From contig CP046106.1 of assembly GCA_013343275.1 (NCBI GenBank), forward strand, positions 310,001 through 374,000: a DNA stretch of 64,000 nucleotides. The letters run 5' to 3'. Positions 1 through 64,000 of this stretch are shown here, piece after piece. The translations under genes were made by a program, and so were the position numbers. The stretch's first letter is position 1; every line of letters starts with the position of its first letter. The DNA is from Candidatus Nanohaloarchaea archaeon (GTDB lineage Archaea > Nanohalarchaeota > Nanosalinia > Nanosalinales > Nanosalinaceae). The notes under the pieces were generated by a model, which did not search any database, was not told the DNA's origin, and worked only from the letters and a program-made list of their open reading frames with translations.

Positions 1-802
1 CCTCATCCATAGAGCCTGCCTGATATTCTTTGTAATAAACTGTCGCAGGACCGTATTTTTCACCTATTCCACTAGCATCTAATTTGATTGGACCAGGCTT
101 GAAATCCTCGAGATCATATTTTTCTCTTAACTCTGCACCTTTTTCTTTGAGATCAGAATTATTTCTATTTCCCTGAGCATTTTCTCTTTTGACTCTCTGA
201 TTTAGAGTGAGATATACTTTATCCTCTTGAGGATCAATTAGAAAAACTGGATTTGTGCCATGTTCTAGGGTCTCGCCATCTCTATTTCTTATACTGATCC
301 ATGGTATACTCGACCAATTACCTTGACCAGCCGACCCTTCAGTTTCAACGTCGAAACTATTGTAATCAGATGAAACTCTGTTAGCGATATGTTTTAGTAG
401 TGCAGGACCTTTTTCCTCTATAAGTTTGTAAACTTCTTTCTCGCTATTTAATTTTCCTAAATCTTGGACATCATATTTACTAAGGATTTCTTCTAAGGTG
501 TCTACGAAAAGCGATGTTGAATAATCTCGTACGTTAAAAAGCTGTATATCCAGATTTTTCAGAAATCTCTCAGCGTCATTTGTCGTGAAATCGCTTTTGG
601 AGAAGCCTTCACTCTCTATCTTCTCAATATTCTCGAAAACGTCCTTTACAGGTTTCCTTTCTCCATTTAATTCGATGTAATGCCATGGAGAATAATTATA
701 TTCACTAAATTCGGCCTTGGTTTCGTTAAAAGCATTTTCGACATCTTCAACTGTTATCGTTAACTCGACACCATTAATAGAGCTAGTAAACTCATCCGCC
801 AT
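1..802 (-). CDS. McrB-type restriction protein, N-terminal part (cut by window edge)
   Basis: This is the first ~267 codons of a protein whose 3' part lies outside the window; the frame is open from the ATG at 802 to base 1. The segment at about residues 165-215 has the pattern of the MrcB_N/DUF3578 DNA-recognition domain: GNWSSIPWISIRN, then a hydrophobic strand ending in DPQEDKVYLTLNQ. In known proteins this domain precedes a McrB AAA+ GTPase that, with McrC, cuts modified DNA. The motor domain is not visible, so the McrB call rests on the N-terminal domain only. It lies 42 nt downstream of the MazG-like gene on the same strand, at the edge of a region rich in defence genes. Confidence 0.7.
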   Translation of the reverse strand, partial: MADEFTSSINGVELTITVEDVENAFNETKAEFSEYNYSPWHYIELNGERKPVKDVFENIEKIESEGFSKSDFTTNDAERFLKNLDIQLFNVRDYSTSLFVDTLEEILSKYDVQDLGKLNSEKEVYKLIEEKGPALLKHIANRVSSDYNSFDVETEGSAGQGNWSSIPWISIRNRDGETLEHGTNPVFLIDPQEDKVYLTLNQRVKRENAQGNRNNSDLKEKGAELREKYDLEDFKPGPIKLDASGIGEKYGPATVYYKEYQAGSMDE

Positions 803-844
803 AGGATCGTATTGATTACCACAGTTAAGAATTTGTTGAAACGT

Positions 845-1201
845 TTAGGATCTCCATTCCTCAAGGCCTTCAGTTATTTCCTCTGCTGTTTCTTCATCAA
901 ATCTTTCCCTGTTTTCGTCCAGCTTCTCCAGAACTGCCTCTTCAATATCTATGTCCAGTCGCTGGGCCATGCTCAGGGAGTACAGGATTACATCTGCCAG
1001 CTCCTCTCTAACTCCAGCCATTAATTCCTCGTCCTGTTTGATTTTCTTGACAGGTACATTGTCTTTCCACTGGAAGTGCTCCATCAGTTCTGAGGCCTCT
1101 ATGGAAATCGACATGGCGATGTTCTTCGGTTCATGGAACTTCTCCCAGTCACGTTTCTCCTTGAACTCTGCGTATTCCTCCTGAAGTCTGTCAATTCCCA
1201 T
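845..1201 (-). CDS. MazG/RS21-C6-type nucleotide pyrophosphohydrolase
   Basis: A 118-aa all-alpha NTP pyrophosphatase. The metal-binding helices are recognisable: EASELMEHFQW near residues 36-46 and EELADVILYSL near 66-76, giving the ExxE...ExxD arrangement of the MazG/iMazG/dCTPase superfamily. Members hydrolyse (d)NTPs to the monophosphate and pyrophosphate, either as house-cleaning enzymes for odd nucleotides or, in some phage-defence settings, to alter nucleotide pools. The length fits single-domain iMazG or RS21-C6 proteins. It is just upstream of the McrB-like gene and could share its transcript; whether it serves defence or house-cleaning cannot be decided from sequence. Confidence 0.85.
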   Translation of the reverse strand: MGIDRLQEEYAEFKEKRDWEKFHEPKNIAMSISIEASELMEHFQWKDNVPVKKIKQDEELMAGVREELADVILYSLSMAQRLDIDIEEAVLEKLDENRERFDEETAEEITEGLEEWRS

Positions 1202-1351
1202 ATCTCATTCTTGGTTTCAACTCTTTACTGTTTTACGGAAATCTGGCCAAGATCTGAAAAACTTTCCGAAGTTGTTTGATATGTAGGGATCGAGGTGCAA
1301 GAAGGATTACTGGATGATAGGGTAGAAAGCGGAGAGTATCTAATACTATTT

Positions 1352-2152
1352 TTATGAGAATCTGTCGATGCTTTTCTGCTTTTTAGGGAGCTTGTCTCCC
1401 TTTACGAATCTGTATGCTCTTTCCAGCCAGTAGAGATCTTCTGAAAACTCAAGGTTATCTTCTTTTCTTTGCAGATATTTCACTCTGACACTGAAGGATA
1501 GATATGGCATCAGCATTCCCTGGCTGGGGTTTATCTGCAGCATGACCTCGATATCTACAGGATATCCAGAATGTCTATCTGAATAGTCTAGTTTCAGAAG
1601 TTGTTGTTCTACATCGTAGTTTTTGTCAATGTCTTCTCTTATGTTCTCCATCACACTCGAGTAGGATAGCTTGTCAATCTCTACAGAGCCATTGTTTTTG
1701 TTGTCCTGTAGGCGGACAATTTGCGTTTGTATTCCTTGTTCTTCTGCAAGTTCTTCTCTGTTTGATAGTTTATTCTCTGAGAATCGGAATATGTCATAGT
1801 CGAAAGGTGTTTCATCTTCAAACAGTTCTGTGAATAAGTCTTGGACGGATTTTATTTTGAAAGTTCTATCTCTGGCTATTAGTATTACATTATCCTCAGG
1901 CACTGGCTTGAATAGAAATGTGCTCTTAGTCTTTCTTTCCGTCTCTGAGTCTTCATCTACTCCTAGCATTCTGTTGTATCGTGAAGTTGGTCTAGTTGTT
2001 TTCTTTATCCATGTTAGCGTGAAGCAGTCGTCTTCTTTCTCATTCAAATAGAAGTTATCCTCTTTTTCTTCTGCCTCTCTCTTTATTGAGGACAGCATAC
2101 TATCTATTTCTTCAGTCTTTACTGGAACGGAGTATACATTCAAGCGTTTCAT
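1352..2152 (-). CDS. Unrecognised 266-aa protein paired with the P-loop/winged-helix gene
   Basis: I do not recognise this protein. It is hydrophilic, with no signal peptide, membrane segment or cysteine cluster. It looks like a mixed alpha/beta soluble protein, and its C-terminal half (about 190-240) contains alternating strands (PVDIEVMLQI, LSFSVRVKYL) that suggest a beta sheet. Its start overlaps the stop of the upstream gene by 4 nt (ATGA), so the two are probably translationally coupled. Its A+T-rich composition and position between MazG/McrB and the CBASS operon suggest an accessory or defence role, which is inference from context only. Confidence 0.75.
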   Translation of the reverse strand: MKRLNVYSVPVKTEEIDSMLSSIKREAEEKEDNFYLNEKEDDCFTLTWIKKTTRPTSRYNRMLGVDEDSETERKTKSTFLFKPVPEDNVILIARDRTFKIKSVQDLFTELFEDETPFDYDIFRFSENKLSNREELAEEQGIQTQIVRLQDNKNNGSVEIDKLSYSSVMENIREDIDKNYDVEQQLLKLDYSDRHSGYPVDIEVMLQINPSQGMLMPYLSFSVRVKYLQRKEDNLEFSEDLYWLERAYRFVKGDKLPKKQKSIDRFS

Positions 2153-3090
2153 TGGGTTGAGAACAAGTATGATTCTACTAACAGTTTTTGGAACGGATTT
2201 TGTAGCCTGTATTTCACTTTTCTGCCCTCTTGTTTTTTACTTATCAGTTCTAAATCTCTTAATTTTGATAAATGTGTCGAGACTGTAGATCTTTTGAGCT
2301 CACTATTGTAGGTAGAATTAATCATTTCTGATATAGTTGGCGCATCAAAGCTTGTTACTCTGTATCTACCAAAATTATTCCTCCACCCTGATGTTAACAC
2401 TTCTAAGATGTTTTCTCTGGTTTCAGATACCTCATCTAAGTCTACTAGGTTATATTCCTTGAAAAATTCTTCTGGCGTATAAATTGATTCCTTTATGATT
2501 TTCTTCAACAGCGGATTATAGTAAAAATGTTTATCTTCCAAGGTTTTTGGCGAGCTAATTACCTCTTCGGCATATTTTTCTAAGTAGAATTGGTGCCCAA
2601 ATTTCAGTCCTAAAAATTCCGAGTAATTCCAGGACTGTAGAATTTTATTTTCCTTGCCGGAGAAATTTTCTATGAGATCTAATACCTTGGTTAGTTCCTC
2701 TTTCCTGAGCAATGAGCAATTCATAATTACGAAGAAGTCGAATTCCTCTTCTCTTTCGAGAATGTTTTCTGGATAGATGATGAAATCTGAGTCTTTAGGC
2801 AAGTTATCGCTACCCTCTTCATTGCGTTTAATTAGTTTCAAGTCGATAAATCCTGCTTTCTCGCCTTCAAGCGCTTCAGAGATTGCTTTATTTTTTCCAA
2901 AACCTTCTGGAGCTGTTATGATGCTCTTTCTGCCACTTTCCAGAGAAGCAATCATCTTTTTTCTGAAAAGCTCTATTTCTTCCTCGTGAAAGTCAGCAGT
3001 GTAGCTATTGTCATAGAATTTCTCCGCATTTTGAGGCACACCATCACTGATCTTGGTATCCAATGCCTCGTAGTCTGTACCGGGTGGCAT
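2149..3090 (-). CDS. Degenerate P-loop ATPase with C-terminal winged helix
   Basis: A 313-aa protein. Residues 59-69 (TAPEGFGKNKA) look like a Walker A loop with Asn where Ser/Thr is usual, and no clear Walker B DE pair follows, so ATP hydrolysis may be weak or lost. The C-terminal ~80 residues form a winged helix of ArsR/TrmB style (STVSTHLSKLRDLELI, then a basic wing). This domain order matches the archaeal ATPase family (PF01637-like) that carries a C-terminal winged helix. It is the first gene of a two-gene unit and is divergent from the CBASS operon across a 128-bp gap with repeats, so it might bind that region. Function is not established. Confidence 0.6.
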   Translation of the reverse strand: MPPGTDYEALDTKISDGVPQNAEKFYDNSYTADFHEEEIELFRKKMIASLESGRKSIITAPEGFGKNKAISEALEGEKAGFIDLKLIKRNEEGSDNLPKDSDFIIYPENILEREEEFDFFVIMNCSLLRKEELTKVLDLIENFSGKENKILQSWNYSEFLGLKFGHQFYLEKYAEEVISSPKTLEDKHFYYNPLLKKIIKESIYTPEEFFKEYNLVDLDEVSETRENILEVLTSGWRNNFGRYRVTSFDAPTISEMINSTYNSELKRSTVSTHLSKLRDLELISKKQEGRKVKYRLQNPFQKLLVESYLFSTQ

Positions 3091-3125
3091 CTGAAATTAA
3101 TTTATCCCCTCTAGTTTAAAATCTT

Positions 3126-3182
3126 TTAGTCAGATTAGCCAACTTAGTCAGATAAATCTGATTTCCAAAAAGTTTTTAAATA
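3126..3182. promoter_or_regulatory. Divergent promoter/operator region with direct repeats, palindrome and TATA box
   Basis: The decamer TTAGTCAGAT occurs at 3126-3135 and again at 3144-3153, 18 bp apart. The second copy runs into a short palindrome (CAGATAAATCTG, 3149-3160). An A+T-rich TATA-like element (GTTTTTAAATA) follows at about 3172-3182, placing a start site near 3205 for the rightward CBASS genes. The repeats are well placed to bind a regulator between this operon and the divergent winged-helix gene ending at 3090. Confidence 0.5.
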
Positions 3183-3218
3183 GAAAGGAGTAGTTAGTTG
3201 GTAGGGGCGGAGGAGAAG

Positions 3219-4043
3219 ATGAAATCACGAGACAAAAAAGTTGAAGGAGTTGTCCGTAGAGTACAACCTCAAACTAAGCATGAGGAGTTCATGAGGCACG
3301 GAAACAATCAAGATACAGTCATGATGAAGATTCCTGATGTTGAAACTTTATTGAATGCTAGAGGTCAAACCAGAAAGAGGTATTTCCCTGGTAAATATAC
3401 TGTGATAAGCAGCGGCATAATCAACGATGAGGATCTATCAAAGCTGAGATGGACTCGAGAACTTCTAGCTGTGAAATGTTTCGGCCCTGAGTACCATATT
3501 CCGATAGATTATCCATACTATGGAGACATGCCTGAGAAGGAGAGAAAAGCTAATCTTCGAAAGATGATGAGCGGCGCCAAGTGGATGGCACAACAACTTA
3601 GTAATACAGAAACGGAAATCATCCCTCTGATTAAAGGATACTCCCCTGAAGAGCGTTCGATCTGCTATGAAGCTATTCGTAAAATCAAACCAGAGTACTG
3701 TGCAATATATGGTTCTCAGTACTTCGGGGGTTCGATGGGTAATGGCATCAATAAGCTAAACCGGCACATTAGAGAGATTATATCAGAAGTAGGTATAGAA
3801 AACATCTTACTTATCGGTCCACAGTACAAGAATGGCGTGGAAAAACTCCCTCCAGAAGTGAAAGCGACTGCCGGCCAAAGAAGCTGGATAAAAAAGTCAA
3901 AATTAAGGGAAGTTCCGATTCCTGTAGCTCACAGCAGGTATCTAGACTGGAGGTCTGAAATAGAATCAGCTTTAGGTCAAGGACAGGCAACGATAAAATC
4001 AGCAATTAGACAGAGTAGCAAGGTGGCCGCCCCTGGGAGCTAG
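3219..4043 (+). CDS. TGT-fold protein resembling Cap10 of type IV CBASS
   Basis: This protein of about 274 aa is read as a shortened tRNA-guanine transglycosylase-like TIM barrel. In order it shows a strand ending in IPIDYP (D97 from the ATG), a strand with PLIKGYSPEE, a glycine-rich turn IYGSQYFGG, a strand ILLIGPQ and a late segment AGQRSW. The last corresponds to the region where TGT and DpdA enzymes carry the catalytic Asp; here no Asp is present. Published type IV CBASS loci encode such a TGT-like ancillary protein (Cap10) next to the CD-NTase. The ATG at 3219 is preferred over a TTG at 3198 because GGAGGAG lies just before it. It is 22 nt ahead of the CD-NTase gene. Confidence 0.55.
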   Translation: MKSRDKKVEGVVRRVQPQTKHEEFMRHGNNQDTVMMKIPDVETLLNARGQTRKRYFPGKYTVISSGIINDEDLSKLRWTRELLAVKCFGPEYHIPIDYPYYGDMPEKERKANLRKMMSGAKWMAQQLSNTETEIIPLIKGYSPEERSICYEAIRKIKPEYCAIYGSQYFGGSMGNGINKLNRHIREIISEVGIENILLIGPQYKNGVEKLPPEVKATAGQRSWIKKSKLREVPIPVAHSRYLDWRSEIESALGQGQATIKSAIRQSSKVAAPGS

Positions 4044-4065
4044 AAGCAGTGAACCTGATGATAAT

Positions 4066-5103
4066 GTGAGACCTAGTAGTGGAGGTAGGCCTCCAGTTGA
4101 TCAGTCACAAACTAGTGTACCAGATCACCAGGATGAAGAAAGAGAACTGGACGAGTCGCATCGCGACTACACAGAAGACGCACAGATTACAGATAGGCAG
4201 AAAAAGGAAATGCATGAAAGACGTGAAAGAGTGGTACAGCATCTTAAGGAAGGAGGCCTACAGATTGAAGATGATCATATTTTTGGTTCTGTAATGCAAG
4301 GGACTATGACAGGACCTCTAGATCAAGATTCTGATGTTGATGTGATGATCGTTCTTGACGCAGATGAACATCGAGAATGGGCTGAAAGCGAAAACGGTCC
4401 TAGAAATGCTTTGAAAGCTGTAAAGAGGCGTCTTGAAAAGAAATATCCTAATCAAGAAGTAAATGTAGACAGAAATGTTGTGGCTGTGAAGTTCAGCGAT
4501 TTTACTGTAGAAGTAGCTCCAGCATTCAGGTATAGTGATGTTCGTGATCCAGAGCATCCATCAGATCCTGTAACGTTGGGAGGTATGGAATTTCCTGCGA
4601 GACCAATAGATGCTGATGATCCTGAGAAAGATGGTTATGTCATTCCCGATACCTATGGAGAAACTAAATGGACGGGGACAAACCCCAGGAAATTTCAGAG
4701 TATGTATAATGCTGTTAATAGAAACCACGGCGGCGATTTACAGAGAGTTGCAGTAGCAGCAAAGAAAGTTAACGAGCAGAACGGCAACCACATCAGCTCC
4801 TACCACGCAGTAATGATGGCTTACAAGTATTTCGAAAAAGATGCTCCTCCCAATGCATCAACGCAGCAGCATATGAACAATTTCTTTAGGAATCTACCCC
4901 GTTATTTGGATGAAGAAACACGAGAACCAGTATATCAGGAAAGACTGGATAAGGGTTTAGATGAAGAGGAGAGAAGAAAAGCGATAAAGATGGCTTACCA
5001 AAAGAGCAGTAAAATTGAAGAAGCTGAGCGATTACAGAAGGAAGGTAAATATGAGAAGGCAAAAGAAAAGTATGAAGAGGTCTATGGAAATGAATTCAAC
5101 TAG
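4066..5103 (+). CDS. CD-NTase (cyclic oligonucleotide synthase of a CBASS operon)
   Basis: A 345-aa nucleotidyltransferase of the cGAS/DncV-like class. Diagnostic residues are the GS at 74-75 in FGSVMQGT, the metal-binding pair D90/D92 in DSDVDVMIV, and the third carboxylate E149 in FTVEVAPAF. On infection such enzymes make cyclic di- or trinucleotides that activate the effector. The helical C-terminal part (about 190-345) fits the family's second lobe. The start is a GTG with no strong ribosome site; the frame is open upstream to 3997 without an ATG, so the N-terminus is uncertain. The first ~45 residues are a polar, disordered-looking tail. It is followed after 11 nt by the SLATT effector gene. 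Confidence 0.85.
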   Translation: MRPSSGGRPPVDQSQTSVPDHQDEERELDESHRDYTEDAQITDRQKKEMHERRERVVQHLKEGGLQIEDDHIFGSVMQGTMTGPLDQDSDVDVMIVLDADEHREWAESENGPRNALKAVKRRLEKKYPNQEVNVDRNVVAVKFSDFTVEVAPAFRYSDVRDPEHPSDPVTLGGMEFPARPIDADDPEKDGYVIPDTYGETKWTGTNPRKFQSMYNAVNRNHGGDLQRVAVAAKKVNEQNGNHISSYHAVMMAYKYFEKDAPPNASTQQHMNNFFRNLPRYLDEETREPVYQERLDKGLDEEERRKAIKMAYQKSSKIEEAERLQKEGKYEKAKEKYEEVYGNEFN

Positions 5104-5114
5104 AGGTGTTCTTA

Positions 5115-5687
5115 GTGTCAGAAGATGATTTTGATTACGAAGCTCATGAAAGACTTCGTGAAAGAGTTGCGAATAAAGCTGATAGTGCACTATGGGCTTA
5201 CAAATCACATTACGAAGCAGCTGATTGGTACAGCAGTTTTAGTAAGAAAATTAGCTGGATTACTACAGCTACAGCTGGAATACTAACTGTATCTCTTATT
5301 TGGAGGGTTCTTCCAGACTATGCGCTAGTGCTCTTAGCTATTGCAACAGCTGCACTATCAGGCTACAAAACAGCAGCAAAACCTGAGAAAAAATCCTACG
5401 AACACTACAATGCTGGAGATGCCTATCATCGGCTCTTTATTGACTTCAATGATTTCACCAAATTACAATTAGCAGATGAAAGTTATGGCCTCGAGAACAT
5501 GAAAGAGAGATTTTGGGAATTATCTGATCGCCATCAGAACCTAAACGAAGAAATGCCGAATATTGCAAGCAAATGGTACGAAAGACTTCATGAAGAAGAG
5601 ATAAGATCACAGACACAAACAACTGAAGAAACTAAAAAAGCTTTAACAGGCTGTGCTCGGCTGAAAAATACTGAGGATCAAAAGTGA
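5115..5687 (+). CDS. SLATT-domain two-TM effector of the CBASS operon
   Basis: A 190-aa membrane protein with a helical N-terminus (AHERLRERVANKADSAL), two transmembrane helices at about 47-65 and 69-83 separated by a tight turn, then a long charged cytoplasmic helix bundle containing YEHYNAGDAYHRL. This is the SLATT layout (SMODS- and SLOG-associated two-TM effector). SLATT proteins are predicted to form pores or damage the membrane once activated by the nucleotide signal, causing abortive infection. The GTG at 5115 is chosen over a GTG at 5106 because GAGGTG sits 6 nt before it. It directly follows the CD-NTase gene, as expected for sensor and effector. Confidence 0.8.
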   Translation: MSEDDFDYEAHERLRERVANKADSALWAYKSHYEAADWYSSFSKKISWITTATAGILTVSLIWRVLPDYALVLLAIATAALSGYKTAAKPEKKSYEHYNAGDAYHRLFIDFNDFTKLQLADESYGLENMKERFWELSDRHQNLNEEMPNIASKWYERLHEEEIRSQTQTTEETKKALTGCARLKNTEDQK

Positions 5688-5809
5688 ATAAAGCAGCGAG
5701 AGTTGAAACCAGAGTAACCACAATTAAGTCGCTTATGCCAGATAAGCTCCTGGAAAGATATTTAAGGAAAAGGCCTGCGGTCTGGGGTAAAAATAGTAGT
5801 TTTTGTTGA
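5684..5809 (+). CDS. Possible small basic ORF coupled to the SLATT gene
   Basis: A 41-codon ORF starts with GTG overlapping the SLATT stop (GTGA) and would encode a basic peptide (KAARVETRVTTIK...RYLRKRP). Its only support is the 4-nt overlap that is typical of coupled genes. It has no recognisable domain, and it may just be the untranslated end of the operon. Confidence 0.25.
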   Translation: MNKAARVETRVTTIKSLMPDKLLERYLRKRPAVWGKNSSFC

Positions 5810-5852
5810 GCAATTTTCCACAGATAAAAATCTCTCTTTCCATAATTCAAGC

Positions 5853-6416
5853 ATGATTCCTTTTGAGGAGGAGGCCTCTCTTAATGAGACTGAGGAGTAT
5901 GTGGAGAGGCTTCTTCAGGCCCGGTGGGATAATGTGGTTCGTTCGACTCCTGGTGTGAAGAGTGATTTAGAGGGCCGTTTTCCGGAGCTGTCGGAGACTA
6001 TCAGCAGAAGGATCAGGGAGGATTCGGGTGGCGAGTTTTCGAATGTTTTCCGGCCTGGTGTGCCTGATTTCCTGGTTTTTGATGACAGCGGAGAGTATCT
6101 CTTTGTCGAGGTTAAGTCGAGCGATGACGGCCTGAGGAGTACGCAGTTGCGCTGGCTGCGGGATTTCCAGGGTGTTAACATGGAGATCTGGTTCGCTGAC
6201 AGCAAAGATATCGAGAAGCTGGATGCGGATGATTTCGGTTCCTACGGTTTCAGCGATGTAAAGAAGAATAATTCAAGCTACGAGTTAGAGGAGAGAAACA
6301 GTAATCTGTGGGCCCAGATTCCTGATGAGCTAGCCGCAATACTCGGCCTCGATGAAGAGAGCAGTGTTGAGTGGCGTTTGAAGAGCGGTGATGAGTTGAT
6401 ACTGGATAACAGGTAA
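5853..6416 (+). CDS. VRR-NUC nuclease fused to an AbrB-like domain
   Basis: A 187-aa protein. Residues 68-105 carry the PD-(D/E)xK core of VRR-NUC nucleases: GVPDF (D72), FVEVKSS (E86, K88) and a glutamine at 98 in STQLRW. VRR-NUC enzymes are structure-selective nucleases of repair (FAN1) and of phage and restriction systems. The last ~35 residues (LWAQIPDELAAILGL, then WRLKSGDELIL) resemble a swapped-hairpin AbrB/SpoVT DNA-binding unit. It lies 165 bp beyond the CBASS operon on the same strand with its own A+T-rich upstream region. Whether it belongs to the defence module is unknown. Confidence 0.75.
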   Translation: MIPFEEEASLNETEEYVERLLQARWDNVVRSTPGVKSDLEGRFPELSETISRRIREDSGGEFSNVFRPGVPDFLVFDDSGEYLFVEVKSSDDGLRSTQLRWLRDFQGVNMEIWFADSKDIEKLDADDFGSYGFSDVKKNNSSYELEERNSNLWAQIPDELAAILGLDEESSVEWRLKSGDELILDNR

Positions 6417-6419
6417 ATT

Positions 6420-7094
6420 CTAGAACTCTCTTTCTACGTCGACGTGCTGGAATCCGTTTTCCTCCAGTCTCTGCTCTACTTCCTGTGCCAGGGCCTCTGG
6501 TTCTTCTGCGTCGTCGTTGATGTAGACTGCTGTGGTGTATGAGAAAGGTACTTCTCCAGGTATGTCGCTGTCGTGCCGTGAGTTCTCAGGTACGAGCAGT
6601 TCGAATGTTACGTCGGAGCCGAAGTTGGACTGGCTCTTGGTGAAATGTCTGTCGCTGCCGACATGTACGCTGTTGGTTCTTCTGGCGCCCATAGTGGATT
6701 TCCGGACATCGAGGTCTGCAAGGCCGTAGTCCTGGAGGAATCCTCCGATCTCTTCTGCACCTTTCTCTTCAAGGCCTTCCTGTACTGCGTCAGGGCCGTG
6801 CTCTCTGAGCTCGTCCTCGTTCTCTATTATGTACTCTCCGAGATTGATCTTCCCTTCGTCTACAGCTTCGATGTCCCGTAATGCGTATGTCTTGAGTTCG
6901 TCGAGGAGGTCGTCCTCCATAGGGTTGTAGGCCTCTTCCTCCATGATGCCGAGTGCGCTGTCTGCTGTTGTCGAGTGGTAGACTTTCTCGTTGCCGAATT
7001 CGTTGTATTCGCTGTCAGGCCAGTGCACTGCCTCACGGCTCAGATCTGCAAGTCTATCGGATGAATGCAGGTTTGGGTCGGGTTCGAAGCTCAT
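6420..7094 (-). CDS. Unknown acidic protein, possibly ADP-ribosyltransferase-like
   Basis: A 224-aa, very acidic soluble protein. I do not recognise it firmly. The motif VYHSTTADSALGIMEEE at about residues 38-54 resembles the first strand of ADP-ribosyltransferase-like folds (YHxT followed by a helix with an Ile-rich end). The later segment NSVHVGSDRHF, then DVTFELLVP, could be the next core strands. No catalytic Glu can be assigned with confidence. The gene is 14 nt downstream of the lyase-type gene at 7109-7996 on the same strand, so the two are probably co-transcribed and may act together. Confidence 0.55.
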   Translation of the reverse strand: MSFEPDPNLHSSDRLADLSREAVHWPDSEYNEFGNEKVYHSTTADSALGIMEEEAYNPMEDDLLDELKTYALRDIEAVDEGKINLGEYIIENEDELREHGPDAVQEGLEEKGAEEIGGFLQDYGLADLDVRKSTMGARRTNSVHVGSDRHFTKSQSNFGSDVTFELLVPENSRHDSDIPGEVPFSYTTAVYINDDAEEPEALAQEVEQRLEENGFQHVDVEREF

Positions 7095-7108
7095 AGTTCA
7101 TCACTCTC

Positions 7109-7996
7109 CTAGATCGGTTGCTGTAGGCCTTCTATCTCATCGCCTTCGTATGATCCTCCTACTACGTCTCCTTCTTTGCCTATCAGGCCGTTGCTGGAGA
7201 CCGTGTAGCTTCCTCCGGTTTCCTGGACTACTTCTGCGTCGGGGCCGAAGCTTCCGTAACGGAAATGTATTCTGCTGTCGCCGTACTGTTTTTCCTCTCC
7301 GTTGTGGCCGTCAAGGGAAGGCCCTCCGTTAAGTTCGACGTCTGAAGCTCTCAGAAGCCCCTCCAGGTCTGATACTACTTCTGATGCGTTTTCGAGGTTG
7401 GCGTGGATTGAGGCTGTGTTGAAGTTTTCTGCTCCGGCTCTGAACTGCTGTCGGCCGTGCTGCATGATGTTGTCTTTCTTGTAGTCGTCGACTTCCGGGT
7501 AGATGGTAATGAATTTTCCTTCCTGGCCGTCGCTCATTCCGGAGAGTTTCTCTGCGTCCTCAACTACTTTGTGGGCTACTCCTTCGTCCTGTAGGTAAGG
7601 TAGAACTGTTTCGGCTACGTCTCTTGCCTCTTCGGGATCTGCTGATACTCTTAGCTTCCAGCCCTGGTGTGGCAGATCGTTCTGGTGTACTGTTTTGTGG
7701 TCCTGGAAGACTCTGTCGGCGAAGTATTCCTCGTCTCCGGTCGTCAGGTCGTACCATTCCTGGTCTACGAGGTCTCTCATCCAGTGGTTTCCTTCCCTGT
7801 CCTCTACTCTTGGTACAGGTCTTCCTCCAGGCATGTCGCTTGGATAGACGCCTTCCTCTTTCATCATATCTATTTCCTGCTGTACTCTCTGCTCTATTTC
7901 GTCTCCGGAGTATTTTGTGCCTGATCCGGCGCTTACGAATACTTCGTCGCCGTCCAGGTTTTCCACCAGATCCTGCCAGTCATCAATCATACTCAT
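7109..7996 (-). CDS. Standalone lanthipeptide-synthetase (LanKC/LanL) lyase-type domain
   Basis: About 295 aa from the ATG at 7996, which has GGAGTGG just upstream; an earlier in-frame start would add 16 unlikely residues. Residues 113-251 follow the N-terminal domain of class III/IV lanthionine synthetases: QGWKLRVSADPEEA, GVAHKV, GKFITIYP (160-167), GP before a polar loop, and HFRYGSFG (245-251). In those enzymes this OspF/SpvC-like domain removes phosphate from phospho-Ser/Thr. The kinase and cyclase domains are absent. The usual K-x-H pair appears as K114-x-R116, so the general-acid His is replaced, while K143 at the expected base position remains. Its activity is therefore uncertain. It heads a two-gene unit. 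Confidence 0.65.
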   Translation of the reverse strand: MSMIDDWQDLVENLDGDEVFVSAGSGTKYSGDEIEQRVQQEIDMMKEEGVYPSDMPGGRPVPRVEDREGNHWMRDLVDQEWYDLTTGDEEYFADRVFQDHKTVHQNDLPHQGWKLRVSADPEEARDVAETVLPYLQDEGVAHKVVEDAEKLSGMSDGQEGKFITIYPEVDDYKKDNIMQHGRQQFRAGAENFNTASIHANLENASEVVSDLEGLLRASDVELNGGPSLDGHNGEEKQYGDSRIHFRYGSFGPDAEVVQETGGSYTVSSNGLIGKEGDVVGGSYEGDEIEGLQQPI

Positions 7997-8055
7997 TATA
8001 TACCACTCCAACCTTTTATTCTTTTTGTTATCTACCAGTAACAAACAATAGAGTG

Positions 8056-8240
8056 TCTGGTTTCAAAACCCATAGCGTGTTAACTGTTCGCCACTCATTA
8101 ACCACTGGCCCGGTAAATCTGGGCCACCAACCAATAGTCCTGCTGTTCATGCAGGGCGGGTCGGGCTTGGAAGACTCCCTGTTACAGGGTTTGAACAGTC
8201 ATTTTCTTGACTGTGACTCGCTCTTCGGCCCACCCTCTAC
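8056..8240 (+). ncRNA. Candidate structured RNA of unknown family
   Basis: This gap between two leftward genes holds unusually dense secondary structure: GGTTT/AAACC (8059-8070), a 7-bp stem around UAAAU (8107-8125), CCTGC/GCAGG (8139-8155), CCCTG/CAGGG (8177-8189) and ACAGTCA/TGACTGT (8194-8213). The last two are enclosed by a long helix pairing 8158-8174 with 8222-8235 (GGGT-C-GGGC plus GAAGA with TCTTC plus GCCCACCC). One stem has a G-U pair only on the plus strand, favouring that orientation. A T-rich run follows at 8239-8245. No match to SRP, RNase P or tRNA signatures was seen. Confidence 0.35.
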
Positions 8241-8281
8241 TTTTCTACACTTGAGAAAGCCAGTGAAGAAGAAAAAAGGAT

Positions 8282-9013
8282 TTAACGTGCTGCTCTCCCG
8301 GAACTCGCTCTCTCATCTCCTATCTTTCCTGCTGAATGATGCCTTTCTGCAGCTTCAAAGAAGTTCTCGAAGATCTTCAGAACCCTCTTTGCTCTATGGA
8401 AGTTAGCATCGTTAACCTCTCTCATCAACCGCTTTTTCTTCTCCTCGGGCATGTCCTTCGTCCTGATCGCTTTCTCCTTTATCGGCGGCGTCAGCTCAGG
8501 ATGGAACTGTACCCCGTAGACCGGTTTCTCAGTGTGTCGAATTCCCTGATTACATACTTCTGTCTCGGCTATTGACTCCAGCTCTTCCGGCATGTTGACG
8601 ACTTTGTCCTGGTGAGTGTTGAACGGGTACTCCACAGAGTCAAGGCCCTCGAAGATCTCGCTGTCCTCGAACTCTACAGGCCTGTAACCTACCTCGTAGT
8701 TATCCATCTGCACCACGTCAGCACCCATTGCTTTCGCTATTATCTGGTGTCCAAAGCAGAGGCCTAGCACCGGCACATCGTTCTCTATGTACTCCTCTGT
8801 CTTCCGTACAAGTTCGTCTATCCATTCTTCATCCTCGTAGATCCCGGAGGTTGAGCCAGAGATAACCACTACTTCCGGATCCGCTGGGAACTCATGTTTC
8901 ATGGCCTTGTACTTCTTGATATCGTCGCCGAGAAGTTCGTTGAACCGGTTGCTGTATCTGGGCCATTCCAGGGTCGCATCTATAACTGCAACTTCCCTAT
9001 TGGATTCAAACAC
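8282..9013 (-). CDS. Class I glutamine amidotransferase (GMP synthase A-like)
   Basis: About 243 aa. The catalytic triad of class I amidotransferases is clear: the nucleophile C86 in GLCFGHQ, and H171 and E173 in GVQFHPE. The oxyanion-side segment ISGSTSGIYEDE precedes it. Such domains release ammonia from glutamine for a partner synthase; archaeal GMP synthase uses a separate subunit of this kind, but this protein is longer (usually ~190 aa) and the match to generic COG0518 proteins is as good. The GTG at 9013 is preferred because the 31 residues upstream to an ATG at 9106 do not look like family sequence. A C-terminal helical tail is family-atypical. Confidence 0.75.
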   Translation of the reverse strand: MFESNREVAVIDATLEWPRYSNRFNELLGDDIKKYKAMKHEFPADPEVVVISGSTSGIYEDEEWIDELVRKTEEYIENDVPVLGLCFGHQIIAKAMGADVVQMDNYEVGYRPVEFEDSEIFEGLDSVEYPFNTHQDKVVNMPEELESIAETEVCNQGIRHTEKPVYGVQFHPELTPPIKEKAIRTKDMPEEKKKRLMREVNDANFHRAKRVLKIFENFFEAAERHHSAGKIGDERASSGRAAR

Positions 9014-9280
9014 GAGAGAACACCGGAGAGCTGAAATGTTGAGAGGTTTTAGAAACTTTAGAACTGGTACTGTCAGGACTACTTGAATCTGTGTACCAGA
9101 ACGCATCCACCCTGTGCTACAGGATCACAACTGTATTTCATCTGTACCTCAAAATAAGGTGAAAATGCTTTAAGACTTTAATGGAGAGGGCTTCATACGT
9201 CATCTAGGCTTACTGTGTCGAGCTCTCCATTCTTCGCCTTCCGAGCCTTCGAAGCCACCTGGTTCTTCATAGACTTAATA

Positions 9281-9355
9281 TGCGGCCATCGGGATTTGAA
9301 CCCGAGTCTCGAGCTCGAGAAGCTCGAATGATTGGCCAGACTACACTATGGCCGC
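9281..9355 (-). tRNA. tRNA-Glu (anticodon CUC)
   Basis: The cloverleaf reads on the minus strand. The acceptor GCGGCCA pairs with TGGCCGC, the D arm is GTGTAGTCTGGCCAATCA as in archaeal tRNA-Glu, the anticodon stem CGAGC/GCTCG carries loop TTCTCGA (anticodon CTC), and the T arm is TCGGG TTCAAAT CCCGA. The discriminator is A. CCA is not encoded. Confidence 0.9.
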
Positions 9356-9396
9356 ATGTGTAGAGAAATGTTTGTAGGGTAATTTTCAAATACTGT

Positions 9397-9579
9397 TCAG
9401 TTTCTTCTCTTCTTCATTGCGTAGTTGATGATGGCATAGAGAACTATTACCCCGAAGGCAGTTTTGACTGCGCTGAAACCGTAAATTTTCTGTACCAGCG
9501 GCGGTACCACGAGAAGTCCTGCGAGTACTGCTGCGATCCCGAGCACTGTCAGGGCCTTTTCTCTGTCTAACTCCTGCAT
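9397..9579 (-). CDS. Small two-TM membrane protein
   Basis: A 60-aa protein with two hydrophobic helices (about residues 10-29, ALTVLGIAAVLAGLLVV, and 35-52, SAVKTAFGVIVLYAII) and a basic C-terminus KKRRN. No family is recognised. It lies just upstream of tRNA-Glu on the same strand. The clean hydrophobic pattern in this frame, and not in the overlapping frames, supports it as a real gene. Confidence 0.6.
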   Translation of the reverse strand: MQELDREKALTVLGIAAVLAGLLVVPPLVQKIYGFSAVKTAFGVIVLYAIINYAMKKRRN

Positions 9580-9677
9580 GTAGAACTTTTGGCCAGATGA
9601 GAGTTAAAAACACAGCACCAGACAGTAACAGTTTTTGTTACCGAATCGTTAAAAAATTGGTATGTGGCTGAGTGTAT

Positions 9678-10106
9678 ATGTTGACGGAAGCTGAAAGAGC
9701 AAAGTACGAGGAGCTCGAGGAAGGAAAATGGACCATGTCCGGCTACGGTCCAGGATCCGACCAAGTAGAGAGACTGACAGATCTACGGACAAAGATGTGG
9801 AAAGACCTGAGCATGGAAGAACTATTCCAGGAAGGAGACGTGGAAGTCGGAAAGTTCAACCGAAAAGATACTTACGCAGATGCAGGATATCAGGGCCACT
9901 TCAACGTAGAAATCAACCAGAACAACTGGGAGCAGTCCATGACATACAGACCTTCATTCAACCTCGACTACGAAGAACAGGTGCTCGAACTCGAAGCCAG
10001 AACAGATGAACCTGAAGTAGTTGATGAGGGCGAAACAGTAAAAGACATAAGAACTGCAGACAGCCTCAAAGACACTGTTTTCAACTATCTCGGTATTCAG
10101 AAGTAG
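9678..10106 (+). CDS. Unknown acidic soluble protein
   Basis: About 142 aa, acidic, with no membrane segment or cysteine. No family is recognised. The ATG at 9678 is favoured over the GTG at 9672 because a TATA-like TTAAAAA at about 9650-9656 would place transcription start almost on the ATG, consistent with a leaderless message. It is convergent with the small membrane protein gene at 10107-10361, with no spacer. Confidence 0.65.
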   Translation: MLTEAERAKYEELEEGKWTMSGYGPGSDQVERLTDLRTKMWKDLSMEELFQEGDVEVGKFNRKDTYADAGYQGHFNVEINQNNWEQSMTYRPSFNLDYEEQVLELEARTDEPEVVDEGETVKDIRTADSLKDTVFNYLGIQK

Positions 10107-10361
10107 CTACTCTGACTCTATCTCATCTATCCTTTCCTCAAGTTCTTCACGGCCTTCTTCATCAATCTTACCCCAGTAACCTACCAAGATTATCGACAGC
10201 AGAAAAATCAGGCCCCATGCTGCAGTGGCAGATTCTTTCGGAACATAAAGCTCGAAAAGCCCGCTGATCACACCCTCCAGAGAGAAAACAATGATAACAG
10301 GACCTACAACTTCCCTAGGCAGGAAGTAGTCAAAATAGGTCTTCAGCTTTTCTCTTTCCAT
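10107..10361 (-). CDS. Small membrane protein with acidic C-terminal helix
   Basis: An 84-aa protein starting at MEREKLK; a longer reading frame upstream would run into the tRNA gene and is rejected. Two hydrophobic helices (about 19-37, VVGPVIIVFSLEGVISGLF, and 46-62, AAWGLIFLLSIILVGYW) precede a charged amphipathic tail, EEGREELEERIDEIESE. No family is recognised. It lies 35 nt downstream of the intron-bearing tRNA gene on the same strand. Confidence 0.6.
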   Translation of the reverse strand: MEREKLKTYFDYFLPREVVGPVIIVFSLEGVISGLFELYVPKESATAAWGLIFLLSIILVGYWGKIDEEGREELEERIDEIESE

Positions 10362-10396
10362 ATTCAACAGTTCGGAGAGAAGAGAAAATAAACTTT

Positions 10397-10525
10397 TGGA
10401 CCACCCGGGGTTCGAACCCGGGACCGCCGCCTCTCTTCGAGGCCATCGCACTGGCGTGTTTCAGCAACGTTTTTCAGTACGAGGTCCGTATAAGGACGGT
10501 GCTCTAACCCCTGAGCTAGTGGTCC
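10397..10525 (-). tRNA. Intron-containing tRNA, best read as tRNA-Ile (UAU)
   Basis: The minus strand gives acceptor GGACCAC/GTGGTCC, D stem GCTC/GAGC with an AGGGGTTA loop, T arm CCGGG TTCGAAC CCCGG and discriminator A. The anticodon stem closes only after removing about 53 nt: CCGTC (27-31) pairs with GGCGG (39-43) in the 3' exon, leaving loop C-T-T-A-T-A plus A, i.e. anticodon TAT with the intron at the canonical 37/38 site. The intron contains a GTACTG/CAGTGC stem. CCA is not encoded. The splice sites are inferred and the bulge-helix-bulge pairing is imperfect, so the anticodon call is less certain than the tRNA call. Confidence 0.75.
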
Positions 10526-10638
10526 AAGACTCCTCTATTACATGCAGTTCCTGCGTAAATTAAAAAACCTTTACAGGCTCAGGCAAGTTTCCGGGCTAAA
10601 ATGTTTTATTTCAGAGGAAGAATTCCTTATTGTTATCT

Positions 10639-12069
10639 ATGAATGGTCTGCCTGTTGCCGGGGTTATAATCCTGCTGAACCTTCTTTGCGTATCCCTGAT
10701 AGTTAAGCGTAGCCGTTTTGAGTGGGAAAAACGGTTGAGAAAGCGTTTCGGGGTTGACAGGCACTGGTGGATTCCCTTAATTGCGTTATTTCTGTGCCTG
10801 GCTTTTTCAGTAGTAAGCTTTTCCAGCGTCAGGGCAGCTTTTCTGGAGAAGTTTGAGATCATTGTATTGATATTTGCTTTCGGCGTTATGGCAGAAGGCC
10901 TTCGTTCCTCTGGACTTTTCCAGCATCTAGCGTACCGTATCGTGGAGAAAGGAGATGGTAGCACTTCCCGGCTAATACTATACATGTTTGTACTGACTTC
11001 GGCAATAACATTCTTCACATCGAACGATATCGTTGTCTACGTTCTGACGCCTATAATTGTCTCGATCTGTTTCCAGGCTGGTATAAGGAATACGAAATTG
11101 ATCTTGCTCTCGCAGTTTATCGCTGCCAATACGCTTTCCATGGGGATGTTGATAGGTTCTCCAACAAACCTGATTATAGCCGAGTCCGTAGGCCTAGACT
11201 TCTTCTCCTACCTCCTGCTGATGATCGTTCCTGCCCTCATAGCATTTGGTTCCTCATTTGTACTGCTGAAGTTAACTGTCAAACTGCTTCAGAAAGGCAA
11301 ACTACCATTTTTCTCTGATTTAAAGTTTGAAGAAAGCTACTCTGTGCCGGAGGATAACCCTGAACCAAGATTTACCTCGCAGATGAGAGACTGGAGTATT
11401 ATATTCGGGTTCTTCGTAGCCCTTGTCGCCGTAGTTACCTTCAGGAACTTCTCCCTCCTATGGTGTTCGGTTCCAGCAATAACCATTTCTCTGTTCTACT
11501 GGCATCTATCCGAGAGACACGTAGACATACGAGAACCTCTTCAAAACCTGCCTTACGGGATTTTCTTCTTCGGCATGACTTTCTTCATATTCGCCGAACA
11601 GTTCGCAAGGACGGGTTTCGTGAACACTGATCTAGTGCCGTTTCTTCAGAACCTTTTCCACGGAAACCATGCAATAACCTCATTCACAGGAGTCTTCGCC
11701 TCCGGCATTACAGTCAACCTCTTCCTAGATCTACCTTCCGCAGCAATAATAGCAGAGATACTGCCAAAACTCGAGCTAGGAACAGTAACCGAACACATAC
11801 TAACACAGGCCACCCTAGTAGGGCTGAACATAGGAACCTACCTGACCTCCATCGGAGCTCTAGCAGGTCTGATCTGGTTTGACGAGATAAGGTTGCAGAG
11901 GACAAAAGAAGAGTCGCAGACGCCTGGCCTAGAGGAGGAAATGATATTCCCTGACCGTATAGACCTTCTGCGTTACGGCCTACTGCACTTCCTGTTCACA
12001 GGGATAATCTCCGCACTGTTTATCCTTGTGGAGGCAGGTCTGATAGGCATCCTCACGACAGCCCTCTGA
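10639..12069 (+). CDS. ArsB/NhaD-type ion transporter
   Basis: A ~476-aa polytopic membrane protein of the ion transporter superfamily. The two signature hairpin regions are visible: TSNDIVVYVLTPI near residue 130 and IGSPTNLIIAESVGLDF near 175, as in ArsB/NhaD/CitT proteins. About 11-12 hydrophobic helices are predicted. Members export arsenite or exchange Na+/H+ or dicarboxylates; the substrate cannot be fixed from sequence, though Na+/H+ exchange would suit a halophile. The ATG at 10639 is chosen over the TTG at 10630. It is a single gene with its own upstream region after the tRNA. Confidence 0.8.
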   Translation: MNGLPVAGVIILLNLLCVSLIVKRSRFEWEKRLRKRFGVDRHWWIPLIALFLCLAFSVVSFSSVRAAFLEKFEIIVLIFAFGVMAEGLRSSGLFQHLAYRIVEKGDGSTSRLILYMFVLTSAITFFTSNDIVVYVLTPIIVSICFQAGIRNTKLILLSQFIAANTLSMGMLIGSPTNLIIAESVGLDFFSYLLLMIVPALIAFGSSFVLLKLTVKLLQKGKLPFFSDLKFEESYSVPEDNPEPRFTSQMRDWSIIFGFFVALVAVVTFRNFSLLWCSVPAITISLFYWHLSERHVDIREPLQNLPYGIFFFGMTFFIFAEQFARTGFVNTDLVPFLQNLFHGNHAITSFTGVFASGITVNLFLDLPSAAIIAEILPKLELGTVTEHILTQATLVGLNIGTYLTSIGALAGLIWFDEIRLQRTKEESQTPGLEEEMIFPDRIDLLRYGLLHFLFTGIISALFILVEAGLIGILTTAL

Positions 12070-12167
12070 TCACTACTTTCGTACATTCTTTTTCTCCAGC
12101 CCTCATCAGGTTAATAAATCTTCTATGGAATAGGTTAGTTGTAACGTTCTAAAGGTGAGAATAATTA

Positions 12168-12878
12168 ATGCAGATGACTAATCCGAATCAGCAGCAGTAT
12201 GACCGTGGAATTACAACCTTCTCTCCAGACGGAAGGCTTTTCCAGGTTGAATACGCAAAAGAAGCAGTAAAGAAAGGCGCAACAGCTCTGGGAATCGTCT
12301 ACGACGAGGGAGTTGTTCTGGGAGCAACCAGAAGTACTCCAGAACTTCAGGTAAGGAACCCTGAGAAGGTTTTCAAGATCGACGACCATCTAGGTGTCGC
12401 AACCTCAGGTCTCGTAGCCGACGGCCGCACACTTGTTGAGGAAGCAAGGAACGAGGCCCAGAAGTACTTGATGACTTACAGCGAGGAGATCCCTACCAGC
12501 AACCTCTCCAAGTTCGTCGCCGATAGATGCCAGCAGTTTACACAGTACGGAGGCGTAAGGCCTTACGGACTGGCAACGATCGCAGGAGGAGTTAAGGACG
12601 GTAAGGCTGAAGTCTACCAGACAGATCCTTCCGGAACACTCAGCCAGTGGAATGCAATCGCAATTGGAAAAGGCGGCAGCGAAGCGAAAGAATACCTCCA
12701 GGAGAACTGGGAGGACGGACTTTCCCGTGAAGACGCTATTGAACTGGCACTCGCAGCACTGAAAGAGGGAGAAGACGACATCGAACTGAAGAATGTCGAA
12801 CTGGGAACTGTTGACGAAGAAAACAATTTCCAGAGAGTATCTCCTGACGAGCTCAGGGAAGAAGGCTTCGAACTTTAA
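12168..12878 (+). CDS. psmA: Proteasome subunit alpha
   Basis: A 236-aa protein with the alpha-type N-terminal gate sequence YDRGITTFSPDGRLFQVEYA near residues 11-30, followed by the core fold (KKGATALGI, CQQFTQYGGVRPYGLA). Alpha subunits form the outer rings of the 20S proteasome, gate substrate entry, and bind PAN or Cdc48 ATPases. Length and start are standard; AAAGGTGAG lies upstream of the ATG. It opens the conserved archaeal cluster proteasome-SBDS-exosome. The beta subunit is not in this window. Confidence 0.97.
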   Translation: MQMTNPNQQQYDRGITTFSPDGRLFQVEYAKEAVKKGATALGIVYDEGVVLGATRSTPELQVRNPEKVFKIDDHLGVATSGLVADGRTLVEEARNEAQKYLMTYSEEIPTSNLSKFVADRCQQFTQYGGVRPYGLATIAGGVKDGKAEVYQTDPSGTLSQWNAIAIGKGGSEAKEYLQENWEDGLSREDAIELALAALKEGEDDIELKNVELGTVDEENNFQRVSPDELREEGFEL

Positions 12879-12969
12879 GGCCTTCTCTCCTTTTGTACCC
12901 TATTTTTCTCTTGTTTCTATCTACAGAAATTGAAAAACTGTTTAAGAATAGCAGCTTATAGATATCTTT

Positions 12970-13650
12970 ATGGATACCTCTGATGCGATCAAAGTTCGTT
13001 ATGAAGACTACGAAATTCTGGTAGATCCTGACCTCGCCAAAGAGGCCAAGCTCGAAGGTAAAGAGCATGATATACAGAGGCTTCTTTTCGTCCAGGAAGT
13101 TTTCAAAGACGCCGACCAGGGTGAGAGAGCGTCGGCCGACGAACTGGAAAATGATTTCAACACACGCCAGGTGATGGAGGCTGCCGAGGAAATATTCGAG
13201 AAAGGAGAGATGCAGCTGACGACCGAACAGAAGAAAGAGATGAGAGAAGACAAGAGAAAACAGATAGTTAACATGATCGCAAGAAGGGCCATGGACCCGA
13301 AAACAGGCAACCCGCACCCACCGCAGAGGGTGGAGAACGCACTGGAGGAGGCAGGATTCCATGTAGATGCCATGGAAGACGTGGAAGAACAGTTCGACGA
13401 TGCAATTGAACAGATCAGACCTATCATACCAGTCTCACTGGATAAGAAAACTGTAGGTATCAAGATACCAAACGACAAAGCAGGAAAGGCCTACGACCTC
13501 CTGAAGAGAAAGGCCGACCTGAAAGACGAGCAATGGGGCAACGAGTACTTCATGGCCCGCATCCAGCTACCTGCCGGAGCACTCACGGAACTTATGGAAG
13601 AGCTGCAGGAGATGACCGGCGGCGAAGTCCAGATGACAGAAGAGGCCTAA
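12970..13650 (+). CDS. sdo1: Ribosome maturation protein Sdo1 (SBDS)
   Basis: A 226-aa protein with the three SBDS domains: the N-terminal FYSH domain (YEILVDPDLAKEAKLEG, QRLLFVQEVF), the central helical domain (RKQIVNMIARRAMDPKTGNPHPPQRVENAL) and the C-terminal ferredoxin-like domain. It acts in late 50S/60S maturation with EF-2-like GTPases. Its place after psmA and ahead of the exosome genes is the conserved archaeal arrangement. It is followed 5 nt later by the deacylase gene. Confidence 0.95.
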   Translation: MDTSDAIKVRYEDYEILVDPDLAKEAKLEGKEHDIQRLLFVQEVFKDADQGERASADELENDFNTRQVMEAAEEIFEKGEMQLTTEQKKEMREDKRKQIVNMIARRAMDPKTGNPHPPQRVENALEEAGFHVDAMEDVEEQFDDAIEQIRPIIPVSLDKKTVGIKIPNDKAGKAYDLLKRKADLKDEQWGNEYFMARIQLPAGALTELMEELQEMTGGEVQMTEEA

Positions 13651-13655
13651 AAATA

Positions 13656-14120
13656 ATGCATTCCAGCGCCGAGAGATTCGCAGACAAAGTTGAAGAGAAA
13701 TACGATTTCAGGCCTGAAATCAGGGAGTTCCCGGAAGGCACAAAAACTGCAGAGGACGCAGCAAATGCAATCAACTGTGAAGTAGGCCAGATAGTGAAAA
13801 GCCTGGTATTCGAATCAGAGAAAGGGCTTTACCTGGTTCTGTGCAGCGGGGATAACAGTGTTGACACAGATAAACTGGCGATGAGAACTAGTTCCGATTC
13901 AGTTGATATGGCCTCTCCGGATCAGGTGAAGGAGGTTACAGGCTGGAGCATCGGTGGAGTTCCTCCATTGCTCTCAGATCTCGAGGTATTCATGGATGAT
14001 ACGTTGCTCGACTACGATAAGGTTTGGGCGGCTGCTGGCACTCCTGAGGCCGTTTTCAGTATAGATCCTGAAAGGCTGAAGTCTCTGTCGGATGCCTCTG
14101 TTGAGACTTTTTTCGATTAG
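13656..14120 (+). CDS. YbaK/ProX-type aminoacyl-tRNA deacylase
   Basis: A 154-aa protein of the YbaK superfamily of trans-editing hydrolases that clear mischarged tRNA. Family features are GQIVKSLVFES near residues 42-52 (with the conserved Lys), the CSGDNSVDTDKLA stretch, GWSIGGVPP near 104-112 and DYDKVWAAAGTPEAVF near 127-142. The ATG at 13656 follows the sdo1 stop closely, so the longer in-frame extension back into sdo1 is not used. Which amino acid is edited cannot be told. It is probably co-transcribed with sdo1. Confidence 0.88.
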   Translation: MHSSAERFADKVEEKYDFRPEIREFPEGTKTAEDAANAINCEVGQIVKSLVFESEKGLYLVLCSGDNSVDTDKLAMRTSSDSVDMASPDQVKEVTGWSIGGVPPLLSDLEVFMDDTLLDYDKVWAAAGTPEAVFSIDPERLKSLSDASVETFFD

Positions 14121-14217
14121 AAACAGGTATTTAAAGATTGCAGGAGTTTTTCTATTTATAAAATCAGATTCTTTTGTGGAAAGTTGATAGAAGAATAAAA
14201 TTTGAGGTAATAAATTT

Positions 14218-14910
14218 ATGTCACGTGTAAAAGAAGACAATGACTTAGTTGTTCCTGGAGACGTCCTATACGACGGAAGCAACCTATATGCGAACCAGGG
14301 CACCTATGAAGAAAACGATAAAATCTATGCAGAAAGCGTTGGCGTTGTACGTTACAGCGACCAGGGTGTCGAAGTCGTCCCTATGTCAGGAAGATACATT
14401 CCTGAAGAAGGCGACGTAGTAATTGGAGAGATCTCTCGAGTAAGTTATTCTCGATGGACCGTTGACCTGAACTCTCCTTACGACGGCACACTCGGTATCA
14501 GCGACGCAACAGAAGAGTACGTTGACCTTGACGAAGACGACCTTACAGACTTCTACGATGTAGGAGATACAGTAGTTGTCAAGATTGACTCCGTAAGCGA
14601 GTCAATGGACGTCGACCTCTCAATGAAAGACCGCAGATGCAAGAAACTGCACGGCGGACGAGTAGTAGAGATCGCACCATCAAAGGTACCTCGTGTAATC
14701 GGAAAAGGAGGTACAATGGTACAGCAGGTTAACGACAAGACCGACTGCAACATAATCGTAGGCCAGAACGGTCAGGTATGGATCAAAGGCGAACATGCCA
14801 ACCTTGCAGCAAGAGCGATCAAGAAAATCGAAAGAGAAGCTCACACACAGGGCCTGACAGACAGAATAGCTGAATGGCTTGATGAACAGCTAGAAGAGGT
14901 GGATCAATAA
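14218..14910 (+). CDS. rrp4: Exosome RNA-binding subunit Rrp4
   Basis: A 230-aa protein with the Rrp4 order of domains: an N-terminal strand-rich domain (VVPGDVLYDG), an S1 domain (GDVVIGEISRV, WTVDLNSPYDGTL) and a C-terminal KH domain (IAPSKVPRVIGKGGTMVQQV with the GKGG loop). Rrp4 caps the Rrp41/Rrp42 hexamer and feeds RNA into it. It is the first exosome gene. Its TAA overlaps the ATG of a 16-codon ORF leading into rrp41. Confidence 0.97.
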   Translation: MSRVKEDNDLVVPGDVLYDGSNLYANQGTYEENDKIYAESVGVVRYSDQGVEVVPMSGRYIPEEGDVVIGEISRVSYSRWTVDLNSPYDGTLGISDATEEYVDLDEDDLTDFYDVGDTVVVKIDSVSESMDVDLSMKDRRCKKLHGGRVVEIAPSKVPRVIGKGGTMVQQVNDKTDCNIIVGQNGQVWIKGEHANLAARAIKKIEREAHTQGLTDRIAEWLDEQLEEVDQ

Positions 14911-14960
14911 TGAAAATCGCAGATTTTCGTAGAGATGAAAACAGAGGTGTTTTCGAATAA
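14910..14960 (+). promoter_or_regulatory. 16-codon ORF and twin hairpins between rrp4 and rrp41
   Basis: The 49-nt gap is exactly filled by a 16-codon ORF. Its ATG overlaps the rrp4 stop (TAATG) and its TAA overlaps the rrp41 ATG (TAATG). The same bases form two perfect hairpins: GAAAATC-GCA-GATTTTC (14912-14928) and GAAAAC-AGAGGT-GTTTTC (14937-14954), the second presenting the probable ribosome site of rrp41 in its loop. It may be a translational coupling or regulatory element, a micropeptide, or both. Confidence 0.45.
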
Positions 14961-15712
14961 TGACAGCATCAAAGGAAGACATTGAATGGTTTGACGAAGA
15001 AGGCAAACGTGTAGACGGAAGAGAAAAGGACGAATACAGAGAGACAACAATGGAGATCGGTGTTCTTGACGAAGCCGATGGATCCGCAATGGTAGAAGTA
15101 GGAAACACCAGAGTTGTAGCATCAGTATTCGGGCCACAGGATCTTCACCCGAAGCACCTGCAGGAATCAGACCGTGCAGTCATCAAGATGCGTTACAACA
15201 TGGCTCCATTCAGCGTAGACGACAGAATGAGCCCAGGACCGAACAGAAGAGCAAAGGAAATCGGTCTTGTAGCACGTAGAGCACTTGAACCTGTACTAGA
15301 CCTCGAAAGATTCCCGAAGTCCGGAATCGACATTTCCATGGAAGTTCTGGAGTCCGACGGAGGAACAAGAGTTACAGGAATCACAGCAGCTTCACTCGCA
15401 CTGGCCGACGCAGGCATTCCGATGGAAGGAATGGTCTCAGCAATAGCTTCAGGAGTAGTAGCAGACACACCTGTCCTAGACGTTAACGGCAAAGAAGACA
15501 AAGAAGGAAACGCAGACATCCCTGTCGCAGTAATCAACTACGAAGACGAGGAAGAATCCGACGAGATCACACTCCTACAGATGGACGGAAATCTCACACA
15601 GGAACAGGTAGATGAATGCATCTCACTGGCCAAACAAGGCTGCAGAGACCTCTACGAGGAACAGAAGAAAACCATTGTAGACAACTACGAAGCAATCAGA
15701 GGTGAACAATAA
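14960..15712 (+). CDS. rrp41: Exosome catalytic subunit Rrp41
   Basis: A 250-aa RNase PH-fold protein. It has RVDGREKDEYRETTMEIG at the N-terminus, the RNA-binding Arg-rich segment RMSPGPNRRAKEIG, and the phosphate-binding and catalytic region GGTRVTGITAASLALADAGIPM with LDVNGKEDKEGNADIPVAV. Rrp41 carries the phosphorolytic 3'-5' exoribonuclease site of the archaeal exosome and works only as a ring with Rrp42. Its stop overlaps the rrp42 ATG by 1 nt, supporting stoichiometric expression. Confidence 0.96.
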   Translation: MTASKEDIEWFDEEGKRVDGREKDEYRETTMEIGVLDEADGSAMVEVGNTRVVASVFGPQDLHPKHLQESDRAVIKMRYNMAPFSVDDRMSPGPNRRAKEIGLVARRALEPVLDLERFPKSGIDISMEVLESDGGTRVTGITAASLALADAGIPMEGMVSAIASGVVADTPVLDVNGKEDKEGNADIPVAVINYEDEEESDEITLLQMDGNLTQEQVDECISLAKQGCRDLYEEQKKTIVDNYEAIRGEQ

Positions 15713-16497
15713 TGAAGATTAACCAAGAGACAATTCGAAAGATCATCGAAGATGAGGAAAGACTTGACGACAGAGGCCTCGAAGAGTACCGAGATATAGA
15801 GATCGAGACCGGATGGGTAAGAGAAACCGCAGAAGGTTCAGCAAAAGTAACAATCGGAGACACACAGGTACTTGTAGGCCTTTCAGTTGACGTAGAAGAA
15901 CCTTACAGCGACAGACCTGATCAGGGTACAATCGTAACCAACGCAGAGCTTGCGCCAATGGCAGCACGGGAGTACGAATCAGGTCCACCACGAGAACCAG
16001 GAGTCGAACTTGCAAGAGTAGTCGACCGTGGAATCCGAGAGGCAGAAGCAGTCGACCTAGAGGAACTGTGCATCAAGGAAGGAGAGAAAGTTTACACACT
16101 ATTCCTTGACGTACATGTCCTGAACGACGACGGCAACCTGATCGACGCATCCAGCCTCGGAGCACTCGCAGCCCTCAAGACAGGGTTTATTCCAGAGTAC
16201 GACGAGGAAGAAGGCCTTCAGAGAGATGAGAAGGCTATGGACGTCCCTCTACAGTATGAGCCTGTAACAGTTACAGGCCGTAAGATCGAGGACAAGCTTC
16301 TCTGGGATACAACCCGAGAAGAGGAAGAAGCTCTCGACGCACGACTAACTGTTTCCATCAAGGAAGACGGAAACGTAGTCTCAATGCAGAAAGGAGAGAT
16401 GCAGCCTTACAGTCAGCAAGAGATCAGAGACACAATCGAAAAGGCTGAAGAGAAAACCGAAGAACTCCGTGAGCTTCTAGACGAAGCTTGCAGGTAA
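15712..16497 (+). CDS. rrp42: Exosome subunit Rrp42
   Basis: A 261-aa RNase PH-fold protein lacking the catalytic acidic set of Rrp41, as usual for Rrp42. Markers are DRGLEEYRDIEIETGWV, PMAAREYESGPPREPGVELARVVDRGI, and TLFLDVHVLNDDGNLIDASSLGALAAL. It forms the hexameric ring with Rrp41 and helps bind RNA. The gene ends in a strong hairpin that includes its last codons, so it is probably the last gene of this transcript or a processing point before the eL43 operon. Confidence 0.95.
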   Translation: MKINQETIRKIIEDEERLDDRGLEEYRDIEIETGWVRETAEGSAKVTIGDTQVLVGLSVDVEEPYSDRPDQGTIVTNAELAPMAAREYESGPPREPGVELARVVDRGIREAEAVDLEELCIKEGEKVYTLFLDVHVLNDDGNLIDASSLGALAALKTGFIPEYDEEEGLQRDEKAMDVPLQYEPVTVTGRKIEDKLLWDTTREEEEALDARLTVSIKEDGNVVSMQKGEMQPYSQQEIRDTIEKAEEKTEELRELLDEACR

Positions 16498-16590
16498 GGG
16501 TTGAAATCAAACCCTTACAGTGGGAAAAGCCCGATTCTCCTACAGGAGAATAAAAAGCTTTTCTCACATTTTACTTTTTATTCAAAGTGA
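16494..16590 (+). terminator. Twin hairpins and T-rich run after rrp42
   Basis: A perfect 9-bp hairpin, GTAAGGGTT/AACCCTTAC (16494-16518), overlaps the rrp42 stop. A perfect 7-bp hairpin, ATTCTCC/GGAGAAT (16534-16551), follows, and then T-rich tracts (16560-16583). This fits transcription termination or 3'-end processing between the exosome genes and the eL43 operon. The T-rich part may also serve the eL43 promoter. Confidence 0.55.
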
Positions 16591-16596
16591 TAAACA

Positions 16597-16857
16597 ATGG
16601 CTGAAAATAGATCATCCAAAAGATTCGGATCCCGTTACGGTAACAGAATTCGTAAAAACGTAGACGAGGCCGAGAAAGGAGAAGAAGATTATGAGCGAGT
16701 AGCCGCAGGAATCTGGAAAGACAAAGAAACAGGAGAGATTGTAGCAGGCGGCGCTTACAGAAAAGACACAGGCGGAAAAGAAATGCTGGATAAAGCACTA
16801 GAGCTTGAAGGCGGCATCGAAGAACTTGAAGAAGCTAAAGAGGAGATTGAGGAATGA
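16597..16857 (+). CDS. rpl37ae: Ribosomal protein eL43 (L37Ae) without zinc-finger cysteines
   Basis: An 86-aa protein. RFGSRYGNRIRKNV (10-23), RVAAGIWKDKETGEIVAGGAYRKDTGG (34-60) match L37Ae on both sides of its zinc ribbon, but the CxxC...CxxC cysteines are all missing and the protein has no cysteine at all. An acidic helical tail (LEGGIEELEEAKEEIEE) is added. It probably sits in the large subunit as usual, with the ribbon held without zinc. Its stop overlaps the rpoP start (ATGA), and eL43-rpoP-pcc1 is a conserved archaeal order, which supports the assignment. Confidence 0.85.
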   Translation: MAENRSSKRFGSRYGNRIRKNVDEAEKGEEDYERVAAGIWKDKETGEIVAGGAYRKDTGGKEMLDKALELEGGIEELEEAKEEIEE

Positions 16858-16994
16858 CTGCGTACAAATGTGTCAAATGTGAGGAAGAAGTTGACATCGA
16901 CCCCGTCAACGAGAAAGTGATCTGCCCGAAGTGCAGCCACAGAGTACTCCTCAAGATGAGGCCTGAAGACACTGACCGTGTAGAAGCAGTATGA
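16854..16994 (+). CDS. rpoP: RNA polymerase subunit P (Rpo12/Rpc10)
   Basis: A 46-aa protein beginning MTAYKCVKCEEEV with a second pair ICPKCSHRVL, giving the CxxC...CxxC zinc ribbon of RNA polymerase subunit P. The C-terminus, LLKMRPEDTDRVEAV, resembles the family's KxRP tail. Length is normal. It overlaps the eL43 stop by 4 nt and the pcc1 start by 4 nt, so all three are coupled. Its intact ribbon contrasts with the cysteine-free eL43 next door. Confidence 0.95.
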   Translation: MTAYKCVKCEEEVDIDPVNEKVICPKCSHRVLLKMRPEDTDRVEAV

Positions 16995-17203
16995 AATCAA
17001 CGGTAGAGATAGACACAGAACGGCCTTCAGATTACAAACAAATACTTGCCCAGAGCCTGACAAGCGACCAGAAAATCCAGTACCAGCTTGAAGCTGAGGA
17101 AGATAAACTGGTAGTACAGGTTGAGGCAGACGGTATCGGCCCATTAAGAGGCTGTACCGATACAGTATTCAGGCTTTCAAGCCTGGTTAAAAAACTATAT
17201 TAG
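16991..17203 (+). CDS. pcc1: KEOPS complex subunit Pcc1
   Basis: A 70-aa protein of the Pcc1/CTAG family, with two strands and helices ending in CTDTVFRLSSLVKKLY. Pcc1 dimerises KEOPS, which installs the t6A modification at position 37 of ANN-decoding tRNAs, together with Kae1, Bud32 and Cgi121 (not in this window). Size and place between rpoP and prefoldin beta match other archaea. Its ATG overlaps the rpoP stop. Confidence 0.9.
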   Translation: MKSTVEIDTERPSDYKQILAQSLTSDQKIQYQLEAEEDKLVVQVEADGIGPLRGCTDTVFRLSSLVKKLY

Positions 17204-17214
17204 GTGATTTCATT

Positions 17215-17544
17215 ATGGAAGAAGACGCACAGCAGATGATGATGGAAATGCAGCAAACTCAGCAAAAACTACAGGAAGTTGCTGCACAGAAAGAAGAAAC
17301 ACAGGACGAACTCGACGGTATCGAGAAGTCCCTAGAAGAACTAGAGAAAGACGAAGAAGGAGAAGTTTACCAGGAAGTTGGTAACATTCTCGTAGCAAAG
17401 GACCGAGATCAGCTTCAGTCCGATCTTGAGGACAGACAGGAAGATCTCGCAGCCCGTAAGGAAAGACTTGAAAGTAAAGAAGAAGAGCTACGTGAAAAAC
17501 TTCAGGAAGCTCAGAGCCAGATTTCCCAGAGCATGGGCCAGTAA
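17215..17544 (+). CDS. pfdB: Prefoldin subunit beta
   Basis: A 109-aa coiled-coil protein with the typical helix-hairpin-helix layout: an N-terminal helix (MMMEMQQTQQKLQEVAAQKEE), a central beta hairpin EVYQEVGNILVAKD at 50-63, and a C-terminal helix. Prefoldin beta, four copies with two alpha, captures unfolded proteins and passes them to the thermosome. It is 11 nt after pcc1, in the conserved order. Confidence 0.94.
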   Translation: MEEDAQQMMMEMQQTQQKLQEVAAQKEETQDELDGIEKSLEELEKDEEGEVYQEVGNILVAKDRDQLQSDLEDRQEDLAARKERLESKEEELREKLQEAQSQISQSMGQ

Positions 17545-17571
17545 GGCCTGAGTTCTCCCGGGTGTCTTGAA

Positions 17572-17820
17572 ATGCCATCAGTAGATGCAGTTACGGACAG
17601 AATGAGGGACCTCGCCGATAAAGATGGCGTCCCATCAAATATCTCCGAGCTACTGGAAGAAGCAGCTGAGACCCTGCAGGAAGAAGACAAAGAGCTTTCT
17701 GTAAGGGTTAACACTGCATCTTCTCTGCTTGACCAGATCAGCAATGATCCTAACATCAAGCAGCATACCAGGACCGAGATCTGGAACCTGGCCTCCAAGG
17801 TTGAAAGCCTGGAGGATTAA
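17572..17820 (+). CDS. UPF0147 family protein
   Basis: An 82-aa helical protein matching the archaeal UPF0147 family. It has DKDGVPSNISELLEEAAETL in the first half and RVNTASSLLDQISNDPNIKQHTRTEIWNLAS in the second, with the conserved NDPN turn. Function is unknown; the family is commonly found next to prefoldin beta in archaea, as here (27 nt downstream). Confidence 0.9.
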   Translation: MPSVDAVTDRMRDLADKDGVPSNISELLEEAAETLQEEDKELSVRVNTASSLLDQISNDPNIKQHTRTEIWNLASKVESLED

Positions 17821-17906
17821 ACTCGATCTCTCTTTTTTCTTCTCAAAGCTTTGAAAAGGTATAAAAGTTCTAGAGAACCAAATTTTAACCAAGAGGTAAT
17901 TAAACT

Positions 17907-18284
17907 ATGCCGCTAGGATTTCTGAAAAAAGAAGGGGAAGATGGAGAAGCTTCTGAAGTAATGGAAGACGACTTCGTCGAACTTGATGCAAACATGTCTG
18001 AAAACGATAGTAAAGTAGTAATAAGAGCTGAAACGCTTAGAGAGTACGACGACGCAGAAAAAGTACAGGAACACCTGCGCAACGACCATATTGTATGGGT
18101 AAACATCGGACCTCTAAAGGAGACAGACATGACCAATCTGAAGAGAGCGGTCAAGAAGCTGAAAAAGACTGTCAAGTCAATTGACGGTGACATGGCAGGA
18201 GTTGACGAGGAATGGATCGTTGTCTGTCCACGGTACGCAGAAATCAAGAGAAGTGAGGAGACCCAAGACGCCGGCGGTCAATGA
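17907..18284 (+). CDS. sepF: SepF-like cell division protein
   Basis: A 125-aa protein with a short hydrophobic N-terminal membrane-targeting helix (MPLGFLKK), an acidic linker and the SepF core (KVVIRAETLREYDDAEKVQEHL, HIVWVNIGPL, MTNLKRAVKKLKK, DEEWIVVCP). Archaeal SepF anchors FtsZ to the membrane. It sits in its own short transcript after UPF0147, with its stop overlapping the ATG of the next (frameshifted) gene by 4 nt. Confidence 0.9.
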   Translation: MPLGFLKKEGEDGEASEVMEDDFVELDANMSENDSKVVIRAETLREYDDAEKVQEHLRNDHIVWVNIGPLKETDMTNLKRAVKKLKKTVKSIDGDMAGVDEEWIVVCPRYAEIKRSEETQDAGGQ

Positions 18285-18618
18285 AAACCGTCATCCATTT
18301 ATCTTCAAATAATTCTAACAAGATAGCTGAAGCAGTAGCAAACACCAGAAACCTGCTGCGAGACGAGACAGTTAAAGAGTCAGAAATAGTTCTCCTTGTA
18401 AACAGCGACGCAATAAACTCTCTAGAGAGCGGATCCGCAGCAGAAGCCATATCCAGGACCTTCTAGATCAGGGGGTTGAAGTGAAGGCCTGCAGTAACTC
18501 CCTTGAATCACGGAATATAACAGAAGAAGACCTGATAGAAGGAGTAAGCCCTGTATCTTCAGGAGTGGGAGAGCTCACCCGGCTGCAGGACAATGGCTAT
18601 GCTTACGTCAGGCCATAG
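18281..18618 (+). pseudogene. DsrE/DsrF-like protein, apparently frameshifted
   Basis: Frame 1 from the ATG gives a DsrE-like start (MKTVIHLSSNN, ANTRNLLRD, IVLLVNSDAI) but stops at 18466. The downstream frame, shifted by -1, continues HIQDLLDQGVEVKACSNSL, then LIEGVSPVSSGVGELTRLQ and GYAYVRP, the normal C-terminal half of the family. Joined, they make a full-size ~112-aa protein. The switch must lie between 18418 and 18463; no classical slippery heptamer is obvious. It could be a recent mutation, a sequencing error or recoding. DsrE proteins handle sulfur; thiI lies 0.7 kb downstream. Confidence 0.65.
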
Positions 18619-18679
18619 GTTCGATCCGTATCGAACAACTTGACGTTCTTTTAAACACTTGCGGTCTCTAAACTGAGAT

Positions 18680-19255
18680 ATGAAAAAGAAAGCACTACTT
18701 ACGGTTACATTTATCCTGATTACAGGGCTTTCCACCGCTGTAGTCGGAGGGCCGAACGCTTCAGAAGGAGAGTACGTCATAATGGACTCCTCAAGCTCGG
18801 CCTCAGGTACATCTGCTGTAGGACCTAATGGAACAGTCTACAGCACAACATTCTCAGTAGTAAATGGTTCCACCACTGCCGATCAAACCGGTGTGATCAA
18901 CTCCAGCTTCGAAAACAACACAGTACATTTCACTGGAGTATATCAGACACCTACCCCCTGCTACGATCTATCTCACTCAGTTGAGAAATCTGGAGAGAGC
19001 TATGTCTTCCAGGTAACTGCTGAAGCAGAGAACGGAACGTGTACACAGGTAATTGCCTACCACAAGTACAAGGCAAGTTTCGAAGCAGGAGAACCATACG
19101 AGCTGACAGTGAAGCATGGGAACGAGTCAGTAAATACACTTACACATCCTGACTACAGTTCAGACAGCAGCGACACAGACCATTCCGATGAAGATACTGG
19201 CGGAGTAAGAGGCCCTATTGCAAGCTTCTTCCACTTCCTAAGCAACCTTTTCTAG
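18680..19255 (+). CDS. Exported protein of unknown function
   Basis: A 191-aa protein with a Sec-type signal peptide (basic MKKK, hydrophobic ALLTVTFILITGLSTAVVGG). The mature part is rich in Ser/Thr/Asn with several N-x-S/T sequons and a cysteine pair (C near 93 and near 120), suggesting an extracellular beta domain that may be glycosylated. An acidic Ser-rich linker leads to a C-terminal amphipathic segment, PIASFFHFLSNLF. No family is recognised. Confidence 0.7.
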   Translation: MKKKALLTVTFILITGLSTAVVGGPNASEGEYVIMDSSSSASGTSAVGPNGTVYSTTFSVVNGSTTADQTGVINSSFENNTVHFTGVYQTPTPCYDLSHSVEKSGESYVFQVTAEAENGTCTQVIAYHKYKASFEAGEPYELTVKHGNESVNTLTHPDYSSDSSDTDHSDEDTGGVRGPIASFFHFLSNLF

Positions 19256-19322
19256 AACTCCCTTACTTCCTATTTCCCTTTTTTTCTTTCCTCTTTTAAC
19301 TTTTCACAGCCAGTTCCTCCAT

Positions 19323-20465
19323 ATGAACGACAAAACCGGTCACGTGCTCATAAGGTATGGCGAGATAGGCACAAAGTCAAGGCCTGTACAGGGCAAGATG
19401 CTTAACGCCCTTAGACAGAGAGTGCAGGACAAGCTTGAGTACGAGGAAATCGATTTCCAGAAGGTTTCTCTGGGCAACGGAAGAATAATTGTAAAGACAG
19501 ATAACGCTGAAAAAGCAGTGGAAAAAATGAAGAACCTTCCCGGAGTTGTCTCCGCCTCTCCCGCACTCAAGGTTAACTCAGAAATAGAGGAGATGAAGGA
19601 GGCCTCGGAGAACTTTGAGTACGGGGAAACTTTCGGTATAGATGCAACCACTTCAAACACCGAGCTCTCTACACTCGACATAAACAGAGAACTTGGAGGT
19701 CATGTAGAAGAGTTCACAGGCTCACCAGTAGATCTTGACAACCCTGAAACCTGGCTGAAGGTTGAGGTCCGTGGTGATGACAGCTTCCTCTTCACCACGA
19801 CAGTTTCCGGGCCGGGAGGCCTACCTGTAGGCACCCAGGATGAATATCTCTCCCTTATCAGCGGAGGTATCGACTCACCTGTCGCAACCTACAAAATGAT
19901 GAAATCAGGAGCAGACATCACCCCAATCTACTTCTACAACCGGCCTATAGCTGCCGAAGACCACCTTATCAGGTTCGAAGCAGTTCTCCAGAAACTGAAG
20001 GAATACCATCCCGGAAAGAAATGGAACTACTACATCGTGGACATGGACGAAGTAAACAAGGAACTTATGGGGATAGAGAAGGGAAGGATGGTTGTACACA
20101 GAAAGATAATGTTCAAGGTAGCAGAGAAAATAGCAGAGAAAGAAGGGCTCAGAGGCCTCGTCACAGGAGAATCCCTCGGGCAGAAATCAAGCCAGACAGC
20201 CAGAAACCTGGAAAACACGACCAGAGAGATAGAGAAGCCTCTGATGCGGCCCCTGCTCACCGAGAGCAAGAACGAGATAACAGCAAAGGCCCGTGAAATA
20301 GGCACTTTCGAGCTTTCAGAGATAAACTCCGCCTGTCGTTCGCTCGCACCAGACTCTCCATCCACAGACCTCAAAGAAGATCAGCTGCAGGAACTTGAAG
20401 AGAAAGTAGATATTGAAGAGCTTGTGGAAAAGGCCTTTACGGAAAGAGAAAAGAAGAGTATATAG
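19323..20465 (+). CDS. thiI: tRNA 4-thiouridine synthase ThiI (no rhodanese domain)
   Basis: A 380-aa protein. An N-terminal ferredoxin-like plus THUMP region (RYGEIGTKSR, then DDSFLFTTTVSGPGGLPVG) is followed by the PP-loop SGGIDSP at 180-186 and the signature TGESLGQKSSQTARNL near 281-296. ThiI adenylates U8 of tRNA and replaces its oxygen with sulfur. The C-terminal rhodanese domain of bacterial forms is absent, as in many archaea; C338 (NSACRSL) is a candidate catalytic cysteine. A SufS-type desulfurase at 35-36 kb could supply sulfur. Confidence 0.95.
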   Translation: MNDKTGHVLIRYGEIGTKSRPVQGKMLNALRQRVQDKLEYEEIDFQKVSLGNGRIIVKTDNAEKAVEKMKNLPGVVSASPALKVNSEIEEMKEASENFEYGETFGIDATTSNTELSTLDINRELGGHVEEFTGSPVDLDNPETWLKVEVRGDDSFLFTTTVSGPGGLPVGTQDEYLSLISGGIDSPVATYKMMKSGADITPIYFYNRPIAAEDHLIRFEAVLQKLKEYHPGKKWNYYIVDMDEVNKELMGIEKGRMVVHRKIMFKVAEKIAEKEGLRGLVTGESLGQKSSQTARNLENTTREIEKPLMRPLLTESKNEITAKAREIGTFELSEINSACRSLAPDSPSTDLKEDQLQELEEKVDIEELVEKAFTEREKKSI

Positions 20466-20474
20466 AGAAAAATT

Positions 20475-20939
20475 TTATCTGGCGGTTTCAAGCTCGCTGT
20501 ACATCTCCTGTAACTCCTCCCATGCCTCAATCAGCTCCGTCGAGTAATCAATTATCGCACATGGCGAAGGAGACTCCGTGTAGTCAAGGCCCGGAATCCT
20601 GTTTCCAAGATACGGATCTATCTCACGTAAGGCATCTACCATGTCCTCGTATGAGTCAGGATCGGCCTCAATAGTAGATAAATTCACGTCTTGGATATCT
20701 TCCGTCGCAGGATCGATCTCCTGTACCTTTATCGGATACATAATTTCTTCCTGACGGAAAAAAGAATCCAGTTCCTCGTGGGCCTCCTGCAGATAACCAG
20801 AAGCATAATCAATACGGCCTTGAGACGGCTGTTGCATTCCAACAGTTTGTTTAGCAGTGGAGATAGCTCCCTGTAGATTATCAAGTCTATCAAGAAGCTC
20901 ACCGCCAGTAAACGTATAGTTTACTTCTGAAAGATCCAC
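20475..20939 (-). CDS. Unknown acidic soluble protein
   Basis: A 154-aa acidic, mostly helical protein with no membrane segment, no signal and a single cysteine. No family is recognised. It is convergent with thiI and divergent from the gene at 20994, from which it is separated by about 54 bp of A+T-rich promoter sequence. Acidic codon content across the frame supports a real gene. Confidence 0.65.
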   Translation of the reverse strand: MDLSEVNYTFTGGELLDRLDNLQGAISTAKQTVGMQQPSQGRIDYASGYLQEAHEELDSFFRQEEIMYPIKVQEIDPATEDIQDVNLSTIEADPDSYEDMVDALREIDPYLGNRIPGLDYTESPSPCAIIDYSTELIEAWEELQEMYSELETAR

Positions 20940-20993
20940 TGAAAAACATGTAATGAACTAAATATTTTATTACTTCAGGATAAACAAATATCT

Positions 20994-21566
20994 ATGGATG
21001 CTCCAGAAATACCTTCGATGAAAGACTTCAGCTCAGGAGAAGATAACTCTGGCAACAAGTGGTACGCCGCCACCTTCGCACAGGACGGTGTTGATCTGAA
21101 GGCCAACAACTACGAAAACGGTTACAGCACAAGCTGGGGTACCTACAAATCTTTTGAAGATGTTTTAGATGATATAAACAGTTTCTACCGACTGAAAGGC
21201 TCAGTTGATGTAATTGAAATGAGGGACGGCGAGGCCTCCCCGAGACATCATCGTTTAACCCAGCAGGACGCAAGCATATCTGATTACGATTTCGAGGATG
21301 TTATCCATGTAGATCTTGAATCGGATGACTTCGGTATACAGTGGGCGGAGAATTCGCCGAAGATGCAGGAGAAAAACTATATTCCCTCCAATACTGTCCA
21401 TGTGTATGTAAATGAACCTGTTGAAGAAGTTCCTGAGCCTTTCATGGAGCCGACCTGGCTTCTGATGCAGGAAACTCTGGGTTACAGTGAGGATAACCGT
21501 GAGACAGTAAGTCAGCTTACACATGATGCAGGACGATTCCTGAATCAGACCGAGGATCTGCTTTAA
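20994..21566 (+). CDS. Unknown acidic soluble protein
   Basis: A 190-aa acidic soluble protein with alternating strands and helices; KWYAATFAQDGVDLKANN near the N-terminus and NTVHVYVNEPVEEVPE near 130 look like beta strands. No family is recognised and there are no cysteines. It is divergent from the unknown gene at 20475-20939 and convergent with the YchF-like GTPase gene (5-nt gap). Confidence 0.65.
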   Translation: MDAPEIPSMKDFSSGEDNSGNKWYAATFAQDGVDLKANNYENGYSTSWGTYKSFEDVLDDINSFYRLKGSVDVIEMRDGEASPRHHRLTQQDASISDYDFEDVIHVDLESDDFGIQWAENSPKMQEKNYIPSNTVHVYVNEPVEEVPEPFMEPTWLLMQETLGYSEDNRETVSQLTHDAGRFLNQTEDLL

Positions 21567-21570
21567 CTCT

Positions 21571-22767
21571 CTAGTTGGAGGAAATTATCTCGATCACATC
21601 GCCGTGATCCAGTTCATGATCTGCACCGATCTGTCTGTTCTCACGGCAGTCGATGGCGTTGATAAATCCTTCACCCAGATCGCTGTGTATAGTGTAGGCG
21701 AAGTCCTCTGCTGTAGCGCCTTCTGGTACAAGGAAGCAGTCGGGTAGAATATTGCCGTGTTCGTCACCGAGGCCGTCTGCTCCTCCAGGGAATACAGCCA
21801 TAACCCCCAGCTCATCGAAGAGTGCTGTCTCCATAGCCTGTTGGACCCCTGTACCTCCATACTCATCCATGAAATCTCTTATCTGTTCCAGGCCCTGCTT
21901 CTTCTCCTCCGGCAGGTCATCAACTAGAATCTCGAAATCATCCTCGCCAGGATAGTAGTCAACTATGTCCTTTTCCGCCGCATTCTTCAGGGCCTTTTCT
22001 GCATGAGCTGATGCAGGTACAAAGTCCAGATGTTCGTACTCAGGATCGTTAGTGAGTTCCTCATAGTTTTCCTGGGCCTTATCGGTATCCATCTTGTTAG
22101 CTGCAATAATCATAGGCTTGGTCTCCTTCCTGATGCTACGGGCCAGTTCCCTCCTGTCCTCGTCATCCCATGTGTCAGGATCAAGTTCCAAACCTTCCTG
22201 TAGTATAAGCTGTTTTATTTCGTTCTTGTTCGTCTTGAATGCGCTCATCTGCTCCGCTAATTCCTCTTCAAGCTTCACATCCTTCTTATTATGCTTGGTC
22301 TCGTACCTGTCGACTCCTTTCTCCAGGATCTCCAGGTACCACATATCCAGCTCTTCTTCCAGGAAGTCAATATCTTCTCTCGGATCGTGGCCTTCTGTTG
22401 GTTCTCCCTCGATATCTGTCTCGCCGGAGAAATCTACGATGTGGATCAGTACATCGGCTTCGTTGAGATCGGTCAGGAACTTGTTTCCAAGGCCTTTTCC
22501 TTCATGTGCTCCCGGGATCAGTCCTGCAACATCTACTAGCTTTACAGGTACGTAACGTGTTCCATCGTGGCAGAAACCTACTCTCGGATCGCAGCTCTCA
22601 TCAAAGTCCGGTGCTGCACATTCTACACGTACGTAGGCTTCTCCAACAGAAGGATCAATCGTGGTGAAAGGGTAGTTTCCCTCGTCCACAGAGTTCATCG
22701 TTGCTGCGTTGAAGAAGGTAGATTTTCCTACACTTGGCTTTCCAACTAGGCCGATTTTGTAAGGCAT
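21571..22767 (-). CDS. ychF: YchF/OBG-type GTP-binding protein with TGS domain
   Basis: A 398-aa GTPase with G1 GKPSVGKST (9-17), G2 around NYPFTTIDP, G3 DVAGLIPGAHEGKGLG and G4 NKMD, the NKxD form retained by archaeal members (bacterial YchF has NxxE). A coiled-coil insert follows, and the C-terminal TGS domain is clear: VFPGGADGLGDEHGNILPDCFLV, then TIHSDLGEGFINAIDCR. OBG-type proteins associate with ribosomes and affect translation and stress responses. It is a single gene, divergent from the EEP-family gene. Confidence 0.93.
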   Translation of the reverse strand: MPYKIGLVGKPSVGKSTFFNAATMNSVDEGNYPFTTIDPSVGEAYVRVECAAPDFDESCDPRVGFCHDGTRYVPVKLVDVAGLIPGAHEGKGLGNKFLTDLNEADVLIHIVDFSGETDIEGEPTEGHDPREDIDFLEEELDMWYLEILEKGVDRYETKHNKKDVKLEEELAEQMSAFKTNKNEIKQLILQEGLELDPDTWDDEDRRELARSIRKETKPMIIAANKMDTDKAQENYEELTNDPEYEHLDFVPASAHAEKALKNAAEKDIVDYYPGEDDFEILVDDLPEEKKQGLEQIRDFMDEYGGTGVQQAMETALFDELGVMAVFPGGADGLGDEHGNILPDCFLVPEGATAEDFAYTIHSDLGEGFINAIDCRENRQIGADHELDHGDVIEIISSN

Positions 22768-22814
22768 GAATGCACTGTATTTGAGAACATTTTTAACCCA
22801 AACCGTATTTATCG

Positions 22815-23561
22815 TTGAGAACCGTGTTTTATCCTGTGAAAGTTCTTTCGCTTAACGCTGGTTACTTCCTGGGGTACGAAGGTACTATGAGAGATTATAT
22901 CTGTCACCCTCTGAGAGCAGTAATCGGCGATAAAGTAGTTCAGAGCAGGAAGGTAAGTGAGTTCAGCAAGCTGGTTCACGACACAGATCCTGACACAGTT
23001 CTACTGCAGGAGGTAGATCAAGGTTCTATAAGAAGTTCTGATGCATCTCTACCACGTTCAATTACCAGAAAGCTGCCGGGCGAGTTCTCTGTCCATCCAG
23101 AGACTAAGTATAGGGAAGGTTTCAGGAAGATGCCTTTCGTGAGGAACATGTCAAACGCATTACTCACCAAGGAAGGCAATGTACACAACCATAGAGTTGA
23201 TACAGGTACAAAATGCCTTGTACAGGAACTGCAGCTGGAGAATTTAAGCATATTCTCTGTACATCTGTCAAGATTCGGTAAAAGTGTCCGCAGGAAGCAG
23301 CTTAAGCAGATCTCCGAACTGGTCGAGGGAAGAGAAAACTATATCGTGGCGGGAGATTTCAACTTCATGGATCCCGAAGAGCAGAAAACAGCAGAAGAGA
23401 TTATAGGAAAGAAGTTTTCCGCAGGTGCAACTTTCCCTGCAAAGAAGCCGACCAGAACTCTTGATATGGCCTATACCTCGGAAAGTCTAGATCTAAATCT
23501 GGAAGTTATAGATAGCGAAATATCTGATCACAGGCCTATAATAATGGATATAAATCAATGA
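22815..23561 (+). CDS. Endonuclease/exonuclease/phosphatase family protein
   Basis: A 248-aa protein with the EEP superfamily motifs in order: SLNAG (Asn) near the N-terminus, the metal-binding Glu in LLQEVD (near 65), the catalytic His in SVHLSRFG (near 150), GDFNF (Asp/Asn, near 180) and the terminal SDHRPI (near 238). Members cleave phosphodiesters in DNA, RNA, inositol phosphates or sphingolipids; the substrate is not predictable. The start may be a GTG a few codons inside the first ATG. Confidence 0.85.
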   Translation: MRTVFYPVKVLSLNAGYFLGYEGTMRDYICHPLRAVIGDKVVQSRKVSEFSKLVHDTDPDTVLLQEVDQGSIRSSDASLPRSITRKLPGEFSVHPETKYREGFRKMPFVRNMSNALLTKEGNVHNHRVDTGTKCLVQELQLENLSIFSVHLSRFGKSVRRKQLKQISELVEGRENYIVAGDFNFMDPEEQKTAEEIIGKKFSAGATFPAKKPTRTLDMAYTSESLDLNLEVIDSEISDHRPIIMDINQ

Positions 23562-23644
23562 TTGCTCGAGTTCTTAGAAATCCTTCTGAAGTAGGTTTAA
23601 GTTAGATACGGACGTAAATGTAAAATAGAGAGGTTCTATAAGTA

Positions 23645-24026
23645 ATGAGTTCAAGCGGCGAACTGAATTTATCTGTAACTATAATGAGGCTACTACTCAT
23701 AGTGACTCCTCTAACATTCTATATCTCGCCTGCATCAAGCAAACTACATGGAAGCCTCCCTCTACTTACGACAGCTCTTTTCACAGCTTACGGAGTCAGC
23801 ACTGTCTTTGGAGGCCTTCTAAGGGAAAACAAGATCGCTAGGATACTTTGTAGATATATCAGCAGTTGTAGGAGTATTTCTATTTGCGATCGGTCCCGTA
23901 ATAGGTTTCGCAGGGGAAAGTACTTCCGTAAAGATTCTGGCAGCTGCACTTGTCTTCCTCTCTATTCCATCCACATTAGCAGTCTGGTATACCCAGAAAT
24001 CAAACGAAGATAATAGAGATTACTGA
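23645..24026 (+). pseudogene. Small four-TM membrane protein, apparently frameshifted
   Basis: The ATG frame gives a good membrane start (IMRLLLIVTPLTFYI, LLTTALFTAYGVSTVFGGLL) but then degenerates into Arg/Ser/Cys-rich sequence to a stop at 24013. Another frame from about 23835 reads LGYFVDISAVVGVFLFAIG, then SVKILAAALVFLSIPSTLAVW, a natural continuation ending at 24026. The joined product would be ~126 aa with four membrane helices. One extra base, most simply in the GGGAAAAC run near 23826, explains the break. No family is recognised. Confidence 0.6.
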
Positions 24027-24070
24027 AAGACTATTTCAGGCTTAAATTAGTTGAAATCTCAAATCTTTAC

Positions 24071-24481
24071 ATGAGAAAGTTAAAACTCCCAGGAAGAGAT
24101 CAGACCAGGCCTCGCCTTACAGAAGATGATATAAGGCTGATTAAAGAGTCAGGAATACCTGAGATAAAGGATCAGGCCCGTAAAATAGTAGAGAACAAGC
24201 TAAGAGAACAGCCTGATAACGATGGTCAGCAGACTCCTTCAGCAGGAAATCCTGTTTACAAGGCCATGCATGCCTGCAATGTTTCATCCAGAAAAGAGCT
24301 CTCACGAGCCCATAGAATGCCTGCAGGGGGAGAACTAAGCGATAAACAGATAGACGCCATAGTTAACCTTCTTACACGCTGGATTGTCAGAGAATACAAT
24401 TTCTACAAGGAAGAACGGAAGCAACAGCAGAAGAACCTGAACGAGTTCTCAAGGAGAAATAAAGAAGAGGAAACGGCCTAG
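24071..24481 (+). CDS. DUF4186-like protein
   Basis: A 136-aa basic helical protein. The middle and C-terminal part follows the DUF4186 pattern: DGQQTPSAGNPVYKAMHAC, then HRMPAGGELSDKQIDAIVNLLTRWI (family form DGxQTPxxGHPVFxAQHA, then HGIPxGRELT...W). The family's CCRxCL motif is replaced by VSSRKEL, so a likely metal or redox site is lost. Function unknown. Its stop overlaps convergently with the last bases of hisS. Confidence 0.65.
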   Translation: MRKLKLPGRDQTRPRLTEDDIRLIKESGIPEIKDQARKIVENKLREQPDNDGQQTPSAGNPVYKAMHACNVSSRKELSRAHRMPAGGELSDKQIDAIVNLLTRWIVREYNFYKEERKQQQKNLNEFSRRNKEEETA

Positions 24482-25779
24482 ATAAGGCCTTCGCCTTTCA
24501 GGTGCTCGACAACTTCATCTCTGTCAAGAGCCTCTTCCTCGCCAGAATCCATGTGCTTCATTGTAACTTCATCGTTCTCCAGGTCACGTTCTCCAACGAT
24601 AAGTACTCTTTTTGCATTCATGTCATCGGCGTATCCTAGCTGGGAGCCGAAACCTCTTCCAGCCAGATCGGTCTCCACAGATAGGCCTTCCTCACGTAAC
24701 CTGGTTGCATAATCGAGGGCGACGCCTCTCACGGATTCGCTGACCGAGAGAACGTAGACATCAGTCTCAACCTCTTCTAGAGGGTACCGATCCTCCTTCT
24801 TCAGCAACTCGATTGTAGGCGAGTAACCGAAGGCGAAGCCGACAGCAGGTACTTCCCTATCGCCGAAGGTACCGACAAGTTCATCGTAACGACCTCCGCC
24901 GAACAAAGCCCTGAGCTCTCCTTCACTGTCGAAAGCCTCGAATACAAGCCCTGTGTAGTATGCAAGGCCTCTGACTATCGAGAGATCGAAACGGCACATA
25001 TCAGCTACGCCGTAACTTTCAAGGGCCTCGCCAAGGCTTTCCATTCTGTCAACTGAATCCTGTACCTCTTCAGGGGCTTTTTCACGAAGTTCATCGATCT
25101 GGTCAAGTATAGGACCTGAGATATCTGTCAATTCATCGACCTGTTCTGCATCCTCACGGGAAAGCCCTCTATCCATGAGATCTTCAAGGAACTCTTCTCT
25201 ATCCAGTTTTTCCTTGTCGTCTACTACCTTCATCGCTTCCTCGGTCCTATCGATTCCATGGCTTTCAAGTATCGACTCAAGCAGCTCTCTGTCATTGACG
25301 AGGAAGTTAACCCTGTCATCCAGATCCAGTTTCTGGAAGATGGTTGCTGCCGCAGCGATAACTTCGGCGTCAGCTTCCACCGACTCTATCCCAAAGATAT
25401 CGAAGTCCCCTTGCAGAAACTCCCGGTCACGGCCCTTGGTAACGTCCTCATATCTCCACCGCTTGGAGGTATTGTACCATTTGACAGGAGTCTTGAGGTC
25501 CTTACGTTTCTGTATCAGTCGGGCCCTTGTAGGCGTCTGCTCCGGAACCAGTGTTATCTCGTTATCACCTTTGTCCGTAAACGCGTACATTTCATCGGTT
25601 ACAGAATCCTCTTCCTTCTCTGTCCAGAGTTCCTGTCTCTCGATGCTTGGAGGATCTATCTGCCGGAATCCGAACTCTTCGGCAGTTTCCTCTACTGTTT
25701 CGATCAGTTTCTTCCACGTGGCCCATTCATCAGGATACCTGTCATAGGTACCTTTCAAACTCTCAAGATTAATGCTCAT
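24478..25779 (-). CDS. hisS: Histidyl-tRNA synthetase
   Basis: A 433-aa class II synthetase. Motif 1 and 2 regions are present (ERQELWTEKEED, TLVPEQTPTRARLI, WRYEDVTKGRDREFLQGDFDIFG), as are the HisRS-specific RGLAYYTGLVFEAF and the motif 3 region LFGGGRYDELVGTFG with AVGFAFGYSP. The C-terminal anticodon-binding domain (DVYVLSV, then FGSQLGYADDMNAKRVLIVG) closes the protein. It ends convergently on the DUF4186-like gene with a 4-nt overlap. Confidence 0.96.
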   Translation of the reverse strand: MSINLESLKGTYDRYPDEWATWKKLIETVEETAEEFGFRQIDPPSIERQELWTEKEEDSVTDEMYAFTDKGDNEITLVPEQTPTRARLIQKRKDLKTPVKWYNTSKRWRYEDVTKGRDREFLQGDFDIFGIESVEADAEVIAAAATIFQKLDLDDRVNFLVNDRELLESILESHGIDRTEEAMKVVDDKEKLDREEFLEDLMDRGLSREDAEQVDELTDISGPILDQIDELREKAPEEVQDSVDRMESLGEALESYGVADMCRFDLSIVRGLAYYTGLVFEAFDSEGELRALFGGGRYDELVGTFGDREVPAVGFAFGYSPTIELLKKEDRYPLEEVETDVYVLSVSESVRGVALDYATRLREEGLSVETDLAGRGFGSQLGYADDMNAKRVLIVGERDLENDEVTMKHMDSGEEEALDRDEVVEHLKGEGLI

Positions 25780-25900
25780 TTTTGATTACCTCTTATACCT
25801 ACATTTTCTTCCTCTACTTTTTCAAATACATACGGAGAAGTTCGAAAGATAGAGCTGTAGCTTTTGGAAAGATTTTCAGTTAACGAAGAACTTTTCTGAG

Positions 25901-25919
25901 ATCCTTCTGCTCGAAGGAT
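25901..25919. terminator. Hairpin between PAP2 gene and hisS
   Basis: A perfect 7-bp hairpin, ATCCTTC-TGCTC-GAAGGAT, lies in the 217-bp gap 3' of the PAP2 gene. It may end or stabilise that leftward transcript; no long T run follows. Nothing else in 25780-25996 is recognisable beyond A+T-rich promoter-like sequence before hisS. Confidence 0.3.
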
Positions 25920-25996
25920 GATCATAGTCACCTTTCATTGGTAGTTCGCCTAGTAGATTATTTAGCTCCTAGATTTTTAAGTTAGACGCAGAACGC

Positions 25997-26572
25997 TTAA
26001 AGAAGCGAAGAGGCCTTGCTGAGAGCCTCTTTCTCAATCTTTTCATAGAGATCAAGTGCTGTAGACCAGGCAGGTTCAAGCCGATCCCATGAGATATAGG
26101 CGACACCCAGTCCTATCGCTGCTGCTGCGATCGAACCCAGAATATCGACAGGCCAGTGCTCTCCTACATAGATACGGGCGAAACCTGTAAGAACTGCCGC
26201 AGCAGTTAGAAGCCATCCCAGCCTTTCTCTGTTCCTGTAGATCAGTGGAAATGCTGTTCCGAAAACTGCTGCCGTATGCTGGCTGGGGAAAGAGTTCTCT
26301 GCGTGGAACTCAATCAGTGTACTGTAGGTCGCTGACGGGTTTTCATGGAAGTAGAGAAGGCTCATTACGTAGGCAATACCAATGGTCAGAACCGAGGTGT
26401 AGAACGTGAAAAGTGCGTCCTCCTTCCTTTCACGGCCCTGGAACCATAGATAGATCAAGGATAGAGGAACCAGGAGAACAAGGGCTTCTGCCAGGAGAAG
26501 CATGGTTTGATCGATTAGACCTATACCCGTCAGGCCCTGGATCTTGAGGAAAAGGGCCTCATTAAGCGACAT
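25997..26572 (-). CDS. PAP2-family membrane phosphatase
   Basis: A 191-aa protein with about five membrane helices. The PAP2 catalytic motifs are present: SFPSQHTAA near 93-101 (motif 2, with the His) and RIYVGEHWPVDILGS near 133-147 (motif 3, with the nucleophilic His). The first lysine motif is weak. Such enzymes dephosphorylate polyprenyl diphosphates or phosphatidate; a role in recycling the lipid carrier for surface glycosylation is plausible but inferred. Confidence 0.85.
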   Translation of the reverse strand: MSLNEALFLKIQGLTGIGLIDQTMLLLAEALVLLVPLSLIYLWFQGRERKEDALFTFYTSVLTIGIAYVMSLLYFHENPSATYSTLIEFHAENSFPSQHTAAVFGTAFPLIYRNRERLGWLLTAAAVLTGFARIYVGEHWPVDILGSIAAAAIGLGVAYISWDRLEPAWSTALDLYEKIEKEALSKASSLL

Positions 26573-26639
26573 AATGGTAGTGGCAGGTTTCAGATACTTA
26601 AATTTTCGGTAAGGATTCTATTCTAGGTGAATTAAAACA

Positions 26640-26801
26640 ATGGCACAGAGATTTGAAGAGGCCGAAGAAAGAGTATTCGATAATATCTACATCTGCAGAA
26701 AATGCAATGCTAAGAACAAGACTCAGGATCCTGAGAGCACTAGCTGCAGGAAATGCGGATACCCTGACCTCAGAAAGAAGAACGAACAGTTCGCAGGTTA
26801 A
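26640..26801 (+). CDS. rpl40e: Ribosomal protein eL40 (L40e)
   Basis: A 53-aa zinc-ribbon protein: [23 protein letters not shown], then [15 protein letters not shown]. Two CxxC pairs and the N-terminal helix match archaeal L40e. The TAA falls within a CAGGTT/AACCTG hairpin that may stabilise or end the mRNA. It is a stand-alone gene between the PAP2 gene (divergent) and the frameshifted gene at 26922. Confidence 0.93.
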
Positions 26802-26921
26802 AACCTGTTCTTCAGGAGAGAACTGTTCCCACTTTCTTCAATTTCCCCTTCTCTACCACAGCCCTAATTTTTAGGACCTAACTGTAACAGTTTTAACTCT
26901 GAACATGGTTTTACTTCTACT

Positions 26922-27549
26922 GTGAGAGATCCTGACCTCTACAGAGAACTTGGAGAAGACTGGGGGAATAGAAGACAACGAAGATATATACACAGGATTT
27001 TCCTCCGCAGCAATACCAGAAGCCATACAGACCAGCAAGGAAATTTTCTATCCAGAATCCCAGAGCATATGGGACTTAATGACTGACTACGGCCTCGACA
27101 AAGCCTCTCACTTTGGCTTCAGCTACTTCGGCTCTAAATCAGTAATGAAGGCCGCAGAAAAGTTCCCTGAATACACCAAATCATTGACAGAAGACCGTGA
27201 AGACCTCCTATCCAGAAAAGCCCATGATATAGGAGTAAAGTTTTCCAGTCCCAGCTTCCAGCAGAAAGCAGGAGCTGCACTACTAGGAGTAGCAGTACTG
27301 GGGTTCGGAAAAGAAATGACAGACCAGTACATCGACTACCTAGACATGACCGCTAACATGACAGGAGCAAGTCTAGGAGTGCTGGACGAATACGGAGACG
27401 GCAGCCTCAGAGAAGGAGGGAAAAAGGCCTTTGAAGATATCAACAGGATGCTATCTGGAGAGCAAGAAACGCAGCACATAGCTGACGGGGGAGAGCTGGA
27501 AGTACCTGAAGAGGTTATTGAACAGCAGAAACTTCTCGGCAAGGCCTGA
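26922..27549 (+). pseudogene. Unknown protein, start and body in different frames
   Basis: The main frame runs from a TTG at 26950 to 27549 (199 aa). It contains SHFGFSYFGSKSVMKAAEKF, a hydrophobic segment AGAALLGVAVLGFGKE near 108-123 and DMTANMTGASLGVL, resembling a small membrane-associated protein. A better start lies in another frame: a GTG at 26922, about 27 bp after a TATA-like TTTTAAC, reading RDPDLYRELGEDWG. Removing one G from the GGGGG at 26962-26966 joins it smoothly to IEDNEDIYTGF. So either one extra G is present or the gene truly starts at the TTG. No family is recognised. Confidence 0.55.
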
Positions 27550-27599
27550 AATCCTAACCCTTTATTAGATTACAACAAACCCAACTAAAATACACAAAG

Positions 27600-27671
<72 letters not shown>

Positions 27672-27709
27672 TTCAGGGATATACTTCAAGATCTCATTTT
27701 CTCAAAGAG

Positions 27710-28621
27710 TTAATGAGTTATCTCTCCGTGGTTTTCTTGATCTTTCTCTATCTGGAGCGTAACTGTCTGGATGTTGAAGTCCTGTTTTAGTTTCTGCGTT
27801 ATTTCTTTTCTGATGTTGTCTGCTCTGTCCCAGGAGTCAACTTTTATCTGTGCGTGAGCGGATGCGATACAGACTTTGGAGCAGATTTCGTAGACTCTGA
27901 TGTGGTGTGCGTCTTCTACGCCTTCGACTGATTCTATTGCCTGTTCTATTTCTGTCGCTGGTATTGGGCTTTTCTGCATCAGGATTCCGAAGCTTTCCCG
28001 CAGGACTTTTGCTGCTGACCAGACTATCAGTCCTGCTATCAGGACTGCTACTGCTGGGTCGATGGCAGTGATTCCTGTGAAGTAGATTACGGTTGTTGAG
28101 AGTATTACTGCGATTGAGCCTCCTGCATCGCCGAGGAGATGGTAGAATGCTCCTCTCTCGTTCAAACTCATTTCTCCACCTTGTAAGTAGTAGACTGAGA
28201 ACAGGTTGACAAGCAGTCCACCGAATCCGATTGCTATCGTTGGAACTACTCCGATGTCTACAGGGTTGAGGAATCTTTTGTAAGACTCCCAGAGGATGTA
28301 TCCTGCCATCGGAATCAGTAATGCTCCGTTGAAAAACGCAGATAAGGTCTCTATGCGGTGGAATCCGAAGTTGTAGTTATCGTTTGCGTCCCAGTTTTCT
28401 GCTGCGTAGGCGGAGAAGAACGCCATTACATAGGCGAGTGCATCGAACAGCATATGGAAGGCGTCGCTCATCAAGGCGACTGAGCCGAACATTATCCCTC
28501 CTGCTAGTTCTACTATGAAACCTATTAGGTTGATTCCTGATACTGTGCCGAGTTTTCTGGTGCTGCTATGGCTGTGGTCGTGACTACTGTTGTTCTCTGG
28601 AATGTTCGACACCCGCCTCAA
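27710..28621 (-). CDS. Cation diffusion facilitator (heavy-metal efflux)
   Basis: A 303-aa CDF/ZnT-family transporter. A His-rich N-terminus (SHDHSHSS) precedes six membrane helices with metal-site signatures SDAFHMLFDA (H and D, near 52-61) and HLLGDAGGS (near 165), and a C-terminal cytoplasmic domain of the CDF dimerisation type. It exports Zn2+, Cd2+ or similar ions in exchange for H+. It overlaps the 3' end of the ArsR gene by 38 nt, so the two form an autoregulated metal-response operon. The start (TTG at 28621 or GTG at 28612) is uncertain. Confidence 0.9.
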   Translation of the reverse strand: MRRVSNIPENNSSHDHSHSSTRKLGTVSGINLIGFIVELAGGIMFGSVALMSDAFHMLFDALAYVMAFFSAYAAENWDANDNYNFGFHRIETLSAFFNGALLIPMAGYILWESYKRFLNPVDIGVVPTIAIGFGGLLVNLFSVYYLQGGEMSLNERGAFYHLLGDAGGSIAVILSTTVIYFTGITAIDPAVAVLIAGLIVWSAAKVLRESFGILMQKSPIPATEIEQAIESVEGVEDAHHIRVYEICSKVCIASAHAQIKVDSWDRADNIRKEITQKLKQDFNIQTVTLQIEKDQENHGEITH

Positions 28622-28871
28622 TTATTTCTTCGATGTGTTCATCATTCATACTGTAGTATCGGTGCTTTCCGTCTTTCCTCTTTTCCACAATTCTCCTGTC
28701 TTTGAGTTTCCGCAAGTGATGGGAGATATTTGAGTTGGTCATCTCCAACTGTTCAGTCAACTCGTGGACACATTTCTCCCCTTCAGAAAGCGATAACAGT
28801 ATCTTCAGCCTGTTCTCGCTGGAGAGTGCCTGGAATATTTCTGCGGTTTCTTCGAGGTCTTCCCTATACAT
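28584..28871 (-). CDS. ArsR/SmtB-family metal-responsive repressor
   Basis: A 95-aa winged-helix protein from the ATG at 28871: AEIFQALSSENRLKILLSL, the metal-box region EGEKCVHELTEQLEMTNSNISHHLRKL (the ELCVCEL-like motif reduced to EKCVHEL), a wing KRKDGKHRYYSM, and the C-terminal helix HIEEIIEAGVEH with acidic/His residues of a possible alpha-5 site. It should repress the efflux gene until metal binds. A longer start would run through the operator and is rejected. Confidence 0.9.
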   Translation of the reverse strand: MYREDLEETAEIFQALSSENRLKILLSLSEGEKCVHELTEQLEMTNSNISHHLRKLKDRRIVEKRKDGKHRYYSMNDEHIEEIIEAGVEHSREQQ

Positions 28872-28874
28872 AAC

Positions 28875-28894
28875 ATTTGAATAGTTGTTCAAAT
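28875..28894. promoter_or_regulatory. ArsR-type palindromic operator
   Basis: A perfect inverted repeat, ATTTGAA-TAGTTG-TTCAAAT, lies 4 bp upstream of the arsR-like start and 30 bp upstream of the divergent small membrane gene. It closely resembles the TGAACA/TGTTCA-type 12-2-12 operators of SmtB/CzrA repressors. The flanking AAATATTTAAATAA supplies TATA elements. Confidence 0.75.
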
Positions 28895-28923
28895 ATTTAA
28901 ATAATGGTTGGTCAAACAAAGTT

Positions 28924-29130
28924 ATGGAGAATCGTGACTGGATTCTCAGCATAGCCGAGACAGCAGTCTGGTATGGATTCTTCTACTACCTGCTATTCTC
29001 AATAAAACAGGGAACAACACTCTGGAAAGACGCAGCAATCCTGCTCGGACTAACCTACCTCGGCTTTATGCTATGTCCGTGGGTTCACAGAACCAAGGCC
29101 TGGAAAGAAACAATCGGGAAGCTAACATAG
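28924..29130 (+). CDS. Small membrane protein sharing the ArsR operator
   Basis: A 68-aa protein with two hydrophobic segments (SIAETAVWYGFFYYLLFSI and AAILLGLTYLGFMLCPW) and basic ends. The ATG at 28924 is used because a longer frame would cover the operator. No family is recognised. Its divergent promoter contains the ArsR palindrome, so it is probably induced together with the efflux operon and might have a role in metal stress; this is inference. Confidence 0.55.
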   Translation: MENRDWILSIAETAVWYGFFYYLLFSIKQGTTLWKDAAILLGLTYLGFMLCPWVHRTKAWKETIGKLT

Positions 29131-29358
29131 CTTCCTACTATTTCCTCTTTTCTTGTTAAATAGAATAAAGACTGTATGCCTATACAGACAGACTCCGCCC
29201 TTCGGGAGCATTTTCACCACTATGAGTAGTTGAAGTCAACCGCCAACACTCAGAAAGAGGCTAGCTTCATTCATTGTTTTTTCTGATCGAGGTCTGAGAA
29301 GTTAGTGAGGTTATAAGGATTGGTGTCGGATTGTTGTTTATACAGGAGGTGTATTATT
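29131..29358. other. Intergenic segment with hairpins, no gene seen
   Basis: This 228-bp gap contains a perfect hairpin CTGTAT-GCCT-ATACAG (29172-29187), a weaker CTCC...GGAG hairpin just after it, and finally the ribosome site AGGAGGTG (29344-29351) of the cold-shock gene. The long leader could carry a 5'-UTR thermosensor-like element, but no known RNA family is recognised. Confidence 0.35.
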
Positions 29359-29553
29359 TTGAAAGGAACAGTAAAGTTTTTGCACGACGAACACGGTTAC
29401 GGATTCATCGAAACCGATGAGATGGAGGACGACGTCTACTTTGACCTAGATGAGCAGGACAGCGATCTGCAGATCGAAGAAGGAGACGAAGTCGAATTCG
29501 AGCAGGGAGAAGGAGACAAAGGTCCGAAAGCAAACGACATCACAGTACTTTAA
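29359..29553 (+). CDS. Cold-shock-domain protein
   Basis: A 64-aa CSD protein starting at TTG (29359), 7 nt after a perfect AGGAGGTG; the in-frame extension upstream is rejected. KGTVKFLHDEHGYGFIE and DVYFDL are the RNP1/RNP2 RNA-binding motifs, with a few aromatic positions changed to acidic or aliphatic residues, as expected of a halophile. The protein binds single-stranded RNA/DNA and probably acts as an RNA chaperone. Consensus ribosome binding and a TTG start suggest tight translational control. Confidence 0.9.
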   Translation: MKGTVKFLHDEHGYGFIETDEMEDDVYFDLDEQDSDLQIEEGDEVEFEQGEGDKGPKANDITVL

Positions 29554-29763
29554 CTGGATGTCTAGGCTTAACTCAGCAACATTTTCTATTAAATTTTTCT
29601 TTAAACCACAATCGCTTACTTGAGAGAACTTTTTTACTTTCTCAAAACCTAAAATTCTCTGTGGCTAGAACCTAGTAGAGGACTTACTCAGACATGCCAA
29701 TCGGTCCGATTAACTACCGGCCACAGCAACCTTCTTTAATACTTTTTAGGGTAATTACTTGTT

Positions 29764-29946
29764 ATGACTTCTCTAAACCTTGATTATTACGACAAAATTC
29801 TTGCAGGTATTACAGTTAGCCTGGCCGCAGGGGGCTCTGTAGGAGCCATTACCAAGATATCTCTAGCTTACAGCTTGGGAGCCGGTGCAGCAATATCTCT
29901 AGTGCTCATGTACGATGGAATGTTCAGGAACGGGCCTCTGGGGTAG
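29764..29946 (+). CDS. Small two-TM protein upstream of the phosphate permease
   Basis: A 60-aa protein with two Gly/Ala-rich hydrophobic segments (ILAGITVSLAAGGSVGAI and ISLAYSLGAGAAISLVLMY). It ends 6 nt before the PiT gene, so they are probably one operon and it may assist the transporter. No family is recognised with certainty. Confidence 0.65.
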   Translation: MTSLNLDYYDKILAGITVSLAAGGSVGAITKISLAYSLGAGAAISLVLMYDGMFRNGPLG

Positions 29947-29952
29947 TAAATC

Positions 29953-31116
29953 ATGGCCGTCAGTATCTTAATCGTACTTGCAATACTTGCAGCAGTTTTC
30001 GTCGGAATTAACATCGGAGGTTCATCTACAGGAGTAGCCTTCGGGCCTTCAGTCGGCTCCAAACTAGTGTCAAAGACTGCCGCCGCTGGACTGATGACAG
30101 TCTTCGCATTTCTAGGAGGATGGACAGTAGGCCGTAACGTAATCGCAACCATGGGCGGCAAGATAGTGCCTTCAAGCGAATTCACCATGCTGGCCTCTGT
30201 AGTAATACTTTTCTTTATAGGACTTAGCCTGTTGATATCGAATCTTTCAGGAGTACCGGCCTCCACCTCTATGACCGCTGTCGGAGCGATCGCCGGGCTT
30301 GGAATAGCTACAGGAACAATAAGCTGGTCTGTAATGGGCCGGATCATGTCCTGGTGGCTTGTAGCTCCGGCAGTAGCTTTCCTGGCAGGAGGCCTGATAG
30401 GCCGTTACCTGTACACTCATCTAGATGATTACTTCAAGATAGATCAGAGCGAAGGAAATCTGCTGAAGTTCAGTTTTTCATCCCGGCCTGTACAGCTGGG
30501 AGAAGGCACCAGTGTAAGAGAGTTTGTCAGCAGCATTCTGGTTATTGTTATTGCCTGTTACATGGCGTTCTCTGCAGGAGCTTCCAATGTTGCAAATGCT
30601 GTAGCTCCTCTAGTAAGCAGCCCTTCAGCACCTATATCAATGAATGCAGGGATAATACTGGCCGTAGCTGCAATAAGCGTCGGAGGTTTTACCATCGCAC
30701 GTAGAACCCTTGACACAGTAGGCGAGGGAATCACCGATATGCCTTTGCTGGCAGCTCTAGTCGTCTCCACTGTCTCAGCAACCATAATTTCTATTCTCTC
30801 TGCAATGGGGATACCTGCAAGCCTTGCAATCTCAGCGACGATGTGTATTACAGGCCTAGGATGGGGCCGGGCCTCGAGAACAGTGAAGGTTTCAGAGGCC
30901 TTACAGGGAGAGAAACCTGAGATGAAGACTGCTGCTTTGAAAGCTGAAGATAATAAGAAGATCGGAGAGGAATCGGAAGAGGATATACCTGACCAGAGGC
31001 TTTTTGATCCGGATATAATCCATCACGTGGTAACTTTCTGGATACTTACACCAGTAATTTCCGCAGCTTGCTCCTATATATTGTTCCGGATTCTGCAGTT
31101 TGCGGGAATAATGTAG
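29953..31116 (+). CDS. Inorganic phosphate transporter, PiT family
   Basis: A 387-aa polytopic membrane protein with the duplicated PiT signature: GINIGGSSTGVAFGPSVG near the N-terminus and SAGASNVANAVAPLVSS near 207-223 (the N-A-N motif), plus GVPASTSMTAVGAIAGLG and GIPASLAISATMCITGLGWGRASR. PiT proteins take up phosphate with H+ or Na+. The central cytoplasmic loop is short. The first repeat lacks the usual GANDVAN wording, which is divergent. Translated just after the small two-TM gene. Confidence 0.88.
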   Translation: MAVSILIVLAILAAVFVGINIGGSSTGVAFGPSVGSKLVSKTAAAGLMTVFAFLGGWTVGRNVIATMGGKIVPSSEFTMLASVVILFFIGLSLLISNLSGVPASTSMTAVGAIAGLGIATGTISWSVMGRIMSWWLVAPAVAFLAGGLIGRYLYTHLDDYFKIDQSEGNLLKFSFSSRPVQLGEGTSVREFVSSILVIVIACYMAFSAGASNVANAVAPLVSSPSAPISMNAGIILAVAAISVGGFTIARRTLDTVGEGITDMPLLAALVVSTVSATIISILSAMGIPASLAISATMCITGLGWGRASRTVKVSEALQGEKPEMKTAALKAEDNKKIGEESEEDIPDQRLFDPDIIHHVVTFWILTPVISAACSYILFRILQFAGIM

Positions 31117-31143
31117 AAAAAATGTAATAGGAAAGTAAATTTC

Positions 31144-31698
31144 TCAGGAGTACCTGGCCGTATGCTCCTCGACGTCGTCAAGGAAGGATTCAAAGCGGTC
31201 GATATAGTTGTCGTCTTCAAGCTCTCCTTCTTCATTGAACGTGCTGCCGACGTTGGAGACAGGGATGTCCGGGCCGATATTGCCTCCGAACTCGAGTGCT
31301 ACATCGTGTAGATGGCTTAGAGCTCTAACTCCACCGAAACTTCCTCCTGAAACCGTTACGAATGAGAAAGGTTTATCGTTGTACTCAGGGTAGAGGTGAT
31401 CGAGCAGGTTCTTTAGAGATCCCGGAATAGAGTGGTTGTACTCTGGTGAAACAACCACAAGGCCGTCAGCCTTCTCTACTTTCTGACCGAACTCCTCAAT
31501 ATCCTCGGGATGTTTGTCGTTGTCGCTGTAACGGGTATGTTCCAGCATAGGGATCTCTCTGTCAGCTAGGTCGAAGAGCTCTGTATCATGGCCTCTACTG
31601 TTCAGTTTACGGGTTACGTAGAGTGCAGGTCTGATCGATTTTCTGCCTTCACGGGCAGTTCCTTCAATAACAAGTAGTTCGAGTTTGTCTTCCGTCAT
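31144..31698 (-). CDS. NADPH-dependent FMN reductase-like protein
   Basis: About 184 aa from the ATG at 31698. It has a flavodoxin-like fold with EGTAREGRKS in the phosphate-binding position, the family signature SPEYNHSIPGSLKNLLDHL near 90-108 and VSGGSFGGVRAL near 119-130. Such proteins reduce FMN, quinones or chromate using NAD(P)H. It is a single gene, convergent with the PiT gene. Confidence 0.9.
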   Translation of the reverse strand: MTEDKLELLVIEGTAREGRKSIRPALYVTRKLNSRGHDTELFDLADREIPMLEHTRYSDNDKHPEDIEEFGQKVEKADGLVVVSPEYNHSIPGSLKNLLDHLYPEYNDKPFSFVTVSGGSFGGVRALSHLHDVALEFGGNIGPDIPVSNVGSTFNEEGELEDDNYIDRFESFLDDVEEHTARYS

Positions 31699-31940
31699 GA
31701 AAAACAGTTGATCCATCTATTCTTATATGGTCTTTTTTCGGACACCTGGTGCAGAGAACGATACCCTGCCTGAGTTAGATAACCGGAAGAATTCTACAGG
31801 TATCGGACATTTCGGACAGCCGAGAATCGCCTTATTAGGGCCTGAAGAGGAATAATTGGTTAGAGGCGAGGACAATATGATACGATCTGCCAACCGAGCA
31901 CCTGAACCTGAGTATGTATCTCTCAAACTACTGGACGACG

Positions 31941-32078
31941 ATGAGAGAGGTGGTTTCTTTGCGGGCCTCCTGCGATAACTGTGGTTTCAAGAAGGCCTCT
32001 GAGGAACATAACTGTTTGAGATGTGGGGCCAGGCCGCCACGTGAGAAACTATCCTTTGCTATGAAGGCTATCTACTGA
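31941..32078 (+). CDS. Small zinc-ribbon protein
   Basis: A 45-aa protein with two cysteine pairs (ASCDNCGF and HNCLRCGA) and a basic C-terminus (RPPREKLSFAMKAIY). The spacing suits a single zinc ribbon. A short alternative ORF in another frame (31877-31977) has a purine-rich site upstream, and a frameshift between the two cannot be excluded. Function unknown; haloarchaea carry many such mini zinc proteins. Confidence 0.55.
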   Translation: MREVVSLRASCDNCGFKKASEEHNCLRCGARPPREKLSFAMKAIY

Positions 32079-32102
32079 GATTCTTCCTTTCTTCTTTAAT
32101 TT

Positions 32103-32489
32103 ATGTGGTACAAAAAGTTTCTCATGGAGGAAGTTACTGAGTCGCTCCTAGATGATGTAGTCCGGGCCAAGGACTTCAATGATCGGGGTTTTCAGATGTT
32201 TACGCAGAACTTTTATCTGTGTAAGGCCTTTCTACGTTATTTTTCTGTTAAGAGAGGTACCTCGTTTAACTCGTCGAAGGTGTCGAAGAAGTTCCCTCTC
32301 AGTGTGACCGTTGCCGGTACATGTCTCAGCGTTCTGGAGGACCTGGAAGTTGTTGAGAGCCGTACATCCTCCAGCTCCGCCAGTCGATACATGCCCGGTT
32401 CTGTTGATCTAGAGAAACTAGAGAAAATTGAAGAGGTACTGAAGGAGAACCGGGAGATAGATGAGTTTACCGGTAAAGAGAACTCTTGA
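32103..32489 (+). CDS. Unknown small protein, possible helix-turn-helix
   Basis: Up to 128 aa (a second ATG at 32124 gives 121). The region SKVSKKFPLSVTVAGTCLSVLEDLEVVESR looks like a winged-helix recognition unit followed by a wing, suggesting DNA binding, but no family is recognised. It is convergent with the bPH2 gene, overlapping its 3' end by 23 nt. Confidence 0.55.
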   Translation: MWYKKFLMEEVTESLLDDVVRAKDFNDRGFQMFTQNFYLCKAFLRYFSVKRGTSFNSSKVSKKFPLSVTVAGTCLSVLEDLEVVESRTSSSSASRYMPGSVDLEKLEKIEEVLKENREIDEFTGKENS

Positions 32490-33891
32490 AGTTTTCAAAT
32501 ACCTCTTCCCTCAGCCTCCGAGCCTTATCTGAGTCGAGATCTTCTGCTACCGCATCTTTCTGGAATGCAGAGGTTCCTGCTATATCAAGTGTCAGAGATG
32601 AGAGATTCCATCTCCTCTGCAACAGTGTCTGACTCTCAATCAGATTCTGAATCCTGTAGTACGGAACTATCATAGTTTGACGGTTCCAGAACCCGCTCAT
32701 AGTGAAGAAATGTTCTGCACCTCTACCATATCCTACATTAACCCATTTGTAATGCGCTGCGATTGCGGACAAAGGATAGAGTGCCAGAAGAGGCAGGTAA
32801 TTGAATCCCGCCATGTAGTCTGCCGCCATGCCTAGAGCGAGCACTGCGGTCGATACAATTGCATAGCGGCCAAAGTACCTCCTGCGAGCTCTATCCGGGA
32901 TACTTGAGATATTCAGGTCATCAAACTCCTCCACTTTATGTGCAAACTCTATCACTCTCTCACGTCGGCCCATAGGGATTGCGGACTCCGGGCCTTGCTC
33001 CATCGATTGTTCTGCCGAGTAACCTGCAGTCTCAATCTTCAGAGTCGAGTACCCTATCATTCTCTTCAGCGGATTTTCCTCTATCGTCAGTTTCTGCACC
33101 TTCTCCAGAGGTATGCTTCCTTCGGAGCGGTTGAAAAGCCCTCTTTCATACTCTAGGGAGTTGTCGGCCTGGTAGAGCTTGAAATCGAAGTACTTGAAGA
33201 ACTGTGTTGCGGCAGATCCAAGCCATGTAACTATCGCTCCAGTTACAAGTATAAGGCCTCCTGCTAAAGCAGTTGCCAGGCCTAGTCCTTCTATCTGATG
33301 CCCTATAAATCCTCCCATAATTCCAAGTACTGCGAAGAGTCCGGCAATAGCTCGGCCTTGTATAGAGGTGAGGGATAGTAGCCCTAGCTCGTTTCTGTCG
33401 AGTTCGAAAAGTAGCTCTCTACTATCTTCTTCCTCTGTTTCTTCCTGTTCTTCTCCTTTTTTCAGTTTTCTTACCTTCTGCTGTATGTTGCGAGCTTCCT
33501 CCAGATCTACGAACTTGAATGATGCCTCTGTGGTTCCTCCTCCGGCTGTCTCCAGGTTCACCTCTGCGATACCTAGCATTCGATGTACTATGTTCCGGTT
33601 TATATCGACGTTCTGTATTCTGCGGAGAGGTATTTCTCTCTGGTTCTTTCTGATAACCCCATGCTTGATTTTAACACCTTCTTTCTCTATGAAGTACGAG
33701 TAGTTTTTCCAGACCAGGTACTGCCAGGCCAGCGAAATACTGATAGTTGCAATAAATAGAAAACCGACGATCAGGGCTGCTACAAGATTAAAACTCTGGA
33801 TAGATGATGCTCCGGAAAATACGAAGATAGCTAGCAGCGCCAGAACGTTTTGCAGAGCCTTGTAAAGTATTGATTCTTTCGCAAGCTTCAT
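32467..33891 (-). CDS. Membrane protein with duplicated bacterial PH (bPH2) domains, YdbT-like
   Basis: A 474-aa protein. Pairs of membrane helices alternate with bPH2 domains carrying the family motif (IPLRRIQNVDINRNIVHRMLGIAEVNLETAGG near 93-124, IPLEKVQKLTIEENPLKRMIGYSTLKIETAG near 260-290, and a third IVPYYRIQNLIESQTLLQRRW near 417). This is the YdbT layout. Its start overlaps the stop of the upstream YdbS-like gene by 4 nt. The pair is widespread in bacteria and archaea, and its role at the membrane is not well defined. Confidence 0.85.
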   Translation of the reverse strand: MKLAKESILYKALQNVLALLAIFVFSGASSIQSFNLVAALIVGFLFIATISISLAWQYLVWKNYSYFIEKEGVKIKHGVIRKNQREIPLRRIQNVDINRNIVHRMLGIAEVNLETAGGGTTEASFKFVDLEEARNIQQKVRKLKKGEEQEETEEEDSRELLFELDRNELGLLSLTSIQGRAIAGLFAVLGIMGGFIGHQIEGLGLATALAGGLILVTGAIVTWLGSAATQFFKYFDFKLYQADNSLEYERGLFNRSEGSIPLEKVQKLTIEENPLKRMIGYSTLKIETAGYSAEQSMEQGPESAIPMGRRERVIEFAHKVEEFDDLNISSIPDRARRRYFGRYAIVSTAVLALGMAADYMAGFNYLPLLALYPLSAIAAHYKWVNVGYGRGAEHFFTMSGFWNRQTMIVPYYRIQNLIESQTLLQRRWNLSSLTLDIAGTSAFQKDAVAEDLDSDKARRLREEVFENFKSSLYR

Positions 33892-34352
33892 ACTGCATCT
33901 CTGTCCTCTGACTCTATTGCGACATCTCGTAGCTTTCTCTGAATACTGTCTGCATCTTCAGGAACCAGCCCTGGCAGAGTTACGTCAGCACCTCTAGACC
34001 CTGCGGTGTACACTACCACTCTTGAGAGGCTGAAAAGACGATCAAGAACATTTCTCTGGGTATCTACGTGTTGGATCCTTACATACGGAACCATTGAGTA
34101 TACTTTTCTGAATACACCGTGCTCCAGGTAAAGGTGATCTTCCTTCAGTTCAAAGTTCCAGGCCCTGTATCGGTAGAAAGTATAAGTTACGGAAAAAGTT
34201 CCCAGAACCAGCAGAGATGACACAAAAGCGGCGAACCCAGTGAGACTCGTGTACTGCTGAAGCGGCCAGGTTGCCAAAGCAGACAGTACAAGAGTCGGTA
34301 TGATTGCCTGAAGCAGCCAGATGCCTAGTACCTTTTTCTCAGGTTTTCTCAC
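33888..34352 (-). CDS. bPH2-domain membrane protein, YdbS-like
   Basis: A 154-aa protein with two N-terminal membrane helices (IWLLQAIIPTLVLSALATW and FAAFVSSLLVLGTFSVTY) and one bPH2 domain containing VPYVRIQHVDTQRNVLDRLFSLSRVVVYTAG. It is the small partner of the YdbT-like protein encoded just downstream with an ATGA overlap. The two probably form a complex. Confidence 0.85.
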   Translation of the reverse strand: MRKPEKKVLGIWLLQAIIPTLVLSALATWPLQQYTSLTGFAAFVSSLLVLGTFSVTYTFYRYRAWNFELKEDHLYLEHGVFRKVYSMVPYVRIQHVDTQRNVLDRLFSLSRVVVYTAGSRGADVTLPGLVPEDADSIQRKLRDVAIESEDRDAV

Positions 34353-34426
34353 AGAATATCACCTTTTCCCAGATCTGGGGAGATCATATTATCTGAACCG
34401 GGTATCAATGTGTTAAATCTTTCTCT

Positions 34427-35206
34427 TCACTCATCTTTCTTGCCTGTAAGGCCTCTTTCGGAAGCCTGGGAAAGATATTGCTCTGTAAGATCCGACTTGA
34501 TCTTCTCTGATCTAGAAGACCTGTCTATCCAGTAGTACAGCGTTGCCTTAGGGCCTTCAGAATCAATCCTTACCTCCGGCACTGGTTTGTCTCTAACCTC
34601 TTCATTCTCTCCGGCTACCTCCTTGAGAAGTTCCTGTACTTCTTCCAGTTTGTCAGGTTCCAAGTCTACTGTTAGATTTCTCTTTGTTCTGTCTGCACGA
34701 GTATAATTCAAGGTAGGGTTTCCTGTAATCATTGCGTTCGGTAGGACAACTTTCTGGCTTTTATCGTTCTTTATAACAGTATCTCTGAGGTTTGTCTGCT
34801 TTACAACCCCTGATTTCTCATTTACCTCTATATAATCTCCTCTAACAAATGGCGGGTCGAAGTACATGAGCACACCAGCCATAACATTCGATATCTGATC
34901 TCTCATTCCAAAACCAACTGCAACAGTTAGGGCTGCCGCAATAGCACCTATTATAGAGGCCAGGTTACCGAAAGACCCTGCCTGAAGAGCTACTGTGAAC
35001 GATACGAACAGTCCTGTAAGGCCTGCGAAGTTAACAATGCTGTGAGAGGTCTTGGTATCGGCCTTCTTCCGCACCAGTCTTTCCGTCATCGGCATGACTG
35101 CTACACGGGTTATAACAGCGCCAGCTGCTAGAGTAATCAGAAATCGGATGATATTTACCGCTATTTCGCCACTGCCAAGTACCGTTGAAGGATCAACCTG
35201 AATCAT
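34427..35206 (-). CDS. MscS-family mechanosensitive channel
   Basis: A 259-aa protein. Two to three N-terminal membrane helices lead to the pore helix region ASIIGAIAAALTVAVGFGMRDQISNVMAG with the Ala/Gly packing typical of MscS TM3, followed by the beta domain (FVRGDYIEV, SGVVKQTNLRDTVIKN, VLPNAMI) and the alpha/beta cytoplasmic vestibule. Such channels release solutes on hypo-osmotic shock, relevant to a halophile facing dilution. It lacks the extra C-terminal extension of large MscS forms. Confidence 0.9.
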   Translation of the reverse strand: MIQVDPSTVLGSGEIAVNIIRFLITLAAGAVITRVAVMPMTERLVRKKADTKTSHSIVNFAGLTGLFVSFTVALQAGSFGNLASIIGAIAAALTVAVGFGMRDQISNVMAGVLMYFDPPFVRGDYIEVNEKSGVVKQTNLRDTVIKNDKSQKVVLPNAMITGNPTLNYTRADRTKRNLTVDLEPDKLEEVQELLKEVAGENEEVRDKPVPEVRIDSEGPKATLYYWIDRSSRSEKIKSDLTEQYLSQASERGLTGKKDE

Positions 35207-35247
35207 AACAAAGAATGGACAGGACTATTTTTGAATCAAATCCTCCC

Positions 35248-36381
35248 TCAGTTAAGAACAGATATTTCCTCTACGGCGGAGAAAAATTCCTCAATGTCCT
35301 CTCTGTCGTTGTAGAGATGTAGCGATGCCCGGAAGCTGGGCTGTAACTCTTTGCTGTTGAACCAGGAATGAACGCAGTGACGGCCTGATCGAACAGCTAT
35401 ATTCTTTGTATCCAGTATCTCTGCAACTTGGTGAGAGCCTATATTCTCAAAGGCGAAAGAGAATACTCCTTCACCTCTGTCGCCGAGTACCTGGAGGCCT
35501 TCTACTCCAGCAGCTTTCTTTCTCATTAGTTCAGAAAGCCTTTTCTCATGCTCCTGAATCCTGTCCATACCTATATTTTCCAGGTAATCAACTGCGGCAC
35601 CTAGGCCTATAATACCTGCTGCATTCGGGAGCCCGGCCTCAACACAGTGTGGAAAGCTGCGGAAGTCAGAAGTGCGGAAACTCGTATCATTTACTGCTCC
35701 TCCACCGGTTTTCACTTTTCGGAATTTATCCTGCATTTCCTCGGAGACATAGAGTACTCCTGTACCAGTAGGGCCCAGTGCCTTGTGGCCTGAGAAGGCA
35801 AGTATATCAGCCCCAGTATCTTCTACAGAGACAGAAGTATGTGATACGCTTTGAGCTGCGTCAACCACAAGGACCCCTCCGTTATCGTGTACAACTTCGG
35901 AAACTTCTTCTAGAGGGAGTTCCGAACCATCTATATTCGATCGATGATGGAGAGATACTACCGCATCATCATCGACAGCTTTCTCTAGCTTGGCTATATC
36001 AAGACCGTTCTCTGTATCCAGAGCTGTTATTTCTCTATCCTGCCAGGGTACAAGATTAGAGTTATGTTCTTTATCAGAAACAACTACTTTCCCCTGATCC
36101 AGGGCATTTGCAGTAAGATTTAACGCCTCTGTAGTTCCAGACGTAAATGCAACTTCGCTTTCCTCTGCATCTATGAAGTCAGCAACTTTCCTCCTGCTCT
36201 CGTCTATCATTTCAGTTGTCTGTCTGCTCAGCGAGTGACCGCTTCTCCCCGGACAGGCTGAGAACTCTCTGTAGTATCTATCAACAGCCTCCAGCACCTG
36301 TTCAGGTTTCAGTGACATACAGGCGCTGTCAAGATATGTTATATCCCTATTCTGAAGAAGCGGGAAATCCTCTTTATTCAT
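35248..36381 (-). CDS. sufS: SufS-type cysteine desulfurase
   Basis: A 377-aa class V aminotransferase-fold enzyme. The PLP lysine is K200 in SGHKALGPTG, the PLP-ring aspartate is D174 in VVDAAQS, and the persulfide cysteine is C336 in RSGRHCVHSW, matching SufS rather than NifS. It takes sulfur from cysteine for Fe-S clusters or tRNA thiolation (thiI is at 19.3 kb). The ATG at 36381 is chosen because GGAGGTGA precedes it. Its start overlaps the stop of the upstream membrane-protein gene. No SufBCD genes are in the window. Confidence 0.88.
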   Translation of the reverse strand: MNKEDFPLLQNRDITYLDSACMSLKPEQVLEAVDRYYREFSACPGRSGHSLSRQTTEMIDESRRKVADFIDAEESEVAFTSGTTEALNLTANALDQGKVVVSDKEHNSNLVPWQDREITALDTENGLDIAKLEKAVDDDAVVSLHHRSNIDGSELPLEEVSEVVHDNGGVLVVDAAQSVSHTSVSVEDTGADILAFSGHKALGPTGTGVLYVSEEMQDKFRKVKTGGGAVNDTSFRTSDFRSFPHCVEAGLPNAAGIIGLGAAVDYLENIGMDRIQEHEKRLSELMRKKAAGVEGLQVLGDRGEGVFSFAFENIGSHQVAEILDTKNIAVRSGRHCVHSWFNSKELQPSFRASLHLYNDREDIEEFFSAVEEISVLN

Positions 36382-36752
36382 AGAATCACCTCCAGCAACC
36401 CTGATGCTGCGCAACCGGTAGAGGAGGGGCCTTTACATGAACCGTAGAGATAAAGCAGGACAACTGCTCTCAGACTGATTATGAATGTAATCAGAAATAG
36501 CAGTACGAAGAGGCCTGCTAGCTTCTCCAGATGTCTGTCAACGAAGGATGCTGCTCTGGGGTAACGGCCGAGTAACGGTGAGAGGATCTTCGCCCTGACT
36601 TTATCGTCGAAACTGGACTGGCACTCCCCGGTTACGGTTTTATCTATCAGGCAGTTGAAAGCCTCTCTGGCGAGTTCTCGATGACTAGCTGAGAAAATTC
36701 CCAGGATAGAGAAAACTATTAGAGATGCTATACAGATCATAGAGTGAAACAT
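36378..36752 (-). CDS. Cysteine-containing membrane protein upstream of sufS
   Basis: A 124-aa protein with two hydrophobic helices (about 4-22 and 82-104) around a soluble loop containing FNCLIDKTVTGECQ, then a C-terminal CKGPSSTGCA. The five to six cysteines, partly paired, hint at a thiol or metal role. No family is recognised. The ATGA overlap with sufS indicates co-translation, so it may assist sulfur or Fe-S metabolism; that is inference. Confidence 0.6.
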   Translation of the reverse strand: MFHSMICIASLIVFSILGIFSASHRELAREAFNCLIDKTVTGECQSSFDDKVRAKILSPLLGRYPRAASFVDRHLEKLAGLFVLLFLITFIISLRAVVLLYLYGSCKGPSSTGCAASGLLEVIL

Positions 36753-36814
36753 CTACATCCGGCCTTAACTCTGTACTGGTAAAATATTCAAAAGCAGGAT
36801 GTTAACAACTAGTT

Positions 36815-37210
36815 ATGAGAGGCCGTATCGAGAGAAAGGTTGAATGTAATCCTGGCATCAGCTTCTCAGAGCTGAAGGAGAGCCTCGAGATGGCTAACGG
36901 CCAGTTACAGTACCATCTCAGAAATGCAGATGTAGAGAAGATAGACAAGGGTTATGTGGGGAAAGGTAAGTGCAGCGAATGCAGTCTGAGCAGTGTCTGC
37001 AGAGATAAATGTATACTTGGAGTTCTCAGAGACAGCAGAAAAAAGAGGATCGCCGCCCTAGTTGATGCAGGTGTGAAGAAAAAAGAGATTTCCTCTCAAC
37101 TGGGTATTGATCCATCCACTCTCAGCTATCATATCAATGACTTGAGGAAGAGTAACGTGCTCGAAGGAGATTCTCTGAGGCCCGAGATCTCAGATCAAAT
37201 AGAATTTTGA
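36815..37210 (+). CDS. Winged-helix regulator with a four-cysteine cluster
   Basis: A 131-aa protein with two helix-turn-helix units (ISFSELKESLEMANGQLQYHL near 15-35 and VKKKEISSQLGIDPSTLSYHI near 86-106) joined by a linker with C53-x2-C56-x5-C62-x3-C66 (CSECSLSSVCRDKC). Such a cluster could bind Zn or an Fe-S cluster. The gene is divergent from the membrane protein-sufS operon over 62 bp, so control of that operon in response to Fe-S or redox state is a reasonable hypothesis. No named family is certain. Confidence 0.75.
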   Translation: MRGRIERKVECNPGISFSELKESLEMANGQLQYHLRNADVEKIDKGYVGKGKCSECSLSSVCRDKCILGVLRDSRKKRIAALVDAGVKKKEISSQLGIDPSTLSYHINDLRKSNVLEGDSLRPEISDQIEF

Positions 37211-37274
37211 TTCGTTTACTAACAGGTTTTATAGTCCGGTAGAAACTAGAGGTATGTATGAAAGGTGAAATTCT

Positions 37275-38039
37275 ATGAACAGATTTGAAGGAAGAACCGC
37301 TATCGTAACCGGATCATCTTCTGGAATTGGGCGTGAAATCGCCCAGAAACTGGCTGAAGAAGGTGCAGAGGTTGTAGTAGCTGATGTGCAGAGAGAACCT
37401 AACCAGGAAGGCCTTCCTACAGATGAGAAAATCAGAGAGGACGGTGGCGAAGCAGTCTTCATCGAGACAGATGTGAGCGATGAGGAATCGGTAAAAGATA
37501 CTGTATATCAGGCCGCTGAAAAGTACGGAAAGATAGATGTACTGGTTAATAACGCCGGTATCCATATTCCTGGGTCAGCCGTTGACACAGATATGGAGGA
37601 CTGGAGAAAGACTCTTGAAGTCAATCTTGACGGCCAGTATCTCTGCAGCAAACACGTTATAGACCACATGCAGCAGGAGGACATAGAAGGCGACATAGTT
37701 AACATTGCCAGTATCGCTGGCATCGTCGGTTACGGCCAGAACGCTGCCTACTGTGCCTCTAAAGGCGGTGTAGTGGAGCTTACACGTGAAATGGCTCTTG
37801 ACTATGGTGACAAAGGTATCAATATTAACTCTGTCTCTCCAGGTGTTATCAGAACGGCTATGACTGAGGAAATGCTTGAAGATGATGAGCAGAGACAGTT
37901 CATCGACTCAAATACTGTGTCCGAAAGAGTGGGAGAGCCCGAAGATATTGCGAACGCCGTGGCATTTCTGGCCTCAGACGAGAGCGATTTCATAGTTGGA
38001 GAAAACCTGGTCGTAGACGGCGGATGGACAGCACACTGA
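37275..38039 (+). CDS. Short-chain dehydrogenase/reductase
   Basis: A 254-aa classical SDR: cofactor motif TGSSSGIGREIA (13-24), NNAG at 91-94, active-site Ser in NIASIAG near 140, YCASKGG (Tyr and Lys of the YxxxK motif), and PGVIRTAM. The acidic residue after the second strand (ADVQ) suggests NAD+ preference. The substrate (sugar, polyol or 3-oxoacyl) cannot be told. It lies 6 nt before the hydroxyacid dehydrogenase gene and is probably co-transcribed. Confidence 0.92.
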   Translation: MNRFEGRTAIVTGSSSGIGREIAQKLAEEGAEVVVADVQREPNQEGLPTDEKIREDGGEAVFIETDVSDEESVKDTVYQAAEKYGKIDVLVNNAGIHIPGSAVDTDMEDWRKTLEVNLDGQYLCSKHVIDHMQQEDIEGDIVNIASIAGIVGYGQNAAYCASKGGVVELTREMALDYGDKGININSVSPGVIRTAMTEEMLEDDEQRQFIDSNTVSERVGEPEDIANAVAFLASDESDFIVGENLVVDGGWTAH

Positions 38040-38045
38040 TCCATC

Positions 38046-39020
38046 ATGAAAGTTGCATGGTTCGACGCTGAGGAGTGGGAGAAGGAGTACCTGCAGTACA
38101 AAACCTCTGATCTGGATATAGAGTTCTTCGAGGAATCGCTGAATGCCGATACCGTGGAGGAGGCGGAAGGTTTCGATGCAGTAGCAGTATTCGTTGACTC
38201 AACTGTAGATGAAGAAGTACTGAATTCTCTTGATGCAGACCTGGTTGCCTGCCGCTCTACAGGGTACGACCATGTAGATCTGGATGCAGCGGAGGAAAAT
38301 AGGATAACAGTCTGTAATGTGCCGCAGTACGGAGGAAGTACTGTTGCAGAGCACACATTTGGACTGATTCTCAGCCTCAGCAGGAAGATCTACGACGCAA
38401 TAAGAAAGGTAGAGGAAGGAAGTTTCGACCATGAAGGCCTTCGAGGTTTCGATTTGAACGGTAAGAAGCTTGGTGTAATCGGCACTGGTGCAATAGGCCA
38501 GAACGTTATACAGATTGCGAAAGGGTTCGGCATGGATGTAATAGCCTACGACCCGTATGGAGATGACAAACTTGAGGAAGAGCTTGGATTCATGTATGTC
38601 TCGCTGGAAGACCTTCTCTCCAAATCCGATGTTGTAACTCTTCACTGCCCTCTAACAGATTCAACCAGGCATATGCTGTCAGAAGATGAGTTCGACCTTA
38701 TGGATGGTGCTTTACTTGTGAATACTGCTAGAGGGGAGCTTGTGGACACAGAGGCCCTGATTAATGCATTGGAGAACGATAGTGTCTCAGCTGCTGGCCT
38801 TGATGTGCTTGAGGAAGAGTGTTACGTTGAGGAGGATATAGAGGTTATGGGAGACCTAGAAGACGAGTGTGATCTGGAACTGATTCTGGAGGATCACATG
38901 TTGATGGAGAGGAGTGACGTGCTTGTTACTCCTCATAACGCTTTCAATAGCGAGGAGGCAATGCATAGAATCGTTGACACTACCTTGGATAATTTAAGAA
39001 ATAGGGAGAACAGGGTTTAA
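38046..39020 (+). CDS. D-2-hydroxyacid dehydrogenase (NAD-dependent)
   Basis: A 324-aa protein of the D-lactate/glycerate dehydrogenase family. The Rossmann motif is GVIGTGAIGQNVIQIAKGFGM (near 138-158), and the catalytic residues are the Arg in NTARGEL, the Glu in DVLEEE and the His in TPHNAF. CRSTGYDHVDLDAA near the N-terminus is typical of D-LDH-like members. It may reduce pyruvate to D-lactate in fermentation, consistent with the fermentative life proposed for nanohaloarchaea. It is convergent with the dsbB-like gene, overlapping by 4 nt. Confidence 0.9.
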   Translation: MKVAWFDAEEWEKEYLQYKTSDLDIEFFEESLNADTVEEAEGFDAVAVFVDSTVDEEVLNSLDADLVACRSTGYDHVDLDAAEENRITVCNVPQYGGSTVAEHTFGLILSLSRKIYDAIRKVEEGSFDHEGLRGFDLNGKKLGVIGTGAIGQNVIQIAKGFGMDVIAYDPYGDDKLEEELGFMYVSLEDLLSKSDVVTLHCPLTDSTRHMLSEDEFDLMDGALLVNTARGELVDTEALINALENDSVSAAGLDVLEEECYVEEDIEVMGDLEDECDLELILEDHMLMERSDVLVTPHNAFNSEEAMHRIVDTTLDNLRNRENRV

Positions 39021-39562
39021 TCCCTGAACTTCCACAGAAGCAGGCCTATAGCTACGAAGGCTGTTAATGCGAACATTGGAATGGTCATGTATCCGAAGTA
39101 GTAGGTGAACTTGTCGCTGCAGGATACAGCTAGTGTCGAACAGCCGGAGGTGACCTTGCTGAATATCTGAACCGAATAATGGTAGATTGAGATTGATCCA
39201 CCGATCATAACCATTGGAAGAACGTATTCATGAACGTCTTTTTTCTCCAGCAGCAGTGCAGTTGCTGTCAGTAGCGCGAGTGGGTACATGAATATTCTCT
39301 GGAACCAGCAGAGATGGCAGGGCGTCCAGCCGAGGATATTCGACATGTAGAGGCTTCCAAATGTAGCTACCAAGGATAGAATAAAGGCTAGCTCGAGGTG
39401 CCGGGCTCTGGTTCTGTCATACAGTTTTTCCAGCCAGCTGTAGTTCCTGTAGTCGAACCCTGTAAATCTCTGCGCTATGTAAAGTAGTGTTGTACCTGCT
39501 ATAGCGGCCTGAAGTAGAAGTGTTGCTCTTGATAGTATGAAAATCAGTGATTCTGGATTCAT
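39017..39562 (-). CDS. DsbB-like disulfide-forming membrane protein
   Basis: A 181-aa protein with about five hydrophobic helices; the first redox pair is C82/C85 (WTPCHLCWFQR) at a membrane edge, as in DsbB, and the second pair is C141/C148 (SGCSTLAVSC) in the following external loop. It would reoxidise the DsbA-like protein and pass electrons to a quinone. It is divergent from the DsbA-like gene at 39652 across 89 bp, so the two are probably co-regulated. Confidence 0.9.
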   Translation of the reverse strand: MNPESLIFILSRATLLLQAAIAGTTLLYIAQRFTGFDYRNYSWLEKLYDRTRARHLELAFILSLVATFGSLYMSNILGWTPCHLCWFQRIFMYPLALLTATALLLEKKDVHEYVLPMVMIGGSISIYHYSVQIFSKVTSGCSTLAVSCSDKFTYYFGYMTIPMFALTAFVAIGLLLWKFRD

Positions 39563-39651
39563 GTTGTAAGTGAAGGCCCTTGAGTTAAAAACTATTTCGC
39601 CTGGTTTGGGGAACCGAAATCTTTACTTATTGAACCTGTTAACTGTGTATT

Positions 39652-40479
39652 ATGGCAAGCTTTAATGAGGATGATTTTAGCTCTCCTGAGGAAGTCGATG
39701 AGTATATCGACGAGAACGAGGATGAGCTGAGCTCCCACGACAAAGAGGAGCTTAAAGGAATAAAGAGAGATCTTGAAACTGAAAAACAGCAGAGAATACA
39801 GAAGAGAAGAAAATGGGCCAAGTACGGAATAACAGGTGTTCTTGGTCTAGGTCTTGCAGTTCTGGTACTGGGCCCACTAGTCCAGGTTGCGCTTTCGCCT
39901 TCTACCCAGCAGAAAGGTTTTAATCTTGAGAACCAGCCTATGATGGGTAATGAAAGCGCCCCGGTTACCATTGTCGAGTTCGGTGACTACCGTTGTCCTG
40001 TCTGTAACCAGTTTGATCAGCAGGTCTTCCCGGCTGTGAAGAATAACTTTATCGATACAGGTAAGGCAAAGTTCTACTTCATCAACTATGCCTTCCTGGA
40101 TCAGTACATGCCTGGCGATACAAGCCAGACAGCAGCAGTCGCTGCAGAGTGTGTCTACCGGCAGAATGAGACAGAGTTCTGGGAGTTCCATCACGCAGTC
40201 TACGACAACCAGAAGTCAGAGAGCAAGGACTGGGCTACCGAGGACTTCATGATGCAGATAGCGAGGGAAAGTACTGAAGGCCTTGACTACGGTCAACTTG
40301 AGCAGTGTCTCTCCAACCGTGAGACTGCAGACGCAGTTAACAGCGACAGGAGAATTGGCCGAGTCAATGGAGTTTCCGGAACGCCTACGATCTTTGTGAA
40401 TGGCGAGCAGCTTTCAGGCTGGGGTTACACGACGATTGCTCAGGCTGTACAGCAGGAGCTAGCTAAGACACAGGAGTAA
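39652..40479 (+). CDS. Membrane-anchored DsbA-like thiol oxidoreductase
   Basis: A 275-aa protein: a cytoplasmic acidic N-terminus, a single membrane anchor at about 58-80 (YGITGVLGLGLAVLVLGPLV), then a thioredoxin fold with active site C115-P-V-C118 in FGDYRCPVCNQF and a cis-proline in VSGTPTIFVNG. It introduces disulfides into exported proteins. Two further cysteines (in AECVYR and LEQCLS) may form a structural disulfide. Partner of the adjacent DsbB-like protein. Confidence 0.92.
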   Translation: MASFNEDDFSSPEEVDEYIDENEDELSSHDKEELKGIKRDLETEKQQRIQKRRKWAKYGITGVLGLGLAVLVLGPLVQVALSPSTQQKGFNLENQPMMGNESAPVTIVEFGDYRCPVCNQFDQQVFPAVKNNFIDTGKAKFYFINYAFLDQYMPGDTSQTAAVAAECVYRQNETEFWEFHHAVYDNQKSESKDWATEDFMMQIARESTEGLDYGQLEQCLSNRETADAVNSDRRIGRVNGVSGTPTIFVNGEQLSGWGYTTIAQAVQQELAKTQE

Positions 40480-40534
40480 AAACCTCCTGCACCCTACTTC
40501 TTCTTTTTTAAATATAGATTACCTTGTTCTCCAT

Positions 40535-40951
40535 ATGCAGCTTCCTGATCAGAAATATATTGCGGTTGCAGCCATCCTTTTCTCGGCGGCCTTTGCAGTC
40601 TCATTTATAGGGCTTTCAGAGCTGAAAAAGAATGGGAAACAGAGTGTATACTCCGAGGAAGTCAGTATCAAAGTTAATTCAAGCATTGGAATTGCAACAG
40701 GCCAGATAGATGGTAAGAATCTTACTATAATGCAGCAGGGAACCAAACAGGCCAAGTTCTTCATAGATGTTACCGGGGACAAGAACATTGATAGAGAGAT
40801 AGACATTGAGAGCGATGGAGAAATCCACAGGAAGAGAATATTTGCAACGCTGGAAGGTCAGACCTACTCTCTAACGATAGAGTACACCGATGATCCCGAA
40901 GTTGAGGGAGATGCATACCTTAAAATTACTCACGCAGAAGCCCTGAAGTAG
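40535..40951 (+). CDS. Membrane-anchored extracellular protein, unknown
   Basis: A 138-aa protein with an uncleaved-looking N-terminal anchor (YIAVAAILFSAAFAVSFIGL) and a beta-rich mature part (VSIKVNSSIGIATGQIDGKNLTIMQ, then strands). No cysteines; no family recognised. It follows the DsbA-like gene by 55 bp, including a T-rich stretch, and may be transcribed separately. Confidence 0.65.
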   Translation: MQLPDQKYIAVAAILFSAAFAVSFIGLSELKKNGKQSVYSEEVSIKVNSSIGIATGQIDGKNLTIMQQGTKQAKFFIDVTGDKNIDREIDIESDGEIHRKRIFATLEGQTYSLTIEYTDDPEVEGDAYLKITHAEALK

Positions 40952-40999
40952 AAAGAAAAAAGTTGAGAGAGGCCTAGAAAGTCAGGCCTTTTTTCTGGT

Positions 41000-41797
41000 T
41001 TACCAGTCAGGACTGAAGCCCGGGTCAACCAGTCTTTCCTCTCTGTCAATCGACTCAATCCTCTCGATATCTTCTCTGTCCAGTTCCAGTTCTCCGGCCT
41101 TGAAGTTGTCTCTGATATGTTCTTCTGAAGTCGCCTTTGGAATAGCTACGACCCCTTTCTTCTGCATTAGCCATGCAAGACTTACCTGGGCCTCGCTTAC
41201 ACCATGTTTATCGGCTATCTCCTGTAGCTCAGGTATATCAAATACTTTACCTCGGGCCAGCGGAGAGTATGCTACAAGCAGGATATCATGTTCACGGCAC
41301 TTCTCTAGAAGTTCATCCTGCTGAAGTAGTGGATGCATTTCGACCTGGTTTGCCATGATATGTTCCCCGGCGATCTCCATAGCTTCATCTACCTGTTCCG
41401 GTGTGAAATTGCTGATGCCGATGTTTTTGATATCTCCTTCTTCAACCAGCTGTTTGAAGCCTTCGAAAGTTGATTCAGGTTCGTACTGTCCTGAAGGCCA
41501 GTGAATATACATCAGGTCTACATAGTCGACTCCTAGCTTGTCCAGGCTTTCCCTGGTGCTCTGGACAACGTCCTCTCTGGAGAGGTTGCTGATCCAGACC
41601 TTTGAGGCCAGGAAGAATTCTTCCCTATCAACATCGGCCTGTTCAAGGCCTTCTCCCACGTACTCTTCGTTGTCGTAGGCCTGTGCTGTATCTATATGCT
41701 TGTATCCTATGTCTAGTGCGGTTTTTACTGCGTTTCTGCATTCTTCAGGTTCCGTGTTCTGCCAGGTACCTAGACCTAGCTTCGGCATTTCAGTCAT
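41000..41797 (-). CDS. Aldo/keto reductase
   Basis: A 265-aa TIM-barrel oxidoreductase: LGLGTWQN at the N-terminus, HIDTAQAYDNEEYVGEGL (catalytic Asp and Tyr), the Lys in LASKVW, the His in MYIHWPSG, and the NADPH-binding IPKATSEEHIRDN near the C-terminus. Reduces aldehydes or ketones with NADPH; the exact substrate is unknown. It is a single gene. Confidence 0.93.
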   Translation of the reverse strand: MTEMPKLGLGTWQNTEPEECRNAVKTALDIGYKHIDTAQAYDNEEYVGEGLEQADVDREEFFLASKVWISNLSREDVVQSTRESLDKLGVDYVDLMYIHWPSGQYEPESTFEGFKQLVEEGDIKNIGISNFTPEQVDEAMEIAGEHIMANQVEMHPLLQQDELLEKCREHDILLVAYSPLARGKVFDIPELQEIADKHGVSEAQVSLAWLMQKKGVVAIPKATSEEHIRDNFKAGELELDREDIERIESIDREERLVDPGFSPDW

Positions 41798-41876
41798 GTA
41801 TAGAAAGCAGTGTAGAAGTGTGAAAAACCTTGTTGTGTAGAAATAGAGGAAAATAAAAATGTGGTGAGGAAGTCAA

Positions 41877-42065
41877 TTAAGCCCTCTTTGCATCGGATTT
41901 CCATTTGTTAACGATATTTGTTCCCTTGGACTTCTTTGTGTCGGAACTGTTATCGTTAACGTGTTCCTCTGCTCTGTGGACTCCTTCCTTTGTTTGTGCG
42001 TCCTGATCTTCGTCGCCAGTAAATACTTGGCCACAGTAAGGACATTCAACTTCTTCGTTAGTCAT
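41877..42065 (-). CDS. Small C2H2-like zinc-finger protein
   Basis: A 62-aa protein with VECPYCGQVF followed by a long acidic linker and two histidines (GVHRAEEHV), giving a C-x2-C-x18-H-x4-H arrangement that may bind zinc. The C-terminus is basic. Such small zinc-finger proteins are common in halophilic archaea; function unknown. Confidence 0.65.
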   Translation of the reverse strand: MTNEEVECPYCGQVFTGDEDQDAQTKEGVHRAEEHVNDNSSDTKKSKGTNIVNKWKSDAKRA

Positions 42066-42178
42066 GTTATCACGTATCTGTTACAAGTGTTAAATGGTTT
42101 TCGGTAGTTGGCCTATATGCAAATGAGAATATAGACAGCAATAAAGGAAAGCGCCACTTAACTTTATAAACATTTTGA

Positions 42179-44920
42179 CTATTCATCAAGGATATCTGTC
42201 ACAGGCATTACCTCTATACTCCGGACCTTGTCCTCCGATACACAGTAAATATAGGCCTCAACCGGTTTTTCCCTTGCATCCTCTATAGCTGATGCGTACA
42301 GACTGAGCTGCTTCTGGTATTTCTCGGGTTCTTTATCGCCGATCTTGAAGTCGTAGATGCGGATAACCTCTTCCTTTTCGAGAAGCAGATCTATTCTACC
42401 CTTGATAACTCCTCCATCTGCTGGCAGCCTTATATCTACTTCACACTGTTTTCTACCATCCAGGCCTTCTATAAACTGTTCTATATTTTCTTCGTAGTCT
42501 GTGCTGCTACTTGCATCTCCTTGTATCTTTTCTTCGGCGAACTCGTGTAGATCACGGCCTTTCTCTCGGCCATCTCCTTCTTCCAGATCCAGTAGACTGG
42601 TGACAGCAGTAGCTTCGCTGCCTTCATACTCTGGCAGCTCTGGGTCGAAGAAGCTGATATCGGAGGTATTTTCCTCCTGTTCTATAGGCTTCTCGCTGTA
42701 ATACTCTTCCTCAAGAGGCATTTTTTCGAAGAAAGTTGATTTGCGGCCTTCTTCAGCGGTTATATAGAGCTCTTCTTCGGCTCTGGTGATTCCTACGTAC
42801 ATGAGCCTTCTTTCCTCGTCGTAGCCTTTGGAAAGCGTCTGGAAAAGTATTTCAGATCTCCAGTTATCGAAGGAGAATCCTTTTTCCTCATTGTATTTTT
42901 TACGAGTTCTCAGGCCGATAACGTCTCTGTATTCGATCGGTATGTAGTTTCCGTTGGTTGATGGGAAGCGGCTCTGGTTGACATCAGATATAAAGACGAC
43001 AGGGTATTCCAGGCCTTTAGCGGCGTGTATTGTCTGTATCTTTACCACATTTTCCTGCATCGAGTTATCGATCTCATAGATTTCTCCGTCCTCGATGTTA
43101 TCCTCTACAAACTGGATTAACTGGCCTAGGTTCATGTAGGAGCTCTCGAAGGTATCAGTCAGGACCTCTACAATTCGTTCTGTAAACCCGTTGCTGACTT
43201 CGTATCTCGTGAATACTTTTTCAGCAAACTGACCTATGTCGGAAGTGGTATCCAACTCCTCCCGGAACTCCTCCATATCCTTCGGATAATTTTCGTTATC
43301 AAGTATCTCTTTAGCCTCATCTAACGTGTATCCTGCGTTTTCCAGCACCACGGCCCATCCTCTATCCGAGTTAGAGTTGGAGATCCTCATCCACGCAAGC
43401 AGCATAACTGCAGGGTTCGTTTTGAAGAGTTCTACTCCTCCCTCATAAGCTACAGGCACTCCTCTGTTCTGTGCTTCTTTCTGAAGTTCCAGTCCGAAGT
43501 TACGGGTGCGTGTAAGTACCGCTATATCCCCGTACTCTCTTCCTCCCTCCTGAACTCTTCCCTGTATCTTAGCGAGGACATTTTCAGCCTCTTTCTCTGT
43601 CAGAAGCTTCTCTATACGGCCTTCTTCATCTTTCTGTGACTCCAGTGACGTGATCTTGGACCTTATTTCTTCCTGCGGAAGGTTCTCATAACCGGTTGCG
43701 GGGAGTGTAAGGGCCTCCTCTGATAGGTCAAGTATTTCCTGCGTCGACCTGTAGTTCTTCTTCAGCCTTATTTCCTCGACGTTTTCAATCCTGAAATCTA
43801 CTCTCCGCTGGCCTTCGTTCAGTTCTTCACGGTACTTCTCGAGTCTTCTCTGGAATCTTTGAATGTTCTCAACGTTTGCGTACTGAAAGCTGTAGATACT
43901 CTGTTTCCAGTCCCCTACAGCACAGATGTTTGGTTCATCAGCGAGAAGCAGCGTGAGCTTGAACTGTATCTCATTGGTATCCTGGAACTCATCTATCATC
44001 AGGTATTTGAATGACAGCTTGTCTCTCAAAGCCTTTTTCTCTGTCAGGAGCACGTAGGAGAACGCCAGGAGGAAGTTAAAGTTGAGGTAGTTCTTTCTGA
44101 GACAATACTGCAGGTAAGAGAAGTAGATATTATGTACAAACTCTTTAAGCTTCTCTCTGCCCTCATTAAAGGCCTTCTCCCCAAAGTCTCTTCTGACTTG
44201 CTTTGTGCCGTACCCTCCTCTGACCTCTTCTTCGCTGGGAGCATCTTCATCGAAATCCTTGTACTTCATGCTGTAAAGCCTGCTTCTGAGCTCCGACTGT
44301 TTCTTCCCGTTACCACTATTTCTTGGTTTGTTAACTTCCTTGAATATTTTCTTGAACTCCTGGAAGTCGCCATCAATGTATTTCTCCGAGTTGCCGAACC
44401 ATCCCTCTTTCTCTGGCACAATTCCTTTTGCGGCCAGGTTTTTCAACAGGCTCAGAATCTGTGAGTAGTCATCAATTATCTGGTAGAACTCGTGGTACTG
44501 TGAATTCTCATCTATAAACAGGTTCATGAAGCTGTCGAACTCCTGTTTCTCTCGAACCTCGCTCTCCATAAGATTCAGGCTCTGAGTTATGTCCTCCTCT
44601 AGGCCCAGTATTCGTGGAGTGTCGAATCCATGGTTTCGAAGTATCTTCTTTGCGAAGCTGTGGAAAGTTGAAATCGGTGCATCGTAGATCTTGGAGGCCT
44701 TGACATCTGTCCTCTCAATTATTCTTTCCTTCATCTGGTCTGCAGCGTTGTTGGTGAATGTAGCCAGCAGTATATCGCCAGGTTCTACGCCGTCATCCAG
44801 TATCTCTGCGTACCGCCTGGTTATAGTGAATGTCTTCCCTGTACCCGCCCCTGCGTCAACCAGGTAGATTCCATCCGTGTTGTCTATCAGTTTCTGCTGT
44901 TGTTTATTCGGGTCAGTCAT
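42179..44920 (-). CDS. UvrD/AddA-like helicase-nuclease
   Basis: A 913-aa superfamily 1 helicase: Walker A AGAGTGKT (23-30), motif Ia region TFTNNAADQMKER, motif II MIDEFQDTN, motif III VGDWKQSIYSF, motif V TIHAAKGLEYPVVF, and motif VI YVGITRAEEEL. A C-terminal PD-(D/E)xK nuclease is visible (GRIDLLLEKEEVIRIYDFKIG, then QLSLYA). This is the AddA/RecB layout for double-strand-break end resection. It lies 8 nt after the AddB-like gene on the same strand, so the two proteins probably form a complex. Confidence 0.9.
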   Translation of the reverse strand: MTDPNKQQQKLIDNTDGIYLVDAGAGTGKTFTITRRYAEILDDGVEPGDILLATFTNNAADQMKERIIERTDVKASKIYDAPISTFHSFAKKILRNHGFDTPRILGLEEDITQSLNLMESEVREKQEFDSFMNLFIDENSQYHEFYQIIDDYSQILSLLKNLAAKGIVPEKEGWFGNSEKYIDGDFQEFKKIFKEVNKPRNSGNGKKQSELRSRLYSMKYKDFDEDAPSEEEVRGGYGTKQVRRDFGEKAFNEGREKLKEFVHNIYFSYLQYCLRKNYLNFNFLLAFSYVLLTEKKALRDKLSFKYLMIDEFQDTNEIQFKLTLLLADEPNICAVGDWKQSIYSFQYANVENIQRFQRRLEKYREELNEGQRRVDFRIENVEEIRLKKNYRSTQEILDLSEEALTLPATGYENLPQEEIRSKITSLESQKDEEGRIEKLLTEKEAENVLAKIQGRVQEGGREYGDIAVLTRTRNFGLELQKEAQNRGVPVAYEGGVELFKTNPAVMLLAWMRISNSNSDRGWAVVLENAGYTLDEAKEILDNENYPKDMEEFREELDTTSDIGQFAEKVFTRYEVSNGFTERIVEVLTDTFESSYMNLGQLIQFVEDNIEDGEIYEIDNSMQENVVKIQTIHAAKGLEYPVVFISDVNQSRFPSTNGNYIPIEYRDVIGLRTRKKYNEEKGFSFDNWRSEILFQTLSKGYDEERRLMYVGITRAEEELYITAEEGRKSTFFEKMPLEEEYYSEKPIEQEENTSDISFFDPELPEYEGSEATAVTSLLDLEEGDGREKGRDLHEFAEEKIQGDASSSTDYEENIEQFIEGLDGRKQCEVDIRLPADGGVIKGRIDLLLEKEEVIRIYDFKIGDKEPEKYQKQLSLYASAIEDAREKPVEAYIYCVSEDKVRSIEVMPVTDILDE

Positions 44921-44927
44921 GCTTGTC

Positions 44928-47489
44928 TCACTCCACTATCATGTCTCGGTAAGGGTTTCTGTCGATATCGTTGTCGCCGACAGGGAACCGTGAACCTTTG
45001 TACTCATTCAGTTCGTCAACTTTCTCCTCAAGGAATTCCTCAAACCTGTCAAGGTCCTCCTTGAAGAAGTTGGTTTTTCTGAACTCTAAAAGCTTTCTCA
45101 AAGCCTTATCTGCTCCTTTCTCCACGTATTTGTAATCTCCGACGTGTTTTTTTGCGTACTTGACGAACTCTCTACCGAATTCGGACTGAACCAGCTTGTC
45201 CTTGTCGTATGGGTAGGGAATCTTGTTATCCTCAAAGAATTTCTGGAAGTTAGGATGGCCCAGCTTTTCGAGGGTTTTCCTCCTGTCGTTTGACTTTGCT
45301 ACTCCTTTGATAAGTTTCTCAAAAACCTCCAGATCCAGTATCTTGTCGTTGAAATCCTTTGGATAGTAAGTTATGGAAACTGTTTTTTCATCCATATCTG
45401 ATTCGGAGTTTATATCCGAGGCCATGTCGCTGAGGAAGTAGAAGTAGGTGAACTTCAGTTTCTGATCCGGCATCTTGTCTCTGAGCTCGCTCAGGTACAT
45501 TATAGGCTGGAAGTCTGGTTTTTCATCGAAAAGTTCGACGTTGGAATCTCTAATTATCTTTTTCCTGCTTCGGCTCCGTGAACTGCTCTTGTAGTCCACC
45601 AGCTCATTTCCGAGGACGAGATCTATCTTTCCTTTTGCACAGATATCTTTATTCTGGAAGGTTAGTTCTGCGAAGTGCTTCTCGACATCCCTGTCAAAGT
45701 ACTCGGCGAAAATATTCTTGCCTGGACCTTCCTCTGGCTCAAGCTCCACGGCCTCAGGGCTATCTCTTGAGTCGATAAAGCTCTCAATATTTCGGATTCC
45801 GATCCTGAACTCTGTTTCAAGCGTCTCCAGCTCGATGTCATCTACGTAAGGCCTTATCTCTTTCTTCATTATCTCCACGAATTCTTCTCTGCCTTTTTCC
45901 TCTACGAATTCAGGAAAGTTTGCGTAGAACTCTGCGAACTCATGGAAAAGATTCCCTTTAACCATGATATCTTTCTCGGTGTCGGCAACAAGTCTTGAGA
46001 AATAGTAGGCTCTCGGGGACTGTACAAACCTGTTCAGAGAGGACTGGCTGAGCAGCTCTACTGTTTCCGGCTCTTCCAGAGAGTCTTCTTTACTGAAGCC
46101 TGATAGCTTGGATTTCTGCGGGAGAGAAAATCTCTCCGTCCTGTGATCTGAAAAACTTTCGAGGCCGCAGAGCTCTGTGAAGTAGAAGCAGGGAGAGATT
46201 TCTTCGTTCATTTCTTTATCCTGGACGAGGTAGTGTTTCTGTTCTCCATTCTGTATCAGGGCCTCGAAGTTCTGTAGGTTCCTTTTTTCTACTTCCTCTC
46301 TGTCGATCCACGATCTCTGATCTACTTCCTGTGTCCATTCCGAGGACATACCTATGTAGAAGACTACAGGACGGTCTATGTATACCGTTGATTTAGGTGA
46401 AGCGAGTAACACGCCGCTGTCTTCCGAGTTCTGTGTAGGATCAAAGGAATCTAGATAGTATTCAAGCCTGGATATACTACCTTCGGTTATACTTTCCTCT
46501 TTTAGGCCTAGGTCTTCCAGCACCTCTTCTATATGGTTCTGCTCGTATCCAAGTAGATCCTGGAATCCTTCGAGAAAGTCCTGGAAATCCATGAAGGAGG
46601 CCACGTTCAGGAAGTCTGTGAACTCGCTTAGCCTGTCGTCCTCCAGTTCTGATACCTTGACCTGGCTTTTGCTGTCGGAGGAATCAATTCCCAGGTGCTG
46701 TACTACCGGCTCCACATCTCGAAGCCTTATCCTGTCTTTTGCCAGCGCTAGCCTTGCCAGTGATATGAAGGTTCTCAGATCTTCCTTTTCGGAGAGTTTC
46801 TCTGTCGAGTTATAGGGTATTTCCTCGGATTTGAACGCAGACTCTATCAGCGACTGGTATCTTGTATCTGAATCCACAACAAGAGCAACGTTTTCCGCAT
46901 TTTCCTTGGATATATTCCTCTTCAAGGCCTCTACTATCTCGCTTGCGGATGAGAAGATATTGAATTTCGGTAGTTCAAACTCTCTGTTCTCAAATATTTC
47001 AACTGTATCGTAATCATCAGGCAGTACTTTCCTGTCGAGCTCGTTGAACTGGTATGGCGCTATCACAGCTACATCTTTATCTTCATCTATATTGGTGCTC
47101 TCTAGCGCTCTGAAGGGGTTGTTTATCTCCTCCAGTATCTTTATTATCTCTTCGGCAGCGTTTCCGGAGAACTGTTCTTCCTCCAGTATGCTGTAAAGGT
47201 TTCCTGTGTTTTTCCAGGATTCAAGTACTGTTTCCAGCATGTATGATGCCTGTTTCCAGGTAAGATCTGTTCTCTCTACTATTTCAAGAAATATCTCTCT
47301 TTTGAAATCCAGGTCGTCCAGTTCTTCATCGAATGCATATCTGCGTGGTGTTTCCGCAAACTCCCCCACTACTGCTTTATCTATCCGTTTGTTCAGGCCT
47401 TCTGCCAGAGGAGCATCAACTGTAAGCACCAGATCGTAGTTTTTGACCTCTTTATACAGTTTTTCAAGGTTTTTCCTATTCCTTATCAT
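44928..47489 (-). CDS. AddB-like nuclease partner
   Basis: An 853-aa protein with an inactive-looking helicase-like N-terminal half (no Walker A) and a C-terminal RecB-family nuclease (LFHEFAEFYANF, then AKGKIDLVLGNELVDYKSSS with the D...E/DxK core). Its cysteines are few, and the iron-staple cysteines of bacterial AddB are not evident. Its N-terminal overlap of 4 nt with the upstream LEA-like gene and the closely following AddA-like gene indicate one transcript. Archaea usually resect with Mre11-Rad50-HerA-NurA, so this pair is less common. Confidence 0.8.
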   Translation of the reverse strand: MIRNRKNLEKLYKEVKNYDLVLTVDAPLAEGLNKRIDKAVVGEFAETPRRYAFDEELDDLDFKREIFLEIVERTDLTWKQASYMLETVLESWKNTGNLYSILEEEQFSGNAAEEIIKILEEINNPFRALESTNIDEDKDVAVIAPYQFNELDRKVLPDDYDTVEIFENREFELPKFNIFSSASEIVEALKRNISKENAENVALVVDSDTRYQSLIESAFKSEEIPYNSTEKLSEKEDLRTFISLARLALAKDRIRLRDVEPVVQHLGIDSSDSKSQVKVSELEDDRLSEFTDFLNVASFMDFQDFLEGFQDLLGYEQNHIEEVLEDLGLKEESITEGSISRLEYYLDSFDPTQNSEDSGVLLASPKSTVYIDRPVVFYIGMSSEWTQEVDQRSWIDREEVEKRNLQNFEALIQNGEQKHYLVQDKEMNEEISPCFYFTELCGLESFSDHRTERFSLPQKSKLSGFSKEDSLEEPETVELLSQSSLNRFVQSPRAYYFSRLVADTEKDIMVKGNLFHEFAEFYANFPEFVEEKGREEFVEIMKKEIRPYVDDIELETLETEFRIGIRNIESFIDSRDSPEAVELEPEEGPGKNIFAEYFDRDVEKHFAELTFQNKDICAKGKIDLVLGNELVDYKSSSRSRSRKKIIRDSNVELFDEKPDFQPIMYLSELRDKMPDQKLKFTYFYFLSDMASDINSESDMDEKTVSITYYPKDFNDKILDLEVFEKLIKGVAKSNDRRKTLEKLGHPNFQKFFEDNKIPYPYDKDKLVQSEFGREFVKYAKKHVGDYKYVEKGADKALRKLLEFRKTNFFKEDLDRFEEFLEEKVDELNEYKGSRFPVGDNDIDRNPYRDMIVE

Positions 47490-48598
47490 CCAATTACTTC
47501 CCCTACTGTGTCATCTATGATATTATTACTGGAATCGTTCTGAGGATCTTTGTTACTGTCTAAGCTGTTGTTTGTGCTGGATGATGAACCTATGTTGCAT
47601 CCGTTGAATGAGGAGCTCGAGTTCTGATCTTCCAGTATTGCTGTTCTGAAGCTGAAGTTACACCTAATTCCTTCTCCCGGCGGGAGCGTGATCTGCTGTT
47701 CTTGTATCTCGAAGGCCAGTTTGAGATTAAGCGTTCCCTCCGTTCTCTCGCCTCTCCTGATATGTGATGCAAGCCAGTCATCTATCTTGCTGTTGTCCAT
47801 CTTGACTCGGAATGTTAGTTCCTCGGTTTCTCCAGGAGCTATAACGTTGTCTTCGGGAGAGGAGATTAGTTTGGCCTGGCTGGTGCTCCACTCTACTAGA
47901 GCGATCTGGTTCATTTCTATCTTGCCAGAGAGGCCAGGAACAGGAAGAGGGTAGCTGTTGGGGTTACGTATTCTGAGATCAATAAGTATATTTGTGCTTT
48001 TTGAGGTTACTTGCCCCCATTCAGCGGAGCCGCCTACAACCTCTATTACCGGGCCTGTACTGTATCCTGCTATCTCTGTACCGTAGTTATACTCTCCTCT
48101 GACCTGTTTCAACGTGCTGTCAAACATTCCTATAATATCGGTATCTATCCTGTCACGGTATGCTACAGTATGGAAAGGTACTGTTACCGGGCCTATGCCT
48201 GCTTTCACGCTGAGAGGTATTCTGAGCTTCGATACTTCGCTGTTTCTTACGTGAGTGGCCCACCAATCAGGTATTTTGTCGTACAGAAGTGTCGAGTTAA
48301 TGGTTTTTGTCTGGTTTCCTTGATCTATCTTTACTCCTTCTCTTGTCCCTTTCACGAGCACTATTTCATTCATCAGTACTCTGTACTGGAGCTTTACGTC
48401 GGAGTAGTTGAATTTTATCTTGCTCGGGTTGTTTATCCAGATAGTGCTTGTAACTGAGATATTTTCCTGGCCTACGCTATTCCAGTCTCCTCTGTCTTGT
48501 ACTCCAAAACTTGGTTTCTGGGTCAGACCTAGGAATGCTGCCGATCCTGCCAGTATAACGGCGGTTGTAAAAAGGATTTTTGTTTTGGACAGAGACAT
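47486..48598 (-). CDS. LEA14-like (WHy domain) exported protein
   Basis: About 370 aa from MSLSK (48598; an alternative ATG is 4 codons upstream). An N-terminal signal or anchor (ILFTTAVILAGSAAFLGL) is followed by two LEA-2/WHy domains: NISVTSTIWINNPSKIKFNYSDVKLQYRVLMNE, then NILIDLRIRNPNSYPLPVPGLSGKIEMNQI, each a strand-rich unit with the N-P motif. The C-terminus is a Ser/Asn/Asp-rich tail. Related haloarchaeal proteins are called desiccation-related; the actual role is unclear. Its stop overlaps the AddB-like start. Confidence 0.75.
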   Translation of the reverse strand: MSLSKTKILFTTAVILAGSAAFLGLTQKPSFGVQDRGDWNSVGQENISVTSTIWINNPSKIKFNYSDVKLQYRVLMNEIVLVKGTREGVKIDQGNQTKTINSTLLYDKIPDWWATHVRNSEVSKLRIPLSVKAGIGPVTVPFHTVAYRDRIDTDIIGMFDSTLKQVRGEYNYGTEIAGYSTGPVIEVVGGSAEWGQVTSKSTNILIDLRIRNPNSYPLPVPGLSGKIEMNQIALVEWSTSQAKLISSPEDNVIAPGETEELTFRVKMDNSKIDDWLASHIRRGERTEGTLNLKLAFEIQEQQITLPPGEGIRCNFSFRTAILEDQNSSSSFNGCNIGSSSSTNNSLDSNKDPQNDSSNNIIDDTVGEVIG

Positions 48599-48731
48599 TT
48601 CAAGAAACAAGTTATCTTCAATTTTTAAGACTCTACTTATTCTGGAAAAGGCAATCTAATTAACTGCCTGATAATAGCAACGCCTTGAAAGGTTCGAATA
48701 GATTAAATAATATTCGCTGTATTCTTTTACA

Positions 48732-48824
48732 GTGTTTAGTGAATGCTGTGCAGATGGATGCAGTAGAAAAACTATGTTAGGCCTCTGCAATAAATGTGCA
48801 AAGCAGAGAGTTATAGAGGGTTAA
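48732..48824 (+). CDS. Tiny cysteine-rich (zinc-knuckle) protein
   Basis: A 30-aa ORF beginning with GTG: FSECCADGCSRKTMLGLCNKC, with five cysteines in pairs that could hold one zinc. An A+T-rich TATA-like stretch (TTAAATAATATTC) lies about 25-30 bp upstream, consistent with a leaderless message. Its small size makes the call uncertain, but the dense cysteine pattern is unlikely by chance. Confidence 0.45.
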   Translation: MFSECCADGCSRKTMLGLCNKCAKQRVIEG

Positions 48825-48843
48825 TTAAACATCTATAAAGAGT

Positions 48844-48951
48844 TCAGGGATCGCTACAGTCACGTATCATGCCGCAGTTCGGGCATTTAAGCTCGCAGGC
48901 CACATATTTGAACATTTCTGTGCCGCAGTTCCAGCAAGTTTTATCTACCAT
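48844..48951 (-). CDS. Small two-CxxC zinc-ribbon protein
   Basis: A 35-aa protein: TCWNCGTEMFKYVACELKCPNCGMIRDCSDP, read as two CxxCG knuckles and a final DCSDP. This wording recurs in tiny archaeal zinc-ribbon proteins of unknown function. It is convergent with the other tiny cysteine-rich ORF, 19 bp away, and lies just downstream of the prenyltransferase gene on the same strand. Confidence 0.7.
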   Translation of the reverse strand: MVDKTCWNCGTEMFKYVACELKCPNCGMIRDCSDP

Positions 48952-48962
48952 CTACCTTGTTT

Positions 48963-49628
48963 TTACCTTCCCTTCTTTCTTCTAAGTTTCTGGTAGTGCT
49001 CCAATGCCTCTTTTACATCCTCCAGCTCTACAGCAGGGAAGTTCTTCTTGATGTGGTAGAACTCGGAGTAGCTTGCGTTCCATATCGGAAAGCCTGATAG
49101 ACACTCACGCTCTGGATTGTCTCCTGTACGGATAACGAAGTCTATAGACGAATCAAGTTCAAGCGATGAAGCCATGTTTTCCTCGGTAAAGCCGTCTTCT
49201 TCCTCAGCTATACTTTCTGAGGCCTGTAGAATATCGGATTTGCCATCGTAGGAGATCAGTGCGTTGATCTGTTTCTTCCCCTCGCTGAACTGTTCCTCGA
49301 GGTCTGACAGCTTCTGCTGCAGATGATCCGGTAAGGCATCTGGCATGGTTGTAGCCCAGTTAAATCGGAAGCCTCTGTCCCCAAACTCTTCAGCTACCTC
49401 CGATATTGTGGATTCAAGTAGCTTGAATAGGTCTTCGAGTTCTTCATCGTCTCTTTTCAGGTTCTCCTCGGAGAGAAGGTAGAAGCTTACTTCTTCGACA
49501 TCTTCATCTTTCAGGTTGCGGCCTATCTGCTTAATTACATTTTTAGCTTCTCTGTAGGCCTCGGCGTTTTCAATGCCTTCGTTGTCTGCGTATCTGCGGT
49601 TTCCGTCAGGTATTACTCCCAGATGCAT
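48963..49628 (-). CDS. uppS: cis-Prenyltransferase (undecaprenyl-type diphosphate synthase)
   Basis: A 221-aa enzyme, short for the family (~240-300). It has IPDGNRRYA near the N-terminus (family HxxxDGNRR, here without the leading His-x-Ala-x-I-M wording), FYLLSEENLKR, INALISYDGKSDIL and the diphosphate-binding end DFVIRTGDNPERECLSGFPIWNASYSEFYH (family RTSGExRLSNFxLWQxxYxE). It extends an allylic diphosphate with isopentenyl units to make the lipid carrier for surface glycans. It is followed at once by the mini zinc-ribbon gene. Confidence 0.87.
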   Translation of the reverse strand: MHLGVIPDGNRRYADNEGIENAEAYREAKNVIKQIGRNLKDEDVEEVSFYLLSEENLKRDDEELEDLFKLLESTISEVAEEFGDRGFRFNWATTMPDALPDHLQQKLSDLEEQFSEGKKQINALISYDGKSDILQASESIAEEEDGFTEENMASSLELDSSIDFVIRTGDNPERECLSGFPIWNASYSEFYHIKKNFPAVELEDVKEALEHYQKLRRKKGR

Positions 49629-49689
49629 TATATCTTCTACCTATCTGAAATCAGATTATTAGACTTTTAAATTAAGTCAATCCTCTCCA

Positions 49690-50895
49690 TTACTCGTACC
49701 TCAGTGCCTCGGCTGGCTCAAGTGCTGCGGCCCTCTTGGCAGGTAGCACTCCTGAAACAATCCCTAGTATAGTGGAGAACAGGAGCGAACCTATCAGAAG
49801 TTTAGGACCGAGGTAGGGGGAGATATTCAGGGAGGCGGCCTGGGAGACTCCGTAAGCTCCGATCCATGATAGTGCTGATCCGAACAACAGCCCGAGTAGT
49901 CCTCCTAGAAAACCTATCGCTGCGGATTCAAGCAGGAATATAAACATTATCTGCTGTGTCTGAGCTCCGATAGCCCTCATTACCCCTATCTCTCTTGTTC
50001 GCTGTGATACAGAGGTATACATAGTGTTCATTATTCCTACTGCACCTACAAACAACGATATAGAGGCAATCCCTACTACTACTCCACTCACTACACTAAG
50101 GATACTGTTAAAGGATTCGAGTAGATCTTCCTGCGTGGAGACTGTGAAGTCCTCACTACCTTTCTTCACGTTCCTTTCGTTCCTCAAAGCTGTATTAACG
50201 TCTTCCTCAGCTTCCTTAACTTCAGTTCCTTCCTCTACAGAGGCAAATATCCAGTCATAGCCTTCATTCCTATCCATGGCTTCCCGGGCAGAATCAAGAG
50301 TTAGTATCACCGCAGTGTCTATAGAGGGATCGCCCGTCGGGGCCAGAACACCTACTATCCTGTACTCCTGACCGTTGACCTCCAGTTTTGATCTGATACC
50401 AGGTTCCTCGCTAAAGACTCTGTTAGCTATCCTGCTGCCGACCACAATGTTGTAGCGGTCGTTTTCTCTCACCATTCTTCCGGACTCTATCTCCATCGCC
50501 CAGCTCTCAAGCACCAGTTGCTGTTCATGGCCAGCAGGTATCCCTATGACAGGAAGGTATCTCAGCTGGTCATTATAGCTAACTCCTGTGCTCATGAATA
50601 TAGCACCTCCTGCACTCTCCACAGATTTAACAGATCTCACTGCAGCCAGATCGCTCTGATCTAGAGTAGCTGAGCCCGCAGTCTGGCTCTGGAACTGATT
50701 GCCTCCAGGATTGATAAACAGCTTGTTTCCTCCGATTGACTCGAACTCCTGCTGTATCGAAGTCTGCAAACCCTGTCCTAGAGATACCAGAGATACTACA
50801 GCAGCTATCCCGATAAATATTCCGATAACTGTCAGGCCTGTCCTGCGCTTTCTGCGCATAATATTCCGGAAGCTCATCTTGACGTACTCTATCAT
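49690..50895 (-). CDS. MacB/FtsX-type ABC permease (second copy)
   Basis: A 401-aa permease with an N-terminal membrane helix, a large extracellular MacB_PCD domain, and three C-terminal FtsX helices (SVVSGVVVGIASISLFVGAVGIMNTMY, SQRTREIGVMRAIGA, IGFLGGLLGLLFGSAL). Family wording VGIMNTM...REIGVMRAIGA is exact. It is closely similar in plan to the upstream permease gene, which overlaps it by 4 nt, suggesting duplication and a heterodimeric transporter. Confidence 0.92.
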   Translation of the reverse strand: MIEYVKMSFRNIMRRKRRTGLTVIGIFIGIAAVVSLVSLGQGLQTSIQQEFESIGGNKLFINPGGNQFQSQTAGSATLDQSDLAAVRSVKSVESAGGAIFMSTGVSYNDQLRYLPVIGIPAGHEQQLVLESWAMEIESGRMVRENDRYNIVVGSRIANRVFSEEPGIRSKLEVNGQEYRIVGVLAPTGDPSIDTAVILTLDSAREAMDRNEGYDWIFASVEEGTEVKEAEEDVNTALRNERNVKKGSEDFTVSTQEDLLESFNSILSVVSGVVVGIASISLFVGAVGIMNTMYTSVSQRTREIGVMRAIGAQTQQIMFIFLLESAAIGFLGGLLGLLFGSALSWIGAYGVSQAASLNISPYLGPKLLIGSLLFSTILGIVSGVLPAKRAAALEPAEALRYE

Positions 50896-52097
50896 TTGTC
50901 GTACCTCAGGGCATCTACTGGATTCATTTTAGCTGCTTTTCTGGCAGGGAGGAAACCTGATAAAGTCCCTATAACAAAAGCAAAGGCCATAGCGCCCAGT
51001 ATCATCTGTGGGCTTGCTCCTGGAGTCATCTCCAGGCCTACCTGCTGGGAGATTATTTCGCTGGCGGCAAAACTTATTCCGAGACCTGCGACCACACCGA
51101 AAAACCCTCCTACAAGCCCGATAATACCGGATTCTATGAGAAATATTCGAAGTATCTGCCAGTTAGTAGCTCCTACTGCCTTCATTACCCCTACCTCCTG
51201 TGTTCTCTCAGTTACGGAGGTGTACATCGTATTCATTATTCCAACCCCTCCTACCAGAAGGGAGATTGCGCCCAGGCCTACAAGAAATCCTCTTATTAGA
51301 GCTAGCTGGCTCTGGAACGAACTTATTATATCAGCAGCAGTTCGGGTAGTGAAGTCTTCCTCACCTTTTCTCAGGCCTCTGTTCTGGCGGAGCGAGGCCC
51401 TTATGTTCTCTTCAACTTCAGCAGGTTGATATCCGGGATCTACTCTTGCAATTATCTGGTCATAGGTATCTTCCTTATCGAGTACTTTCCGAGCAGTTTC
51501 CATCTGCATGATTATACCGGAGCTGGCAGTCCCCGAGGTCTCAACTATCCCTACTACCCTGTAGTCAGTGCCGTTTATCGAGAGTTTGGATCTGAGATGA
51601 AGTTCGTCCTCAAAACGGTTCTCTGTAGCGGACTGGCTGACAAGTATGCTGTATCTGTCGTTGTCACGGAGATATCTTCCTTCAACTACTTCAAGACCTG
51701 AGGCCTCTTTTGCAAGTCCAGCACTGGTTCCTGTAGGCAGACCTGTTACCGAGAAATAACTTGACTCATCTCCGTAGCTGGCTATGATTGAGGACGAGAC
51801 AAGGCCTACTGCTTCATCCACCCCTCGAGTATTTTCTATGGTTCGGAGACTTTCATCTGTAAGCTTGGCTGTGCTCGAGGTAAATCTTGAGGATAGGCTG
51901 TTGCCGCCTGGCGAGATGAAAACCTTGTTACCTCCTAGCTCCTGTAGTTCCCCCTGCACCGAGTTTTCCAGGCCCTGCCCTATTGATAGCAGCGAAACTA
52001 TGGCCAGAATGCCTACCATTGTGCCGATAATGGTGAGCCAGGAACGTTTCTTTCGGTGGCTTATGTTCCTGACTGCAAGCCGGAAGTAATCGAACAT
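50892..52097 (-). CDS. MacB/FtsX-type ABC permease (first copy)
   Basis: A 401-aa permease of the same plan: N-terminal helix (KKRSWLTIIGTMVGILAIVSLLSIGQGL), MacB_PCD domain (GNKVFISPGG onward), and FtsX helices with GGVGIMNTMYTSVTERTQEVGVMKAVGA and GSLSGFLPARKAAKMNPVDALRY. With the paired permease and the LolD-type ATPase it would form a mechanotransmission-type ABC system that acts on extracellular or membrane substrates. It follows the NEW3-type protein gene by 7 nt. Confidence 0.92.
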   Translation of the reverse strand: MFDYFRLAVRNISHRKKRSWLTIIGTMVGILAIVSLLSIGQGLENSVQGELQELGGNKVFISPGGNSLSSRFTSSTAKLTDESLRTIENTRGVDEAVGLVSSSIIASYGDESSYFSVTGLPTGTSAGLAKEASGLEVVEGRYLRDNDRYSILVSQSATENRFEDELHLRSKLSINGTDYRVVGIVETSGTASSGIIMQMETARKVLDKEDTYDQIIARVDPGYQPAEVEENIRASLRQNRGLRKGEEDFTTRTAADIISSFQSQLALIRGFLVGLGAISLLVGGVGIMNTMYTSVTERTQEVGVMKAVGATNWQILRIFLIESGIIGLVGGFFGVVAGLGISFAASEIISQQVGLEMTPGASPQMILGAMAFAFVIGTLSGFLPARKAAKMNPVDALRYDK

Positions 52098-52104
52098 AGA
52101 TCAG

Positions 52105-53298
52105 CTACCTTCTCTTTCTCCAGTAGTAGATAGCTCCTGCGGCCAGCACAACGACGACAATCAGAGGTATTACCGGGCTTCCTGATTTTGTGCCGTACTT
52201 CTTTTTCTCCTCTGCAGTTAGTGCATCAACTGCTACATCCGTAGTGAACGATTTCTCCTCTCCGTTCTCCTGATAGGTAACCTTCACTGGAACCTGAAGA
52301 GAGTCAGCACCAGCAGCCGCATAGACTTCGGCTTCCGCCGTCTGATAGTCATCAGGGTTCATATCTCCCAGGTAGACGCTGCTTCCAGATCTTATACTGT
52401 AGTTCTGGCCGTCAAGAACCTCTACCTTGACGAATTTAGCGGTTCCCTCTCCACGGTTGATGAACCGGAATGTTACTGTGCCAGTACTGCCAGAATCGAT
52501 TGCTCCGTCTTCATTCAGTCCAATCTCCAACTGAGGCTTACCTCCGACCACTATACCCGTGGTCTCAGATTTCGATAGGGAAGCACCGGCCTCGTTCTCA
52601 TATTTAAGAGAGATAGGTATGCTGTAGACTCCGTTCTCGGCGCTTTCATCTATATGGAGCGTGTATGAAACCGTTCGTGTTTCCCCTGGTGCAATACTAC
52701 CTATTCTCTTTCCTGAAGTTCCTGATACCACTGCAGGGGTACTAGTTCCCGGGTTAAGCGAGATCTCTACATTCCGGAAGTACGCTCTTGCGGTATTCTT
52801 TATAGTTAAGTTCATGGTGCGTGATGTTCCTGCTGCTACCTTCTCAGGGAAAGAGACATCGCCTATAACAAGGCCATCGTCGTCAGCCTTTACCTGTACT
52901 GGTATCTTGTAGTTTCTGCCAGTATATTTGGTTGATACCTTGAATTCGAGAGTTTCCTCTCCCTGGAGCGCATTTGAATCTACTCTTATCTGCATCCTGA
53001 ACTCATAGCTGTCTCCCGATTCAAGGCTAGCTATACGCCACCTTTTCTCATTGTCAGGATCTACCGAGAAAGGATAATTCTCCTTGAAAGTAACCGTAAC
53101 ATTACTGTAATCCTCCGACCTTAGATTCGATACCTTAAACCTTACATCAGCATACTGCCCTATCTTCAGAGGCGAGGGCTCCGTGGACATAACCTGTAGA
53201 GAAATCTCTCCAGGCATTGAGACATTTTGCTGTGCTGACACAGGTCCTGAAAACAGGACTGCAAGCGCAATCGTAAATACTAGTGCTAGTCGTTTCAT
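52105..53298 (-). CDS. Exported COG1361-type (NEW3/CARDB) surface protein
   Basis: A 397-aa protein with a signal peptide (KRLALVFTIALAVLFSGPVSA), three tandem beta-sandwich repeats of the NEW3/CARDB kind (LKIGQYADVRFKVSNLRSEDYSNVTV; AAGTSRTMNLTIKNTARAYFRNVEI; DSGSTGTVTFRFINRGEGTAKFVKV), and a C-terminal membrane anchor (VIPLIVVVVLAAGAIYYW) with basic end KRR. It is encoded between the ATPase and permeases, so it is likely the extracytoplasmic component of this ABC system. Confidence 0.87.
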   Translation of the reverse strand: MKRLALVFTIALAVLFSGPVSAQQNVSMPGEISLQVMSTEPSPLKIGQYADVRFKVSNLRSEDYSNVTVTFKENYPFSVDPDNEKRWRIASLESGDSYEFRMQIRVDSNALQGEETLEFKVSTKYTGRNYKIPVQVKADDDGLVIGDVSFPEKVAAGTSRTMNLTIKNTARAYFRNVEISLNPGTSTPAVVSGTSGKRIGSIAPGETRTVSYTLHIDESAENGVYSIPISLKYENEAGASLSKSETTGIVVGGKPQLEIGLNEDGAIDSGSTGTVTFRFINRGEGTAKFVKVEVLDGQNYSIRSGSSVYLGDMNPDDYQTAEAEVYAAAGADSLQVPVKVTYQENGEEKSFTTDVAVDALTAEEKKKYGTKSGSPVIPLIVVVVLAAGAIYYWRKRR

Positions 53299-53307
53299 AG
53301 TATTGAT

Positions 53308-54027
53308 TTAATCATCTTGAATTCTCGAGGTGTACTCGTAGTTGTCTTCCTTCTCTTTTTTCGTAGTTACACCATCCGTTATATCTACTATATACTCTGC
53401 GTACTGTGCATCGTGCGGATCATGTGTCACCATGATAATAGTCTTTCCTTCTTCCTCATTAAGCTCCTTTAACAGCTCCATTACCTTGTCCCCAGTCTCT
53501 GTATCCAGATTTCCTGTAGGCTCGTCCGCCAGGATAATCTCGGGATCATTTACCAGAGCCCGTGCGATTGAAACTCGCTGTTGCTGACCTCCCGAAAGCT
53601 CAGAAGGCATGTGATCCAGTCTGTTACCTAGGCCCATACGTTCCAGCAGTTCCTTACTTCTCTCCATTCTCTCCTTCCGGGACGAACCTCTGAAGAGCAT
53701 AGGTAGAGCCACATTCTCCTGGGCCGTCATAGAGGAGATCAGGTTGAACTTCTGAAAGACAAAACCTACCTTCTCACTTCTTAACCGGGCTAACTCGTTC
53801 TCACTTAATTCAGAGAGATCGTTGTCATCCAGCGTTACTTTTCCTTTTGTAGGTACATCGAGAGCTCCAATCATATTCATCAAGGTAGATTTTCCTGATC
53901 CTGAAGGACCCATGATGGCCACGAAATCTCCCTGATTTATTTCCAGATCAGAACCTCTCAAGGCCTTTACAGTATTCTCTCCCATCTGGTACTCTTTAAC
54001 TACGTCTTCTAGATCAATCAAAGCCAT
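53308..54027 (-). CDS. MacB/LolD-type ABC transporter ATPase
   Basis: A 239-aa ATPase with Walker [10 protein letters not shown] (40-48), Q-loop FVFQKFNLI, signature [15 protein letters not shown], Walker [12 protein letters not shown] and the switch His in VTHDPH. The wording [14 protein letters not shown] and [11 protein letters not shown] is that of the MacB/LolD/FtsE subfamily. First gene of a four-gene operon (ATPase, NEW3 protein, two permeases) with gaps of 9, 7 and -4 nt. Confidence 0.95.
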
Positions 54028-54069
54028 CTGTTAGATACAGTTATCAGGATTCTTTATCAAGTCTTGGGA

Positions 54070-54091
54070 AAATTCGGTTTCCATCGAATTT
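54070..54091. promoter_or_regulatory. Inverted repeat between ABC operon and GbsR-like gene
   Basis: A perfect inverted repeat, AAATTCG-GTTTCCAT-CGAATTT, lies in the 101-bp divergent promoter between the ATPase gene and the GbsR-type regulator. It is a good candidate operator for that regulator. TATA-like sequence (TTTATTCATTTTTTATT) follows on the rightward side. Confidence 0.55.
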
Positions 54092-54128
54092 ATTCATTTT
54101 TTATTTCTGCCTCTCCAACCATAAAATA

Positions 54129-54659
54129 ATGGCCAGCGATCAGGATGCAGCAGAGACAGTTATAGAAGCGATGGAAGATGTTGCCGAGGTGTACGGTTTC
54201 AGGAAAAGCTACGCCAGAGTCTACGGCACACTCTATTTCCAGACCGATGCCCAGACCATGGACGAGCTAAGCGATAAGACGGGTTTTGCCAAGTCAACAG
54301 TTTCCGATGCTCTGCAGAAGCTGGAGGAGCTGCATATGGTCTACAGCGAGAAGAGAGAAGGTCATGGGAAGACCAAGTTCTACCAGGCTGAAGAAGACCT
54401 GGAGAAGGCCATGAAGAAGATAATAGATAATCAGGCTACGGACGAGATCCAGATAATGCTCGACGCCCTGGAAGAGGCGAAAGAACAGGCCGATGAAGGA
54501 AGTACGGAAGAGGAGAAGATAGAGAATCTGCAGGATTTCTACCAGAAGTCAAGAAAGATTATCGGGCTTTTCAAGAAAATGCCGAGTGGCAAAGTGCTCT
54601 CACGGATCTCAGAGTCTTTAAAGACCAGCCTGTCAAGAGTCAGCGGAAAAGACTCCTGA
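54129..54659 (+). CDS. GbsR/MarR-type winged-helix regulator
   Basis: A 176-aa protein. The N-terminal winged helix resembles GbsR: YGFRKSYARVYGTLYFQTDAQTMDELSDKTGFAKSTVSDALQKLEELHMV, then a wing with KREGHGKTKFYQ. A helical acidic dimerisation region and a basic C-terminal tail follow. GbsR-type regulators often control osmolyte or drug-export genes. It is divergent from the ABC operon and probably controls it; convergent with the reductase gene with a 20-nt overlap. Confidence 0.85.
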   Translation: MASDQDAAETVIEAMEDVAEVYGFRKSYARVYGTLYFQTDAQTMDELSDKTGFAKSTVSDALQKLEELHMVYSEKREGHGKTKFYQAEEDLEKAMKKIIDNQATDEIQIMLDALEEAKEQADEGSTEEEKIENLQDFYQKSRKIIGLFKKMPSGKVLSRISESLKTSLSRVSGKDS

Positions 54660-55707
54660 ACTGATCAAAAGAAAGTAGAGTAGAAGGCCTATCCATATGA
54701 ACACCTATTTCTCCCTCAAAAATCTTTAAACCTGATCTCTGGATTAATTCGGGCCACGAGTAGGCTTTCTCGAAAATCTTACCTGCCCGGATTTCGTTCA
54801 GAAGTTCCGACCGCCAGGCCTTCTCGTAGTCATCAAGAGTATCAGGATCCTCAACATCTATGGATTCCGCAGCTTTTTCTACTGCTCTCATTCCGTAAAG
54901 TATCCCTCCCCCGGTGAATGGCTTGGTCTGGGCTGCTGCATCACCTACAAGGAATACTCTTTCAGAAGTAACCGTTTGTGCAGGCCCTACAGGTATAGCT
55001 CCCGCACAGATATTCCTCTGCTCTTCCTGATCGATGAAGCCATCTGTTATCTTATTCAGCCATTTCTGAGGGTTCTCACCTTTCGGTACTGCGGCGCCGT
55101 ACTCTACAGAGTCTCCTCTGGGGATTCTCCAGCCGAAAAACTCTGGAACTTCAAGAAAAACATCCACAAAGTCCGAAGGATCGTTCTCATCCGAGAAACA
55201 GAGGATTCCCTGATAGAAATGGTCCGGTTCTGGAAGACCGATCTGATCTCTGACGGTAGATGAGGCACCATCACATCCTGCAACCATAGAGGCCCGGTAT
55301 TCCCCTCTGTCAGTAAGTACCTTAACCCCGTCTTTATTCTCCTCTACTTTTTCAACTGTCTCTCCAAGCCTGTATTCTGCTCCTGCATCCTTAGCCTCCT
55401 CTGCCTTCAGTTTATCTAGCTCCACACGGTCTATAACATAGGAAACTGTCTCATTCTTGTAGAAACTGTATTCTGCATCGGACTCGGTGTGGAAGTTTGC
55501 TCCTGTGATCTCATTCTGGTAAAGCCTGTCACGAGCTTCCTCTGGTACGAAATCCCAGATATCGGGCGAAACATGACCTGAACAGGCAAGAGGCTTACCT
55601 ATCTCATCTGAACGCTCTATTAGAAGTACTTCAAGGCCTTTCTCCTGCATTTTCTGTGCGAGGTGCGATCCTACAGGACCTGCACCTACAATGATTAAGT
55701 CTCTCAA
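54640..55707 (-). CDS. Geranylgeranyl reductase family protein
   Basis: A 355-aa flavoprotein: the FAD motif GAGPVGSHLAQKM (8-20) followed by LLIERSDEIGKPLACSGHVS, DGASSTVR, and VFLVGDAAAQTKPFTGGGILYGMRAVEKAA near 255-285, the signature of archaeal GGR. It saturates the isoprenoid chains of archaeal membrane lipids. The C-terminal extension is short compared with some GGRs. The ferredoxin gene 53 nt upstream on the same strand is a likely electron donor, an arrangement also known for methanogen GGR. Confidence 0.9.
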   Translation of the reverse strand: MRDLIIVGAGPVGSHLAQKMQEKGLEVLLIERSDEIGKPLACSGHVSPDIWDFVPEEARDRLYQNEITGANFHTESDAEYSFYKNETVSYVIDRVELDKLKAEEAKDAGAEYRLGETVEKVEENKDGVKVLTDRGEYRASMVAGCDGASSTVRDQIGLPEPDHFYQGILCFSDENDPSDFVDVFLEVPEFFGWRIPRGDSVEYGAAVPKGENPQKWLNKITDGFIDQEEQRNICAGAIPVGPAQTVTSERVFLVGDAAAQTKPFTGGGILYGMRAVEKAAESIDVEDPDTLDDYEKAWRSELLNEIRAGKIFEKAYSWPELIQRSGLKIFEGEIGVHMDRPSTLLSFDQFRSLFR

Positions 55708-55759
55708 CCGAAAATCGCCTGGATTTTCTGTGAAATCTTAAAATCAGAGATTTTATTCA

Positions 55760-56065
55760 TTAGTACCAGTCGGGTTCGGAGATTTTGATGTCGCCGTAGA
55801 CTTCTGTCTGGCAGCTCAGACGGAACGGGCCATCCAGTACTTCTTCTCCCTGGAATCTTCGAAGAGTATTTTTCTCGTCCTGCTGTTGTTCGGAGAGGTT
55901 TTCCATTCCTTCTTCGACTTTTACCCGACAGGTTGTGCAGTTGCAGAATCCTCCACATGCGTGCATCCATTCGACCCCTCCGTGAAGAAGTGCCTGTAGT
56001 ATTGACTGGCCGTCCTCTGCCTCTACCTCTTCGTCCCTGTCGGTGAACTCTATTTTGTGTGTCAT
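55760..56065 (-). CDS. [2Fe-2S] ferredoxin
   Basis: A 101-aa plant/adrenodoxin-type ferredoxin. Cluster ligands are C37, C43, C46 (HACGGFCNCTTC, with extra C41) and C85 (RLSCQTEV). The CGGxCxCxxC wording is nearer to the bacterial/adrenodoxin type than to the longer haloarchaeal ferredoxin, which carries a helical insert that is absent here. Sits just upstream of the geranylgeranyl reductase gene and is presumably its reductant. Confidence 0.92.
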   Translation of the reverse strand: MTHKIEFTDRDEEVEAEDGQSILQALLHGGVEWMHACGGFCNCTTCRVKVEEGMENLSEQQQDEKNTLRRFQGEEVLDGPFRLSCQTEVYGDIKISEPDWY

Positions 56066-56137
56066 AATTGTTGAGGTCTGTCCAAGTTACAAATAGGTTT
56101 GGAAGAGTTTAAGTTCGAGAGAACTCTTTTTCTCTAC

Positions 56138-57532
56138 ATGAGCGATCTCGGATTTAGAGAATCTCTTGCTATGGGCGTCGGCGGTATTATTGGAGGAGGT
56201 ATTTTCGCTGCTTTAGGTGTTGCCGCAGCAATCGCAGGTAACGCAGCCCCGCTCTCCTATCTACTAGCTGGTATAGTTGCGCTTGCATCTGCCTACTCGT
56301 ACGTAAAAATGACTGCTCACTTCGAAGACGAAGGAGGATCGTTCACATTCCTTGAACATTACGTAGATAATGAGAACATTGCAGGAATAGTTGGATGGAT
56401 ACTCGTAGTTGGATACATCGGTACAATGGCGATGTATGCCTATGCATTCGGTTCTTTCGCCGCCAATATTTTCCCGATGAGTTTCTCGCTACTCCGGCCT
56501 GTTCTATCAGTTGCAATAGTCGCAATCTTTGTACTGGTTAACTTTTCAGGTACTTCCAGTGCTGGAGAATCCGAGGATCTGCTGGTCTACGTCAAGGTCC
56601 TTATACTAGGCCTCTTCTCAGTTTCCGGCATTTACATGATATTTCAGCAGCCTGAGAGAGCATTCTTCACAGGAGGGTTCCTGCAGCACGGTGTTCTATC
56701 GCCTATATTTGCTGTTGGCGCCATATTTGTCTCTTTCGAGGGTTTTCAGCTACTGACTTATGAATACTCGGAGATGAAGGACGGCATAGATACTCTGAAG
56801 AAAGCAGTCTACCTCTCCGTGATCACCTCTTCTGTAATCTATGTGCTGGTCGCTCTTGTCACCACGAACCTGATGACGGCTGAACAGATAGCAGTTCACA
56901 AGGAGACTGCTCTGGCATTTGCCTCATCACAAATCTTCCACAACCAGCTCTTTCAGGCCGCAAGCGTGTTTCTGGTGTCATTAGCCGCTCTTTTCTCAAC
57001 GGCATCAGCAATAAATGCAACCCTTTTCGGTACCTCCAGGCTCACGTATAGAATCGCCAGCGACAACGAAATGCCCGAACTTTTCTCCTTCCGCAACTCT
57101 CACGGAGTACCCACCCACAGTATTGCAGCAGTAGGAGGCCTCACAGCTCTCTTCACCTTTGCCGGTTCACTGGAAGAAGTTACAACCTTTGCATCAGTGG
57201 CCTTCATCTGCATATTCGGAATAGTCAATTTCATCTGCCTCAAAGACACAGAGGCCAGGGACAGGGCATGGATACCAGCTCTCGGCCTGTTCGGATCTAT
57301 CACCTCTCTCGGGCTTCTTGTGATGCATCTTTACCGGACCAACCATCACATGCTGTACTACATAGGAGGAATCTTCATAGCGATATTTATCGCCGAGTTC
57401 TTCTACTTTGAAAGAGAGGAAATTGAGGAAGAGGTCGAAGAGATAGAGGAGGAAGCTGAAAAAGAGGAAAGAGAACTGGAGAAAGAAGTAGAAAATATAG
57501 AGAGCAATCTGGAGGAAGAGTTTGAAAAATAA
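56138..57532 (+). CDS. APC-family amino-acid permease with acidic coiled-coil tail
   Basis: About 464 aa from the ATG at 56138; an earlier TTG at 56099 is less likely because TATA-like sequence (ACAAATAG) near 56087 would put transcription start after it. LGFRESLAMGVGGIIGGGIFAALG is the substrate-binding TM1 motif of APC transporters, and about 12 helices follow. The last ~45 residues are almost all Glu/Lys (EEIEEEVEEIEEE onward), a coiled-coil tail not typical of the family. Transports amino acids or polyamines; the exact substrate is unknown. Confidence 0.88.
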   Translation: MSDLGFRESLAMGVGGIIGGGIFAALGVAAAIAGNAAPLSYLLAGIVALASAYSYVKMTAHFEDEGGSFTFLEHYVDNENIAGIVGWILVVGYIGTMAMYAYAFGSFAANIFPMSFSLLRPVLSVAIVAIFVLVNFSGTSSAGESEDLLVYVKVLILGLFSVSGIYMIFQQPERAFFTGGFLQHGVLSPIFAVGAIFVSFEGFQLLTYEYSEMKDGIDTLKKAVYLSVITSSVIYVLVALVTTNLMTAEQIAVHKETALAFASSQIFHNQLFQAASVFLVSLAALFSTASAINATLFGTSRLTYRIASDNEMPELFSFRNSHGVPTHSIAAVGGLTALFTFAGSLEEVTTFASVAFICIFGIVNFICLKDTEARDRAWIPALGLFGSITSLGLLVMHLYRTNHHMLYYIGGIFIAIFIAEFFYFEREEIEEEVEEIEEEAEKEERELEKEVENIESNLEEEFEK

Positions 57533-57552
57533 TAAGAAAAAGGCGGCAAGGC

Positions 57553-57942
57553 CTATACTGTGCCGGAGAATGTTGCAGCGTAGAAAACTGCTGTCAGGAA
57601 GATAGCAGAGACTGCAGAGTAGTAATGAATTCTCCTGGCCATTTCTCTATCCTCATCAAGCTTCTCTTCCGGAACCTCTTCGGTCTCATCTTCTTCACCT
57701 TTGCTCCGGATGCCTTTAGTTGCAAATCCTGCGCAGAAACTGAATCTTCCCTGATAAAGGCCCTCGAATCCTGCGATTAACGCTGCAAGGACTCCTACAG
57801 TCATTAGTGGCTGGAGATCGAAGCTGTAGGTTGCAAGACTCATTATCCCTGCAGCTCCGAACCCTATTGCCGACATTAGATATCTTCTTCGCTGCTGGTA
57901 CCTGTTGATATTACAGGATCCAGCTTCGTACTCGTAGCTCAT
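57553..57942 (-). CDS. Small membrane protein, unknown
   Basis: A 129-aa protein: a polar N-terminus with GSCNINRYQQRRRYLMS, two close hydrophobic helices (AIGFGAAGIMSLATY and LMTVGVLAALIAGF), a cysteine-containing loop (RFSFCAGFATKG), an acidic linker and a last helix (SAVSAIFLTAVFYAATF). The C-N-I-N motif followed by Arg residues recurs in small bacterial and archaeal membrane proteins, but I cannot name the family. It lies downstream of the site-2 protease gene start region on the same strand as that gene. Confidence 0.65.
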   Translation of the reverse strand: MSYEYEAGSCNINRYQQRRRYLMSAIGFGAAGIMSLATYSFDLQPLMTVGVLAALIAGFEGLYQGRFSFCAGFATKGIRSKGEEDETEEVPEEKLDEDREMARRIHYYSAVSAIFLTAVFYAATFSGTV

Positions 57943-57969
57943 AGAGAAGAATAAAGGAAAAGAGATATT

Positions 57970-59172
57970 TTAGAGTACCGATACCGAGATCCCCAGAACC
58001 AGGGATCCGAGGAGACCAGCCCAGACAACCAGCGACCAGTAATTCAGTACGCCCCGTCCATCAGGGTAGAACCTCTCGAGGAACGCATCTACAACCTGTC
58101 CTCCATCAAGAGGTTTAGCTGGCAGCATGTTGAAGAACCCTACTACAAAGTTCAGGTAGGCCACCATCTTCAGCAGGTTGATAAACCACTGCATACCTGC
58201 AGCGAAAGGCATAACACTTGGAATATACTCTCTGTAAGTGTATTCAACAGTCTCTACAGTGAAACTACCTTCGCTTGTCTGTAAGACCAATGTCTGATTT
58301 GGCCTGAGGCCTTCAGAAATATTTCTCAAATCCTGAGGAGTCTCTATCACTGTACCGTTAATGGATTCAAGAGTTCCATTCCTCATACCGGCTTCGTACG
58401 CCGGGAAGCCTTCCATAGCCTGGTACTTAAGGCCACTATCCGTTGGCTGGGTCTGGATGCCGATAAACCCTGACTGCTGGACAGTAGTGGTGGCGGCGAT
58501 AGTTCCTAGGAATAGAAGCCCAAACACTGCGGCTGTAAGGTAGTTAGCGAAGCTTCCTGCACAGAGAACCTTCAACCTCTGTGTCCATGTACCTTGATCC
58601 CACATGCCGCCTTCTCCATTCTCTGAGGACTCCATATCTTCATCTTCTCCTGGAAGCATGTTCTCTCCTTTTGGCTCTACGAAAGCACCTGGAATAACGC
58701 CCATTACTATCCAGCCAACAGAGTTAATTTCGAAGTCCTCTGCACGGGCCACTATGCCGTGGCTGAACTCGTGGACAACCATCAGTACTGCTATCGATGC
58801 AATCCAGTACTCTACAGGGATGAACGAAATCCCGGACTGGAATGTGGCCTCTCCGCTGAGACCTGGAGCGATCAGTGCCGGGCCGCCTCCGCTTGCAGGG
58901 CTTTTGAAAAGGCCTATTATTGCTGAGCCAGCAAGGTAGAGTGCAGCTGGAATGCTTATGAGACCGAACAGAACTCCTGTCCAGCCGTATACATTCCAGA
59001 GTCTTGGGAATTTTTTCGCAACCTTATCTATGAACTCTACACCATGCTTGGTTCTCCGGTAGAAAAGTATTGATACCCGCTGAATCTTGTTTCTGTCATA
59101 CCATAGAAAGGCTGAAAGCGCTGCCAGAAAAACTATTGAGAATATAACTCGCGGTTCAAGTCCATAGATCAT
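57970..59172 (-). CDS. Site-2 protease family membrane metallopeptidase (M50)
   Basis: A 400-aa intramembrane protease. The zinc motif HEFSH is at 134-138 in MVVHEFSHGIVA, the second metal site is in FFNMLPAKPLDGGQVVDAFL near 355-374, and a PDZ-like domain lies between (FPAYEAGMRNGTLESINGTVIETPQDL). It would cleave membrane-anchored substrates such as anti-sigma-like or regulatory proteins; archaeal targets are mostly unknown. The PDZ is external, followed by the second catalytic helix. Confidence 0.93.
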   Translation of the reverse strand: MIYGLEPRVIFSIVFLAALSAFLWYDRNKIQRVSILFYRRTKHGVEFIDKVAKKFPRLWNVYGWTGVLFGLISIPAALYLAGSAIIGLFKSPASGGGPALIAPGLSGEATFQSGISFIPVEYWIASIAVLMVVHEFSHGIVARAEDFEINSVGWIVMGVIPGAFVEPKGENMLPGEDEDMESSENGEGGMWDQGTWTQRLKVLCAGSFANYLTAAVFGLLFLGTIAATTTVQQSGFIGIQTQPTDSGLKYQAMEGFPAYEAGMRNGTLESINGTVIETPQDLRNISEGLRPNQTLVLQTSEGSFTVETVEYTYREYIPSVMPFAAGMQWFINLLKMVAYLNFVVGFFNMLPAKPLDGGQVVDAFLERFYPDGRGVLNYWSLVVWAGLLGSLVLGISVSVL

Positions 59173-59255
59173 GTATCTTCTTGAAGTGTCGGATGCTTAA
59201 AAACTCGTGCTCGAGTATCGAGCGGTATAAAAAATTCTGCAAGTAAAAGGCCTAC

Positions 59256-60857
59256 ATGAGCGAGCAACCTTTGTTCTGGTCAGACCAGCTGGCGTTTGGC
59301 GTCAGGAAAAAATTTGAAGATGAAGAGACATATGTATGCGCCTCAGGGATCAGTCCTTCAGGCCTTGTACACGCAGGAAACTTCAGAGAAATTATTACCA
59401 CAGATTTTGTTGTTAAATCACTGAAGAACTATGATGAAGATGTCAGGTTTATCTATTCCTGGGATGACTACGACAGATTCCGAAAGGTTCCCTCAAACGT
59501 ACCTGATGAATGGGAACAGTACATAGGCCTACCGCTAAGTGAGGTCCCGGATCCGGAAGGTTGCCACGACAGTTACGCAGAGCATTTCGAATCCAGACTT
59601 GAGGACGAGCTTGAAGGAATGCATATGGATATCGAGTTCATCCGGCAGAGCGAGAAGTTCAAGGCCGGAGACTACACCGAGCAGATCAAGAAGGCCATGA
59701 ACAACCGAGAGAGGATCAAAGAGATACTAGATAAGTACAGAAGAGAGCCTCTGGAAGAACCTTACTTCCCTCTAAGAGTATACTGTAAGGAATGCGGTAA
59801 AGATTTCACCGAGGTCACCGATTACGACGGGGAGTATACTGTCCAGTATCACTGTGGGGAATGTGAGAAAGATCACGAGCTTAACTTCAAAGAAAATCCT
59901 TCTGTCAAGCTGCCTTGGCGTGTTGACTGGCCTATGCGCTGGGAGTATGAGGGAGTCGACTTTGAACCTGCTGGGAAGGAGCACTCTGCCTCAGGAGGTT
60001 CACGGGATACAGGAAACGAGCTGGCTCGCAAGATTTTCGACAAGGAGCCGCCTGTCCACCAGATGTACGAGTTCGTTACGAAAGACGGAGCCAAGATCTC
60101 CTCAAGCTCCGGAGAGAACGTCTTCACAGTCTCCACGTTAAAAGAGGTTTACTCGCCGGAGATAATCAGGTTCCTGTTCTCCAACACGAAGCCAAGCAAG
60201 GCCTTCGAGATTCCTTTCCAGTCAGAGGACATCTTCCAGCGGTACGATAACTTCGACAAGGTAGAGAATGCGTACTTTAACCCGGAAGAAGTGGAGAACG
60301 ACAGGAAGAGAGAGCACTGGAAACGCGTATACGAAATTGCAATGGTCGATATACCTGAAGAGCAGCCTGTAAGAGTTCCATTCCAGCACGCAGCGTTCAT
60401 TGCTCAGACAGTGCCGGAAGAGGAATGGCGAGATAAAGGAATTGAATCACTGAAGCGTACAGGCCATATCCCAGAAAATATCTCGGAAGAAAACGTTGAA
60501 AGAGTGCTTGATCGGTTAGAACGTGCGAAGAACTGGGCCCGTGACTATGCTCCAGAGGAGTACGTCTATGAGATCAATACAGAGATAACAGATGAGATCA
60601 GAGATGAGTTAAGCGAGGACGAACAGGAGGCCATGGTTCTGCTGGCTGATCTACTTGAATCCACAGATTTCGAGGATCAAGACGATCTAGACGGCAAGAT
60701 CTTCGATGTGAAAGAAGATTCTGAACTTGGCACTGGAGAGTTCTTCACTGCGGCCTACAAAACACTTCTATCGAGAGAGCAGGGGCCTCGACTCTCCCGT
60801 CTGATCATGTCGATCGGAGTTGAGGACACTGCAGAAATTTTGAGGCAGCTGGAATAA
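59256..60857 (+). CDS. lysS: Lysyl-tRNA synthetase, class I
   Basis: A 533-aa class I LysRS. The HIGH-equivalent is PSGLVHAGN at 34-42 and the KMSKS-equivalent is KISSSSG at 280-286. A zinc ribbon is present (C177/C180 and C200/C203), and the C-terminal alpha-helical domain is complete. Class I LysRS is the archaeal form. Its TAA overlaps the ATG of the methyltransferase gene (TAATG). Confidence 0.97.
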   Translation: MSEQPLFWSDQLAFGVRKKFEDEETYVCASGISPSGLVHAGNFREIITTDFVVKSLKNYDEDVRFIYSWDDYDRFRKVPSNVPDEWEQYIGLPLSEVPDPEGCHDSYAEHFESRLEDELEGMHMDIEFIRQSEKFKAGDYTEQIKKAMNNRERIKEILDKYRREPLEEPYFPLRVYCKECGKDFTEVTDYDGEYTVQYHCGECEKDHELNFKENPSVKLPWRVDWPMRWEYEGVDFEPAGKEHSASGGSRDTGNELARKIFDKEPPVHQMYEFVTKDGAKISSSSGENVFTVSTLKEVYSPEIIRFLFSNTKPSKAFEIPFQSEDIFQRYDNFDKVENAYFNPEEVENDRKREHWKRVYEIAMVDIPEEQPVRVPFQHAAFIAQTVPEEEWRDKGIESLKRTGHIPENISEENVERVLDRLERAKNWARDYAPEEYVYEINTEITDEIRDELSEDEQEAMVLLADLLESTDFEDQDDLDGKIFDVKEDSELGTGEFFTAAYKTLLSREQGPRLSRLIMSIGVEDTAEILRQLE

Positions 60858-61465
60858 TGAGGGAGAAAGTAAAGGAAGGCTACGATGAAGGAGACTATGA
60901 AGGGGATTACAGAAAAGGCCGTGAGGTCAGGGAAAAAGAAAGAGAGCTACTAGACCGGTTATTTGGCAGAGTCTCTAGCAGCCGTGTACTGGATCTTGGA
61001 TGTGGTACAGGCCTTCCTTTCGACCGTTTTCTTGTAGAGAAAGATTTCGATGTTACCGGAGTAGATATTTCGGAGAAACATGTGAAGATGGCTCGGGAGA
61101 ACGTTCCTGAAGCCGACTTCATTGAGGGAGACTTTTTCGAAAGAGATTTCGAAGAGAACACCTTTGATGCTGTAGTCAGCTTCTATGCCATTTTCCATAT
61201 TCCTCGTCAGGAGCACCCTGAACTCTTCACCCAGATCAGGAAATGGGTCAAAGAGGACGGTGCTGTACTGATTACGCTGGGCCCTGAAGAAATGGACAAC
61301 CACCACGGAGAGATAGGCGGACAGGAAATGTTATGGAGTTCATACTCTCCTGAGAAAAATATCAAACTGCTGGAAGATGCTGGTTTCGACATTGTAACTA
61401 CCTACACAGAGGACTACAGAGACGAAACCCATTTCTGGGTTCTTGCAGAGCCTTCAGGACAATGA
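60857..61465 (+). CDS. Class I SAM-dependent methyltransferase
   Basis: A 202-aa Rossmann methyltransferase: VLDLGCGTGLPF (SAM motif I, near 46-57), VTGVDISEKHVKMAREN, then FDAVVSFYAIFHIPRQEH (motif II). The N-terminal helix is charged. The substrate is unknown. It is translationally coupled to lysS (1-nt overlap) and to the rhomboid gene downstream (4-nt overlap). Confidence 0.92.
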   Translation: MREKVKEGYDEGDYEGDYRKGREVREKERELLDRLFGRVSSSRVLDLGCGTGLPFDRFLVEKDFDVTGVDISEKHVKMARENVPEADFIEGDFFERDFEENTFDAVVSFYAIFHIPRQEHPELFTQIRKWVKEDGAVLITLGPEEMDNHHGEIGGQEMLWSSYSPEKNIKLLEDAGFDIVTTYTEDYRDETHFWVLAEPSGQ

Positions 61466-62091
61466 AAAACAACCAGTTCCACTTTACGGCCTTGATTTTC
61501 TGCTTTTTTCTTTCTCTAGTCTATGCTGGCCAGTATCTTTATGGGTGGCAGCCAGGCTTTCAGGCCTCGGTATCGCCGTGGTGGAAGTTCTTCACATCAT
61601 TCCTCGGGCATTCAGGTCTGGAACACCTTCTCAACAATCTGTTCTTCCTCGGGCTTTTCGGCTCGATGTACGAGCTGCTGACCGACGGCAAAACCTTTCT
61701 CGGGACTTTCCTGATTTCAGCACTTGTCGGAAACCTTACAGCATTCATCTTCTTCCCGAACTCAGTAATCATCGGGGCCTCTGGAGGTGCTGTCGGTGTT
61801 CTGGCAGCGCTTGCTGTATACCAGCCTAACAAGATAGGTCTTGTGTTCGGAGTTCCAGCACCTATGTGGGCGGTGCTTCCAGGATATATAGCTCTGAATC
61901 TTATCGGTTTAGGAGCAGAAAATAGCGTGGCTTACGAGGCCCACCTGTTTGGAATGTTTGCAGGTGCGGCTATAGGCCTTTATCTACGTGAAGGAAGTAG
62001 TGAGGAAGAATCTGGAGAAGAGCGAGGAGAGGGAAATGACGAGGACTGGAGAAGCAGGATTAGAGAATGGGAAGAGAAGTATATGCTCTAA
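61462..62091 (+). CDS. Rhomboid-family intramembrane serine protease
   Basis: A 209-aa protein with about six membrane helices. Catalytic S107 lies in GASGGAVGV (105-113) and H161 in YEAHLFGMFAG, with the upstream helix-4 feature HSGLEHLLNNLFFLGLFG (H-x-x-x-N). It cleaves membrane proteins near the outer face. The C-terminus is an acidic soluble tail ending KYML. Convergent with the Q/S/R-rich protein gene, overlapping by 4 nt. Confidence 0.93.
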   Translation: MKNNQFHFTALIFCFFLSLVYAGQYLYGWQPGFQASVSPWWKFFTSFLGHSGLEHLLNNLFFLGLFGSMYELLTDGKTFLGTFLISALVGNLTAFIFFPNSVIIGASGGAVGVLAALAVYQPNKIGLVFGVPAPMWAVLPGYIALNLIGLGAENSVAYEAHLFGMFAGAAIGLYLREGSSEEESGEERGEGNDEDWRSRIREWEEKYML

Positions 62092-62531
62092 CCCATAGGA
62101 TTGAAATCTCTATCTGAGGAGTCATCCTCGTCCTCAAAGAAATCGTCTACGTCTTTATCGTCTTCCTCTTCCTGATCCCTGGAACGGCCTCTACTGCTGT
62201 TGGAGTTTTGCTGGCTTCGGCTACTGTTTCTGGAACGGGAGCGACCAGAGTTACTGTTTTTCCGGCTTCGGTCTGTATCAGAATTGCTACCTGAATTTCT
62301 ACTTGAACCTCTATCCTGGCTCTGGCTCTGCTGCCGGGCCTGTTGCTGTTTCTGCTGGCTTTGCTGCTGTATCTGGCTGATAAACTGGTCTGTGTCGATG
62401 CCTTGGTCCTCGAGTGCGCTCAGATGTCTTTCCAGCTGAGAGTTAACTATCTGTAGTATTCTTGAAAGCTCTTTCTTCTCATGTAGAAGTGTTTCAACTG
62501 CACCTTTGTGACGGCCTATTTCCTCTGACAT
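62088..62531 (-). CDS. Coiled-coil protein with Q/S/R/N-rich low-complexity tail
   Basis: A 147-aa protein: residues 1-58 form a coiled-coil (HKGAVETLLHEKKELSRIL, HLSALEDQGID), then a glutamine-rich run, a long Ser/Arg/Asn stretch (residues ~70-115) and an acidic end (EEEDDKDVDDFFEDEDD). No enzymatic domain. The N-terminal coiled-coil with a low-complexity basic-then-acidic tail is unlike its neighbours. The family is not recognised. Confidence 0.75.
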   Translation of the reverse strand: MSEEIGRHKGAVETLLHEKKELSRILQIVNSQLERHLSALEDQGIDTDQFISQIQQQSQQKQQQARQQSQSQDRGSSRNSGSNSDTDRSRKNSNSGRSRSRNSSRSQQNSNSSRGRSRDQEEEDDKDVDDFFEDEDDSSDRDFNPMG

Positions 62532-62573
62532 AACGGTTTCTTCGCACCCGACTTCATTAAAACTTCCTGTAGT

Positions 62574-63698
62574 TCAGCCGATGAGAGATGCGATGTACCC
62601 TGCGGAGATAAATGTCGCTGCGGCGCTGCCGATCGTTACAAAGCCGAAGGTCAGGAGTATCCTCCCCATCTGGTTGTTCCATAGCTCTCTGTAACTCTCG
62701 ATCTTCGAGACATCTTCCAGTTCTTCCACGGTTGGAGGGTGGAGCTTGGCCTCTGCATAGGATGCAACCATACCCGCCCCAAGAGCAGGATCAAGCGAGG
62801 TGAGAGGAGCAGCAAGGAAGGAAACTATCCATGTAGAGACATGTGATCGAGCTATTATCGCTCCCAGCATTGCAAGTATACCATTGGAGAGAATCCAGAA
62901 CTTAGTAGCTGATACACCGGTAGCGAAACCTATCTGAAAGAAGCTGTAGGCAAGTCCTGCTATAATAAATGCCGGTACTCCATAACTCAGGGCCTTCATC
63001 CACGGGAAGCCTTTGACATCAGGGAAGTCTGTGTCTCTACTTTCTTTCTTCAGCTCCTCTATCAGGCCTTCCATGTGTGCTGCGCCGACCACTACAACTG
63101 CGGAGTCAAAGTCCTCCTCCAGTATTTTCTTTGCCATATACGTGTTTCTCTCATTCAGGAACACTCTGGAGAGCTCGGGGAACTCCTCTTCCAGCTGCTG
63201 CACCAGCGTGTTGATTAGATTGTCTTCCTTCAGTTCCTCAACTTCCATCTCCTCGCCGGAGACCATGAGTGAGGCCGCCAGCTTCATCTTATCCCATAAG
63301 CTGAGAGAACTGATCGCTCTGTTCAGAGTAACGTTGATATCCTGATCAACCAGTGCATAGTCAAGGCCTTCATCCTCTGCAGTTTTAACGGCCTCAAGAA
63401 GTTCCTCTCCAGGTTTCATTCCCTGTTCCAGTCCTAGCTGTCTCTGATAGATTGAAAGTATAAGGTTTAACAGCAGAAGTTTTCCGTTGCCTTCTCTTAT
63501 GGCCTCAGTTACATCCAGGTCACGCCATCCTGAATCCTCTCTAAGAGATTTCAACCTGTTCTCATCCAGCTCTACACATACAGTGTCCGGTCTCTCCTCT
63601 TCGATAGTTTTTCTGACCTCTTCCTTGCTCTCCTGGGACACGTGTGCGGTACCGACTACCGTGATCTCTCTGTCATCTAGCTGGATTTTCTTCTTCAT
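62574..63698 (-). CDS. TraB family protein
   Basis: A 374-aa membrane protein. The N-terminal TraB domain carries GTAHVSQES (16-24) and ERPDTVCVELDENRLKSL (34-51), with a second conserved part VVVGAAHMEGLIEEL near 210-224; about four to five membrane helices follow (YGVPAFIIAGLAYSFF, GILAMLGAII, ILLTFGFVTIGSAAATFI). TraB/TIKI-like proteins are predicted metalloproteases; archaeal members are widespread with unknown substrates. Confidence 0.92.
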   Translation of the reverse strand: MKKKIQLDDREITVVGTAHVSQESKEEVRKTIEEERPDTVCVELDENRLKSLREDSGWRDLDVTEAIREGNGKLLLLNLILSIYQRQLGLEQGMKPGEELLEAVKTAEDEGLDYALVDQDINVTLNRAISSLSLWDKMKLAASLMVSGEEMEVEELKEDNLINTLVQQLEEEFPELSRVFLNERNTYMAKKILEEDFDSAVVVVGAAHMEGLIEELKKESRDTDFPDVKGFPWMKALSYGVPAFIIAGLAYSFFQIGFATGVSATKFWILSNGILAMLGAIIARSHVSTWIVSFLAAPLTSLDPALGAGMVASYAEAKLHPPTVEELEDVSKIESYRELWNNQMGRILLTFGFVTIGSAAATFISAGYIASLIG

Positions 63699-63722
63699 TA
63701 AAACAGGAAAGCGGACTGAAGA

Positions 63723-64000
63723 TTATTTAAACTGCTGCAACTCCTGGAAATCCTTTTCCACGAGTTCACCGAACTCAAGCTCACGCCAGAAAAAGTACGG
63801 TTCATCACCGAGCAATATACTGAAGTAGAGGCCGTGACCTACCACGAGAACCCTTTCATACTCCATATCCTCAAGTTTCTCAATAAAGGTTCTAATCCTG
63901 TTTTTAACCTCTGATTTCGGCTCCCAGGCCGTTTTTGGGAAGTCATTCTGCAGGTATGTCTTGGCAGTCTCCACGTACTCAGAATGATCTTCAATAAAAC
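63723..64000 (-). CDS. Histidine phosphatase family protein, C-terminal part (cut by window edge)
   Basis: The frame is open to the right edge, so the N-terminus (with the expected RHG motif) lies outside. The visible ~91 residues include RIRTFIEKLEDMEYERVLVVGHGLYFSILLG, the second active-site His of the phosphoglycerate-mutase-like superfamily, and a Gly/Glu-rich end. The substrate is unknown. It is 24 nt upstream of the TraB gene on the same strand. Confidence 0.8.
   Translation of the reverse strand, partial: FIEDHSEYVETAKTYLQNDFPKTAWEPKSEVKNRIRTFIEKLEDMEYERVLVVGHGLYFSILLGDEPYFFWRELEFGELVEKDFQELQQFK

What the first reader, a model, noticed from the sequence alone, without database searches (positions are those of the whole stretch)
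3219..5687. CBASS anti-viral operon in a probable nanohaloarchaeon: TGT-like protein, CD-NTase, SLATT effector
Three adjacent rightward genes encode a TGT-fold protein, a CD-NTase with an intact catalytic triad (GS, DxD, E) and a two-TM SLATT effector. Published type IV CBASS loci pair a CD-NTase with TGT-like (Cap10) and QueC-like (Cap9) proteins, so this looks like a trimmed type IV system with a SLATT effector. A nucleotide-signal abortive defence in a tiny, probably host-dependent archaeon would be unusual.
Basis: partly seen in the sequence, partly recalled or inferred. Interest (0 to 1): 0.85.

Follow-up and report, generated by a model that had tools for sequence, protein, structure and literature searches.

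The report
QueC-less CBASS operon in tiny archaeon
A tiny salt-loving archaeon carries a three-gene anti-virus alarm system, apparently imported from haloarchaea, that keeps the tRNA-enzyme-like partner and the protein tail used by 'type IV CBASS' but lacks the tail-modifying enzyme that type IV was shown to need, which suggests this alarm can run on a different switch.

Summary
The three genes are real. They encode a TGT-like protein (PADLOC TGT, E 7e-75), a CD-NTase (PADLOC cyclase, E 1e-106; catalytic residues intact) and a two-TM SLATT effector (E 4e-16). It is a CBASS locus. It is not a one-off trimmed type IV system: about 25 haloarchaeal loci have the same TGT>CD-NTase>SLATT layout, and none has Cap9 (QueC) in the operon. 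The window genome (915,886 bp, one contig) has no detectable QueC or canonical TGT. TGT-like and CD-NTase trees agree on the window's relatives; SLATT is swapped. The low-GC3 block 1352-5687 looks imported; of 28 phylum genomes only this one has the CD-NTase.

Correction: the CD-NTase probably starts at CTG 4033, not GTG 4066. The closest relatives have ATGGG at the aligned position, with the same Shine-Dalgarno and spacing. CTG gives (M)GARSS..., keeping the N-terminal glycine that Cap9 modifies in type IV CBASS. A glycine start is very common downstream of haloarchaeal TGT-like genes (55/66 loci; background 8%), also before non-CBASS partners and in genomes without QueC.

Best reading: a Cap9-less, Cap10-type CBASS in which the TGT-like protein holds the CD-NTase by its glycine tail. 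Mechanism untested. New variant of a known kind.

The parts
3219..4043 (+). TGT-like (Cap10-type) protein, 274 aa; TATA-like TTTAAATA at about 3175-3182 upstream
   Evidence: PADLOC TGT E 7e-75; no Pfam TGT match; hhalign to canonical TGTs prob 56%, E 1e-4; no conserved acid in residues 200-224, where the nucleophile would lie
4021..4027 (+). Shine-Dalgarno-like AAGGTGG of the CD-NTase
   Evidence: same position and spacing as GAGGTG in L062 and L059
4033..5103 (+). CD-NTase (SMODS), probable start CTG 4033 giving (M)GARSSEPDD...; GTG 4066 is the alternative
   Evidence: PADLOC cyclase E 1e-106; GS/DxD/E intact; start by alignment with ATGGG of relatives
4036..4038 (+). Gly2 codon (GGA), candidate N-terminal acceptor residue
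   Evidence: MG start in 22/26 CD-NTase loci; acceptor glycine in type IV CBASS per PMC13279940
5115..5687 (+). SLATT two-TM effector, 190 aa (GTG start)
   Evidence: PADLOC 2TM effector E 4e-16; SLATT_4 25.3 bits; start by alignment with L062
2149..3090 (-). divergent P-loop-like plus winged-helix protein, candidate regulator
   Evidence: wHTH matches the wHTH of the gene upstream of TGT in L003/L059 (hhalign prob 82%) and PADLOC Csa3 E 2e-8; same low GC3; link to CBASS inferred
1352..2152 (-). unknown protein overlapping the regulator by 4 bp
   Evidence: same low GC3; a gene in the same position and of like size exists in L003/L004/L059, but no sequence homology was detected
1352..5687 (.). 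probable imported block (GC3 0.29-0.41; flanking genes 0.56-0.62)
   Evidence: flanking MazG-like and VRR-NUC genes match family members, the block does not

Best explanation
This is a CBASS operon of a Cap9-less, Cap10(TGT)-type subgroup typical of haloarchaea, acquired by this small archaeon. The CD-NTase makes a cyclic oligonucleotide on infection (inferred from the intact active site). That signal makes the SLATT two-TM protein permeabilise the membrane and stop or kill the cell (inferred from family knowledge). The TGT-like protein is not a tRNA enzyme; it binds the flexible N-terminal Gly tail of the CD-NTase and gates its activity or assembly, as Cap10 binds the tail in type IV CBASS. 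Because neither the operon nor the genome has a detectable QueC, the tail is read unmodified or carries some other modification. Shown here: gene identities, layout, tail conservation, linked descent of TGT-like gene and CD-NTase, no QueC or canonical TGT found. Inferred: every functional step.
For: Family matches. Profile match to CdnD of the solved type IV system and to other solved CD-NTases. About 25 haloarchaeal loci with the same three-gene order and no QueC in the operon. TGT-like and CD-NTase trees put the window with the same relatives at 99-100% support, whereas SLATT is exchanged: TGT and CD-NTase form the co-inherited pair. Possible glycine start after the TGT-like gene in 55/66 loci against about 8% background. 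CTG at the exact place of ATG, with SD kept. No PF06508 or PF01702 in the genome, with positive controls ringing. Eleven of 62 haloarchaea with TGT-like genes have only PP-loop-type cross hits to QueC, four of them with the CD-NTase operon. QueC presence is not significantly higher in TGT-like carriers (50/62) than in others (245/332), Fisher p 0.34. Relatives lie beside BREX (BrxC) and type II CBASS genes.
Against: No activity, signal or expression data. The TGT fold could not be confirmed by structure (pLDDT 47), and no Cap10 in the PDB is hit by sequence. The only solved precedent needs Cap9 and the modification for defence. The CTG start is unusual and not verified by protein data. The haloarchaeal genomes without QueC may be incomplete, and the window genome is put at 96.5% completeness.
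Confidence: 0.58

Rival explanations
1. It works as true type IV CBASS: the CD-NTase glycine is deazaguanylated in trans, by the cell's own chromosomal QueC in haloarchaea and by an unrecognised enzyme or host-derived supply in this cell.
For: The acceptor glycine and flexible tail are conserved. 50 of 62 haloarchaeal carriers have a QueC elsewhere in the genome. Cap9 keeps the canonical QueC active site (PMC13329287).
Against: No QueC or canonical TGT in the window genome; TGT absent in 27 of 28 phylum genomes; 11 haloarchaeal carriers also lack QueC; no association of carriers with QueC.
Confidence: 0.2
2. The locus is an import that is decaying: Cap9 function is unavailable and the CD-NTase start codon has mutated from ATG to CTG, so the alarm is weak or dead.
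For: CTG replaces ATG at the aligned start; long branch and deviant composition of the TGT-like protein in the tree; single occurrence in the phylum.
Against: All three frames are intact and catalytic residues kept; SD and spacing kept; another relative, L087, uses GTG at this place; GC3 of the block differs from that of its relatives as well, suggesting it has not just arrived.
Confidence: 0.15
3. The TGT-like protein acts on nucleic acid (base exchange in tRNA or viral DNA) and only shares an operon with CBASS.
For: Weak profile relation to tRNA-guanine transglycosylases.
Against: No conserved acid where the transglycosylase nucleophile would be, Lys in place of the base-recognising Gln by the alignment, only isolated Cys columns; tight link to a glycine-tailed partner whatever its domain.
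Confidence: 0.05

Closest known systems
Type IV CBASS with Cap9, Cap10 and CdnD (Wassarman et al. 2025, PMC11996544; PDB 9NTN/9NTO)
   Same: CD-NTase related to CdnD (33 bits), TGT-like partner gene, N-terminal Gly tail on the CD-NTase, effector gene in the operon
   Different: No Cap9/QueC in the operon or genome; TGT-like protein not matched to solved Cap10 by sequence; tail is GARSS rather than GGS; CTG start
Haloarchaeal plasmid CBASS of Haloarcula sp. CBA1115, Haloprofundus sp. MHR1 and Salinirubellus salinus (annotated 'CBASS oligonucleotide cyclase')
   Same: Same order TGT-like > CD-NTase > SLATT, no QueC in the operon, MG start of the CD-NTase in MHR1 and Salinirubellus
   Different: Haloarchaeal hosts; ATG starts; about 27-48% protein identity; no description of the QueC-less subgroup found in the held literature
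qatABCD (QatB/QatC, PMC13279940)
   Different: QatC (QueC-like) is present there and no TGT-like protein; no CD-NTase

Membership tests
CBASS | CD-NTase with catalytic residues | tested here: met
   SMODS E 6e-19, PADLOC cyclase E 1e-106, GS/DxD/E conserved
CBASS | adjacent effector gene | tested here: met
   SLATT/2TM effector directly downstream
CBASS | cyclic nucleotide made on infection and effector response | not testable with these tools
   needs biochemistry
Type IV CBASS | TGT-like Cap10 | tested here: met
   PADLOC TGT E 7e-75; direct match to the solved Cap10 not obtained
Type IV CBASS | QueC-like Cap9 | tested here: not met
   none in the operon and no PF06508 match in the genome
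Type IV CBASS | N-terminal glycine acceptor on the CD-NTase | tested here: inconclusive
   present if the start is CTG 4033; present in 22/26 related loci
Type IV CBASS | 7-amido-7-deazaguanine on the CD-NTase N-terminus | not testable with these tools
   needs mass spectrometry
tRNA-guanine transglycosylase (PF01702) | family match and catalytic Asp nucleophile | tested here: not met
   no Pfam match; no conserved acid in residues 200-224
SLATT effector | SLATT profile and two TM segments | tested here: met
   PADLOC 2TM E 4e-16; SLATT_4 25.3 bits, below its cut-off of 27; two hydrophobic segments read directly from the sequence

The most novel reading that the evidence does not exclude
Haloarchaeal TGT-like proteins are a general class of tail readers: each is paired with a partner (CD-NTases of several clades, DsbA-like proteins, small disordered proteins, a 1021-aa protein) whose N-terminus begins with glycine. 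They work without Cap9, and in some cells, including this one, without any 7-deazaguanine chemistry, so the TGT-plus-glycine-tail switch is separable from deazaguanylation.
Probability: 0.35. Interest if true: 0.75.

Novelty: new variant of a known kind. Interest (0 to 1): 0.58.

Why it matters
Type IV CBASS is explained by a nucleobase put on a protein tail by Cap9. It also documents a multi-gene signalling defence in a 0.9-Mb archaeon, where DPANN lineages are reported to favour compact single-gene systems (PMC12988326).

Tried and rejected
AlphaFold of the TGT-like protein with the three sequences allowed gave pLDDT 47, so no fold search was made. Viral-contig scans found no relatives. The genome-contig scan gave only two loci, so the survey used the genome search. 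PDB searches with the TGT-like profile gave only noise. phmmer hits of the CD-NTase to designed repeat proteins are C-terminal helix artefacts. QueC near the TGT-like gene in L012 belongs to a separate, widespread PfkB-QueC gene pair. Weak QueC hits in the phylum look like PP-loop cross matches, mostly inside longer proteins. The idea that the QueC-less form is a local loss was rejected because haloarchaea share it. The upstream unknown gene 1352-2152 could not be tied to its positional counterpart. For some non-CBASS partners an upstream in-frame ATG exists (MFVFMG...), so their glycine may not be N-terminal; the 55/66 figure is an upper count for those, and loci are not independent.

Full report
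What is there. Three plus-strand genes lie at 3219-4043, about 4033-5103 and about 5115-5687. They match PADLOC TGT (E 7.3e-75), PADLOC cyclase (E 1.3e-106; Pfam SMODS E 6e-19) and PADLOC 2TM effector (E 4.2e-16; Pfam SLATT_4 25.3 bits, cut-off 27). In 20 aligned sequences the CD-NTase G85, S86, D101 and D103 never vary, and the third acid is E or D in all. A profile of the family finds solved CD-NTases (6p82, 83 bits) and the CdnD of the solved type IV CBASS (9ntn/9nto, 33 bits).

Where it sits. The window is part of a 915,886-bp single-contig genome, 96.5% complete. The five genes 1352-5687 have GC3 0.29-0.41, while their neighbours have 0.56-0.62. The neighbouring MazG-like and VRR-NUC genes have DNA matches in the same family; the block does not. 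Of 28 genomes of the phylum only this one has the CD-NTase, and of 100 genomes compared only this one has the TGT-like gene. The block is therefore probably imported. The donor is most simply a haloarchaeon, since all relatives with the same layout found here are haloarchaeal, although its GC is lower than theirs.

Relatives. Of 394 Halobacteria genomes, 62 carry a TGT-like gene. In 60 regions fetched around them plus the plasmid loci, about 25 have TGT-like > CD-NTase > SLATT. None has QueC in the operon. QueC occurs within the fetched flanks only in L012 (a separate PfkB-QueC pair), L056 (a 231-aa QueC about 2 kb from the operon, on the other strand) and L074 (broken). TGT-like and CD-NTase trees both put the window with L062, L059 and L065 at 99-100% support, while the SLATT tree groups differently. 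So the TGT-like gene and CD-NTase travel as a pair and the effector is exchanged. L062 has a divergent CARF-wHTH regulator and BrxC near by; L059 has E1-E2-JAB and TIR-SAVED genes of another CBASS.

The start of the CD-NTase. No ATG, GTG or TTG lies in frame between the upstream stop and GTG 4066. Aligned junctions read: window agcAAGGTGgccgccc CTG GGA; L062 ggcGAGGTGatggccc ATG GGT; L059 aacGAGGTGatgatcc ATG GGT. The CTG at 4033 stands exactly where relatives have ATG, with the same SD spacing; GTG 4066 has no comparable SD. Starting there, the protein begins (M)GARSSEPDD. In type IV CBASS the glycine exposed by Met removal is the residue that Cap9 conjugates to 7-deazaguanine (PMC13279940, PMC11996544).

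The glycine tail is general. In 55 of 66 distinct TGT-like loci the next gene can start with Met-Gly at the junction; among CD-NTase loci 22 of 26, and three of the four exceptions are a one-base indel or broken TGT genes. The background in long ORFs of the same regions is 26 of 326. Partners include CD-NTases of more than one PADLOC model, DsbA-like proteins, small disordered MGGRYG proteins and a 1021-aa protein. Loci are related, so the binomial P value is not to be taken literally, and some partners have an upstream in-frame ATG.

No writer. The window genome has no PF06508 and no PF01702 match, while the positive-control genomes ring. Canonical TGT is absent in 27 of 28 phylum genomes; QueC hits there are weak, PP-loop-like matches. 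In haloarchaea QueC is found at E<=1e-30 in 295 of 394 genomes; of the 62 TGT-like carriers 12 lack it at that level, 11 of them entirely apart from PP-loop cross hits, four of these with the CD-NTase operon. Carriers are not enriched for QueC (Fisher p 0.34).

The TGT-like protein. It is remotely related to tRNA-guanine transglycosylases: profile comparison gives probability 56% and E 1e-4, against 1.5% for an unrelated control. In that alignment the base-recognising Gln becomes Lys139 (50/52 Lys), and no conserved acid exists in residues 200-224, where the nucleophile would be. A non-catalytic, binding role is the simplest reading, in line with what is published for Cap10 (PMC11996544). The fold itself could not be confirmed here.

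Mechanism and verdict. Shown: identity, layout, pairing, tail, no writer found. Inferred: signal synthesis, SLATT pore action, tail binding. I call it a Cap9-less, Cap10-type CBASS; it is not filed as type IV because Cap9 was tested and not found. Novelty: new variant of a known kind. No description of this subgroup was found in the held literature, but the key Science paper and Millman 2020 could not be read, so priority is uncertain.

Noticed in passing
window 42179-47489 (-): Two adjacent large genes: UvrD-type helicase with C-terminal PDDEXK_1 (913 aa) and a second PDDEXK_1 protein with a weak UvrD_C match (853 aa), an AddAB-like helicase-nuclease pair.
   Followed up: no
window 7109-8044 (-): Protein with a RamC N-terminal domain (PF25816, 64 bits) next to an unknown protein at 6420-7094.
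   Followed up: no
window 5853-6416 (+): VRR-NUC nuclease-domain gene just downstream of the block; DNA matches in other family members, so it looks native.
   Followed up: partly
L003 5804-5815: Run of seven G after the CD-NTase ATG against six in L004, shifting the frame of the tail: sequencing error or phase variation.
   Followed up: no
L012 1308-3744, L144, L141-L143: Conserved PfkB-QueC gene pair on plasmids of bacteria and haloarchaea, with an 8-oxoguanine-glycosylase-annotated gene near by in one case; possibly another defence system.
   Followed up: partly
L013, L069, L071, L073, L075, L078, L100: TGT-like genes followed by DsbA-like or other partners with a recurring M[FVI]xFMG or M[FVI]xFLG N-terminus; the true start is unclear.
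   Followed up: partly
L007, L010, L005: TGT-like gene followed by a 90-122-aa, probably disordered MGGRYG protein instead of a CD-NTase.
   Followed up: partly

What the first reader, a model, noticed from the sequence alone, without database searches (positions are those of the whole stretch)
10397..10525. Probable tRNA-Ile with UAU anticodon and an intron
Removing a ~53-nt intron at 37/38 gives a clean cloverleaf with anticodon UAU. Most archaea read AUA with a CAU anticodon carrying agmatidine (TiaS); a genomic UAU tRNA-Ile is rare and known from a few reduced archaea. If right, this lineage may not need TiaS.
Basis: partly seen in the sequence, partly recalled or inferred. Interest (0 to 1): 0.6.

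Follow-up and report, generated by a model that had tools for sequence, protein, structure and literature searches.

The report
Intron-bearing UAU isoleucine tRNA
This is a real, intron-containing isoleucine tRNA that reads the codon AUA with a plain UAU anticodon; it appears throughout the salt-loving Nanohaloarchaeota, whose genomes lack the enzyme (TiaS) and the tRNA that most archaea use for this codon, so a decoding solution thought to be rare in archaea is the rule in this phylum.

Summary
Minus strand 10525-10397 is a tRNA gene (Rfam tRNA, 49.9 bits). Removing a 56-nt intron at 37/38 gives a clean 73-nt cloverleaf with loop CU-UAU-AA. The other possible 7-nt loops give only Leu or Ser anticodons, which do not fit this type I tRNA. 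The genome is a 0.92-Mb nanohaloarchaeon. The pattern covers the phylum: 22 of 28 genomes, and all 12 near-complete ones, carry this tRNA with a 37/38 intron, while none has a credible TiaS. The exons are nearly invariant; the introns diverge but keep a covarying stem and the bulge-helix-bulge pairing. AUA is the commonest Ile codon (44%). As in Nanoarchaeum equitans and Korarchaeum, no C34-modifying enzyme is needed. How AUG is not misread is unknown. It cannot rest on Elp3 everywhere, because six genomes with this tRNA lack Elp3. The intron pairs with the anticodon, as in yeast tRNA-Ile(UAU), where it directs pseudouridine-34; that parallel is untested. This is a new, phylum-scale member of a known kind.

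The parts
10489..10525 (-). 5' exon of tRNA-Ile(UAU), positions 1-37: GGACCAC TA GCTC AGGGGTTA GAGC A CCGTC CTTATA
   Evidence: cmscan RF00005 49.9 bits; manual parse and pairing counts
10490..10492 (-). anticodon UAU (positions 34-36)
   Evidence: read from the parsed loop CU-UAU-A^A; the same in 21 other genomes of the phylum
10433..10488 (-). 56-nt intron at the canonical 37/38 position; relaxed bulge-helix-bulge junction (central helix C32-U33-U34 with G-A-A, A35 mismatched here)
   Evidence: central helix pairs at 3-4 of 4 positions in all 21 introns tested; fold of alignment
10447..10481 (-). intron stem CGTACTG/CAGTGCG with A-rich bulge and small apical hairpin
   Evidence: 7-bp helix with 2-4 standard pair types per pair across 13 family-1 sequences
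10397..10432 (-). 3' exon, positions 38-73: A GGCGG CGGTC CCGGG TTCGAAC CCCGG GTGGTCC A; no encoded CCA

Best explanation
The gene encodes tRNA-Ile3(UAU), the sole decoder of AUA in this nanohaloarchaeon. It is transcribed with a 37/38 intron that folds into a relaxed bulge-helix-bulge, cut by the archaeal splicing endonuclease and religated. The mature tRNA carries U34 instead of agmatidine-modified C34, so IleRS can charge it without TiaS, and TiaS plus tRNA-Ile2(CAU) have been lost or replaced across the phylum. Shown by sequence: the cloverleaf, anticodon and intron position, their conservation across the phylum, the absence of TiaS and Ile2(CAU), and heavy AUA use. Inferred: splicing, isoleucylation and AUA decoding. 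Unknown: how U34 is kept from reading AUG. The most likely answer is a U34 modification or ribosome adaptation that does not universally require Elp3.
For: Cloverleaf and Rfam score. TiaS absent in own genome and phylum while archaeal controls ring. CAU tRNAs are only iMet (A1-U72, three G-C pairs in the anticodon stem) and intron-bearing eMet; two further pattern searches for CAU tRNAs with longer introns gave no additional CAU tRNA. UAU tRNA verified in 22 of 28 phylum genomes, all 12 near-complete ones included. Central helix of the splice motif kept and intron stem covaries. AUA = 453 of 1,033 Ile codons in window ORFs, so a working AUA decoder is essential. One IleRS ORF scores above the family cut-off in the own genome. 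Precedent: UAU tRNA with no Ile2(CAU) in N. equitans and K. cryptofilum (PMC8450103, PMC6000648).
Against: No RNA data: splicing, charging and codon reading are not shown. The window's own central helix has one mismatch (A35-G). Haloarchaeal tRNA-Ile mutated to U34 causes mistranslation (Mandal 2014, as summarised in PMC7694415), so a simple U34 swap in a halophile needs something extra. UAU was not detected in families f3 and f5, whose genomes are only 61-78% complete. The CAU search is by pattern, so a CAU tRNA with both an unusual D-arm and an intron above about 65 nt could have been missed.
Confidence: 0.93

Rival explanations
1. Intron-dependent wobble modification: the intron, by pairing with C32-A35 in the pre-tRNA, directs a U34 modification (pseudouridine, as Pus1 does on yeast pre-tRNA-Ile(UAU)) that lets the tRNA read AUA but not AUG. 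This adds to the best explanation rather than replacing it.
For: All 22 verified UAU genes carry a 37/38 intron; U34 is inside the central helix; yeast Psi34/36 formation needs the intron-anticodon helix (PMC11408192). K. cryptofilum's UAU tRNA also has an intron (PMC6000648). Families f2 and f4 lack Elp3, so an Elp3-type modification cannot explain them.
Against: Every 37/38 archaeal intron pairs with the anticodon loop, so the pairing is expected from splicing alone. No pseudouridine synthase was tested. No conserved box C/D or H/ACA guide is visible in this intron, unlike the eMet intron.
Confidence: 0.15
2. Elp3-dependent xm5U34 (such as cm5U or cnm5U) on this tRNA gives the AUA/AUG discrimination.
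For: Elp3 is present with about 590-644 bits (complete copies) in family f1, the window's genome included; archaeal Elp3 makes cm5U34 (cited in PMC6313347).
Against: f2 and all five f4 genomes carry the same tRNA without Elp3, and N. equitans, which also has a UAU tRNA, lacks Elp3 (PMC2584109). Haloarchaeal U34 mutant tRNA-Ile carrying cnm5U still gave mistranslation (PMC7694415).
Confidence: 0.3
3. A different intron placement makes this a tRNA-Leu(UAA) or tRNA-Ser.
For: Shifting the junction by two or more bases gives UAA, UGA or AGA arithmetically.
Against: Type I tRNA with a 5-nt variable loop; intact Leu(UAA) and Ser(UGA) genes exist; the central helix supports 37/38 in 21 of 21 introns tested; A37-A38 and A73 are as expected for Ile.
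Confidence: 0.02

Closest known systems
tRNA-Ile(UAU) of Nanoarchaeum equitans and Ca. Korarchaeum cryptofilum (PMC6000648, PMC8450103)
   Same: UAU anticodon in place of tRNA-Ile2(CAU); in Korarchaeum also a single intron; N. equitans likewise lacks Elp3 (PMC2584109) and has a C/D guide in its eMet intron (PMC3491384), as several nanohaloarchaeal families do.
   Different: Those are two isolated genomes among 167 surveyed; here the trait covers a phylum of extreme halophiles, with AUA as the commonest Ile codon. Sequence relatedness to those two tRNAs was not tested.
Bacterial tRNA-Ile(UAU) (Mycoplasma, Bifidobacterium, Neorickettsia, lactic acid bacteria; PMC8450103, PMC9976931)
   Same: UAU replaces the CAU tRNA plus its C34-modifying enzyme.
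   Different: Bacterial system (TilS/lysidine). L. plantarum keeps redundant CAU and UAU tRNAs.
Eukaryotic (yeast) tRNA-Ile(UAU) with intron-dependent Psi34/Psi36 (PMC11408192)
   Same: UAU anticodon, 37/38 intron, intron pairing with the anticodon region.
   Different: Works beside an IAU tRNA in eukaryotes; no Psi34 evidence here.
Archaeal tRNA-Ile2(CAU) with agmatidine and TiaS
   Same: Decodes AUA as Ile.
   Different: Neither the CAU gene nor TiaS was found here.

Membership tests
tRNA-Ile3(UAU) replacing Ile2(CAU) | spliced anticodon UAU in a canonical loop (Y32 U33 ... A37 A38) | tested here: met
tRNA-Ile3(UAU) replacing Ile2(CAU) | no tRNA-Ile2(CAU) in the genome | tested here: met
   only iMet and eMet have CAU; (pattern searches; limits stated)
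tRNA-Ile3(UAU) replacing Ile2(CAU) | no TiaS gene | tested here: met
   TiaS absent in own genome and phylum; TilS was not searched
tRNA-Ile3(UAU) replacing Ile2(CAU) | charged with Ile and reads AUA but not AUG | not testable with these tools
   needs charging and ribosome assays
Archaeal BHB tRNA intron | intron at 37/38 with 4-bp central helix and flanking 3-nt bulges | tested here: met
   3/4 pairs in the window, 3-4/4 in all 21; relaxed form with one mismatch in the window
Agmatidine/TiaS AUA decoding | CAU tRNA-Ile2 plus TiaS | tested here: not met
Intron-dependent Psi34 tRNA-Ile(UAU) (yeast type) | intron-anticodon helix containing U34 | tested here: met
   but expected of any 37/38 intron
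Intron-dependent Psi34 tRNA-Ile(UAU) (yeast type) | Pus1-family enzyme and Psi34 | not tested

The most novel reading that the evidence does not exclude
In Nanohaloarchaeota the conserved intron of tRNA-Ile(UAU) is kept because it is needed to modify or shield U34 before splicing. That would be an archaeal counterpart of yeast intron-dependent wobble modification, replacing agmatidine as the way to tell AUA from AUG without Elp3.
Probability: 0.13. Interest if true: 0.8.

Novelty: new member of a known kind. Interest (0 to 1): 0.5.

Why it matters
[quoted passage not shown] Here most of a phylum of extreme halophiles does without them, and in the window AUA is the commonest Ile codon. U34 mutants of haloarchaeal tRNA-Ile are reported to mistranslate (PMC7694415), so these symbionts must have solved AUA/AUG discrimination another way. 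The solution exists both with Elp3 (f1) and without it (f2, f4), which makes the question directly testable. It also warns that annotation tools run without intron support miss this tRNA.

Tried and rejected
Default ARAGORN and the RF00005 whole-genome search both missed the gene because of its intron. Alternative intron placements were rejected (Leu/Ser, type I arm). A CAU hit at C1:9267 proved to be an intron-bearing tRNA with a different anticodon, apparently Gln; the other CAU-plus-T-arm matches fail the T-stem test. G001's first UAU pattern hit (L102) is probably tRNA-Thr(UGU) with an intron, not Ile; its real UAU tRNA is L222 with two introns. A guide-RNA function of the UAU intron: no conserved C/D or H/ACA boxes seen. 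An alternative pre-tRNA fold (GUCC/GGAC and GCC/GGC hairpins) is predicted as the minimum-energy fold for some sequences, but the conserved GGAC and GCC are also explained by the BHB-adjoining intron helix with a bulged A; not resolved. No contig of the viral collection holds the exact exon stretch. TiaS could not be mapped in other DPANN phyla because 'of' accepts only G handles. Agmatine synthesis, TruA/Pus and IleRS residue changes were not tested.

Full report
Observation. The stretch 10397-10525 read on the minus strand is a tRNA gene. Rfam's tRNA model scores 49.9 bits over its full length; ARAGORN without introns does not see it, with introns it calls tRNA-Ile(tat). The parse is GGACCAC TA GCTC AGGGGTTA GAGC A CCGTC CTTATA ^56-nt intron^ A GGCGG CGGTC CCGGG TTCGAAC CCCGG GTGGTCC A: acceptor 7/7, T-stem 5/5, anticodon stem 5/5 with one U-G. 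The anticodon is UAU for a junction at 36/37, 37/38 or 38/39; other shifts give UAA, UGA or AGA, which belong to long-variable-arm tRNAs; Leu(UAA) and Ser(UGA) genes are encoded elsewhere. The mature tRNA has the Ile-like A37, A38 and A73.

Source. The window is G000:C1:310001-374000 of a one-contig 915,886-bp genome, 96.5% complete. A proteasome alpha protein from the window places it in Nanohaloarchaeota: best named relatives are B1/PL-Br10 MAGs, SG9, Nanosalina and Nanosalinarum, 67-79% identical. In eight of these loci the same tRNA sits upstream of the proteasome gene on the opposite strand.

TiaS (NCBIfam NF040849) gives only a 33-residue, 10.8-bit match in the own genome, while M. jannaschii, H. 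volcanii, S. acidocaldarius and M. acetivorans ring. Over the 28 genomes of the phylum, 24 have nothing at E <= 1e-3 and four have fragments of 17-21 bits in the C-terminal half of the model, one of them full of stops. For tRNA-Ile2(CAU), the tRNA set shows two CAU genes: L023 has A1-U72 and a three-G-C anticodon stem (initiator), L018 has an intron and is the elongator. A D-arm-plus-CAU pattern finds one tRNA-like elongator of the form GCTGCG-CTCATA (or near it) in most phylum genomes, own included, and no second one. T-arm-anchored CAU patterns with spacers of 14-44 and 45-75 bases add no further CAU tRNA in the own genome (T-stem check). So neither component of the usual system was found.

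Distribution. A pattern for the UAU 5' half, fetching and parsing give full cloverleafs with a 37/38 intron in 16 of 19 family f1 genomes and all five f4 genomes. A further search finds it in f2 genome G001, there with a second intron in the D-loop. That is 22 of 28 genomes and all 12 that are at least 90% complete. f3 and f5, and three f1 genomes, gave none; they are 61-85% complete. The exons are nearly invariant between f1 and f4 (window against f4: 92%; G001 of f2 is more distant, 73%), whereas introns range from 37 to 146 nt.

Intron. In all 21 introns tested, three or four of the four central-helix pairs (32-35 with intron -6 to -3) form. In an alignment of 13 f1 sequences with the anticodon stem imposed, C32-G pairs in 13/13, U33-A in 12/13, U34-A/G in 11/13, and the intron stem covaries with 2-4 pair types per position. 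This is the expected splice substrate. Some sequences also have a lower-energy alternative with GUCC/GGAC and GCC/GGC hairpins; its meaning is open.

Function. AUA is 453 of 1,033 Ile codons (44%) in 52 window ORFs, against 335 AUG, so AUA must be read efficiently and AUG must be spared. A genomic U34 removes the need for agmatidine both for IleRS recognition and for pairing with A, but U34 could also pair with G. Review PMC7694415 states that U34 mutants of haloarchaeal tRNA-Ile mistranslate and carry cnm5U. In f1 a strong Elp3 is present (about 590-644 bits for complete copies); f2 and all five f4 genomes lack it. N. equitans, another UAU archaeon, lacks Elp3 too (PMC2584109). Elp3 chemistry therefore cannot be the universal answer. 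In yeast, Psi34 and Psi36 of tRNA-Ile(UAU) are made only on the intron-containing precursor in which intron and anticodon pair (PMC11408192). The archaeal intron makes a similar pairing, but any 37/38 intron does, so this is a lead and not evidence.

Known and new. Wu et al. found tRNA-Ile(UAU) in 2 of 167 archaeal genomes (PMC6000648), and tRNAscan-SE 2.0 names the same two (PMC8450103). No paper found in the held library reports it for Nanohaloarchaeota. I file it as a new member of a known kind at phylum scale. The tRNA's nearest hits in plasmid and phage collections include bacterial tRNA-Ile(GAU) genes sharing the unusual CCGTC/GGCGG stem (87.5% over 56 nt), against 68% to its own tRNA-Ile(GAU) and 74% to its own eMet (whole-length figures, so not strictly comparable). 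Those collections are biased towards bacteria and archaeal Ile2 was not available, so origin is unresolved.

Noticed in passing
L018 (G000:C1:497424-497566, minus) and L153-L181: The intron of elongator tRNA-Met(CAU) looks like a box C/D guide: TTRTGAGY complementary to the tRNA's own GCTCATAA, directly before a D-like box, with the nucleotide 5 upstream of box D (G) opposite C34 in 14 of 14 introns checked, predicting Cm34. N. equitans has a C/D RNA in the same intron (PMC3491384).
   Followed up: partly
G001, G003-G007 (families f2, f4): Elp3 is missing from these Nanohaloarchaeota families but strong in all f1 genomes and in G009.
   Followed up: partly
L222 (G001:C3 about 26060-26190): The tRNA-Ile(UAU) of G001 has two introns, one in the D-loop (about 21 nt) and one at 37/38.
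   Followed up: partly
L036 and L037 (G000:C1 11428-11729 and 9163-9418): Two similar tRNA genes, probably both Gln, with introns outside the usual 37/38 site; ARAGORN miscalls them as Ala/Pro when introns are allowed.
   Followed up: no
window 10555-10569, minus strand: A/T-rich GGTTTTTTAATTTACG about 35 nt upstream of the tRNA 5' end, possibly its TATA box.
   Followed up: no
window 10397-10525 compared with plasmid and phage tRNAs: The exons resemble bacterial tRNA-Ile(GAU) (87.5% over 56 nt, same CCGTC/GGCGG stem) more than the genome's own tRNA-Ile(GAU) (68%).
   Followed up: partly
intron of the UAU tRNA, positions 2-5 and near the 3' end: GGAC at the intron start is complementary to exon GUCC (29-32), and GCC near the intron end to exon GGC (39-41); predicted folds can use either set of pairs.
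   Followed up: partly
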